A stretch of 42,329 nt of DNA from Mycobacteriales bacterium. GTDB lineage: Bacteria; Actinomycetota; Actinomycetes; Mycobacteriales; SCTD01. Positions within the stretch are counted from its first letter, which is position 1. Each line of letters starts with the position of its first letter. Made by a program: the position numbers and the translations under genes. Under the pieces are notes generated by a model that saw only the letters and a list, made by a program, of their open reading frames with translations, was not told where the DNA came from and ran no database searches. Positions 1 through 42,329 of the stretch are shown here, piece after piece. The stretch spans positions 1 to 42,329 of the forward strand of contig JBBDWV010000050.1 in NCBI GenBank assembly GCA_040902655.1, in the 5' to 3' direction.

Positions 1-109
1 AAAACCCCAGGTCAGCGAGCTACAACCCGACCAAGATCACGTAACTTCGGGCTAGCGGCAGGGAAGCGGCAGGGGGAACGAGAAGCGGCTCACCCGGCGT
101 TCAGCAGAC
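1..109. other. Upstream non-coding edge of window
   Basis: This short stretch lies before the first gene. I see no convincing promoter box, hairpin or reading frame in it, and the previous gene lies outside the window. Confidence 0.4.
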
Positions 110-1204
110 GTGCACTCTGCCTCCTCACGCCGGGCCGGGTACCGTTCACCGGTGCCGTCCCTCGCGCCCAGAAGCCGCGTCTACGGCCTGGCCGTGGCGT
201 TGGCGGTCGGCTCGTCGTTGCTGGCGATCACGGTCGCGTCGGTGCTGGACCTGCCGATCCGTGACCCGGACGGAATCGCCGGCCCGGCCTGGGTGCGGCT
301 GCCGCTGATCGTCTTCGCGTTCTTCGTCGCCGACGTGCTGCCCCGCGCCCTGCTCCGCGCCGGCGGGCTGTTCGGCGTGCGCAGGGCGCTGAACGACGTC
401 GTCAGGGAGCGCTGGGACCGCCGCCGCAGCCTGCTCGTCGCCATCGGACTGGGCAGCTTCTACGCCACGTACGTCTCCTACCGCAACCTCAAGGGCGCGC
501 TGCCGTTCGCCCGCGACCGGCTGCACGACGCGGCCCTGCTCGACCTCGACCGGGCGATGCTCTTCGGCGCCGACCCGTCGACCGTCCTGCACACGCTGCT
601 GGGGACCGGTTGGGCCGCCTACGTCCTGTCCGTGGTGTACCTGCTGTTCCTGGCCTTCGTACCGGTCTCACTCGGAGCCGCGCTGGTGTGGGCCCGCAAC
701 ATCCGGGTGGGGGCGCTGTGGGTCACCGCACTGTGCCTGAACTGGCTCCTGGGGGCGGCCAGCTACTACCTCCTGCCCTCCCTCGGCCCGGTCTTCGTGC
801 GGCCGGCGCTGTTCGCCGACCTGCCGGAGACGGGGGTCAGCGCCCTGCAGAGCAGCCTGCTGGAGGCCCGCCTGGAGGTGCTCACCGACCCGATCGGCGC
901 CACCGCGATCCAGGGGGTCGCGGGCTTCGCGTCGCTGCACGTGTCGATCGTGTTCACCGGGGTGTTGGTGGCCCACCGCCTCGGGATGCACCGCGTGATC
1001 CGCTGGGCCATGTGGGTGTTCCTCGTGCTCACGACGCTGTCCACCGTCTACTTCGGCTGGCACTACCTCGTCGACGACATCGCCGGCCTGGGCATCGGCG
1101 CACTGTCGGTCTGGCTGGCTGCCAAGGTCACCGAACGCGCCCCGGCGCTCCCGCCGGCAGACGCCCTCACGCCTTCTTCGTGCGCGCCCGCGCTGGCGTC
1201 CTGA
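110..1204 (+). CDS. PAP2-family integral membrane phosphatase/transferase
   Basis: The 364-residue protein has about six hydrophobic segments. Near the C-terminus it carries the spaced PAP2 motifs: a GFASLHVS block (residues about 271-278) and GWHYLVDDIAG (about 317-327), whose histidines match the catalytic histidines of lipid phosphatases and inositol-phosphotransferases. Actinobacterial members of this type act on phospholipids or inositol lipids in the cytoplasmic membrane; the substrate cannot be read from sequence. The GTG at 110 gives a basic N-terminus before the first helix; a GTG at 152 would also work. The 3' end overlaps the convergent ribonuclease gene by 38 bp, so the two transcripts are complementary there. 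Confidence 0.8.
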   Translation: MHSASSRRAGYRSPVPSLAPRSRVYGLAVALAVGSSLLAITVASVLDLPIRDPDGIAGPAWVRLPLIVFAFFVADVLPRALLRAGGLFGVRRALNDVVRERWDRRRSLLVAIGLGSFYATYVSYRNLKGALPFARDRLHDAALLDLDRAMLFGADPSTVLHTLLGTGWAAYVLSVVYLLFLAFVPVSLGAALVWARNIRVGALWVTALCLNWLLGAASYYLLPSLGPVFVRPALFADLPETGVSALQSSLLEARLEVLTDPIGATAIQGVAGFASLHVSIVFTGVLVAHRLGMHRVIRWAMWVFLVLTTLSTVYFGWHYLVDDIAGLGIGALSVWLAAKVTERAPALPPADALTPSSCAPALAS

Positions 1205-3227
1205 CCCCGGGCCGTCGGGGCCGCTGCTCGCGCGCCGGGGTTCCCTCCAACGTCAGCTCGAGCTGCCCGGACTCCCAGTCCGCCGACGTGATCCGCACCG
1301 TCACGACGTCGCCGTAGCCGAGCCGGTGGCCGCCGGCATCGGCCAGTGCCAGTCCGTCCGCCGTCGGCGCCCAGCCGCGGCCGGGCAGCTCCCGGGTGTT
1401 GACCATGCCACTCACCCGCGAACGGTCCAGCGTGACGAACACGCCTTTGGCGCCGACCCCCGTGACGCGTGCGCGGTAGGTCGTCGCCGGGTCCGCGGCG
1501 GCCAGCTCGGCCAGCCAGAGCGACTTGCGCATCTGGTTCTCGGCCTGCGAGGCGGTGCGCGCGGCAGTGTTGATGTGCGCGCAGAGCTCGGACATCTCGG
1601 CCGAGGACGGGAAGCCCGCCGGTTCCCGCTCGCCGGCCAGGAACGCGTGCAGCACCCGGTGCACGGCCAGGTCGGCGTAGCGCCGGATCGGGCTGGTGAA
1701 ATGCGAGTAGCCGACCGACGCCAGACCGAAGTGCGCTCCAGCGACGGGCGTGTAGGACGCACGGCCGAGGAAGCCGAGCAGCACGTCCCAGACTGCGCTC
1801 GCAGTGTCGTCCGCGGCCACGTCGAGCTGGGCGGACAGCGCCGCCAGGTCCAGCGGTGTCAGCGTGCTGCCGAAGCCGGGGTGGTACCCCGAGGCGGCGC
1901 AGAAGGCCTCGAGCGCGGGCGCGGCCTCCGCACCGGGTGCGGGATGCACGCGGAAGATGCCGGGCAGGCCGCGGTCGACCAGCCAGCCGGCCACGGACTC
2001 GTTGGCGGCGACCATCAGCCGCTCGATGAGCAGGTTGGCCGGATTGGACGGCTTCGCCGCGACCGTGGCGGCCTCGCCCTCGACCACCTCGACCGTGAGG
2101 TCGGGCTCCACCCGGCGGGCCTCGACGCCACCGCGTCGCAGCCGCTGCACGCCCAGTCGGGCGCCGGCGGTCCGCAGCCACCGCAGCGCGTCGAGCACCT
2201 CGTCGGCGACGCCCTCGGGCCGCTGCCCCGCGAGCGCGGCCGCGGCCTGTTCGTAGGACAGGCGGGTGTCGGACCGGATCCGCGAGGCGTAGACGTCGGC
2301 GGCGGTGACGGTGCCGTCGGTGGCGACCCGCATCTCCACGGTGAGCGCGTCCCGGTCGGCGTCCGGGATCAGGCTGAGCGCGTCCTCGCTCAGGCCGGGC
2401 GGCAGCATCGGGCGGGTCCAGCCGGGCAGGTAGACGCTGGTGGCGGCGCGGCGGGCCTCGCGGTCCAGGGCAGTGCCGGGGCGTACGTGGGCGGCGACGT
2501 CGGCGATGTGCACGCAGACCCGGATGCCGCCGTCGGCATCGGCCGCATAGACCGACAGGGCGTCGTCCAGGTCGCGCGAACTCGGGCTGTCGATGGTGAA
2601 CGTCGTCAGGTCGCGTAGATCGCGCCGGCTCGGCCCGCCGCGGCGTGGCCTCGCGTCCGCGACCGCAGCGACCTCGGCCAGCGCGTCGGCCGGGTGTTTC
2701 AGCGGCAGCCGGTGCCGGATCCGGATGCGCTCGAGCAGGGCGTCGGCCGACGTCGGGTCCTCCCACTCGTCGGAGGGGTCGGCCGTCGAGGAGCCGGTGA
2801 TGTCCGCGAGCACCGCCACACCGACCGGCAGGTCCTCCACCCGGCCCACGAGTGTCCAGCGGCCGGAGCCCAGGTGCGGGTCCAGGCGCAGGACCAGGCC
2901 CTCCTCGACCACGCCGTAGACCTCTGTGCGGACCCGCTCGCGCAGCGTCGCCGACGTCGCGGTGGCCCGGCCGTCCTCTTCCACGACGTAGGCGACGTCG
3001 ACGCGGTCGTCGGCGAGCAGTCCCTTCGTCATGGGTGGCGGGACGAAGCAGGAGGTGACGGTCTGTCCCTCGGGTGTGGTCACGGGCGTGTCGAGGTCGA
3101 CGAAGCCGAAGCCGCGGACATGGGGACGGAAGACACCGCCGGGGACAGCGGCCGGGGCAGCTGCGGGTGCCGGGCGGCGGGGGGCCGGGCGGCGGCGGGG
3201 GCGGGGGCGGGACATCGGCTCGGTCAT
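1167..3227 (-). CDS. RNB-domain 3'-5' exoribonuclease (RNase II/R family)
   Basis: The predicted 686-residue enzyme would degrade RNA processively from the 3' end in the cytoplasm. After a basic, proline/alanine-rich leader (residues 1-30) comes a cold-shock-like segment with RGFGFVDLD. The RNB domain follows, containing IDSPSSRDLDDA, the aspartate cluster that binds the catalytic metals. The C-terminus has an S1-like part (RVTGVGAKGVFVTLD). It is shorter than E. coli RNase R, as is usual for actinobacterial members. The ATG at 3227 is chosen because a TAGAGT -10 box ends 8 nt upstream, indicating a leaderless mRNA; the open frame extends farther upstream but is not needed. The C-terminus ends in a basic tail. 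Confidence 0.9.
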   Translation of the reverse strand: MTEPMSRPRPRRRPAPRRPAPAAAPAAVPGGVFRPHVRGFGFVDLDTPVTTPEGQTVTSCFVPPPMTKGLLADDRVDVAYVVEEDGRATATSATLRERVRTEVYGVVEEGLVLRLDPHLGSGRWTLVGRVEDLPVGVAVLADITGSSTADPSDEWEDPTSADALLERIRIRHRLPLKHPADALAEVAAVADARPRRGGPSRRDLRDLTTFTIDSPSSRDLDDALSVYAADADGGIRVCVHIADVAAHVRPGTALDREARRAATSVYLPGWTRPMLPPGLSEDALSLIPDADRDALTVEMRVATDGTVTAADVYASRIRSDTRLSYEQAAAALAGQRPEGVADEVLDALRWLRTAGARLGVQRLRRGGVEARRVEPDLTVEVVEGEAATVAAKPSNPANLLIERLMVAANESVAGWLVDRGLPGIFRVHPAPGAEAAPALEAFCAASGYHPGFGSTLTPLDLAALSAQLDVAADDTASAVWDVLLGFLGRASYTPVAGAHFGLASVGYSHFTSPIRRYADLAVHRVLHAFLAGEREPAGFPSSAEMSELCAHINTAARTASQAENQMRKSLWLAELAAADPATTYRARVTGVGAKGVFVTLDRSRVSGMVNTRELPGRGWAPTADGLALADAGGHRLGYGDVVTVRITSADWESGQLELTLEGTPAREQRPRRPGVRTPARARTKKA

Positions 3228-3235
3228 CGCGGCTG

Positions 3236-3241
3236 ACTCTA
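3236..3241 (-). promoter_or_regulatory. -10 box (TAGAGT) of RNB ribonuclease gene
   Basis: TAGAGT on the minus strand lies 8 nt before the ATG at 3227. It fits the actinobacterial TAnnnT consensus and would place the transcription start at or next to the start codon, giving a leaderless transcript. No clear -35 box is visible. Confidence 0.55.
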
Positions 3242-3356
3242 TGGCGAGCGGCCCCGCGCCGGGCGGACGGCGCACCGCGAGGGTCCGGTGGGGCCGGTGC
3301 GCCGCCCGTCCGGGTCGGTTTCGGCCGTTCGGCCGCCGCTCCGGGCGAATCGGCTG

Positions 3357-3362
3357 CAGGCT
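3357..3362 (+). promoter_or_regulatory. Possible -10 box (CAGGCT) of M20 hydrolase gene
   Basis: CAGGCT ends 6 nt before the GTG at 3369. It is one base off TAnnnT but has the spacing seen at the stronger leaderless promoters in this window. It supports 3369 as the start. Confidence 0.3.
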
Positions 3363-3368
3363 TGGGCA

Positions 3369-4679
3369 GTGACCGCGACTTTCCCGCCGCCCCTGTCCGT
3401 CTCTCCGCGCGCCGACCTCCCCCGCGGCGTGGCGGACGCCTTGGCCGCCGTCGACGCCGGTGCGCTCGTGCAGCTCGTCCAGGAGCTCGTCGCGCTGCCG
3501 ACGGTGACCGGCAGCGCCGCCGAGAGCGAGGGTCAGCACGCGCTCGAACGCCGGCTGCGCGCGGCGGGGATGGACACCGACCTGTGGTCGATCGATCTGG
3601 CCGCGACGCTCGCGGATCCGGACTTCCCGGGCCTGGAGGCGCCGCGTACGCAGGCCTGGGGGCTGGTCGGTTCGTGGGGTGGGACCGGCGATGGGCCGGT
3701 GGTCGTGCTGAACGGCCACCTCGACGTCGTTCCCGCCGGTGCGGCGGACCTGTGGACGGTCGGGCCCTGGGAAGGGACGGTCCGCGGTGGCCGCGTCTTC
3801 GGTCGCGGAGCATGCGACATGAAGGGCGGCCTGGCCTGTCAGGTCCTGGCCGTCCAGGCGCTGCGGCAGGCGGGTGTCCGGTTGCGTGGCAGGGTCCAGC
3901 TGCAGAGCGTCGTCGGGGAGGAGGACGGCGGGCTGGGTACCTTCGCCACGCTGCGCCGCGGTCACCGGGGCGACCTCGCCGTCATCTGCGAGCCGACGGC
4001 CGGCGGGCTGGTGACCGCGAGCGCCGGCGCGCTGACCTTCCGGCTGACCGTGCCCGGCCGGTCGGTGCACGCGAGCATGCGGCTGGAGGGCGTCGACGCG
4101 GTCGAGAAGTACCTGCTGGTCCATTCCGCGCTGCGCCGCCTCGAGGCCGCCCGTAACCGGGAGGCCCACCCGCTGATGGCCGGCTACCTGCTGCCCTACC
4201 CACTGTCGGTCGGCACCGTCCGGGCCGGCGACTGGCCGAGCAGCGTGCCGGACGTCCTGGTCGCCGAGGGACGGCTGGGGGTGGCCCTCGACGAGCCGGT
4301 CGAGCAGGCGCGGGTCGCGCTGGAGACCGCGGTCGCGCAGGTATGTGCCGAGGACCCGTGGCTGTCGGCGCACCCGGTCGGGGTCGAGTGGTTCGGCGGG
4401 CAGTTCGCGAGTTCGTCGGCCCCGCCCGGGTCGGCGGTCGAGCGGCTGGTCTCGGACGCGCACGCCCACCTGCAGGGGGAGCGGCCGGTCGTGCACGGCG
4501 TGCCCTACGGCTCCGACCAGCGGCTGCTGTCAGGCCTCGGCGGGATCCCGACGGTGCTCTACGGCCCAGGGGACATCCGGCAGGCGCACGGGCCGGACGA
4601 GTCCGTGCCGGTGGACGAGCTGGTCCGGGTGACGCAGGCGCTGGTGCTGGTCGTGGCCGGCGGCTGCGGGGTGGAGTAG
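3369..4679 (+). CDS. M20-family metallohydrolase (ArgE/DapE-like)
   Basis: The 436-residue cytosolic enzyme should be a two-zinc amidohydrolase. Motifs in order are GHLDVVPAG (metal His and catalytic Asp), GRGACDMKGG (bridging Asp), GEEDGGLG (general base Glu plus metal Glu), CEPTAG, and a C-terminal HGVPYGSDQR metal histidine. A dimerisation lid lies between the two halves. ArgE, DapE and other deacylases share this plan, so the substrate is open: N-acetylornithine, N-succinyl-diaminopimelate or a peptide. The GTG at 3369 was preferred to an earlier in-frame start at 3288 because the earlier 27 residues are low-complexity and a -10-like box precedes 3369. It runs divergently from the ribonuclease and convergently with the next gene. 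Confidence 0.85.
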   Translation: MTATFPPPLSVSPRADLPRGVADALAAVDAGALVQLVQELVALPTVTGSAAESEGQHALERRLRAAGMDTDLWSIDLAATLADPDFPGLEAPRTQAWGLVGSWGGTGDGPVVVLNGHLDVVPAGAADLWTVGPWEGTVRGGRVFGRGACDMKGGLACQVLAVQALRQAGVRLRGRVQLQSVVGEEDGGLGTFATLRRGHRGDLAVICEPTAGGLVTASAGALTFRLTVPGRSVHASMRLEGVDAVEKYLLVHSALRRLEAARNREAHPLMAGYLLPYPLSVGTVRAGDWPSSVPDVLVAEGRLGVALDEPVEQARVALETAVAQVCAEDPWLSAHPVGVEWFGGQFASSSAPPGSAVERLVSDAHAHLQGERPVVHGVPYGSDQRLLSGLGGIPTVLYGPGDIRQAHGPDESVPVDELVRVTQALVLVVAGGCGVE

Positions 4680-4680
4680 C

Positions 4681-5382
4681 TCAGCCGAGCACCGCATAGC
4701 GGCCGAGCAGCACGCCGCCTCCGCCGTCCACCAGATGGGTGAGCTCGAGGTTCGTCAGCTGCGGCGCCGTCAGTAGGGTCGGGGCGCCGGCTCCGAGCAG
4801 CAGCGGCGTGTGGGTCAGGCAGAACTCGTCGACCAGACCGGCCCGGAGCAGGGCTGTGAGCAGCTGCGGGCCCCCCTCGCACAGCAGCCGGGTCAGGCCG
4901 CGGGCGCGCAGCTGGTCGAGCGCGTCCGGCAGGTCCACCTCGTCCTCGCCCGCGACGACGACGTCGGGGAAGCGGTCACGTCCTCGCGCAGCCGCGCAGG
5001 TGACGACGACCGTCGAGGGGTCGAAGCACCGGGCCGTCGGATCGAGGTCGAGTGAGCGGCTGACCAGCACCAGCGGGGGCTGCGGCGGCCGGCCGTTCCG
5101 CGCGCGCCACCCGCGCCCGGCCGGTCGCGGGCGGATCGGGCCGTAGTCCTCGCTGCGCGCCGTACCGGCCCCGACGAGCACCGCGTCGGCGACGGCGCGC
5201 AGCGTGTGGAAGGCGGCCTCGTCGGCGGGGCTCTGCAGAGCGCGGCTGGTGCCCCGGTGGGCGACGCCGCCGTCGACCGTGAGGACGAAGCCGGCCCGCA
5301 GCGACGGGGCGTCGCCGGGCGCGTACAGCTCGAGCAGGTCCTCGACGGCGAGCGGTCGCGGTTCGGGCAGCAGGAGGCGCAC
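4681..5382 (-). CDS. RibD C-terminal/dihydrofolate-reductase-fold pyrimidine reductase
   Basis: The 233-residue protein has the single-domain RibD-C fold. It shows an N-terminal VLTVDGGVAHRG strand (where RibD has SLDG), the LVGAGTARSEDYGP loop typical of the NADPH pocket, and LLCEGGPQLLTALLRAGLVDEF, the conserved glycine-rich motif near the C-terminus. Stand-alone RibD-C proteins reduce diaminopyrimidine intermediates of riboflavin synthesis or act as related NADPH reductases; the deaminase half of full RibD is absent. No other riboflavin genes are nearby, so a dedicated role in flavin synthesis is unproven. The start is GTG at 5382. It follows the Lsr2-domain gene in the same direction with a 60-bp gap. 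Confidence 0.8.
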   Translation of the reverse strand: MRLLLPEPRPLAVEDLLELYAPGDAPSLRAGFVLTVDGGVAHRGTSRALQSPADEAAFHTLRAVADAVLVGAGTARSEDYGPIRPRPAGRGWRARNGRPPQPPLVLVSRSLDLDPTARCFDPSTVVVTCAAARGRDRFPDVVVAGEDEVDLPDALDQLRARGLTRLLCEGGPQLLTALLRAGLVDEFCLTHTPLLLGAGAPTLLTAPQLTNLELTHLVDGGGGVLLGRYAVLG

Positions 5383-5442
5383 CCGGCAAGCATCCCGCGG
5401 CCCGGGGCCCGTGGCGCCGGGGGTACGGGACGCCGCTGGTGA

Positions 5443-6069
5443 CTAGCGCGAACGACGGAAGAGCGAGCCCATGCCCTTGCTCTCGCCGGCGGCCGCCTCC
5501 AGGGCGGTGACGCGGGCGGTGAGGGCGTCCAGCTGCTCGCTGAGTGCGTCCAGCCGGCGGTCGTCGTGGGCCGCTGACGGCGCGGGCGTCGGCGCCGGAC
5601 TCGGGCTCACCGGCGTCGGGATGGCCGCGGTGGTGGCCCCGGCCGGCTCGCCTCCTGCCTCGGCAGGAGTGACCATTCGGGCCGACGCGGGTCGACCCGA
5701 CGTGGCCGGCACCTGCGCGGCCGGCACCTGCGCGGCCGGCACCGGAGCGCCCGGCTTCCTCGGGGCCGGGGCGCCGGGCTTCCTCGGGATCTCCGCGCCG
5801 GACTTCCGCGGAATGTCGGCGCCGGGCGTGCTCGGGATCTCGGCGCTGGACTTGCTCGGGATCTCGGCGCTGGGCTTGCTCGCCGGAGTCTTCGGCGCCG
5901 ACCGGGGCGTCGCAGCCTTGCGCCCGCCCGTCCTCGCGCCCGCCCCGCCGGTGCGGTGTGCCGCGGCGTACGCCGACGTCACCTCGGCTGGCAGCCGCCC
6001 GCGCTCGGCGATCTCGAAGCCGTTGTCCCGCGCCCAGGCGCGCACTGCAGAGGTATTCGGTGTGGTCAC
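5443..6069 (-). CDS. Lsr2-type DNA-binding domain protein with octapeptide repeats and C-terminal coiled coil
   Basis: The 208-residue protein starts with a segment like the Lsr2 C-terminal DNA-binding domain. It reads TSAVRAWARDNGFEIAERGR with the RGR motif that enters the AT-rich minor groove, then LPAEVTSAYAAAH (residues about 6-37). Next comes a basic Lys/Arg/Ala linker and about six octapeptide repeats of the form (S/P)(S/G)A(E/D/P)IPRK (about 66-115). A heptad-like helix follows (RRLDALSEQLDALTARVTALE), then a basic tail. True Lsr2 places its dimerisation domain first; here the order is reversed and a coiled coil may supply oligomerisation. Its own TAGAAT -10 box lies 7 nt before the GTG. 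It is a probable nucleoid-associated protein, by inference. Confidence 0.75.
   Translation of the reverse strand: MTTPNTSAVRAWARDNGFEIAERGRLPAEVTSAYAAAHRTGGAGARTGGRKAATPRSAPKTPASKPSAEIPSKSSAEIPSTPGADIPRKSGAEIPRKPGAPAPRKPGAPVPAAQVPAAQVPATSGRPASARMVTPAEAGGEPAGATTAAIPTPVSPSPAPTPAPSAAHDDRRLDALSEQLDALTARVTALEAAAGESKGMGSLFRRSR
5700..5890 (-). repeat. Tandem repeats inside the Lsr2-domain gene (15-bp and 24-bp units)
   Basis: On the plus strand a 15-bp GC-rich unit (GGCACCTGCGCGGCC type) is repeated about three times. It runs into about six imperfect 24-bp units such as those around 5829-5876. Both unit lengths are multiples of three, so copy changes would keep the frame. They encode the AQVPA and octapeptide repeats of the linker. 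Confidence 0.75.
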
Positions 6070-6076
6070 GCCCGAG

Positions 6077-6082
6077 ATTCTA
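6077..6082 (-). promoter_or_regulatory. -10 box (TAGAAT) of Lsr2-domain gene
   Basis: TAGAAT on the minus strand is followed after 7 nt by the GTG at 6069. It lies between the fabG-like stop (6095) and the next gene, so the Lsr2-domain gene can be transcribed on its own as a leaderless message as well as by read-through. Confidence 0.55.
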
Positions 6083-6094
6083 GGGGCAGGGCGA

Positions 6095-10675
<4,581 letters not shown>

Positions 10676-10679
<4 letters not shown>

Positions 10680-11218
10680 GAGCGTGCTCCGTCCTGGTCA
10701 GGAGAGCCGGCGTGCCTGGTACCGCTGTCGGACAGGTACGCGAGATCGGGATGCGCCCGCAGGGCGGCGGCGCCGCGGGCGGCGAGGCTTCGTACGGTCG
10801 AGTCCCGGCAGCCGAGCAGAGCTGCGATCTCACGATCAGGCAGCGCCTCGTAATGGCGCAGGACGAGCACGGCACGCTGGCGCGCCGGCAGTCCTGCGAG
10901 CAGTCGCCACAGCGGGTCGCGGTCGACGATCTCGTCCGCGGCGTGGCCACCGGAGTGGTCCGGGATGTCCGACGGACGTTCGCCGTGGGATCGCCTGCGC
11001 CGCCAACTGATCAGCTCGCGGGCGATGGCCGTGCGTAGGTAGGGCTCGGGGCTGGGCTGGAGCCGCCCCCACCGCGAGGAGGTGCGAGCCAGAACCTCCT
11101 GCACCAGGTCCTCGGCAAGGTGCGCGTCGCCGCACAGGGCATACGCGAACCGCACGAGCGCGGGACCGCGTGCGAGCACGAAGTCCTCGAAGGGCACCTC
11201 CACACCGGTACTACGCAT
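10676..11218 (-). CDS. SigE-family ECF RNA polymerase sigma factor
   Basis: The 180-residue ECF sigma factor has region 2 (FEDFVLARGPALVRFAYALC, then DAHLAEDLVQEVLAR) and region 4 with a helix-turn-helix (LPARQRAVLVLRHYEALPD, then REIAALLGCRDSTVRSLAARG). The sequence matches the actinobacterial SigE-family ECF type. Region 3 is absent as expected. It would direct RNA polymerase to a small regulon in response to an envelope signal. It lies between a lipoprotein gene 18 bp upstream and the membrane partner that overlaps its stop, which suggests a three-gene sensing unit. I saw no autoregulated -35/-10 pair. The ATG at 11218 fits the start of region 2; a GTG five codons in is an alternative. Confidence 0.9.
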
Positions 11219-11236
11219 CGAGCTGCCCTCGCCGTC

Positions 11237-11953
11237 TCACGAGGAGCAGCTGAAATCGTGGGCTGGCACGCGTTGTTGCTCAGGCGGACCGACACCTCTA
11301 TGGGGCGTCAGGACGGCGAGGTCCAGAAGGTAGGTCTCGGCAGTGAGCGACCGCGGCCTGCTGGCAGTGCTGCCACCCCCGAAGACGACCAGCTGCCGGC
11401 TGACCCACGTGCCGACGACGCCGTCCGACGGCGCACCGGGTGCCGGCTCGAGCACGTGCCACCGGCGACGGGGCACCTCGAGGACCAGGCCCTCGCCGGC
11501 TGTGATCAGGTCTGCGGACGACGCCTGAACCCGGAGCCCGTCCGGCGGCACCCCGGGCGAGGGCGGCAGCGACTCCAGCACGAGACCGTTGCCTTTCCCG
11601 ACCACCGCGCGGTCGAAGGCCGGCGCGAGGGGGTCGCGGGGCAGCGCCCGCCAGGTGTCGGTCGAGGGTCGGTAGGCGGCGCCGTCCCGTTGCGGCTCGG
11701 GTGCGTCGACGCAGTTCGCGCCGGGAGGGCACAGCGGGCTGCTGTCCCCGCCGAGGAGGAGGACCTCCTCGCCGACCGTCACGGCGCGGGCGCTGTGCCG
11801 CGGCGACAGCGGAGAGGTCGCGGCGGAGGACCACCCTGGCTCAGCCGGAGTCGCGGAGGACGCCGCGGTATCTGCAGTCGGGCTGCCGCAGGCGGTGAGG
11901 AGCAGAGTCAGTCCCACGGGGGCGATGCCGGGCAGCCACGTCCACATGGACAT
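11237..11953 (-). CDS. Kelch-like secreted lipoprotein
   Basis: The 238-residue protein has a type II signal peptide ending in a lipobox (GLTLLLTACGS, Cys near residue 22), so it should be lipid-anchored outside the membrane. Downstream are Kelch-like blades: HSARAVTVGEEVLLLGGDSS, a WRALP segment about 50 residues later, and TWVSRQLVVFGGGS. Such beta-propellers bind protein or glycan partners. The open frame extends to 12142, but the ATG at 11953 directly precedes the signal peptide and is preferred. It is the first gene of the group ending in the sigma factor and its membrane partner, suggesting an outer sensory component; this is inferred from context. Confidence 0.75.
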   Translation of the reverse strand: MSMWTWLPGIAPVGLTLLLTACGSPTADTAASSATPAEPGWSSAATSPLSPRHSARAVTVGEEVLLLGGDSSPLCPPGANCVDAPEPQRDGAAYRPSTDTWRALPRDPLAPAFDRAVVGKGNGLVLESLPPSPGVPPDGLRVQASSADLITAGEGLVLEVPRRRWHVLEPAPGAPSDGVVGTWVSRQLVVFGGGSTASRPRSLTAETYLLDLAVLTPHRGVGPPEQQRVPAHDFSCSS

Positions 11954-12037
11954 CAGACGCCGTGACCGGCCGACGGGTTCCCTGGTGGCGCAGTCGTCCG
12001 GAGAAGTGATCCCGGCCACACCGGCAGGCCCGCGGGT

Positions 12038-13240
12038 GTGCGTCGCCCGGGTGCCCGGGAAGGGTGTGTCGTCAGGACCGACGAGGAGGTACCGATCACC
12101 AGCGACGTCGCGCTGCGCCAGGCACAGCGGTTGGCGCGGCACGCCCGCACTCAGCTGGCGGTGAAGTCAGCCCTTGCCGCGGTCCTGGCGTGGGTGGTGG
12201 CGGAGATCGTCGCGCGGGCACCCACCGGCGTCCAGCTGGAGAGCTACCTGTACTACGCACCGCTCGGCGCTGTGGTGGCGACGCACCCGACGGTGGCAGC
12301 GTCGCTGCGGACCGCGCGAGCCGCCTTCCTCGCGCTGGCGGTGGGCGCGGGCCTCGGGGTGACCGTGCACTCGCTGATTGCGCCGGGTCCCATCTCGTTG
12401 GCCCTGGTCGTCGGCGTCGGAGTGGCGCTCGGTGCCCTGCCCGGGGTCGGGGAACAGCGCAGCTGGGTGCCGATCGTCGCGCTGTTCGTGCTCGTCGTCG
12501 GCGACACCCAGGCCGCCAGTTACGCGATCGCGTACGTCGCTCTGACCGGGCTGGGTGCGCTGTGTGGGGTCGCGCTGAACCTGTTGTTGCCGGCCCTGCG
12601 CCTCGATGAGGGCGAGGAGGCGCTGAGCCGGCTGCGTGACCGGGTGGTCGACCAGCTGAAGGATCTGGCCGACGGCCTCCGGGTGGGTCCGGCGCCGGCT
12701 CGACAGGACCACTGGCGCGTGCACCCGCTGGGTCCTGAGGCCAGCCGCACCCGTGAGGCGACGCAGGAGGTGCTCGACGCACGCCGCGGCAATCTGCGGG
12801 CCCGGCACCACTCAGCTGCGGTCCAGCGGCAACGCCGCGTCGGGCGGGCGCTCGACCGCGTCGCCCTCCTCGCGGAGGACCTGCCAGAGATGCTTGCGCA
12901 GACCCACAGCGGCGACCTCGAGCGGAAGCCGTTGGACCCGGAGCTGGCGGCGGTGACGGCGGATGCGCTCGACCAGCTGGCGGAGCTCGTCCGCGCCTAC
13001 GACACCGATCTCGAGCCCGACGACCGTCGGGTCCAGGACGCCGAGGAGGCGGTGCGGCGGCTCACGGAGGAGTTCGGGCAACGACGGCAGCTCGACGACG
13101 CGGAGGTCGCGGTGCTCGGCGCTGTCGTGGCGAATCTGCGGCGCTCCCTCGCCGCGGTCGCCCCCGAACGCCCGGACCGGCGCCCGTCGATGCTGCTTGC
13201 CGGCGACTCTGCGCAGCAGCAGGACCGGGTCCGGCCGTAG
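12038..13240 (+). CDS. FUSC/aromatic acid exporter-family membrane protein
   Basis: The 400-residue protein has an N-terminal bundle of about six hydrophobic helices (residues about 42-190). A long charged cytosolic helical region follows, the plan of FUSC/ArAE-family proteins that export aromatic acids or are of unknown transport role. The start is unclear. GTG at 12038 is the only canonical in-frame start before the first helix, yet a strong GAGGAGGT Shine-Dalgarno-like sequence lies at about 12083-12090 with no ATG, GTG or TTG at the right distance in frame. The final residues (LLAGDSAQQQDRVRP) read across DNA that is antisense to a remnant of the 526-residue gene, so the C-terminus may have been acquired or trimmed. 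Confidence 0.7.
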   Translation: MRRPGAREGCVVRTDEEVPITSDVALRQAQRLARHARTQLAVKSALAAVLAWVVAEIVARAPTGVQLESYLYYAPLGAVVATHPTVAASLRTARAAFLALAVGAGLGVTVHSLIAPGPISLALVVGVGVALGALPGVGEQRSWVPIVALFVLVVGDTQAASYAIAYVALTGLGALCGVALNLLLPALRLDEGEEALSRLRDRVVDQLKDLADGLRVGPAPARQDHWRVHPLGPEASRTREATQEVLDARRGNLRARHHSAAVQRQRRVGRALDRVALLAEDLPEMLAQTHSGDLERKPLDPELAAVTADALDQLAELVRAYDTDLEPDDRRVQDAEEAVRRLTEEFGQRRQLDDAEVAVLGAVVANLRRSLAAVAPERPDRRPSMLLAGDSAQQQDRVRP

Positions 13241-13268
13241 GTCCTCGACAGCGGAGCGCAGGGAGCGG
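13211..13268 (-). pseudogene. Remnant of a second copy of the sigma-partner gene 5' end
   Basis: These 58 bp match 10593-10650 on the same strand with about 47 identities by direct comparison. On the minus strand they read RSLRSAVEDLRPDPVLLLRR, against RSVRSAVDELRPDPVLLLRG in the intact gene. Nothing else of the copy is recognisable, and the FUSC gene stop codon (13238-13240) lies inside it. A duplication followed by deletion is the simplest reading. Confidence 0.65.
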
Positions 13269-13475
13269 CCCCTCTCGTTGCATGGACCCGGCCGCGTGCA
13301 GGGACCGAAACTGCCGCGGGGCATGTGTCCGGTCGGAACTGTGTGCAGGAGAGGTCAACAATCCCAGAAAGTTGACCTCTCCTGCAACCAGCGCAGCAGG
13401 ACAGGTGTCGCCGGGCGGCCGCTGTCGGCCCAGTCCGCGCCGAGTCAGCAGGCTGGGGGCCGGCGTTCGGCCCTA
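13241..13475. other. Intergenic region between FUSC gene and zinc-motif gene
   Basis: Besides the gene remnant at its left edge and the 16-bp-arm inverted repeat at 13344-13386, I see no gene in this 235-bp convergent gap. Confidence 0.5.
13344..13386. repeat. Perfect inverted repeat (16-bp arms, 11-nt loop)
   Basis: Arms 13344-13359 and 13371-13386 are exact reverse complements (TGCAGGAGAGGTCAAC and its complement) around an 11-nt loop. It sits between convergent genes, so it may terminate both. There is no T-run, however, and the arms contain an AGGAGAGG core unlike the GC-only hairpins elsewhere here, so a dispersed intergenic repeat is possible. Confidence 0.7.
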
Positions 13476-13910
13476 CTAGTCGCAGCCGCAGACGCCGGAG
13501 GCGGCGCGCAGCTGGAAGCAGTCGGGGCAGGTGTTGGACTTCAGCACGGCCTTCTCCGCCTCGGCCTCACGCGCCAGCGTGGCGGCGCGGGTCGCGGCGG
13601 CCTTCCTCGTCCGGGCCTTGGCCTTGGCCTCGACGGCGTCCCGCTCGGCGGTGACGAGGGCATTGGCCGCGATGGTGTCGGCGTTCTCGTGCTCGAACAC
13701 CCGCTGGCGGACGGTGTCGGGGAGGAAGTCCATCGTCTGCCGGCACAGCAGTACCGCGACGTCGAGCGGGCACTCGGCGGCGACCTGCTCCACCACGTCT
13801 CCGTGCACCAGCTCGGGGTCTACGGCGACCAGGGCCTCGACGCGCTGCGCCGCCTCGTCGACGGCGGCCTGCAGCTCGGGGGCGGGCCCCAGCTCGGCGG
13901 TCTCTTCCAC
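13476..13910 (-). CDS. Hypothetical protein with C-terminal cysteine cluster
   Basis: The 144-residue protein is acidic at the N-terminus. It has a long Ala/Lys/Arg/Glu helix (residues about 90-122) and ends in NTCPDCFQLRAASGVCGCD, a CxxC...CxC cluster that could bind zinc. I do not recognise the family. The start is GTG at 13910. It is transcribed in the same direction as cspA, 150 bp downstream of it and beyond a hairpin, so the two are probably separate units. Confidence 0.7.
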   Translation of the reverse strand: MEETAELGPAPELQAAVDEAAQRVEALVAVDPELVHGDVVEQVAAECPLDVAVLLCRQTMDFLPDTVRQRVFEHENADTIAANALVTAERDAVEAKAKARTRKAAATRAATLAREAEAEKAVLKSNTCPDCFQLRAASGVCGCD

Positions 13911-14021
13911 GGCTGAAGCTCGCTTCCATGAGGGATACCGACGCGGGCTCGTCGTCGGGCGCTGCTACCAGTCTGCCCCAGGTCTGCAGGAAGGTGGCCA
14001 CCACCGGACCGGACGCACGAA

Positions 14022-14047
14022 GGCCCGGCCCCACAGGGGACCGGGCC
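14022..14047 (-). terminator. Hairpin after cspA
   Basis: On the minus strand GGCCCGG-T-CCCC / GGGGCCGGGCC forms an 11-bp stem with one bulged base and a TGT loop, 16 bp beyond the cspA stop. No long U-tract follows, which is common for actinobacterial terminators. Confidence 0.6.
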
Positions 14048-14063
14048 GACGGGTGAGCGGGAA

Positions 14064-14267
14064 CTACTGCGGAACGACGTTCTCCGCCTGCGGGCCCTTG
14101 GGGCCCTGCGTGATGTCGAACTCGACGCGCTGGTTCTCGTCGAGGGACTTGTAGCCGTCCGTGGCGATCGCGGAGAAGTGCACGAAGACGTCGGCGCCGC
14201 CGCCGTCCTGAGCGATGAAGCCGAAGCCCTTCTCGGCGTTGAACCACTTCACAGAACCCTGAGCCAT
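14064..14267 (-). CDS. cspA: Cold-shock protein CspA family
   Basis: The 67-residue single-domain OB-fold protein carries RNP1 (KGFGFIA) and RNP2 (VFVHF), and begins [17 protein letters not shown]. It binds single-stranded RNA/DNA and acts as an RNA chaperone. The ATG at 14267 has an AAGGAGA Shine-Dalgarno 7 nt upstream (14275-14281); an earlier in-frame ATG would add residues without homology. The predicted leader is about 140 nt and contains two hairpins, one followed by a T-run, so expression may be controlled by leader structure. Confidence 0.95.
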
Positions 14268-14296
14268 GTTGCTGTCTCCTTCAAAGACCATGGGGC

Positions 14297-14311
14297 CGCG
14301 CACTGTGCGCG
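14297..14311 (-). promoter_or_regulatory. Small hairpin in cspA leader near the ribosome site
   Basis: CGCGCA / TGCGCG with a CAG loop forms a 6-bp stem about 16 nt upstream of the cspA Shine-Dalgarno. It could stabilise or expose the ribosome-binding region; this is inference from base pairing alone. Confidence 0.4.
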
Positions 14312-14340
14312 ATCCCGGAGTTGAGCTGTCGGAGACGCGT

Positions 14341-14373
14341 AAAACGCCCGCGACCTACACGTCCGCGGGCGTT
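14341..14373 (-). promoter_or_regulatory. Terminator-like hairpin with T-run in cspA leader (candidate attenuator)
   Basis: Arms 14343-14352 and 14364-14373 are perfect 10-bp complements (AACGCCCGCG type) with an 11-nt loop. On the minus strand the stem runs directly into four T residues. It lies between the putative cspA promoter (14414-14419) and the cspA start, so it would sit in the transcript leader. Confidence 0.5.
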
Positions 14374-14413
14374 GATGAACACGAGCGAAGAGGTGCAACT
14401 GCAACCGGGCCAC

Positions 14414-14419
14414 AGTCTA
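14414..14419 (-). promoter_or_regulatory. -10 box (TAGACT, extended TGTG) for cspA
   Basis: The minus strand reads TGTG immediately before TAGACT, an extended -10. It implies a transcript start near 14406 and a leader of about 140 nt before cspA. No good -35 hexamer is visible. Confidence 0.45.
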
Positions 14420-14520
14420 CACAGGTCGGCGCCGTGGGCTGCGTGGTCCTGCGCGCGCTCGCCGGGCTGCTGTGGCGCAGAGTGCCGGCGCCAAGCTTCT
14501 CGCCGGGCCGCCGCCGCCCT

Positions 14521-14583
14521 TGATCAACGCCGGGCTTGCGCCTGTCTGTGAGGGCGAAAGATGAGGAATTCCGGCGTTGATCA
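14521..14583. repeat. 13-bp-arm inverted repeat upstream of helicase gene
   Basis: TGATCAACGCCGG (14521-14533) and its exact reverse complement (14571-14583) flank a 37-nt centre that contains GAATTC and a weak inner stem. The right arm ends 35 bp before the helicase start. It could be an operator, a cruciform, or a short non-autonomous repeat. Confidence 0.65.
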
Positions 14584-14617
14584 CTCCCGCTGAGTCCCGT
14601 CCTGGCAGGATGCCCAG

Positions 14618-17500
14618 GTGATGCACGACGCCTGGGACCGCTGCGCCTTCCCGGGCACCTTGCGGCGCTACCAGGCGCAGGCCCTCGACGTAGCCGAGCA
14701 GCTGCGTGCCGCCGGGCGCTCCAGCGCCTGCCTCGTGCTGCCGCCGGGCGCGGGCAAGACCGTGCTGGGTCTCGAGGCGGCCCGCCGGATCGGCCGCCGC
14801 ACGATGGTCCTCACGCCCAACACGGCCGTGCAGGCCCAGTGGCTGGCGCAGTGGAAGGCCTTCGGCGGCGACGGTCCGCACCCCTGCCCGGGCAGCGCCG
14901 AGCCGGCCCTGACAGCTCCGCTGAGCGTGCTCACCTACCAGTCCCTCACTGCCTGGGACCGTACCGCCGACGACGAGGATGTCGAGGACGACTCCTCCGC
15001 CTCGCTGGCCGAGACCCGCCGCGCCGCGCTGCACGGCGAGGAGGGCAGTGACCTGCTCGACCTGCTCCACCCGCGCGGTCGCGACCTGGTACGACGGGCA
15101 GCCACGAGCGGGCCGTGGACGCTGGTGCTGGACGAGGGCCACCACCTGCTGGAGACGTGGGGGGACCTGTGCCGCGCCCTCGTGCGCGCCCTGGGGGAGG
15201 ACACCTGGGTGCTCGGTCTGACCGCCACCCCGCACACCTCGATGACCGCCCGGCAGGGCGAGCTGCACGACGACCTGTTCGGCGACAGAGACTTCGTGGT
15301 GCCGGCGCCGGCGGCGGTGAAGGAGGGCGAGCTGGCGCCCTACCAGGAGCTGGTCTACCTCACCGCACCGACCGCCGAGGAGGAGGCCCGCGTCGTCGGA
15401 GAACGTCAGCGCTTCGCCGACCTACGACTCGAGCTGCTGTCGCTGCGCACCGGCAGCCTGCCGTTCCTGGACTGGCTCTGGCGGCGGCTGCACGACCGCC
15501 GGCTGCAGCGCGACGCGCCGCGGCTGACGTGGTCGGAGCTGGCGGAGGTCGAGCCGGAACTGGCCCGGGCAGGCCTGCGCCTGGTGCAGTCCGGGGTGCT
15601 GGAGCTGCCGGTCGGCGCGCGGCTGCGGGAGGAGCACCGGGTGGCGGCCGACGCCCGGGACTGGGCGGTGCTGCTCGGGGCCTATGCCCGCGAGCACCTG
15701 TCCCGGACGTCCTCCCCGGAGGACGCCCGCCTGCTCGAGTCGATCCGGGCCGTGCTGCCCAGCCTCGGCTTCGTCCTCACCGGGCGCGGACTGCGCACCT
15801 CGACGTCGCTGGTGGACCGCATCTGTGCGCTGTCGGCCGCCAAGGCTGCCGCTGCGCTCCATATCCTGGACGCCGAGTTCCAGGCGCTGGGCGAGGACCT
15901 GCACGCGGTCGTGCTGTGCGACGTCGAGCAGCGCCCCGCCCAGGCGCCGGCGAGCCCGCAGGAGGCCCCTCGCGAGCGGCCGGCCGGCTCCGCCCGGCTG
16001 TCCTTCCTGGCGCTGGCGAACAGCGAGCTCGGACCGGCGTTGCGTCCGGTGCTGGTGACCGGGCGGACCGTCGCGATGCGGCGTGCGGACCTGGCCGGCT
16101 TCCGGGCGTTCGCGCCGGCGGCGCTGGCCGACCGACTGCTGGCCGACCCGCTCGACGGGAACCGCTCCCTCGTCACGCTGAGCGCCGGGGTCGGTTGGAG
16201 CGCGCGGGTCTGGACGGCGCTGATGACCCGATGGCTCGAGGCCGGCGGCACGCACGTCCTGGTCGGCACCCGCGGCCTGCTCGGGGAGGGGTGGGACTGC
16301 CCGGCGCTCGACGTCGTGGTGGACCTGACCACCGCCGCCACGCCGACCGCGGTGACCCAGCTGCGTGGCCGGTCGCTGCGCCTGGACCCGCAGCGGCCGG
16401 ACAAGGTCGCCGACAACTGGACCGTGGTCTGCGTCAGCGACGAGCACCCGCGCGGCGACGCCGACTACCTGCGGGCCGTCCGCAAGCACGAGCACCACTT
16501 CGCTCCCGGCCGCGACGGCGTCGTCGAATCCGGCATCGGGCACTGCGACGACGCCCTCGGGCCCTACGCCCCGCCGGACCCGCAGACCCGCGTCGCCGTC
16601 AACGACCGCGCGCTGGTGCGGACCGCGAATCGGGATGCGGTACGCGTCGCCTGGGCGGTCGGGGCCGGCTACCGCGGCATCGAGGTCGCGACGCTGCGGG
16701 TCCGCGCCCAGCGGTCGCTCGGGCTGCCGGGCGGTGTCGTGCCGGCCCCGCTGCTGGTCGTTCGGCAGACCCTCGGTGCGCCCGCTCCCGCACCGCTGCC
16801 GGACCCGCACCGCCCGACCCGGCTGTGGCCGCTGCCGACCGCGACCGCCGTGCCGGCAGGTGTCTCGGTCGGTCTGGCCGAGGGCCCGGCGACCGGCATG
16901 ACCGCTGCAGCCGGCACCGGCGCCCTGGTGACGGCCGCTGTCGGTGGCCGTCGCTACGCCCGGCAGCTGCGTGCCCTGCAGCCGGTAGCCGACGGCGGAC
17001 AGACCGCGACCCTGCGTCAGTTGGCGCACGCCGTCGGCGATGCCCTGCACGCCATCGGGGCGACCTCGGTGGGTGCCGCGGCGGTGCGCGTGACCGGTGG
17101 GCCCGGCGGTGATGTGGCGTGCGAGCTCGACGCACCGACAGCGGACTCGCTGCTGTTCGCGACCTGCCTGGAGGAGCTGCTGGCGCCGCTCGCCGACCCC
17201 CGCTGGCTGGTCTCCCGGCTGGTGCTGCCGGTGCCCGCCGCGGCCGCCGACCGGCACCGGCTGGCCCGGGCACGCGCGCTTGGCCGCCCGGTCGAGGCGG
17301 CCGTGGCGTGGCACGCCGTGCCGACGGCGTTCGGCCGTTCCAGAAAGGGAATTGCGGCTTTCGAGGCCGCCTGGTGGGCCCATGTCGGTGCCGGCCGGCT
17401 GGTGCTCGCCAAGGACGCGGAGGGGTTCGCGCTGCTGGACCTGCTGCGGGGCGAAGATCCGTTCACGCTGACCAGCCGGTTGCGTACCGTCTGGCGGTAG
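14618..17500 (+). CDS. Large SF2 DEAD/DEAH-type helicase of uncharacterised family
   Basis: The 960-residue protein has motif I PPGAGKT (about 42-48), motif II DEGH (172-175) instead of the usual DEAH/DECH, motif III TAT (202-204), and a second RecA domain with GTRGLLGEGWDCP and QLRGRSLRLDP (motif VI, near 580). An acidic insert (DDEDVEDDSS) lies between motifs Ia and II. About 300 residues after motif VI match no domain I know. The early part resembles restriction-type and XPB-like helicases acting on duplex DNA. No nuclease or methylase gene is adjacent, so it is not obviously part of a restriction system. The start is GTG 14618 or ATG 14621; a GCAGGA sequence precedes them. Confidence 0.82.
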   Translation: MMHDAWDRCAFPGTLRRYQAQALDVAEQLRAAGRSSACLVLPPGAGKTVLGLEAARRIGRRTMVLTPNTAVQAQWLAQWKAFGGDGPHPCPGSAEPALTAPLSVLTYQSLTAWDRTADDEDVEDDSSASLAETRRAALHGEEGSDLLDLLHPRGRDLVRRAATSGPWTLVLDEGHHLLETWGDLCRALVRALGEDTWVLGLTATPHTSMTARQGELHDDLFGDRDFVVPAPAAVKEGELAPYQELVYLTAPTAEEEARVVGERQRFADLRLELLSLRTGSLPFLDWLWRRLHDRRLQRDAPRLTWSELAEVEPELARAGLRLVQSGVLELPVGARLREEHRVAADARDWAVLLGAYAREHLSRTSSPEDARLLESIRAVLPSLGFVLTGRGLRTSTSLVDRICALSAAKAAAALHILDAEFQALGEDLHAVVLCDVEQRPAQAPASPQEAPRERPAGSARLSFLALANSELGPALRPVLVTGRTVAMRRADLAGFRAFAPAALADRLLADPLDGNRSLVTLSAGVGWSARVWTALMTRWLEAGGTHVLVGTRGLLGEGWDCPALDVVVDLTTAATPTAVTQLRGRSLRLDPQRPDKVADNWTVVCVSDEHPRGDADYLRAVRKHEHHFAPGRDGVVESGIGHCDDALGPYAPPDPQTRVAVNDRALVRTANRDAVRVAWAVGAGYRGIEVATLRVRAQRSLGLPGGVVPAPLLVVRQTLGAPAPAPLPDPHRPTRLWPLPTATAVPAGVSVGLAEGPATGMTAAAGTGALVTAAVGGRRYARQLRALQPVADGGQTATLRQLAHAVGDALHAIGATSVGAAAVRVTGGPGGDVACELDAPTADSLLFATCLEELLAPLADPRWLVSRLVLPVPAAAADRHRLARARALGRPVEAAVAWHAVPTAFGRSRKGIAAFEAAWWAHVGAGRLVLAKDAEGFALLDLLRGEDPFTLTSRLRTVWR

Positions 17501-17505
17501 CCGAT

Positions 17506-17511
17506 TAGCGT
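17506..17511 (+). promoter_or_regulatory. -10 box (TAGCGT) of rarD
   Basis: TAGCGT ends 6 nt before the GTG at 17518, consistent with a leaderless promoter between the helicase stop and rarD. Confidence 0.5.
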
Positions 17512-17517
17512 GACCGG

Positions 17518-18423
17518 GTGACAGCGACCCGCCGCGGTGCCCTCTCTGCGGGGGCCGCCTACCTGATCTGGGGACTGTTCCCGCTCTACTGGCCGCTGCT
17601 GGCCCCCTCGGGCTCCCTCGAGATCCTCGCCCACCGCATCCTGTGGTCGCTGGTGGTCGTGGTCGCCCTGCTCGCCGTCACGCGCCGGCTCGACGCGCTG
17701 CGGGCCGCTGCCGCCGACCGCCGCCGGCTGCGGCTGCTCGCGCTGGCGGCCGTGCTCATCGGGGTCAACTGGGGGACCTACATCTACGGGGTCACGTCCG
17801 ACCAGGTCGTGGAGGCCTCGCTCGGCTACTTCGTCACCCCGATCGTCACGGTGCTGCTGGGTGTCGTGGTGCTCGGCGAGCGGCTCCGTGCCACCCAGTG
17901 GGCGGCGCTCGGGGTGGCCCTGCTCGCGGTCGTGGTGCTCACGGTCGAGAACGGCGGTCCGCCCTGGATCGCCCTGGTGCTGGCGTTCTCGTTCGGGGGC
18001 TACGGCCTGCTGAAGAAGCTGTCGGGCGTCGGAGCCGTCGCGGCACTCGCCGTCGAGACCGCCGTGCTGCTACCGGTCGCCGCGGCCTACGTGGGGTTGC
18101 TGGGGGCCACCGGTGCCGGCACCTTCGCCAGCCAGGGCATCGGGCACGCCGTCCTGCTCGCCTTCGCCGGCGTCGTCACCGCGGTGCCGCTGCTGCTGTT
18201 CGGTGCGGCCGCCTCCCGGGTGTCGCTCACGACGCTCGGGGTGCTGCAGTACCTCACCCCGACGATGCAGTTCCTGCTCGGGGTCACCCTGTTCGCTGAG
18301 CCGCTACCGGCGCTGCGGCTGCTCGGCTTCGTCCTCGTCTGGTCCGGCCTGGCGCTGTTCACCACCGACCTGGTGCGGCACCACCGCCGCACGCTGCGGC
18401 TGGCCGTGAACACCCCTGCATAG
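17518..18423 (+). CDS. rarD: EamA-family transporter RarD
   Basis: The 301-residue protein has ten predicted membrane helices in two EamA repeats. It starts GALSAGAAYLIWGLFPLYW, a signature of RarD proteins, and keeps the GVNWGTYIYGV and GYFVTPIVTVLLGV segments. Family members are drug/metabolite-superfamily permeases first linked to chloramphenicol resistance; the true substrate is unknown. The GTG at 17518 follows a leaderless-type -10 box. Its TAG stop is reused as the start of the next gene's -10 box. Confidence 0.92.
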   Translation: MTATRRGALSAGAAYLIWGLFPLYWPLLAPSGSLEILAHRILWSLVVVVALLAVTRRLDALRAAAADRRRLRLLALAAVLIGVNWGTYIYGVTSDQVVEASLGYFVTPIVTVLLGVVVLGERLRATQWAALGVALLAVVVLTVENGGPPWIALVLAFSFGGYGLLKKLSGVGAVAALAVETAVLLPVAAAYVGLLGATGAGTFASQGIGHAVLLAFAGVVTAVPLLLFGAAASRVSLTTLGVLQYLTPTMQFLLGVTLFAEPLPALRLLGFVLVWSGLALFTTDLVRHHRRTLRLAVNTPA

Positions 18424-18426
18424 GCT
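18421..18426 (+). promoter_or_regulatory. -10 box (TAGGCT) of murB overlapping rarD stop codon
   Basis: TAGGCT begins with the rarD TAG stop and ends 6 nt before the murB GTG at 18433, giving murB its own leaderless promoter. Confidence 0.5.
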
Positions 18427-18432
18427 GCGCCG

Positions 18433-19479
18433 GTGCTCGACCGCGCTGACGTCCCGCTCGCCCCGCTGACGACCCTGCGTCTGGGCGGGCCCGCCCGCCG
18501 TCTGGTCACGGCGTACGACGAGGAGTCACTGGTCGGCGTCGTCCACGCCGCCGACGACGCGGGCGAGCCGCTGCTCGTGCTCGGCGGGGGCAGCAACCTC
18601 GTGCTGCCGGACGCCGGTTTCGCCGGCACAGTCGTCCGGGTGGCGGTGCACGGGCTGTCGGCCACGCAGCAGGACGCCCGCGTTCTCCTGACGGCGGGCG
18701 CCGGCGAGGAGTGGGAGTCCCTCGTCGGGCTGTGTGTCGCCGACCGGCTGGCCGGCATCGAGGCGCTGTCGGGCATTCCCGGCCTGGTCGGTGCCGGCCC
18801 GGTGCAGAACATCGGGGCCTACGGCCAGGACGTCTCCCAGACGATCACCGCGGTGCGGGCCTACGACCGGTCCGCCCGCACGGTCGTCACGCTGACCGCC
18901 CCGGAGTGCGAATTCTCCTACCGCAGCAGCGTTTTCAAGCGCGCCCCCGGCCGCTGGGTGGTGCTGTCGGTGACCTTCGGGCTCACCTCCAGCGAGCTGT
19001 CGGGACCGGTGGGCTACGCCGAGCTGGCGCGCCGGCTCGGTGTCCCGCTCGGTGCGACGGCGCCGCTGGGCGAGGTGCGCGAGGCGGTGCTGGCGCTGCG
19101 CCGCGGCAAGGGCATGGTGCTGGACGCCGCCGACCCCGACACCCGCAGCGCCGGCTCCTTCTTCACCAACCCGCTGCTCACCCCCACGCAGCTGGAGCAC
19201 CTGCTCGCCCGCGTGCCGGAGACCCCGCCGAGCTGGTCGGAGCCGGACGGCCGCACGAAGGTCTCGGCCGCCTGGCTGATCGAGCGCTCCGGCTTCGGTC
19301 GGGGAGCCTTCGACGGCGCTGCGGGCATCTCCGGCAAGCACCCCCTTGCGCTGGTCAACCGCGGGGGGGCGACCACCGCCGACCTGCTGCGGGTCGCGCG
19401 GGCGGTCCGTGACGGGGTGCGGGAGCGCTTCGGCGTCGAGCTCGTGCCCGAGCCCGTTCTCGTGGGCGAGCCGCTGTAG
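18433..19479 (+). CDS. murB: UDP-N-acetylenolpyruvoylglucosamine reductase MurB
   Basis: The 348-residue cytosolic flavoprotein reduces UDP-GlcNAc-enolpyruvate to UDP-MurNAc with NADPH. It has the FAD-binding LVLGGGSNLVLPD, GIPGLVGAGPVQNIGAYGQ, YRSSVFK, and the type I GSFFTNP motif whose Ser is the proton donor. SAAWLIERSGFGRG lies near the end. Length and order match type I MurB. It is transcribed alone or after rarD, and converges with the ROK kinase gene across a small hairpin. Confidence 0.95.
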   Translation: MLDRADVPLAPLTTLRLGGPARRLVTAYDEESLVGVVHAADDAGEPLLVLGGGSNLVLPDAGFAGTVVRVAVHGLSATQQDARVLLTAGAGEEWESLVGLCVADRLAGIEALSGIPGLVGAGPVQNIGAYGQDVSQTITAVRAYDRSARTVVTLTAPECEFSYRSSVFKRAPGRWVVLSVTFGLTSSELSGPVGYAELARRLGVPLGATAPLGEVREAVLALRRGKGMVLDAADPDTRSAGSFFTNPLLTPTQLEHLLARVPETPPSWSEPDGRTKVSAAWLIERSGFGRGAFDGAAGISGKHPLALVNRGGATTADLLRVARAVRDGVRERFGVELVPEPVLVGEPL

Positions 19480-19484
19480 CGGCT
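19469..19484. terminator. Weak hairpin at murB / ROK kinase convergence
   Basis: AGCCGC / GCGGCT with a TGTA loop includes the murB stop codon. The stem is only 6 bp and has no T-run, so terminator function is uncertain. Confidence 0.35.
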
Positions 19485-19488
19485 ACCG

Positions 19489-20340
19489 CTACCGGACGCC
19501 GACGTCGTGGCCGAGCAGCCGCCAGGCCAGGCCGCCGGCGCCCACCAGCGGCCCTTCCCGGCCGAGGCCGACCGGCGCGATCGTGCAGCCGGTCGTGTAG
19601 CCCAGCCGCGAGGTCTCGCGCAGCGCGGCGTCGGCCGCCGCGAGGAACGGCGCGCCGAAGCCGAGCGCCACCGAGCCGCCGACCAGGACCACCGACAGGT
19701 CCAGCAGGTTCACCACGGAGGCCAGCCCGACGCCGAGTAGCCGTCCGGCCCGCGCCACCTCGGCCGGACCGGCGCCCGCGGCCGGTCCGCCCAGCCGGCG
19801 CCCGATCGCCGTACCGCTGATCTCGGCCTCCAGGCAGCCGGAGCCGCCGCAGCCGCACGGCGCCCCGCCGGGCACGACCACGACGTGCCCGACGTGACCC
19901 GCATTGCCGGACGCCCCGTCGAGCAGCCGGCCGTCGACAACCAGACCGCCGCCGACACCGGTCGAGACGACCATGGCGAGGAAGTCGCGGCTGGCCGCGC
20001 CGGCCCCCTTCCAGCCCTCCCCGACCGCGAGCGCCTTCGCGTCGCCGTCCACCACCACGGGCACGTCGTAGGTTCCGGACAGCCGCGAGAGCAGGGGGAA
20101 GCCGCGCCAGCCCGGGATGTTCAGGGGCGACACACTCGCGCCGCCGAGGGTCATCGGTCCCGCCGAACCGACGCCGAGCGCCCGCACGTCGCCGGGCTGC
20201 ACGGCCGCCACCGCCGAGGTCAGTGCCGCGAAGACCTCCTCCGGGTCGGTCCCGCGGGGGGTGGCGACCTGTGCCGACCGCAGCAGCGCGCCGGAGGCAT
20301 CGACCACGCCGGCAGCGATCTTCGTGCCGCCGACGTCCAC
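19489..20340 (-). CDS. ROK-family sugar kinase (N-acetylsugar kinase-like)
   Basis: The 283-residue protein has the ROK ATP motif DVGGTKIAAGV at the N-terminus, VSTGVGGGLV, and the zinc motif CGCGGSGCLE. In place of the glucokinase ExGH it has NAGHVGHVVV, the pattern of N-acetylmannosamine kinase (NanK), so an N-acetylated amino sugar is a plausible substrate; this rests on motif comparison. The GTG at 20340 clips the usual residues before DVGG. The preceding in-frame codons (VAVETVLAV) look native and begin right after the TAG of DUF3039, but no canonical start exists among them, so a GTC or CTG start is possible. Confidence 0.8.
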   Translation of the reverse strand: MDVGGTKIAAGVVDASGALLRSAQVATPRGTDPEEVFAALTSAVAAVQPGDVRALGVGSAGPMTLGGASVSPLNIPGWRGFPLLSRLSGTYDVPVVVDGDAKALAVGEGWKGAGAASRDFLAMVVSTGVGGGLVVDGRLLDGASGNAGHVGHVVVVPGGAPCGCGGSGCLEAEISGTAIGRRLGGPAAGAGPAEVARAGRLLGVGLASVVNLLDLSVVLVGGSVALGFGAPFLAAADAALRETSRLGYTTGCTIAPVGLGREGPLVGAGGLAWRLLGHDVGVR

Positions 20341-20364
20341 GGCCAGGACGGTCTCGACGGCGAC

Positions 20365-20592
20365 CTACTGCATCGCCTCGAGCATGCCCATCATCTCCTT
20401 GCAGGTCGGGCACACCGGGTACTTCTCCGGGTCCCGGCCGGGCAGCCACTTCTTGCCGCACAGCGCCGTCACCGGTACGCCGTCGACGGCGCTGCGCAGG
20501 ATGTCCTCCTTGCGCACGAAGTGGCTGAACCGGTTGTCCTCGCCGTTGTCGAGCCGGGGATCGCCGACGGGCCGGGTATCGAGCTCGGTCAT
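20365..20592 (-). CDS. DUF3039 zinc-motif protein
   Basis: The 75-residue actinobacterial protein contains FSHFVRKEDILRSAVDG, ALCGKKWLPGRDPEKYPVCPTC, and ends CKEMMGMLEAMQ. The CxxC plus an upstream Cys and His suggest zinc binding. The family has no established function. The ATG at 20592 lies 6 nt after a TACCCT -10 box. It immediately precedes the ROK kinase gene and probably shares its transcript. Confidence 0.85.
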   Translation of the reverse strand: MTELDTRPVGDPRLDNGEDNRFSHFVRKEDILRSAVDGVPVTALCGKKWLPGRDPEKYPVCPTCKEMMGMLEAMQ

Positions 20593-20598
20593 GCTGCC

Positions 20599-20604
20599 AG
20601 GGTA
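20599..20604 (-). promoter_or_regulatory. -10 box (TACCCT) of DUF3039 gene
   Basis: TACCCT on the minus strand ends 6 nt before the ATG at 20592, fitting a leaderless transcript that would continue into the ROK kinase gene. Confidence 0.5.
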
Positions 20605-20731
20605 GGACGGCAGCGCCGCCGCGGCCACCAGCGGTCCCGGAGGTGAGCGCGAGCAGGCGTAGAGGTGACAAGTGCGTGACGGGAGGGTCGGACAGGCATC
20701 GTCGGCCCGCTGGATGGGGTAGACGTCGTCC

Positions 20732-20896
20732 ATGGCACAGACGAGGCGCCGCCTGACCGAGGCCGAGCGCCGCAGGCGGCTCGCGGTCCTCGACATGTTG
20801 CGCGAAGCCTCCGAGCTGCGGGCCCGCCTGCGCCCGCGCGCCCAGCAGCTGGCTCGTGCCCGCGCGCTGCTGCACGCCCGCACCACCCGCGGCTAG
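20732..20896 (+). CDS. Small basic helical protein (54 aa), unknown
   Basis: This short frame starts MAQTRRRLTEAERRRRLAVL and continues as a single Arg/Leu/Ala-rich helix to a TAG at 20894. A TAGACG hexamer ends 6 nt before the ATG, one base off the leaderless consensus. The charge pattern could suit nucleic-acid or ribosome contact, but I do not recognise a family. Its last codons and stop lie in the first copy of a 20-bp tandem repeat. Confidence 0.5.
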   Translation: MAQTRRRLTEAERRRRLAVLDMLREASELRARLRPRAQQLARARALLHARTTRG

Positions 20897-20936
20897 TCCG
20901 CACCACCCGCGGCTAGTCCGCACCACCCGCGGCTCG
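20881..20936 (+). repeat. 20-bp tandem repeat, 2.8 copies
   Basis: CACCACCCGCGGCTAGTCCG at 20881-20900 is repeated exactly at 20901-20920, and again partly at 20921-20936 with TAG changed to TCG. The first copy encodes the end of the 54-residue protein and its stop codon. Confidence 0.9.
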
Positions 20937-21068
20937 TGTCAGGGGCTGGTCTCCCCGGGCGGCCAGTATTTCCTGGGCGCTGACGGCTGAGCCCGCTCCG
21001 GGCGGGTAGGTCAAGGCCGCACCGCCCGCCCCCGGAGCGGCGCTTCCTCCGTACGCCCTGGAGCTCCG

Positions 21069-22712
21069 CTGTCTGCCCGCCCTGACGCCAGCACCGCCGA
21101 CCTCGAGCGCACCGCCCGCACCGCCTTCGGGTGGGAACGTCTGCGTCCGGGCCAGCTGGAGGCGATGCGCAGCGTCATGGCGGGGCGCGACACCCTGGTC
21201 GTGATGCCGACCGGCTCGGGCAAGAGCGCGGTCTACCAGGTGCCGGCCATGCTCATCGACGGGCCGACGGTCGTGGTGAGCCCGCTCATCTCGTTGCAGC
21301 GCGACCAGGTTGCGGGACTGCTCGGCCGAGCCGGTGCCGGGGCCGCTGTGCAGGCCAACAGCAGCCTGACCGACAAGGACCGGGACGCCGCGTTCGACGC
21401 CCTGCGGGCGGGCGAGGTGGAGTTCTTGTTCCTTGCCCCCGAGCAGCTCAGCAAGCCCGACGTGCTCGACGCCGTCGCGGCGGCCCGGCCGTCGCTGTTC
21501 GTCGTCGACGAGGCGCACTGCATCTCCTCCTGGGGCCACGACTTCCGGCCCGACTACCTGCGGCTGCACACCGCCATCGAGCGGGTCGGGCGGCCGCGGG
21601 TCCTGGCCTTGACAGCGACCGCGTCACCGCCGGTCCGGGACGAGATCGTCAGTCGGTTGCGGCTCCGCGACGTCGAGCAGGTCGTCTGCGGCTTCGACCG
21701 GCCCAACCTCGCGCTCGAGGTGCAGGCCTTCCGCGACGACGAGCAGCGGCGTGAGGCCGTGGCGATTCGGGCGATGGGTGAGGCCAAGCCCGGCCTGGTC
21801 TACACGGCCACCCGCAAGAGCGCGGAGCAGTACGCCGAGGTGCTCGCGGAGCTGGGCATCGACGCGGCTGCCTATCACGCGGGGCTGCGGGCAGCCGACC
21901 GCGAGCAGGTCCACGAGCGCTTCACCTCGGGGGCACTGGACGTCGTCGTGGCAACCACCGCCTTCGGGATGGGTATCGACAAGTCGGACGTCCGCTTCGT
22001 GCTGCACGCCGAGGTGGCCGACTCGCTGGACAGCTACTACCAGGAGATCGGCCGGGCCGGCCGCGACGATGCCCCGGCGGTCGCGGCGCTGTACTACCGG
22101 CAGGAGGATCTGGGGCTGCGGAAGTTCTTCGCCAGCGGCAACGTCGACGAGCACGCGCTGCGCAAGGTCGCCACCCTGGTCCACCACGCCCGGGGTGCGG
22201 TCGAGCCGACTGTGCTGGCAGCGGAGATGGACCTTCCTCCGACCCGGCTCGCGGGACTGGTCAACCTGCTGGAGCAGACCGGTGCGCTGCAGGTGCAGGC
22301 CGACGGGACGATCGCCTCCGTCGAGGACGCCCAGCCGCCCCTGGAAGCCGCGGAGGCGGCGGTCACGGTGGCCGACACGCACCGGAAGGTCGAACAGTCG
22401 CGGGTGGAGATGATGCGCGCCTACGCCGAGACCACGGGCTGCCGCCGGCAGTTCCTGCTCGCTTACTTCGGCGAGACGCTGGAGCGGCCTTGCGGCAACT
22501 GCGACTCCTGTCTGGCCGGCACAGCGGCGGATCAGGCCGACGCCGCCTCATCGCCGTACCCCTTGCAGTCGAAGGTGTCGCACGCAGCGTGGGGAGAAGG
22601 CGTCGTCATGCGGTACGAGGGGGACCGCATCGTCGTGTTGTTCGACGACGTGGGCTACCGCACGCTGTCGCTGGAGGCAGTCGCCGCGCGCGGCCTGCTG
22701 GCAGCGGGGTGA
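21069..22712 (+). CDS. recQ: RecQ-family ATP-dependent DNA helicase with PcrA-like C-terminal domain
   Basis: The 547-residue 3'-5' DNA helicase has motif 0 FGWERLRPGQ, motif I MPTGSGKS (46-53), DEAH (147-150), ALTATASP, GMGIDKSDVRF, YYQEIGRAGRD, and a zinc site formed by C458, C475, C478 and C481. There is no HRDC domain. Residues about 499-547 (KVSHAAWGEGVV, VVLFDDVGYRTLSLEAV) resemble the C-terminal Tudor-like domain of UvrD/PcrA. The first ATG in frame (21165) lies after motif 0, and no ATG, GTG or TTG exists upstream before the stop at 20988. I therefore propose CTG at 21069, 5 nt after GGAG. If that is wrong the annotated protein begins at 21165. The stop overlaps the next gene as GTGA. 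Confidence 0.88.
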   Translation: MSARPDASTADLERTARTAFGWERLRPGQLEAMRSVMAGRDTLVVMPTGSGKSAVYQVPAMLIDGPTVVVSPLISLQRDQVAGLLGRAGAGAAVQANSSLTDKDRDAAFDALRAGEVEFLFLAPEQLSKPDVLDAVAAARPSLFVVDEAHCISSWGHDFRPDYLRLHTAIERVGRPRVLALTATASPPVRDEIVSRLRLRDVEQVVCGFDRPNLALEVQAFRDDEQRREAVAIRAMGEAKPGLVYTATRKSAEQYAEVLAELGIDAAAYHAGLRAADREQVHERFTSGALDVVVATTAFGMGIDKSDVRFVLHAEVADSLDSYYQEIGRAGRDDAPAVAALYYRQEDLGLRKFFASGNVDEHALRKVATLVHHARGAVEPTVLAAEMDLPPTRLAGLVNLLEQTGALQVQADGTIASVEDAQPPLEAAEAAVTVADTHRKVEQSRVEMMRAYAETTGCRRQFLLAYFGETLERPCGNCDSCLAGTAADQADAASSPYPLQSKVSHAAWGEGVVMRYEGDRIVVLFDDVGYRTLSLEAVAARGLLAAG

Positions 22713-23665
22713 CGCCGGGTACACCGGTCGAGCGGCTGGAGGTGGACGTCGTCGTGGTCGGCGGCGGCCCGGCTGGCCTCGCGGCGGCGTCCTGGCTCGG
22801 CCGCTACCGGCGCTCGGTCGTGGTGCTGGACTCGCAGGAGTACCGCTCCGGACGGGTCGAGAGCTCGCACGGCTACCTCGGCCGGGACCCGCAGCGACCG
22901 GCCGAGCTGCTCGAGCGGGGCCGGCACGAGGTGCTCGCCTATCCGACCGCGCAGATCCGGCAGCGCTCCGCGACCACCCTGAACCGGCGTGCCGACGGCT
23001 TGTTCGAGATCGACGCCGACCTGCTCGCCCACCGGCTCGTGCTGGCCTGTGGCGTGCAGGACATGCTGCCGGAGGTCGAGAACTTCCACGAGCACTACGG
23101 CGCGTCGGTCTTCCACTGCCCGTCCTGCGACGGCTACGAGGCCCGGGACCGGCACGTCGTCGCGCTCGGCTGGGACCCGCACCTGGTCGGCTTCGCCGCG
23201 ACGCTCAAGAACTGGGCCGCCTCGGTCACCGTCGTCACCAACGGCATCCGCTTCGAGGGCGACGAGAGCTGCCGCAAGGAGCTGGAGACGCACGACATCG
23301 ACCTGCTCGAGCGGGACGCGGTGCGCTTCCTCGGGACCCGCGGCGACCTGACCGGGGTGCAGCTCGACGGCAGGGAGGTGGTGCCCACCTCCCTGGTGCT
23401 GTTCTCCCTCGCACACCGGCCGCGGGTCGCCCTGGCCGCCTCGCTCGGCTGCGCCCTGGACGAGGAGGGTTACGTCGCGGTGGACCGCCAGGGCCAGACC
23501 TCCGTGTCCGGCGTGTACGCCGCCGGTGACGTCACGCCCGGCCTGCAGCTGGTGTCTGTCGCGGCGGCCTCCGGTGTGGTCGCCGGCGTCGCCTGCGCCC
23601 AGTCCTTCTTCGGCCGGAACAGTGCGCCGACCTCGCCCGATCCTGCGCCTGCCACCCGGGAGTAG
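22709..23665 (+). CDS. Thioredoxin-reductase-like FAD oxidoreductase
   Basis: The 318-residue flavoprotein has the N-terminal FAD motif VVVGGGPAGLAAASWLGRY, a redox pair in HCPSCDGYEARD, and the C-terminal FAD segment SGVYAAGDVTPGLQLVSVAAASG. The second Rossmann site, normally GxGxxA in thioredoxin reductase, reads VALGWDPHLVGFAATL and lacks the glycine pattern. NADPH use is therefore doubtful, and a thiol/disulfide oxidase-like role is possible. No thioredoxin gene is adjacent. GTG at 22709 overlaps the RecQ stop by 4 bp, indicating co-translation. A strong hairpin follows. Confidence 0.83.
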   Translation: MTPGTPVERLEVDVVVVGGGPAGLAAASWLGRYRRSVVVLDSQEYRSGRVESSHGYLGRDPQRPAELLERGRHEVLAYPTAQIRQRSATTLNRRADGLFEIDADLLAHRLVLACGVQDMLPEVENFHEHYGASVFHCPSCDGYEARDRHVVALGWDPHLVGFAATLKNWAASVTVVTNGIRFEGDESCRKELETHDIDLLERDAVRFLGTRGDLTGVQLDGREVVPTSLVLFSLAHRPRVALAASLGCALDEEGYVAVDRQGQTSVSGVYAAGDVTPGLQLVSVAAASGVVAGVACAQSFFGRNSAPTSPDPAPATRE

Positions 23666-23674
23666 CCGCGCGGA

Positions 23675-23716
23675 CACGAGGAAGGCCCCCGCCGGACGGT
23701 GGGGGCCTTCCTCGTG
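23675..23716. terminator. Strong bidirectional hairpin terminator
   Basis: Arms 23675-23690 and 23701-23716 are perfect 16-bp complements with a 10-nt loop. It sits between convergent genes ending at 23665 and 23727 and would serve both strands. There is no T-tract. Confidence 0.8.
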
Positions 23717-23726
23717 CACGGCTCGT

Positions 23727-24338
23727 CTAGTCGTTGGCCACCAGCTGCTTGGCGGCGACGGCCGCGCCGCCGACAGCCGTGCCGACAGTGGCCGGCAGTG
23801 CGCGGAGCTGACCGGTTATCACCTGGGTCGGACGCTGCTGCTCCTCGTGCAGGGAGCTGCTGGCGAGCATGGCGCCGGTCAACCCCGGGATGGCCCACTG
23901 CAGCGCCGAGAGCTGCTTCTGCGCCTTCGCGACCTCCGCCGGGGTGCTGGTCAGCGAGTCGGTGCCACCCGCGACGGGCACGTCGCCGGCGGACTGCATC
24001 TTCTTGCCGAGAACCCGGGCGTAGGCGGTCGCTCCCAGCGCGCCGGCGGTCAGGGCGAGCTTGGTGTTGGTGTTCGCAAGGACGCCCCGCTGCGTCGCCA
24101 CGCGGCCCTTGTTCTCCTTCAGCAGCTGCGCGCCGCCGACCAGGTGGGCACCGATCGCCAGCAGGTTGAACGGGGTCCAGCGGTTCCAGCCGGCGTTCGC
24201 GACACGCGCCCGCTGGCGGGGGTCGTCGACGTCGGCGGCAGCGCCGTTGACGCCGATCGCGCCCATCAGCGACCCGCCGAACCAGGCAGCGAGGCCGACG
24301 TCGTGCAGAAAGTGGGCGAGCGTGTTGCGCTGTGCCAT
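23727..24338 (-). CDS. Small membrane-associated hypothetical protein
   Basis: The 203-residue protein has several moderately hydrophobic, Ala/Gly-rich stretches (DVGLAAWFGGSLMGAIGV, FNLLAIGAHLVGGAQLL, ALTAGALGATAYARVLG, and a final helix). They suggest three to five membrane or peripheral helices. I do not recognise a named domain. The ATG at 24338 has a GGAGGA Shine-Dalgarno, unlike many leaderless neighbours, hinting at a longer leader. The frame stays open upstream to 24737 but without support. Confidence 0.75.
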   Translation of the reverse strand: MAQRNTLAHFLHDVGLAAWFGGSLMGAIGVNGAAADVDDPRQRARVANAGWNRWTPFNLLAIGAHLVGGAQLLKENKGRVATQRGVLANTNTKLALTAGALGATAYARVLGKKMQSAGDVPVAGGTDSLTSTPAEVAKAQKQLSALQWAIPGLTGAMLASSSLHEEQQRPTQVITGQLRALPATVGTAVGGAAVAAKQLVAND

Positions 24339-24458
24339 GGTGTTCCTCCAGGAACTGAATCGGGGTGGGCGGGCGCTGGTCCTTCGCCTACCCGCGGCGC
24401 GGGTGCGGTGAACCCGCGCGGCTTCCTCCCATCGGCCACATCTGCAACAGTTCGCACC

Positions 24459-24950
24459 GTGGCCGACAGCAGCGGGACCGATGCGTACGCCGTTCTCGTC
24501 TTCCGGCAGGACGCGCAGTGGCAGCTCGGTGTGCTGCCCGAGGCGCTGGCCGAGGACCTGCCCGGCCTCATCGCGGCCGTCCGTCAGCAGCCGGGCGAGA
24601 ACGGCGCGTTCGCGCTGGTCGACGTCGCCGACGAGTTCTTCGTCGTCGTGCGCGTGCAGATGGGGCGGGTGCGGCTGCTGCTGTCCGATGTCACGGCGGC
24701 CGTCGCCTGGGACCTGGCGGTGCAGGTGCTGGAGCACCTGGACGTCCAGGTGCCCCAGGACGACGAGCTCGAAGAGGTCTGGCCGGCCGGCGACCTCGGC
24801 ATCTTCGACGACCTGGGGCTGGACGAGATGGAGATGGGGGCGATCCTCGCGGACCTCGATGCGTACGCCGACGAGATGCTCTCGCTACTCGCGCGGCGGC
24901 TGGGGTTCTCGGAGTCCTTCGAGCGGGTAGTCGACGCCCTCGTGGAGTAG
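24459..24950 (+). CDS. tRNA adenosine deaminase-associated protein (first paralogue)
   Basis: The 163-residue acidic protein has the pattern of the actinobacterial family found next to tadA. It begins with AYAVLVFRQDAQWQLGVLP, then DVADEFFVVVRVQMGRVRLLLSD, then EEVWPAGDLGIFDDLGLDE, and ends LLSLLARRLGFSESFERVVD. The molecular role is unknown; position suggests a function with TadA. GTG at 24459 starts just before the first conserved strand. A second relative follows after 34 bp. Confidence 0.85.
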   Translation: MADSSGTDAYAVLVFRQDAQWQLGVLPEALAEDLPGLIAAVRQQPGENGAFALVDVADEFFVVVRVQMGRVRLLLSDVTAAVAWDLAVQVLEHLDVQVPQDDELEEVWPAGDLGIFDDLGLDEMEMGAILADLDAYADEMLSLLARRLGFSESFERVVDALVE

Positions 24951-24984
24951 TACCTCCCTTTCCCCCAGCCCAGGAGCCTGCACC

Positions 24985-25485
24985 GTGTCGTACTGCGCGG
25001 GCGCCCTCGCCCGGACGGGCGAGGGCTGGACGGGTGAGGAGATCGAGCTGTCCGGGATCGAGGACGTCGAGCAGCTCGCAGACGTCCTGCGCGATCTGAC
25101 CGGCGAGGGCGCCGGTCCGGCGCTCCTGCTGCTGGAGGAGGACGACGAGCACCTGGCCGTCGTCCGCGTGGACGGCGGCGTCGGCTCGCTCGACGAGCCG
25201 CGGGTCTTCCTGTCCGACCGCCGTGCGGTGCTGGCCAGCGAGGTGGCGCAGTTGCTCTGGGAGGACACCGAGCCGCCCGTCGACGACGAGGACGAGGAGG
25301 ACGAGGGCACCCGGCCGATCGCCCAGCCCGTCGGCGACCAGGCGGTGCTCGCCGACCTCGGCACGTCCGCGGAGGACCTGCTCGCGCTGTGTGCCGAGGA
25401 GGGTCTGCTGCCGGCCGACGTCCTGACCGCGATCTGTGAACGGGCCGGCTGCGACGACATTCTCGAGCAGCTCCGCGAGGGCTGA
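24985..25485 (+). CDS. tRNA adenosine deaminase-associated protein (second, divergent paralogue)
   Basis: The 166-residue very acidic protein has the same layout as the gene before it: an N-terminal strand block, LLLLEEDDEHLAVVRVDG matching DEFFVVVRV, VFLSDRRAVLASEVAQLLW matching LLSDVTAAVAWDLA, then VLADLGTSAEDLLALC. A DDEDEEDE tract splits the two halves. Sequence similarity to the first copy is low, so descent by duplication is likely but not certain. The GTG has an AGGAG Shine-Dalgarno 8 nt upstream. tadA follows after 11 bp. Confidence 0.75.
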   Translation: MSYCAGALARTGEGWTGEEIELSGIEDVEQLADVLRDLTGEGAGPALLLLEEDDEHLAVVRVDGGVGSLDEPRVFLSDRRAVLASEVAQLLWEDTEPPVDDEDEEDEGTRPIAQPVGDQAVLADLGTSAEDLLALCAEEGLLPADVLTAICERAGCDDILEQLREG

Positions 25486-25496
25486 GCACCTCACGC

Positions 25497-25973
25497 ATGG
25501 TCGCGGACGAGGAGGGGATGCGGTGGGCGCTCGAGCAGGCCGCGCTCGCCGTGACCCATGACGACGTCCCGGTGGGTGCCGTGGTGCTCGGGTCCGGCGG
25601 CGTGCTGGTGGGCGCCGGGCACAACGACCGGGAGGGCAGCGGCGACCCCACCGCGCACGCCGAGGTGCTGGCGCTGCGCGACGCGGCTCGCACCACCGGC
25701 TCGTGGCGGCTGACCGGCTGCACCCTGTTCGTGACGCTCGAGCCGTGCACGATGTGCGCCGGCGCGATCGTGCTCTCCCGCGTGGAGCGGGTCGTCTACG
25801 GCGCCGACGACCCCAAGGCCGGCGCGGCCGGCTCGCTGTTCGACCTCCTACGCGACCGGCGGCTCAACTGGCGGCCGGAGGTGGTGCGCGGCGTGCTCGA
25901 GCCGGAGTGCTCCGCGCTGCTCCGCACCTTCTTCGCGGGCCGTCGGGTCCGCGGGGATGCCGGGCTTCGCTAG
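25497..25973 (+). CDS. tadA: tRNA(adenosine-34) deaminase TadA
   Basis: The 158-residue zinc deaminase converts A34 to inosine in the tRNA-Arg(ACG) anticodon. The motif HAE (54-56) gives the zinc His and catalytic Glu, and PCTMC (83-87) gives the zinc cysteines. NDRE and KAGAAGSLFDLL are also TadA-typical. Length matches the family. It ends the group with the two associated proteins, and its TAG stop forms the start of the tRNA-Ser -10 box. Confidence 0.93.
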   Translation: MVADEEGMRWALEQAALAVTHDDVPVGAVVLGSGGVLVGAGHNDREGSGDPTAHAEVLALRDAARTTGSWRLTGCTLFVTLEPCTMCAGAIVLSRVERVVYGADDPKAGAAGSLFDLLRDRRLNWRPEVVRGVLEPECSALLRTFFAGRRVRGDAGLR

Positions 25974-25976
25974 AGT
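25971..25976 (+). promoter_or_regulatory. -10 box (TAGAGT) of tRNA-Ser(CGA) overlapping tadA stop
   Basis: TAGAGT begins with the tadA stop codon and ends 7 nt before the tRNA 5' end at 25984, so the tRNA has its own promoter without leader sequence. Confidence 0.55.
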
Positions 25977-25983
25977 CTGCGGC

Positions 25984-26073
25984 GGTGGCGTGTCCGAGCG
26001 GCCGAAGGAGCACGCCTCGAAAGCGTGTGAGGGGGCAACTCCTCCGTGGGTTCAAATCCCACCGCCACCGCCA
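25984..26073 (+). tRNA. tRNA-Ser(CGA)
   Basis: A complete class II tRNA. The acceptor GGTGGCG pairs with CGCCACC, the discriminator is G, and CCA is encoded at 26071-26073. The anticodon arm CACGC-CTCGAAA-GCGTG gives anticodon CGA. There is a long variable arm (GAGGGGGCAACTCCTC type) and a TTCAAAT T-loop. Confidence 0.95.
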
Positions 26074-26077
26074 AGGG

Positions 26078-26122
26078 CTGACGACGGTCCCGCAGGCCAG
26101 GGGCCTGCGGGACCGTCGTCAG
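26078..26122 (+). terminator. Perfect 21-bp hairpin after tRNA-Ser(CGA)
   Basis: Arms 26078-26098 and 26102-26122 are exact reverse complements with a 3-nt loop, starting 4 bp past the tRNA CCA. This is an unusually long, perfect stem and should end the tRNA transcript. Confidence 0.85.
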
Positions 26123-26588
26123 TGGCGATGATCTCCCGCAATGGTCTATCCCCCAGCCCGCTGCCCGGCGTACTCGGTGCCAGCAGCGCCTGATCCCTGA
26201 ACAGGGGTGGCACCGAGATCGACCGGGGCTGCTCGCGCATCGGCATGTGCCGCGCAGCGGCTGTTACACCAGCGGTCAACCTTTCCCGAATCTTGACGTG
26301 TGGTGTACACCCCCCGACAACACACCCAGCTCCGGCGCGGCGCGCTGTGTCTACGACCAAGCCTCTCGCCGCCGCCAGGCGCCGTCCGCCAGGAGCCGCG
26401 TCACAGCATCCTCGAGCGGCCTGAGGTCGTGCTCACGGCGTAGGCGACCGACGGCCGTTCGGGTCCGGCTCATCGGCATCGGTGAGGCGGCCAAGAGCAT
26501 CCCGGCCGAGGTCGTCGCGACGGAGCGCGGCCCGCCCTGGAGTTGGCCGTGCTTCGCCTCCAGGTGTGCCGTTGGGTGCTTTGGGCCT
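26123..26588. other. Gene-poor region between tRNA-Ser and DUF4143 gene
   Basis: These 466 bp contain no convincing gene. They hold a nested hairpin at 26173-26217 and a 10-bp palindrome GGTGTACACC at 26302-26311 just after a TTGACG hexamer (26293-26298). A 49-codon minus-strand frame at 26351-26500 has no clear ribosome site and is possibly a decayed gene end. Confidence 0.5.
26173..26217. repeat. Nested hairpin element
   Basis: Outer arms CTCGGTGCCA (26173-26182) and TGGCACCGAG (26208-26217) pair perfectly. Inside, CCCTG (26195-26199) and CAGGG (26202-26206) form a second stem. No gene ends or starts next to it. Confidence 0.55.
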
Positions 26589-27860
26589 TCAGGCTGACCA
26601 GAGCCGGTCGACGGGCATGATGTGCAGTCGGTCTTCTGCGTTGTACGACCGCGATCCGGTGTAGAGCACCACTCCGGCGACGAAGGCGTCGCCGGCCGCC
26701 GTCCTGAGCTTGCGGAGGGCCTTGAGGTCCGCGCCGGGCACGCGTCCCGCGGCCTTGACCTCGAACGCGAGGATCGATCCGTCGTCGCGCTCGATGACGA
26801 GGTCGACCTCGTCCCCGTCATGCGTGCGCCAGTGGCCCGTGCCCGCGAGTCCGTCGAGCCAGGAGGCCTGCTTGAGCAGTTCGCCCACGACCAAGGTCTC
26901 CAGCAGATGACCGAGCTCGGTGAGGGCGGTCGGGTCTTTGCGGGCGAGCTTGTCCGGGGTGAGGCGGAGCAGCCGGGCTGCGACGCCGGAGTCGAGGACG
27001 TGCAGCTTGGGCGTCGACGCGGCCCGCGCCCTCAGCGTCTTCCCCCAAGCGGGCAGCCGGTGGATCAGGAACACGGCTTCGAGCAGCCGGACGTAGCTCT
27101 CGGTGGTGCTGGCATCGAGCCCGACGTCCCGTGCGGCGCGGTCCACGTTGAGAACCTGGGCGGTCTGCCCAGCCAACCGGTGCAGCAGGTCCGCCAGCAA
27201 CGGCCCTTGCCGGATCCGGCTCAGCTCCCGCACGTCGCGTTGCAGGGTCAGCGCGACGTACTCGTCGAACCAGCGGTTCCGCGTGCTGTCGGTGGATCTC
27301 CTCAGGGCAATCGGGAAGCCACCGACGACCATCCGGGCGATGTAGTCCTCGCGGCTGGTCGTCGAGGTGGGCACGGCCGCGACGGCGCCGGTGGGGTCGG
27401 TGAAGAGTCGCTCGAGCAGGTATTGGCGCGTGCCGGTGATCTCCCCCTGCGACAGTGGGAAGACCGTCAACCTCGACAGGCGCCCGGTGAGTGACTGCGC
27501 GGCAGCGGGGAGGGAGTCGTGACGGGTGGAGCCGGTGAGCACGAATCGACCGGGTGCCCCGTCCCGGTTCAGCTCCGACTTGATCGCGTCAAGCACGAGC
27601 GGGGCCTTCTGGTACTCGTCGACGCAGATCGGCGTACTACCCGCGACGAAAGTGCCGGGGTCGTCGGCGACGGCTTGTCGGGTCGCCGGGTCATCCAGGT
27701 CCAGCACGGTCGCCCCGCAGCTCGCGGCGATGGCACGTAGGAGGGTGGACTTCCCGACAGCCCGCGGACCTTCGAGCAGGACGACGGGATCGTCGACCAT
27801 CCGCTCTCGAGCTGCGGCAAGAACACGTCGCTCGACGATCCCGTCCAGGGATGGAGGCAT
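26589..27860 (-). CDS. AAA+ ATPase with DUF4143 and PD-(D/E)xK-like C-terminus
   Basis: The 423-residue protein has Walker A GPRAVGKS (31-38), Walker B CVDEYQ (about 79-84), sensor FVLTGSTRH, and the DUF4143 region with GGFPIALRRS and LTLQRDVRELSRI. The C-terminus has D353...EVK (GDEVDLVIE, FEVKA, about 349-370), the PD-(D/E)xK nuclease-fold pattern common in this family. Biological roles of DUF4143 ATPases are not settled; many lie in variable genome regions. The ATG at 27860 lies 6 nt after a TACCGT -10 box, with three direct repeats across and upstream of the promoter. Between a tRNA gene and a gene stump, it is the most accessory-looking gene here. Confidence 0.88.
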   Translation of the reverse strand: MPPSLDGIVERRVLAAARERMVDDPVVLLEGPRAVGKSTLLRAIAASCGATVLDLDDPATRQAVADDPGTFVAGSTPICVDEYQKAPLVLDAIKSELNRDGAPGRFVLTGSTRHDSLPAAAQSLTGRLSRLTVFPLSQGEITGTRQYLLERLFTDPTGAVAAVPTSTTSREDYIARMVVGGFPIALRRSTDSTRNRWFDEYVALTLQRDVRELSRIRQGPLLADLLHRLAGQTAQVLNVDRAARDVGLDASTTESYVRLLEAVFLIHRLPAWGKTLRARAASTPKLHVLDSGVAARLLRLTPDKLARKDPTALTELGHLLETLVVGELLKQASWLDGLAGTGHWRTHDGDEVDLVIERDDGSILAFEVKAAGRVPGADLKALRKLRTAAGDAFVAGVVLYTGSRSYNAEDRLHIMPVDRLWSA

Positions 27861-27866
27861 CTCGTC

Positions 27867-27872
27867 ACGGTA
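27867..27872 (-). promoter_or_regulatory. -10 box (TACCGT) of DUF4143 ATPase gene
   Basis: TACCGT on the minus strand ends 6 nt before the ATG at 27860, so the mRNA is probably leaderless. The nearest direct repeat begins 5 bp upstream, within the -10/-35 spacer. Confidence 0.5.
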
Positions 27873-27876
27873 GCAG

Positions 27877-27939
27877 GAGTCGGGGATTTCGAGGGACCGG
27901 AGTGAGGGATATCGAGCGCCCTGAGTCTGGGATATCGAG
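27877..27939 (-). repeat. Three 17-bp direct repeats at exact 23-bp period (candidate operator)
   Basis: Copies at 27877-27893, 27900-27916 and 27923-27939 share the consensus GAGTNNGGGATWTCGAG on the plus strand. They differ at three positions and start exactly 23 bp apart. They lie from about -16 to -79 relative to the DUF4143 start codon, spanning the predicted promoter spacer and upstream DNA. Confidence 0.8.
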
Positions 27940-28007
27940 GGGTAGCCGTGGGGTCAGTCCTTGGTGTCTCCAGACACCCGGCGCCCCTCCCAGAACAGCT
28001 CAGATGG

Positions 28008-28148
28008 ACGTTGAATCTGAACTACGTGCGGGGTCAGACGGTGCCGAACCTGGTGGTGGTTCCGGTGGCGGCGGCCGGGACGGTGCGGCTGCGGTCGAGC
28101 GCCGGTTCGCCGCACGTGGTGGCCGATGTCGTCGGCTGGTACGGCTGA
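28008..28148 (+). pseudogene. 3' stump of a secreted repeat-domain protein gene
   Basis: The translation TLNLNYVRGQTVPNLVVVPV followed by GTVRLRSSAGSPHVVADVVGWYG and a stop matches, from memory, the C-terminal repeat of actinobacterial exported proteins (PGQTVxNLV...SAGSxHVVADVxGW). Only about 46 residues remain and no signal peptide precedes them, so the upstream part was lost. Confidence 0.6.
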
Positions 28149-28184
28149 CCTCTCCTGGCTGAAGCCGGCGGATCATCTTCCCCT

Positions 28185-28499
28185 GTGCTCAAGACGCCCG
28201 GTTTGCCCGCCGATGTTCCCAGGGTGGAAGGGGCCGCGCAGGAGCCGTACGAGGTGGAGCTGCAGGCCGCCTATCAGCGCTACCGCTCGGCGGCGTCCGC
28301 CTGGCGCTCCGCCAGCAAGGCCCAGTCGGCGCAGACCTGTGAGGCCGCGGCCGAGCGTCTGCTGCACGCGCGCGTCGGGCTCTACCGCCTGCTCGTCGCC
28401 TCCGGCTGGGGGCCGCCCGCCGGAGTCGGTGCGCAGGTCGAGCGCGACGCCGCGCTGCTGGAGGTCCCGGGCGACCTCGAGGCCCTCCTCGCCGGCTGA
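28185..28499 (+). CDS. Small helical hypothetical protein (104 aa)
   Basis: The acidic protein is mainly two helices: EPYEVELQAAYQRYRSAASA, then WRSASKAQSAQTCEAAAERL, with a short C-terminal part. It has no signal peptide and no recognised domain. GTG at 28185 is used; a GTG near 28224 would drop a proline-rich leader. It converges with the MFS gene after 4 bp. Confidence 0.6.
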   Translation: MLKTPGLPADVPRVEGAAQEPYEVELQAAYQRYRSAASAWRSASKAQSAQTCEAAAERLLHARVGLYRLLVASGWGPPAGVGAQVERDAALLEVPGDLEALLAG

Positions 28500-28503
28500 G
28501 CCG

Positions 28504-29757
28504 CTACGCCGCGGGCGGCCGGCTGCGCAGCGCGAGCTGGCGGGCGAGCAGCAGCCCGAGAAGCGGCAGCGCTGCCGCCGTTCCGAAGCCGACGACGGCG
28601 CTGGTCGGCAGGGCCAGGGCAACAGCGGCGCCCGTCACCCAGGCCAGCTGCAGGCCGGTTTCCGACCGGGCGAAGGCCTTGCTGATCGAGCGCGGCGGCA
28701 CGTGCGCCTGCACGGCCGCATCCAGGGCGAACTTGCTGAGCGAGACCGAGATCCCGGTGGCGCCGGCCGCGGCGACCATCCACGCCCCGACCGGCATGAG
28801 CGCGGCGGCCAGGCAGGTGGCGAACGGCAGGGCCAGCGCGACGACGGCGAGCAGCCGCGACGCCCGCTCCGGCAGGCGGGCCGCTCCCGCCGTGCCGGCC
28901 AGCTGACCGACTGCGGCGGCGGCGATGACGGTGCCGACGAGGATGCCGGCGGCACCCTCGGCCCGGAACAGGAACGCGAGGAAGACGGTGAGCAGCCCGG
29001 CGACAGCGCGCAGCGTCAGCGCGGCAGCCAGCGGCCCGGTCACCCGCGGGGAGGTGCGGGAGAGCCGGAAGCGAAGTGCGGAGCGCACCGTCGGCCCGGC
29101 CGGCTCGTCCACGTGCTCGGGCAGCCGCAGGGCCAGCACCGCGCCGGTGAGCAGCAGCAGGCTGGCCAGCCGCAGCACCCAGCCGGACGAGCCGGTGAGC
29201 GCGACGAGGCCCGAGCCCACGGCGGCCGCCCCGGCCCCCGCTGTCACGGCGGCGACGTTCAGCCGGGCGTTGGCCGAGACCAGCCCGACCGCAGGTGGAC
29301 GGACACGCGGCACGGCTGCGCAACGGGCGACGCCGTACGCCCGCGAGAGCACGAGGACCGCGAGGGCGAGCGGGTAGAGCCCCAGGCCGGCGGTCGCCCC
29401 CGCCATCACCCACGTCAGCAGCCCGCGGCCGCCGGTGGTCACCGCGAGGACCGTGCGTCGGCCGTGCGGGAAGCGGTCCAGCACCGGCCCCGCGACCGGG
29501 ACGAGCAGGGCGAACGGCAGCATCGTCAGCAGCAGGTACAGCGCGACCCCGCTGCGTGCCTCGCCGAGCGGGACGTTGAAGAACAGCGTGCCGGCGAGGG
29601 CGACGGCGACGAGCGCGTCGCCCGCGGCGTGCAGGGCGTGCACCGAGATCAGCGCCGACAGCCCACTGCGATCGGCGCCGTCGGCGCGCGCGGCCGCACG
29701 CACCCGGCGGACAGCGCCACGGGACAGCGCCCTCGAGAGGTCGACGGCACGGGCCAT
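28504..29757 (-). CDS. MFS transporter
   Basis: The 417-residue protein has about twelve membrane helices and a large-facilitator loop 2-3 motif (GPVLDRFPHGRRTVL). It is Ala/Leu/Val-rich throughout and begins with a basic cytosolic segment. The substrate is unknown; the layout suits an efflux permease. The ATG at 29757 has AAGGA 7 nt upstream. It is separated from the upstream tRNA by a hairpin, so it should have its own promoter. Confidence 0.85.
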   Translation of the reverse strand: MARAVDLSRALSRGAVRRVRAAARADGADRSGLSALISVHALHAAGDALVAVALAGTLFFNVPLGEARSGVALYLLLTMLPFALLVPVAGPVLDRFPHGRRTVLAVTTGGRGLLTWVMAGATAGLGLYPLALAVLVLSRAYGVARCAAVPRVRPPAVGLVSANARLNVAAVTAGAGAAAVGSGLVALTGSSGWVLRLASLLLLTGAVLALRLPEHVDEPAGPTVRSALRFRLSRTSPRVTGPLAAALTLRAVAGLLTVFLAFLFRAEGAAGILVGTVIAAAAVGQLAGTAGAARLPERASRLLAVVALALPFATCLAAALMPVGAWMVAAAGATGISVSLSKFALDAAVQAHVPPRSISKAFARSETGLQLAWVTGAAVALALPTSAVVGFGTAAALPLLGLLLARQLALRSRPPAA

Positions 29758-29834
29758 AGGACCATCCTTGCCGACCTGGCCAGCCGGCGCGGGACGGACA
29801 GCGCCCCGCCCGGAGTGCCGGGACGCTGATCAGC

Positions 29835-29869
29835 GACGACAGCCGCCCCGGCGGGGAGCGGCTGTCGTC
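29835..29869 (-). terminator. Hairpin after tRNA-Ser(GGA)
   Basis: Arms 29835-29846 and 29858-29869 are perfect 12-bp complements (GACGACAGCCGC type) around an 11-nt GC-rich loop. It lies just past the tRNA 3' end on the minus strand. Confidence 0.75.
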
Positions 29870-29873
29870 TCGG

Positions 29874-29959
29874 CGGAGGATGCGAGATTCGAACTCGCGA
29901 GGGGTTGCCCCCAACACGCTTTCCAAGCGTGCGCCATAGGCCAACTAGGCGAATCCTCC
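29874..29959 (-). tRNA. tRNA-Ser(GGA)
   Basis: Read on the minus strand, the acceptor GGAGGAT pairs with ATCCTCC and the discriminator is G. The anticodon arm CACGC-TTGGAAA-GCGTG gives anticodon GGA, with a long class II variable arm. CCA is not encoded; the next bases are CCG. Confidence 0.95.
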
Positions 29960-29966
29960 GCCGCCG

Positions 29967-29972
29967 ATCCTA
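29967..29972 (-). promoter_or_regulatory. -10 box (TAGGAT) of tRNA-Ser(GGA)
   Basis: TAGGAT on the minus strand ends 7 nt before the tRNA 5' base at 29959. Confidence 0.55.
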
Positions 29973-30009
29973 GCCGAGCCGCCCGGCTCCGGTCAGCCGC
30001 CCGGACGGG

Positions 30010-30015
30010 TAGGGT
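30010..30015 (+). promoter_or_regulatory. -10 box (TAGGGT) of SRP RNA
   Basis: TAGGGT ends 7 nt before the predicted SRP RNA 5' end at 30023, the same spacing as at both tRNA genes. Confidence 0.5.
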
Positions 30016-30022
30016 CGGGACA

Positions 30023-30112
30023 GACCCCTCGTGCGGCGCCCATCCCGCTGAACTCCCCCAGGGCCGGAAGGCAGCAAGGGCAGGCAGGCTCTGGGCGGGT
30101 GTGCGGGGGGTC
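30023..30112 (+). ncRNA. ffs: Signal recognition particle RNA (bacterial small type)
   Basis: The core GGCCGGAAGGCAGCAAGGGC contains the conserved GGAA tetraloop region and the asymmetric loop bound by Ffh. The ends GACCCC and GGGGTC pair to close the rod-like hairpin. The position just before dnaX is the usual actinobacterial arrangement. The RNA targets membrane and secretory proteins with Ffh. Confidence 0.9.
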
Positions 30113-30140
30113 CTGTCGTTGTCGTGGAGGGAGTCTCAGC

Positions 30141-31961
30141 GTGAGCCTGGCGCTCTACCGCAAGTACCGGCCCGGCAGCTTCGCCGAGGTGATGGGCCAG
30201 GACCACGTCACCGAGCCGCTGCGGCAGGCGCTGTCCAACGGGCGGATCAGCCACGCGTACCTGTTCAGTGGCCCGCGTGGCTGCGGCAAGACCTCCAGCG
30301 CGCGGATCATGGCGCGCTCGCTGAACTGCGCCCAGGGCCCGACGCCGGACCCCTGCGGGACGTGCGACTCCTGCGTCGCTCTCGCGCCCAACGGCCCCGG
30401 GTCGCTCGACGTCATCGAGATCGACGCCGCCTCGCACAACGGCGTCGACGACGCCCGTGACCTGCGCGAGCGGGCCTTCTTCGCGCCGGTGTCGAGCCGC
30501 TTCAAGGTCTACATCATCGACGAGGCGCACATGGTCACGACGGCGGCGTTCAACGCGCTGCTGAAGCTGGTGGAGGAGCCGCCGGACTTCGTGAAGTTCG
30601 TCTTCGCGACGACCGAGCCGGAGAACGTCCTGCAGACGATCCGCTCCCGCACCCACCACTACCCGTTCCGGCTGATGTCGCCGAAGACGCTCACCGAGCT
30701 GCTCACGAAGGTCGCCGGGTCTGAGGGCATCGCGATCGACAGCACCGTGATCCCCCTGGTCGTACGCGCCGCAGCCGGTTCGGCGCGCGACGGCCTGTCG
30801 ATCCTGGACCAGGTGCTGGCCTCCGCCGGACCGGACGGTGTCACCCGCGAGGGCGCCGCCGCACTGCTCGGCGTGACGCCGGACTCGCTGCTCGACGGCA
30901 TCGTCGACGCCTTTGCCGCGCGTGACTCCGCGACCGTCTTCGGCCTGCTCGACCAGGTGATGGAGGGCGGGCACGACCCGCGCCGGTTCGCCACCGACGT
31001 GCTCGAGCGGCTGCGCGACCTGATCGTGCTCGATGCCGTGCCGGACGCCGGTTCGACCGGACTGCTCGACTGCCCGGCCGACCAGCTCGAGCGGATGAGC
31101 CGGCAGGCGGTGGCGATGGGGACCGCAGGGCTGTCCCGCGCCGCCGACCTGTTCCACGCCGGCCTGGTCGAGATGCGCGGCAAGACCACGCCGCGGCTGC
31201 TGCTCGAGCTGGTCTGCGCCCGGGTGCTGCTGCCGGCCGCAGCCACCGGAGAATCGGCCCTGCTGGTCCGCCTCGAGCGGCTCGAGCGCAGGTTGGACAT
31301 CGCCGGCGCCCCCGCCCCCGCTGCTCCGGCCCCGACCGCCCCGACCACCCCGCCCCCGACCACCCCGCCCCCGACCACCCCGCTCCCGGCCGCCCCCGCC
31401 CCGCCGGCTCCGGAGCCCGGGCGTCCCGGCGCGGGAGCAGGACCGGGCTCGGAGTCCGGGACGCAGGGGCCCGGTGGCGGCGTGGATGCGGCAGCGCTGC
31501 GCGGCGCCTGGGACGCCGTGCTCGGCGCCGTGAAGAGCCGCAAGCGCACCGCCCACGCGCAGCTGGCCGACGCCACGGTCGGCTCGGTCAGTGGGCGCAC
31601 CCTGGTGCTGGCGTTCCAGCACGCGCCGATCCTGCGGCAGTTCCAGGCCGGCACCGGCCCGGACGTGCTGAGGGAGTCGCTGCAGGCGGTGCTCGGCGCC
31701 GACTTCGACCTGCGCTGCGTGCTGCACGAGAGCCTGGGTGCTGCCGAGTCACAGCCGACCGGCGGGTCGCAGACGACCGGCCGCACCCCGTCGCCGGCGC
31801 CACCGGCCGCCCGTCCGGGATTCGCCCCGGGCGACGAGGCCGTGCCGGACGACCCGGACGAGCCTCCGGCGCCGCAGGAGGGCCATCGTGAGGACGCCGC
31901 CCTGCGCCTGGTCGTCGACCAGCTCGGCGGGCAGGTCGTGAGCACCTCCGGCGAGGACTGA
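30141..31961 (+). CDS. dnaX: DNA polymerase III subunit gamma/tau
   Basis: The 606-residue clamp-loader ATPase has the family start [19 protein letters not shown], Walker A GPRGCGKT (44-51), zinc cysteines C63, C72, C75 and C78, DEAH in [10 protein letters not shown], and sensor 2 [13 protein letters not shown] Pro/Ala/Thr linker (about 390-450) separates the ATPase from a C-terminal tau-like region ([21 protein letters not shown]). I saw no obvious slippery frameshift site for a gamma form, though none would be expected in every lineage. The GTG at 30141 follows a GGAGGGA ribosome site. Confidence 0.95.
31342..31386 (+). repeat. 15-bp tandem repeat (3 copies) in dnaX linker
   Basis: CGACCACCCCGCCCC at 31342-31356 and 31357-31371, with a third copy to 31386 changed at one base. 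It encodes repeated TTPPP in the proline-rich linker; unit length preserves the frame. Confidence 0.85.
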
Positions 31962-31986
31962 GCACCGCAGGCAGCTCCGGTCCCCG

Positions 31987-31992
31987 TACTCT
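31987..31992 (+). promoter_or_regulatory. -10 box (TACTCT) upstream of ybaB
   Basis: TACTCT would give a short leader of about 25 nt before the GTG at 32024, which has its own GAGGAGA ribosome site. Confidence 0.4.
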
Positions 31993-32023
31993 CGCCAGCA
32001 ACACCAGACGTGAGGAGACGCCC

Positions 32024-32365
32024 GTGGCCGGTCCGCCGAGCAAGGGACAGCCGAACATGCAGCAGCTGATGAAGCAGGCGCAGAAGATGCAGCAGCAGCT
32101 CATGGAGGCGCAGGCCCAGCTGGCCGGGACCGAGGTCACGGGCACTGCCGGTGGCGGGCTGGTCACCGCGACCGTCAGCGGCTCCGGCGATGTCCTGTCG
32201 GTGAAGATCGATCCGAAGGCGATCGACCCCGACGACGTCGAGAGCCTCGAGGACCTGGTGGTCGCCGCCATCCGGGACGCCGCGAACAACGCGCAGGAGC
32301 TCCAGCAGACGACGATGGGCCCGCTCGCCGGCGGGCTCGGCGGCCTCGGCCTGCCGGGGATGTAG
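32024..32365 (+). CDS. YbaB/EbfC-family nucleoid-associated protein
   Basis: The 113-residue DNA-binding protein has an N-terminal Met/Gln-rich helix ([19 protein letters not shown]), the [21 protein letters not shown] strand block and [19 protein letters not shown]. It ends in a Gly/Leu tail. It sits between dnaX and recR as in many bacteria and may assist recombination or DNA compaction. GTG at 32024 follows GAGGAGA. Confidence 0.92.
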
Positions 32366-32401
32366 GGGCCGACGTGATCCTGCTGCGGACCGGGCGCCGA
32401 C

Positions 32402-33001
32402 ATGTATGAGGGCGCCGTCCAGGACCTCATCGACGAGCTCGGGCGGCTGCCGGGCGTGGGGCCCAAGAGCGCGCAGCGGATCGCCTTCCACCTGCTCGCC
32501 GCCGACCCGGCCGACGTGCGGCGGCTGGTCGGCGCGCTCACCGAGGTCAAGGACAAGGTCCGGTTCTGCCGGGTCTGCGGCAACGTCAGCGAGCAGGACG
32601 AGTGCCGCGTCTGCCGTGACCCGCGCCGCGACCTCTCGGTCATCTGCGTCGTGGAGGAGTCCAAGGACGTCGTCGCGATCGAGCGGACCCGCGAGTTCCG
32701 CGGCCGCTACCACGTCCTGGGTGGCGCCATCAGCCCGATCGAGGGCATCGGGCCGGATGACCTGCGGGTGCGCGAGCTGCTCGTCCGGCTGCAGGACGGG
32801 TCGGTCACCGAGCTGATCCTGGCCACCGACCCGAATCTCGAGGGCGAGGCGACGGCCACCTACCTCGCCCGCCTGGTCAGCCCGATGGGGCTGCGCGTCA
32901 CACGGTTGGCCAGCGGGCTGCCCGTCGGGGGGGACCTGGAGTACGCGGACGAGGTCACCCTCGGCCGCGCTTTCGAAGGACGGAGACAGGTCGATGTCTG
33001 A
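32402..33001 (+). CDS. recR: Recombination protein RecR
   Basis: The 199-residue protein has a helix-hairpin-helix ([20 protein letters not shown]), a four-cysteine zinc finger ([19 protein letters not shown]), and a Toprim domain ([33 protein letters not shown]). With RecO it loads RecA at gaps. Length is normal. ATG at 32402. The stop overlaps the next gene by 8 bp. Confidence 0.96.
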
Positions 33002-33536
33002 GCCGATCGAGGACCTGGAGCTGGCGACCGACGTCGCGCGTGACGTGCGGTCCTTCCTGGAGACACTGGAGCTGGTCGCCTCCGGGCAGGCCGGCAGCCA
33101 GGCGGTCGCCCTGCTGCTGCTCGACGTGGCGCAGATGTGCGTGGCCGGCGCCCACCTCGGCGCCCGTACCGACGTCATCCTCGACACCAACGTCGAGCCG
33201 CTGCTCGACCGGGCGCCCGATCTGGACAAGGTCCGCGACGGGCTGGTCGAGCAGCTCGACCCCATCGACGCCTACCTCGAGGTCTTCGACCCGTACGCCG
33301 ACGATCCGCCAGTGCCCTACCGGCTGTCGGACGACCTGGCCGACATGGCGCAGGACCTGGTCCGCGGCCTGCTGCACTACGACGCCGGCCGCGGGCGGGA
33401 GGCCCTGTGGTGGTGGCAGTTCACCTACCTCAACTCCTGGGGCGGCTCGGCCGGAGCGGCGCTGCGTGCGCTGCAGAGCGTCGTCGCGCACGTGCGGCTG
33501 GACGCCGCCGAGGAGCCTGTTCCCGACCTGCTCTAG
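32994..33536 (+). CDS. DUF5063 domain protein
   Basis: The 180-residue acidic protein belongs to the family usually found after recR in actinobacteria. It has [39 protein letters not shown] and [24 protein letters not shown]. The function is unknown. The ATG overlaps recR by 8 bp, so translation is probably coupled. Its TAG stop at 33534-33536 overlaps the stop of the convergent ABC permease in a shared CTAG. Confidence 0.9.
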
Positions 33537-34615
33537 GCGACCCGCTGGCCGCGCGGGAGGGTGCGCGTGGGCGTACGCAGCCGTCGGGTGGTCAGCGCGA
33601 GCGCCCCGACTCCGAGCGCCACGTTCACCACCAGGCCGGTCGGCCAGACCGGGGCCGACGGCTCGGGCTCGAAGGGACTCCCCGGCGACGGGAAGGGCGT
33701 CGGCGAGTCCGGCTCGTCGGACGGCGCGCGGCGCAGTTGGCGGACCTGTCGGCCGATCTGGCCCAGCGGGTCGAGGTCACTCGCCCGTACACCGGACCGG
33801 TGCTGCCTCGGGTCGATCGGCTCGTCCGGGATCTGCGGCGCCGCGTCGGCGAGCACCACGAACGGGTTCGGCGCGAGCAGCCACCAGGTGCGGTCGGTGC
33901 GTGCGCGGCTGGTCTGGTAGGTGACCGGCCCGTCGACGCAGCCGAAGTCCTGTGCCGGGATACCCGGCGGCGGCGGGGGGCAGTCGTTCTCGTAGGTCTG
34001 CGTGTAGCGCTCCGCGGTGACCGCGGTGACCAGGCCGAAGACGATGAGCGTGCCGACGGTGAGGGTGAAGACGGTGAGGTAGGCCAGCACGCCGGAGGTC
34101 GTGGTGCGCGAGAGGACCGCCGACCACCACAGCGAGATCGCGCAGACCGTGCCGAGCAGCAGTGCGAGCACGAGGGTCACGACGAGCACGCGCAGGAACG
34201 GCACGCCGTTCTGCGTCATCGCGTAGCCGACCAGGGGGAAGGTCAGGGCCAGGAAGACCAGCGCGGTGCCCCAGGCCGCGACGAACTTGCCGAGTGTGAT
34301 CTCGGCCGCCGACAGCAGCGTCACCTGCAGTGTGGCGAGGGTGCCGCGTTCGCGGTCACCGTTCACCGACTGGGCCGCCAGGGCGGGGACGACGAGCAGC
34401 GCGAGGCCGAGCACGAACAGCATCAGGCCGCCGTAGACGACGGTGCCCTTGAACGGCACGTCCTGCTCGGTGACGCTCGACAGTGCGCCGCGCAGCAGCG
34501 CGGTGAACCCCAGCAGCACCAGGAAGAAGACGGTGAGCAGCCACTTCCAGCGCCCGGCGCGGATGCGCAACCGGAACTCCTGGCGGGCCACGGTGACGAT
34601 CCCGGACCCGGTCAT
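33533..34615 (-). CDS. ABC transporter permease (multi-pass)
   Basis: The 360-residue protein starts GIVTVARQEFRLRIRAGRWK, then has about five or six hydrophobic helices (for example VYGGLMLFVLGLALLVVPAL). NGDRERGTLATLQVTLLSAAEI is the coupling-helix region typical of ABC-2 export permeases. A long extracytoplasmic loop holds NDCPPPPPGIPAQDFGC with two cysteines, and a final helix precedes a basic tail. It pairs with the ATPase gene that overlaps it by 4 bp (ATGA). The cargo is unknown. Confidence 0.88.
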   Translation of the reverse strand: MTGSGIVTVARQEFRLRIRAGRWKWLLTVFFLVLLGFTALLRGALSSVTEQDVPFKGTVVYGGLMLFVLGLALLVVPALAAQSVNGDRERGTLATLQVTLLSAAEITLGKFVAAWGTALVFLALTFPLVGYAMTQNGVPFLRVLVVTLVLALLLGTVCAISLWWSAVLSRTTTSGVLAYLTVFTLTVGTLIVFGLVTAVTAERYTQTYENDCPPPPPGIPAQDFGCVDGPVTYQTSRARTDRTWWLLAPNPFVVLADAAPQIPDEPIDPRQHRSGVRASDLDPLGQIGRQVRQLRRAPSDEPDSPTPFPSPGSPFEPEPSAPVWPTGLVVNVALGVGALALTTRRLRTPTRTLPRGQRVA

Positions 34616-35574
34616 CGACCCTCCTCCGTGAGCTGCAGGTAGGCCGCCTCGAGCGCACCGCCGAGCGGCTGGCAGGCGACCACCGGCACCCCCTCGCGCA
34701 CCAGGCCGCTGAGCAGTTCGGCGGCGGCCTCGTCGGAAGCCAGCCGGACGTCGACGCCGGCGATGGTCGGCGTGTCGTGGTCGTAGCCGCCACGCTGCAG
34801 CGCCGCCAGCAGCGCCTCCATGTCCAGGGCACGCACCCGCCACGGCCGTGCCGCCGTGCCTTCGGGCAGCTGGTCGAGCCGGTGTTCGCCGACGGTGGCG
34901 CCGCGGTCGACGAACACCACCCGGTCGGCGAGCTCCTCGAGGTCGCCGAGCAGGTGGCTGCTGACCAGGACCGCGACCCCTGAGCGGGCGAGCAGCCGGA
35001 GCAACTCGCGCAGCTCCACCCGGCTGCGCGGGTCCAGCCCGCCGGCCGGCTCGTCGAGCAGCAGCACCTCGGGCTCGTGCACCAGCGCACGGGCCAGGCC
35101 GAGCCGCTGCTTCTGCCCGCGCGACATCGTGTGCACCGGCCGGTCGGCATACTCCGGCAGCCGGGCCAGCGCGAGCAGCTCGCGTGCCCGGCTGCGGGCG
35201 CGGCTGCGGCCCAAGCGGTAGGCCTCGCCGACGAACTCGAGGTACTCCTGGCCGGTGAGGTTGTCGTAGAGGCCGAAGACGTCCGGCGACCAGCCCATCC
35301 GCGCGCGCACCTGGTCCGGCTCGGTGACCGGGTCGAAGCCGGCCACCCGCACCTCTCCGGCGTCCGGCACGAGCAGCGTCGCGAGCACCAGCAGCAGCGT
35401 CGTCTTGCCCGCGCCGTTCGGCCCGACCAGCGCCGTGACCTCGCCCGGCAACGCAGTCAGGTCGATCCCGCGTACCGCCTCGACCGGGCCGAAGGTGCGG
35501 CGGACGCCGCGGGCGACCACGCCCCTGCCGGACGGCAGCACGGGCTCGCCGGAAGAGCCAAGGAGATCGGCCAC
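34612..35574 (-). CDS. ABC transporter ATP-binding protein
   Basis: The 320-residue ATPase has Walker A GPNGAGKTT, a Q-loop region near LYDNLTGQEYLEF, signature SRGQKQRLGLARAL (Arg in place of the second Gly of LSGGQ), Walker B VLLLDEPAGGLD and SSHLLGDLEELADRV. About 90 residues after the switch His form a C-terminal accessory part. It works with the permease encoded next. GTG at 35574 follows a TAGTCT -10 box by 6 nt. Confidence 0.93.
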   Translation of the reverse strand: MADLLGSSGEPVLPSGRGVVARGVRRTFGPVEAVRGIDLTALPGEVTALVGPNGAGKTTLLLVLATLLVPDAGEVRVAGFDPVTEPDQVRARMGWSPDVFGLYDNLTGQEYLEFVGEAYRLGRSRARSRARELLALARLPEYADRPVHTMSRGQKQRLGLARALVHEPEVLLLDEPAGGLDPRSRVELRELLRLLARSGVAVLVSSHLLGDLEELADRVVFVDRGATVGEHRLDQLPEGTAARPWRVRALDMEALLAALQRGGYDHDTPTIAGVDVRLASDEAAAELLSGLVREGVPVVACQPLGGALEAAYLQLTEEGR

Positions 35575-35580
35575 GGCCGG

Positions 35581-35586
35581 AGACTA
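35581..35586 (-). promoter_or_regulatory. -10 box (TAGTCT) of ABC transporter operon
   Basis: TAGTCT on the minus strand ends 6 nt before the GTG at 35574, indicating a leaderless two-gene transcript. Confidence 0.5.
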
Positions 35587-35630
35587 ACGCCCGCAGGCAT
35601 GCGGCGAGCGGGTCCGGGCACAGAGGCCGG

Positions 35631-36479
35631 ATGAGGGTCCTCGCCGGCCGGGTCGTGCTCGTCACCGGTGTCACCGCCGGCATCGGCCGGGCCACTGCCG
35701 CCCGGCTGACGGCGGCCGGCGCACGGGTCGTCGGCTGCGCGCGCGACGGGACCCGGCTCCGGCTGGTCGCCGAGCGCCTCCCGGGGCTGGAGGTCGTGCC
35801 CTGCGACCTGCGGGATCCCGCGCAGCGGGGCGAACTGGTCGAGACAGTGCTCGCGCGGCACGGCCGGCTCGACGTCCTGGTGAACAACGCCGGGCTGGGT
35901 TACGTCGGTGCCGTCGCCGACATGACGGCGCACGACGTGGAGCGACTCGTGGCGACGAACGTGACGGCGTACGTCGACCTCACCCGTCTGGTGCTGCCCG
36001 GGATGCTCGCGCGCGGCGGCGGCGACGTGCTGATGCTGTCCTCGGCGGCCGCCTGGGTCTCGCCGCCGCCGCTGACGGTGTACGCCGCGACCAAACGTGC
36101 GGTCGACGGCTTCGTCGAGGGCCTGCGCCGCGAGGTGACGTCGCAGGGGGTGCGGGTGCACAGCATCCACCCGGGCTTCGTGGCGACCGAGTTCCACGCC
36201 CGGGCACTGGGGCTGCACCCACGCGAGGACGACCCGGAGCTGCAGCCGTCGCCCGGCATCCGCGCGGACCGGGTCGCCCGGGCCGTGCGCCGGGAGCTGG
36301 AGCGCGGCCGGGGGCGGTCGGTGGCTGTGCCGCGCTGGATGGGCGCCGCGCGGCTGGCGTCGTACCCGCTGGTGAGCCCGGTCGTGGACCTGCTCGCGCG
36401 GCCGGCGGCCGGGCGGCTGGAGCGGGCCGGCCGCCGGCTCGCCGAGCGTCGCGTCGGCCGTTACGTCGGCCCTTCCTGA
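35631..36479 (+). CDS. Short-chain dehydrogenase/reductase
   Basis: The 282-residue classical SDR has TGVTAGIGRA for NAD(P), VNNAG, the catalytic Ser in MLSSAAAW, and YAATK for Tyr and Lys. The C-terminal extension (DLLARPAAGRLERAGRRLAE) is longer than in FabG and could contact membrane lipids. The substrate is unknown. The neighbouring SRPBCC and desaturase-like genes suggest lipid or isoprenoid chemistry, by context only. Confidence 0.88.
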   Translation: MRVLAGRVVLVTGVTAGIGRATAARLTAAGARVVGCARDGTRLRLVAERLPGLEVVPCDLRDPAQRGELVETVLARHGRLDVLVNNAGLGYVGAVADMTAHDVERLVATNVTAYVDLTRLVLPGMLARGGGDVLMLSSAAAWVSPPPLTVYAATKRAVDGFVEGLRREVTSQGVRVHSIHPGFVATEFHARALGLHPREDDPELQPSPGIRADRVARAVRRELERGRGRSVAVPRWMGAARLASYPLVSPVVDLLARPAAGRLERAGRRLAERRVGRYVGPS

Positions 36480-36494
36480 GGGCACCTGGTCGGC

Positions 36495-36929
36495 ATGGCG
36501 ATCACCCGGCGGTTCATGCGCGGCGTCACGCCGACGCAGGTCTTCGACGTGCTGCGCGACGGCAGGAGCTACGGGCACTGGGTGGTCGGCACCCGGACCA
36601 TCCGCGCCGTCGACGCGGGCTGGCCGGCCGAGGGCAGTCGGCTGCACTACACGGTCGGCTACGGCCCGCTGCGCAAGGACGACGAGACCGTGAGCTGCGC
36701 CTACGGCCCGGACACCCGGCTGGAGCTCGAGGCGCACGCCTGGCCGGCCGGGACGGCGCGGGTGGTTCTGCAGGCCGAGCCGGGCGACGGCGGCACCCGC
36801 GTGAGCATCGAGGAGGAGCCGCTGCGCGGCTGGGCGAGGCGGCTGCACAACCCCGCCGCGGACGTGCTGATCAAGGTGCGGAACGTCGAGTCGTTGCGGC
36901 GCCTCGAGCAGCAGGCGCGCCGGCAGTGA
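36495..36929 (+). CDS. SRPBCC-fold protein (polyketide cyclase/START-like)
   Basis: The 144-residue protein has the START-like layout: an N-terminal strand and helix (TPTQVFDVLRDGRSYGHWVVG), a series of strands enclosing a pocket, and a long C-terminal helix. Such proteins bind hydrophobic ligands or act as cyclases; no ligand can be named. It lies 15 bp after the SDR gene. Its last 59 bp overlap the convergent flavoprotein gene. Confidence 0.85.
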   Translation: MAITRRFMRGVTPTQVFDVLRDGRSYGHWVVGTRTIRAVDAGWPAEGSRLHYTVGYGPLRKDDETVSCAYGPDTRLELEAHAWPAGTARVVLQAEPGDGGTRVSIEEEPLRGWARRLHNPAADVLIKVRNVESLRRLEQQARRQ

Positions 36930-38514
36930 GCAGCCGCGTGCCGGCCAGCGCCAGCCGCCCCGTGCTGCGTGCCCGCAGCGCCGCACGGGCCGCATTGGCG
37001 CCGCAGGCCCCGTGCACACCGCCACCCGGGTGCGCGGACGCCGAGGCCAGATAGAGCCCGGCGACCGGCGTCTCCGCGCGGCCCAGCCCCGGAGTCGGGC
37101 GGAAGACCAGCTGTTGGTGCAGGGCGGCGGTGCCGCCGTTCAGCGCCCCGCGTACGAGATTGCCGTCCGCCGCCTGCAGGTCGGTCGGGAACTGGACGTG
37201 CCGGCCCACGACGAGGTCCCGGAAGCCCGGGGCGTACTGCTCGAGCCGGTGCTCCATCCGGTCGACGAAGCGCTGCCGGTCGTCCGGCCCCCAGTCGCCC
37301 CTCAGCTGACCGGCCGCGTCGCCGCGCGGCTGCGCCGGCACGTGCGTGTAGCCCCACGCCGACTCGGTGCCCGCGGGTGAGCGGCTCGGGTCGGCGGTCG
37401 TCATCTGCCCGACGAGCAGGAAGGGCTCCTCCGGCACCTGCCCCCGCTCCAGCTGGGAGCTGTAGGCGGCGAGGTCGTCCAGGGAGCCGCCCAGGTGCAC
37501 GGTGCCCGCCTGGGCGGCCTCGGGTGCGCGCCAGGGGATCGGCCCGCTCAGCGCCCAGTCCACCTTGACGGTGGCCGAGTCCCACTGGAAGCGCCGCAGG
37601 TCGTCGAGCAGCCGCGGCGGCAGGGCCTTGGCGTCCACTAGGTCGAGGTAGAGCTGCGGTGCGGGGACGTCGGCCAGCACGGCACGCCGTACGTCGACGG
37701 TCCGCCCGTCGGCGATCCGCACCGCGACCGCGCGACCGCCGCGCACCACCACGCCGCTCACCCGGGCATCGCACTCGAGCCGGCCGCCGCGCGCACGCAG
37801 TCGGGTGACCAGGGCGTCGGTCAGCCGGCCGGCCCCGCCCTCCGGTACCGGGAAGCCGACCGACTGGCCGAGCATGGCCAGCAGCCAGCCGAAGACGGCG
37901 CTGCCGGCAGAGCTCGGCGCGAGGTCGGTGTGCAGGGCGTTGCCGGCCAGCAGCAGCGATGCCCCCTGTCCGGCGAACTGCTCGGCGCCGTGCCGCCGCA
38001 CCGACAGCATCCCGAAGCGCGCGAAGCGCAGCGCGTCGCCGGGGCCGAGCTCGCGGAGCAGCCGCGCCCCCGCGCGTACGGGCGGGAACGGTGTGAACAG
38101 CGCGTCGAGCAGCGACGGCGACAGCCGCTCCCACTCCGCGTAGCCGGTGCGCCAGGCCTGACCGTCACCGGCGCCGAAGGCCTCGACCGACGCGGCCGTC
38201 GTCGCGAGGTCGCGGCTCAGCAGCGCCGCCCGGCCGTCCGGCAGCGGATGGGCGAGCACCTGCGGTGCATGCCGCCAGCGCAGCCCGTGCTGCTCGAGCT
38301 GCAGGTCCCGCAGGACCGGCGAGGCCACGCCGAGCGGGTAGAAGGCGCTGAACAGATCGCTGACGTAGCCGGGCGCCGTGACCTCGGCGCTGCGCACGGC
38401 CCCGCCCGGCTCCGGCTGGGCCTCGAGGACCAACACCTCCCAGCCGGCATCGGCGAGCAGATTCGCCGCGACCAGGCCGTTCGGCCCGGCTCCGATCACC
38501 ACCGCGTCCGTCAT
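36871..38514 (-). CDS. Phytoene-desaturase-like FAD oxidoreductase
   Basis: The 547-residue flavoprotein opens with [20 protein letters not shown] and [16 protein letters not shown], the FAD motif of amine oxidase/phytoene desaturase-like enzymes. It ends with [20 protein letters not shown], the matching C-terminal FAD segment. Members act on isoprenoid or lipid-like substrates, but carotenoid genes are not present here, so the substrate is open. ATG at 38514. The 59-bp tail overlap with the SRPBCC gene is longer than most in this window; stopping earlier is impossible without a frame change. Confidence 0.85.
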
Positions 38515-38520
38515 GCCTGA

Positions 38521-42037
<3,517 letters not shown>

Positions 42038-42041
<4 letters not shown>

Positions 42042-42329
42042 GGCGGCTGTGGCTGATCCCGGCGGCAGCCGTCCTGCTGGCCGGTTGCGGTGGCAGCCCG
42101 CGGGCCGAGCTGCGCGGCGACGTGGAGGCCGTGACGCGAGCGGCCAACGCCGCGGACGCGCAGGGCGTCCGGGACGCCGTCGAGGATCTGCTCGACACGA
42201 TCCGCAGGCAGGTCAACAGCCGCAAGCTGGACCGGGACGAGGCCGAGCGGCTGCAGGCCATCGCGCTGCAGATCCGGGAGAGTTCGGCGCTGCTCGAGGA
42301 GCCGGAGCCGACGGAGCAGCCCGAGCCGG
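42038..42329 (+). CDS. Lipoprotein, truncated by window end
   Basis: The visible 97 residues begin with a type II signal peptide (LWLIPAAAVLLAGC lipobox) followed by a helical, charged region (RGDVEAVTRAANAADAQGVR) and a Glu/Pro-rich stretch. GTG at 42038 overlaps the kinase stop as GTGA. Coupling with a kinase that has almost no external domain suggests a joint role at the envelope; this is inference. The 3' end lies beyond the window. Confidence 0.75.

Follow-up and report, generated by a model that had tools for sequence, protein, structure and literature searches.

A conserved terminator-like hairpin in the leader of an actinomycete cold-shock gene

The csp locus and its leader

The window analysed here is a stretch of 42,329 nucleotides from a Mycobacteriales bacterium. 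It carries a cold-shock protein (csp) gene on the minus strand, preceded by a leader with a conserved box, here called the +1 box, and two hairpins, P2 and P3. The features are listed in table 1. The +1 box probably corresponds to the first bases of the transcript, as judged from its spacing to the −10 element. The helicase-like gene upstream of csp is divergent, so there is no upstream minus-strand transcript obviously needing an end at P2.

Table 1. Features of the csp locus and other elements of the window.
Feature	Position	Strand	Sequence or basis
GC-rich hairpin 3' of the csp stop codon	14022..14047	minus	by eye; tail TTCGTGCG, 3 T of 8
Cold-shock protein (csp) gene, 67 aa, ATG at 14267	14064..14267	minus	Pfam CSD, E 1.2e-31
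Shine–Dalgarno (SD)-like AAGGAG	14276..14281	minus	sequence
Second hairpin (P3), 6 pairs, loop CAG	14297..14311	minus	sequence; upstream of the ribosome site
T tract and following stretch TTTTACGCGTCTCC	14331..14344	minus	4 T of 8 in the window
First hairpin (P2), terminator-like, 10 perfect pairs, 11-nt loop	14343..14373	minus	sequence, covariation, chance estimate
+1 box GGTTGCAGTTGCACCT, conserved	14391..14406	minus	alignments of leaders; element-family consensus approximately GGTTGCAGTTGCAGTTCC
Extended −10 element	14414..14419	minus	TGTG before TAGACT, read from the sequence
Inverted repeat, 63 bp, TGATCAACGCCGG ... CCGGCGTTGATCA	14521-14583		between the csp promoter and the helicase-like gene
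Helicase-like gene	14618-17500		divergent from csp
Bacterial small SRP RNA	30020-30118	plus	Rfam, 53.9 bits

The preliminary description of this DNA had reported an extended −10 box, a perfect 10-bp stem running into four Ts between this box and the csp start, and a second 6-bp stem before the ribosome site. All are present on the minus strand as read, with the qualification that two of the four Ts (14344-14341) lie inside the P2 stem; ACGCG comes next. The arms of P2 are AACGCCCGCG (14373-14364) and CGCGGGCGTT (14352-14343), separated by the loop 14363-14353, and those of P3 are CGCGCA (14311-14306) and TGCGCG (14302-14297). The sequence GGAGAC (14279-14274) is able to pair with GTCTCC (14336-14331). 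The hairpin downstream of the stop codon is likely the 3' terminator of the csp gene; a scripted count at this position chose a longer fold and gave 2 T. Leader-peptide attenuation was rejected on inspection by eye of the window, in which the stretch from the inferred start to P2 contains no ATG.

Perfect stems of at least 10 bp with loops of 3–15 nt number 3.7 (s.d. 2.5, nested stems counted) in the shuffled window, and at this rate the intergenic stretch of 351 nt should contain about 0.03. Long stems are more frequent in the real window than in the shuffles, with 24 nested entries representing 11 distinct stems; its own rate predicts about 0.09 per 351 nt. The region 14250-14410 folds with −66.2 kcal/mol, compared with a mean of −58.3 for shuffled sequences (z −1.94; 8 of 200 shuffles are as good). 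This energy is mildly unusual, and the case for the element is therefore not built on it.

Comparison with known RNA families

Comparison of the whole window with the 4227 families of Rfam 15 at gathering thresholds identified the SRP RNA, and no known riboswitch or leader family. Membership in the cspA thermoregulator family RF01766 was rejected: leader plus coding sequence reach 32.1 bits, where the gathering score is 78. Without the coding sequence, the leader does not match RF01766 at E values up to 10 (there are three weak unrelated matches to other families on the other strand), so that the 32.1 bits come mainly from the coding part. Similarly, 11 of 14 loci from relatives, coding part included, match RF01766 at E 1 or below, with up to 65.8 bits, and none attains the gathering score.

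A leader element shared by csp genes of actinomycetes

csp genes were gathered from 24 genomes of the window's family and from the best 80 of at least 586 confirmed stretches. Many of their upstream regions share a box, GGTTGCAGTTGCA, near the start and a hairpin about 30 nt downstream. A covariance model, R1, was built without coding sequence from 29 leaders picked by eye, the window included; it has 74 positions and seven pairs. The first alignment contained 32 leaders, from which L020, L058 and L112 were excluded before seeding; L020 and L112 have no R1 match at E 1. The window scores 69.6 bits over the full length of the model, being part of its seed.

The R1 scan covered 97 sources, seeds included, of the 121 sequences then collected, and 47 of these match at E 0.004 or below. 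Sources from Arthrobacter, Cellulomonas, Demequina and Janibacter have no match at E 0.004, and the scores of Blastococcus and Geodermatophilus are marginal. Within the window's family, 16 of 27 csp loci match at this threshold. The 11 that do not match include paralogues, such as L002 from the same genome as the window, and the close homologues L012, L016 and L020. In the window's genome there are three CSD matches and a single leader element.

In a class-wide draw of 296 genomes, R1 finds 124 matches in 109 of them at E 0.01 or below; since the seeds of R1 are csp leaders, some of these matches are their close kin. A csp gene lies just downstream on the same strand in 118 of the 124, including the window: all 30 of the loci L121–L150, to which the window belongs, and 88 of the 94 fetched by place. 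The gap between the end of the model and csp is 42–120 nt in these 88 loci. Four of the exceptions (L220, L226, L236 and L244) have scores of 27–32 bits and appear to be unrelated hairpins or products of chance. The other two, L195 (43.6 bits) and L210 (36.4 bits), resemble good leaders; there is no csp gene in the fetched stretch and another sequence follows. They may be rearranged, may have lost csp, or may have a leader serving another gene.

The leader hairpin is found before csp in Streptomyces, Kitasatospora, Nocardioides and the Frankia relatives Pseudofrankia and Parafrankia. A phylum-wide draw of 296 genomes with a second model, R2, gave matches in 11 genomes, all in the window's class; there is no R2 match in the other classes of the phylum in this draw, and the filters of the genome search are strict, so absence from them is not proven. 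The two weakest R2 matches, L246 and L247, are excluded from the count of csp linkage. The element is rare in the window's order: a DNA search found it in 8 of 200 genomes, seven of them from the window's genus, and in the class-wide draw the genomes of this order with an R1 match are two in addition to the window's own.

Other csp leaders were also seen. A second leader type is apparent in L042, L051, L052, L063 and L067 (several Nocardioides and relatives), which share GGTTCGCTGGACATCAG ... GATGTCTTCAG upstream of csp. The loci L043, L045, L046, L053, L066, L068, L092 and L120, from Cellulomonas, Demequina and relatives, have a csp leader motif around CATTGCGGC, and no match to the P2-bearing element.

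Covariation of the two hairpins

Covariation was analysed in a pool of 135 csp-linked matches (47 from the 97-source scan and 88 fetched, L121–L150 left out), in which some organisms occur twice. Filtering at less than 88 per cent identity kept 59 leaders, which were aligned with the model. The seven modelled pairs of P2 are formed in 94.1 per cent of cells, and five of the seven have changed on both sides. There are 32 doubly changed cells, compared with 7.9 (s.d. 2.2) in shuffles, and none of 500 shuffles reaches 32. The covariation score is 0.316 versus 0.183, and all slid registers are lower. This alignment was fitted to the modelled structure and is hence biased towards pairing, yet arms that visibly differ (GACGCCC/GGGCGTC, GCGTCC/GGACGC and GCGCCTG/CAGGCGC) indicate that the fitting is not the whole reason for the covariation. 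To judge from these sequence changes, pairing of the first hairpin is under selection across the 59 leaders.

For P3, the leaders were aligned with MAFFT without the model, and five pairs were taken from the consensus fold of the same alignment. The equivalent stem is paired in 82.7 per cent of cells in the 59 leaders, compared with 59.1 per cent in shuffles, and has 62 doubly changed cells, compared with 22 (s.d. 3.8); neither value is reached in 500 shuffles. The number of P3 pairs with a double change is not above that of shuffles (246 of 500 reach it).

Terminator anatomy

A motif TANNNT ends 0–10 nt upstream of the model start or box in all 59 leaders, with a gap of 6–7 nt in 36 of them; elsewhere in the 60 nt upstream, there is one other occurrence. 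The element thus appears to lie between the csp gene's own promoter, as recognized by TANNNT, and the start codon. From the start of the box to that of P2, the distance is 26–35 nt.

The 8 nt following the last G–C pair of P2 contain 4.85 T on average in the 59 leaders. Control windows in the same leaders contain 1.08 T when placed at random further down and 1.92 T when anchored on a T. At least five T of 8 are present in 38 leaders and at least four in 49. The remaining 10 have three or fewer, and six of these are from the window's family. The richness in T is one-sided: T in the 12 nt after the hairpin exceeds A in the 12 nt before it in 57 of 59 leaders. In profile, some five T are followed by two other bases and then by three T. 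The 11 leaders of the window's family have a mean of 3.45 T, ranging from 6 (L018) to 1 (L028), and the window, with its four, is below the mean of the 59. A consensus terminator scan requiring at least five T in 8 calls no terminator in the window leader, so that the label 'terminator-like' rests on the relatives.

For comparison, the hairpin of lowest energy was taken from the 110 nt that follow the stop codon of each of these csp genes; the 56 of 59 that could be measured have 2.41 T of 8. Their median energy is −35.8 kcal/mol, compared with −18.6 for the leader hairpin; the two sets were picked differently and the comparison is rough. The window also has perfect stems of 12–21 bp with at most 3 T in the 8 adjoining nucleotides at 13344-13386, 23675-23716, 26078-26122 and 29835-29869. 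It may be that this genome makes use of hairpins whose U tracts are poor, like those 3' of the csp genes.

An RNA antiterminator upstream of P2 was sought by pairing the 5' arm, without gaps, with the 16 nt that precede the stem; the longest such pairing was compared with 200 shuffles for each leader. This candidate was rejected: pairing is significant at p 0.05 or below in two of 59 leaders. The mean longest pairing is 3.98, compared with 3.79 in shuffles; among gapless pairings in these leaders, no antiterminator helix is conserved.

Predicted folding at different temperatures

The window leader was folded at 10, 15, 20, 30, 37 and 45°C, using an equilibrium model of the window sequence alone, free of kinetics and proteins. 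The SD sequence is predicted to be fully paired (unpaired 0.0) at all six temperatures, and P2 to be formed throughout. The predicted unpaired fraction of the AUG is 0.65 at 10°C, 0.30 at 37°C and 0.22 at 45°C; this predicted opening of the start codon in the cold would allow some control of translation by temperature. Pairing of the anti-SD kind by the stretch following the hairpin is above that of shuffles (p 0.05 or below) in 6 of 59 leaders, and is not a robust feature of the element family.

The preliminary description had suggested either premature termination or temperature-sensitive folding as the control of csp. The conserved promoter, near-fixed spacing, covarying stem and one-sided T tract favour the former. 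As for the latter, the ribosome site is predicted to stay paired throughout, and the part that could stand is the opening of the AUG in the cold.

A proposed attenuator

Csps are abundant RNA chaperones. We propose, with a probability of about 0.6, that a conserved transcription attenuator lies in the csp leader and that either a protein or the polymerase determines its read-through fraction, a Csp being the leading guess by analogy with published cases. The anatomy of such an attenuator is well supported by the sequences of the element family and less certain for the window copy, in which termination may be weak, lost or factor-assisted.

Transcription would start at about 14406, at the +1 box. 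Some 30 nt further on, the polymerase would make P2 and the U-rich tract, where, as the anatomy suggests, a fraction of the complexes would stop and release an RNA of about 65–70 nt. The remaining complexes would read on into P3, the ribosome site and csp. Since no conserved competing fold was found upstream of P2, the likeliest determinant of readthrough is a protein or the polymerase itself. Free Csp might alter termination by binding the U tract or the +1 box, which is single-stranded, thus feeding back on its own synthesis, and cold would change the supply of free Csp. As published Csp effects go both ways, the sign of the effect on this leader is left unpredicted. More tentatively, the leader may be an undescribed, widespread autoregulatory element of actinomycetes, by which Csp senses its own free level via the nascent +1 box or U tract and sets readthrough of the terminator, the released short RNA being possibly a decoy or a regulator.

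The leader might instead act after transcription, as in E. coli cspA, with the RNA acting in the cold on translation or on the stability of the mRNA, and with P2 as a stability element rather than a terminator. P3, located before the ribosome site, does covary (62 doubly changed cells versus 22, s.d. 3.8), the SD of the window is predicted to be fully paired, with GTCTCC opposite GGAGAC, and the start codon is predicted to be less paired at 10°C (0.65 unpaired) than at 37°C (0.30). Moreover, the long 5' UTR of Corynebacterium glutamicum cspA is annotated as an Rfam cspA element in the part of PMC3890552 drawn on here. We nevertheless consider this explanation rather unlikely: it does not account for the one-sided U tract, the predicted SD pairing is constant from 10 to 45°C, and SD pairing with the stretch after the hairpin exceeds shuffles in just 6 of 59 leaders. 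The attenuator and post-transcriptional roles may coexist.

The other explanations concern the hairpin as a source of RNA, as DNA or as a relic. Conservation of the 5' box, which is unpaired in the consensus structure, gives the anatomy of a seed plus terminator, and two loci (L195 and L210) match well with no csp gene in the fetched stretch, as if the released RNA of about 65–70 nt acted on other messages or sequestered Csp. Such a leader-derived small RNA is improbable, given that in 118 of 124 cases the match stands no more than about 120 nt from csp, as expected for a cis element. That the hairpin of the window is decayed or due to chance, and functionless, would fit the weak U tract found there and, within its family, in several relatives as well; it is very improbable in view of the full-length match of 69.6 bits (the window being in the seed), the 10 intact pairs and the 0.03 to 0.09 stems expected. 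The perfect palindrome at about +34 to +64, close behind the promoter, could plausibly serve a dimeric regulator as its operator. Co-changing arms that keep their pairing, a loop of variable length and a T-rich flank that is one-sided in 57 of 59 leaders make a DNA operator scarcely credible.

Relation to known systems

Like the E. coli cspA leader (RF01766), the window leader is a long structured leader of a cold-shock gene; it differs in consisting of a box, a terminator-like hairpin and a second hairpin. With attenuators based on protein-modulated intrinsic terminators, it shares a hairpin and U tract between promoter and gene. In the parts of the published reports drawn on here, E. coli CspD attenuates termination at SgrS (PMC9765468), Bacillus subtilis CspB and CspD favour termination at some operons (PMC8307031), and Csps are reviewed as altering terminator readthrough (PMC4347634). 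These cases, so far as described in those parts, concern terminators other than the csp gene's own leader; in the present leader, Csp binding and its effect on readthrough are putative, and no antiterminator helix was found among gapless pairings.

The B. subtilis cspB and cspC leaders also have conserved boxes, a likeness in terms of description; in the cspC leader, according to the same portion of PMC8307031, suppressor mutations map in or near a cold-shock box, and a G-65A lacZ fusion approximately doubled expression. Among actinobacteria, C. glutamicum cg0215 (cspA) has a long observed 5' UTR, filed as an RF01766 thermometer at 60.19 bits (PMC3890552, PMC4046766), with no terminator described in the sections concerned; it too is set beside the window by description. 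The main text of a Streptomyces lividans study listing attenuators and cis elements contains neither 'cold-shock' nor 'csp' (PMC8079986). No description of a csp leader terminator element was found in the open-access literature searched, nor any account there of how actinomycetes set their Csp level.

A conserved leader terminator would be a directly testable control point of csp in actinomycetes. The leader could also be a natural substrate on which Csps act in termination; as an RNA element, its copy in the window matches none of the families of Rfam 15. The comparison with the 3' hairpins suggests that a GC-rich genome can retain U-tract attenuators even where the U tracts of its ordinary 3' hairpins are poor.

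A dispersed inverted repeat

The inverted repeat upstream of the csp promoter (table 1) is one of 14 dispersed copies of 63–64 bp with exact arms in the genome; a control with the reversed pattern gave 0. Among eight other genomes of the genus, one has any, in a single copy. The repeat is REP/MITE-like and perhaps reflects a lineage-specific expansion.
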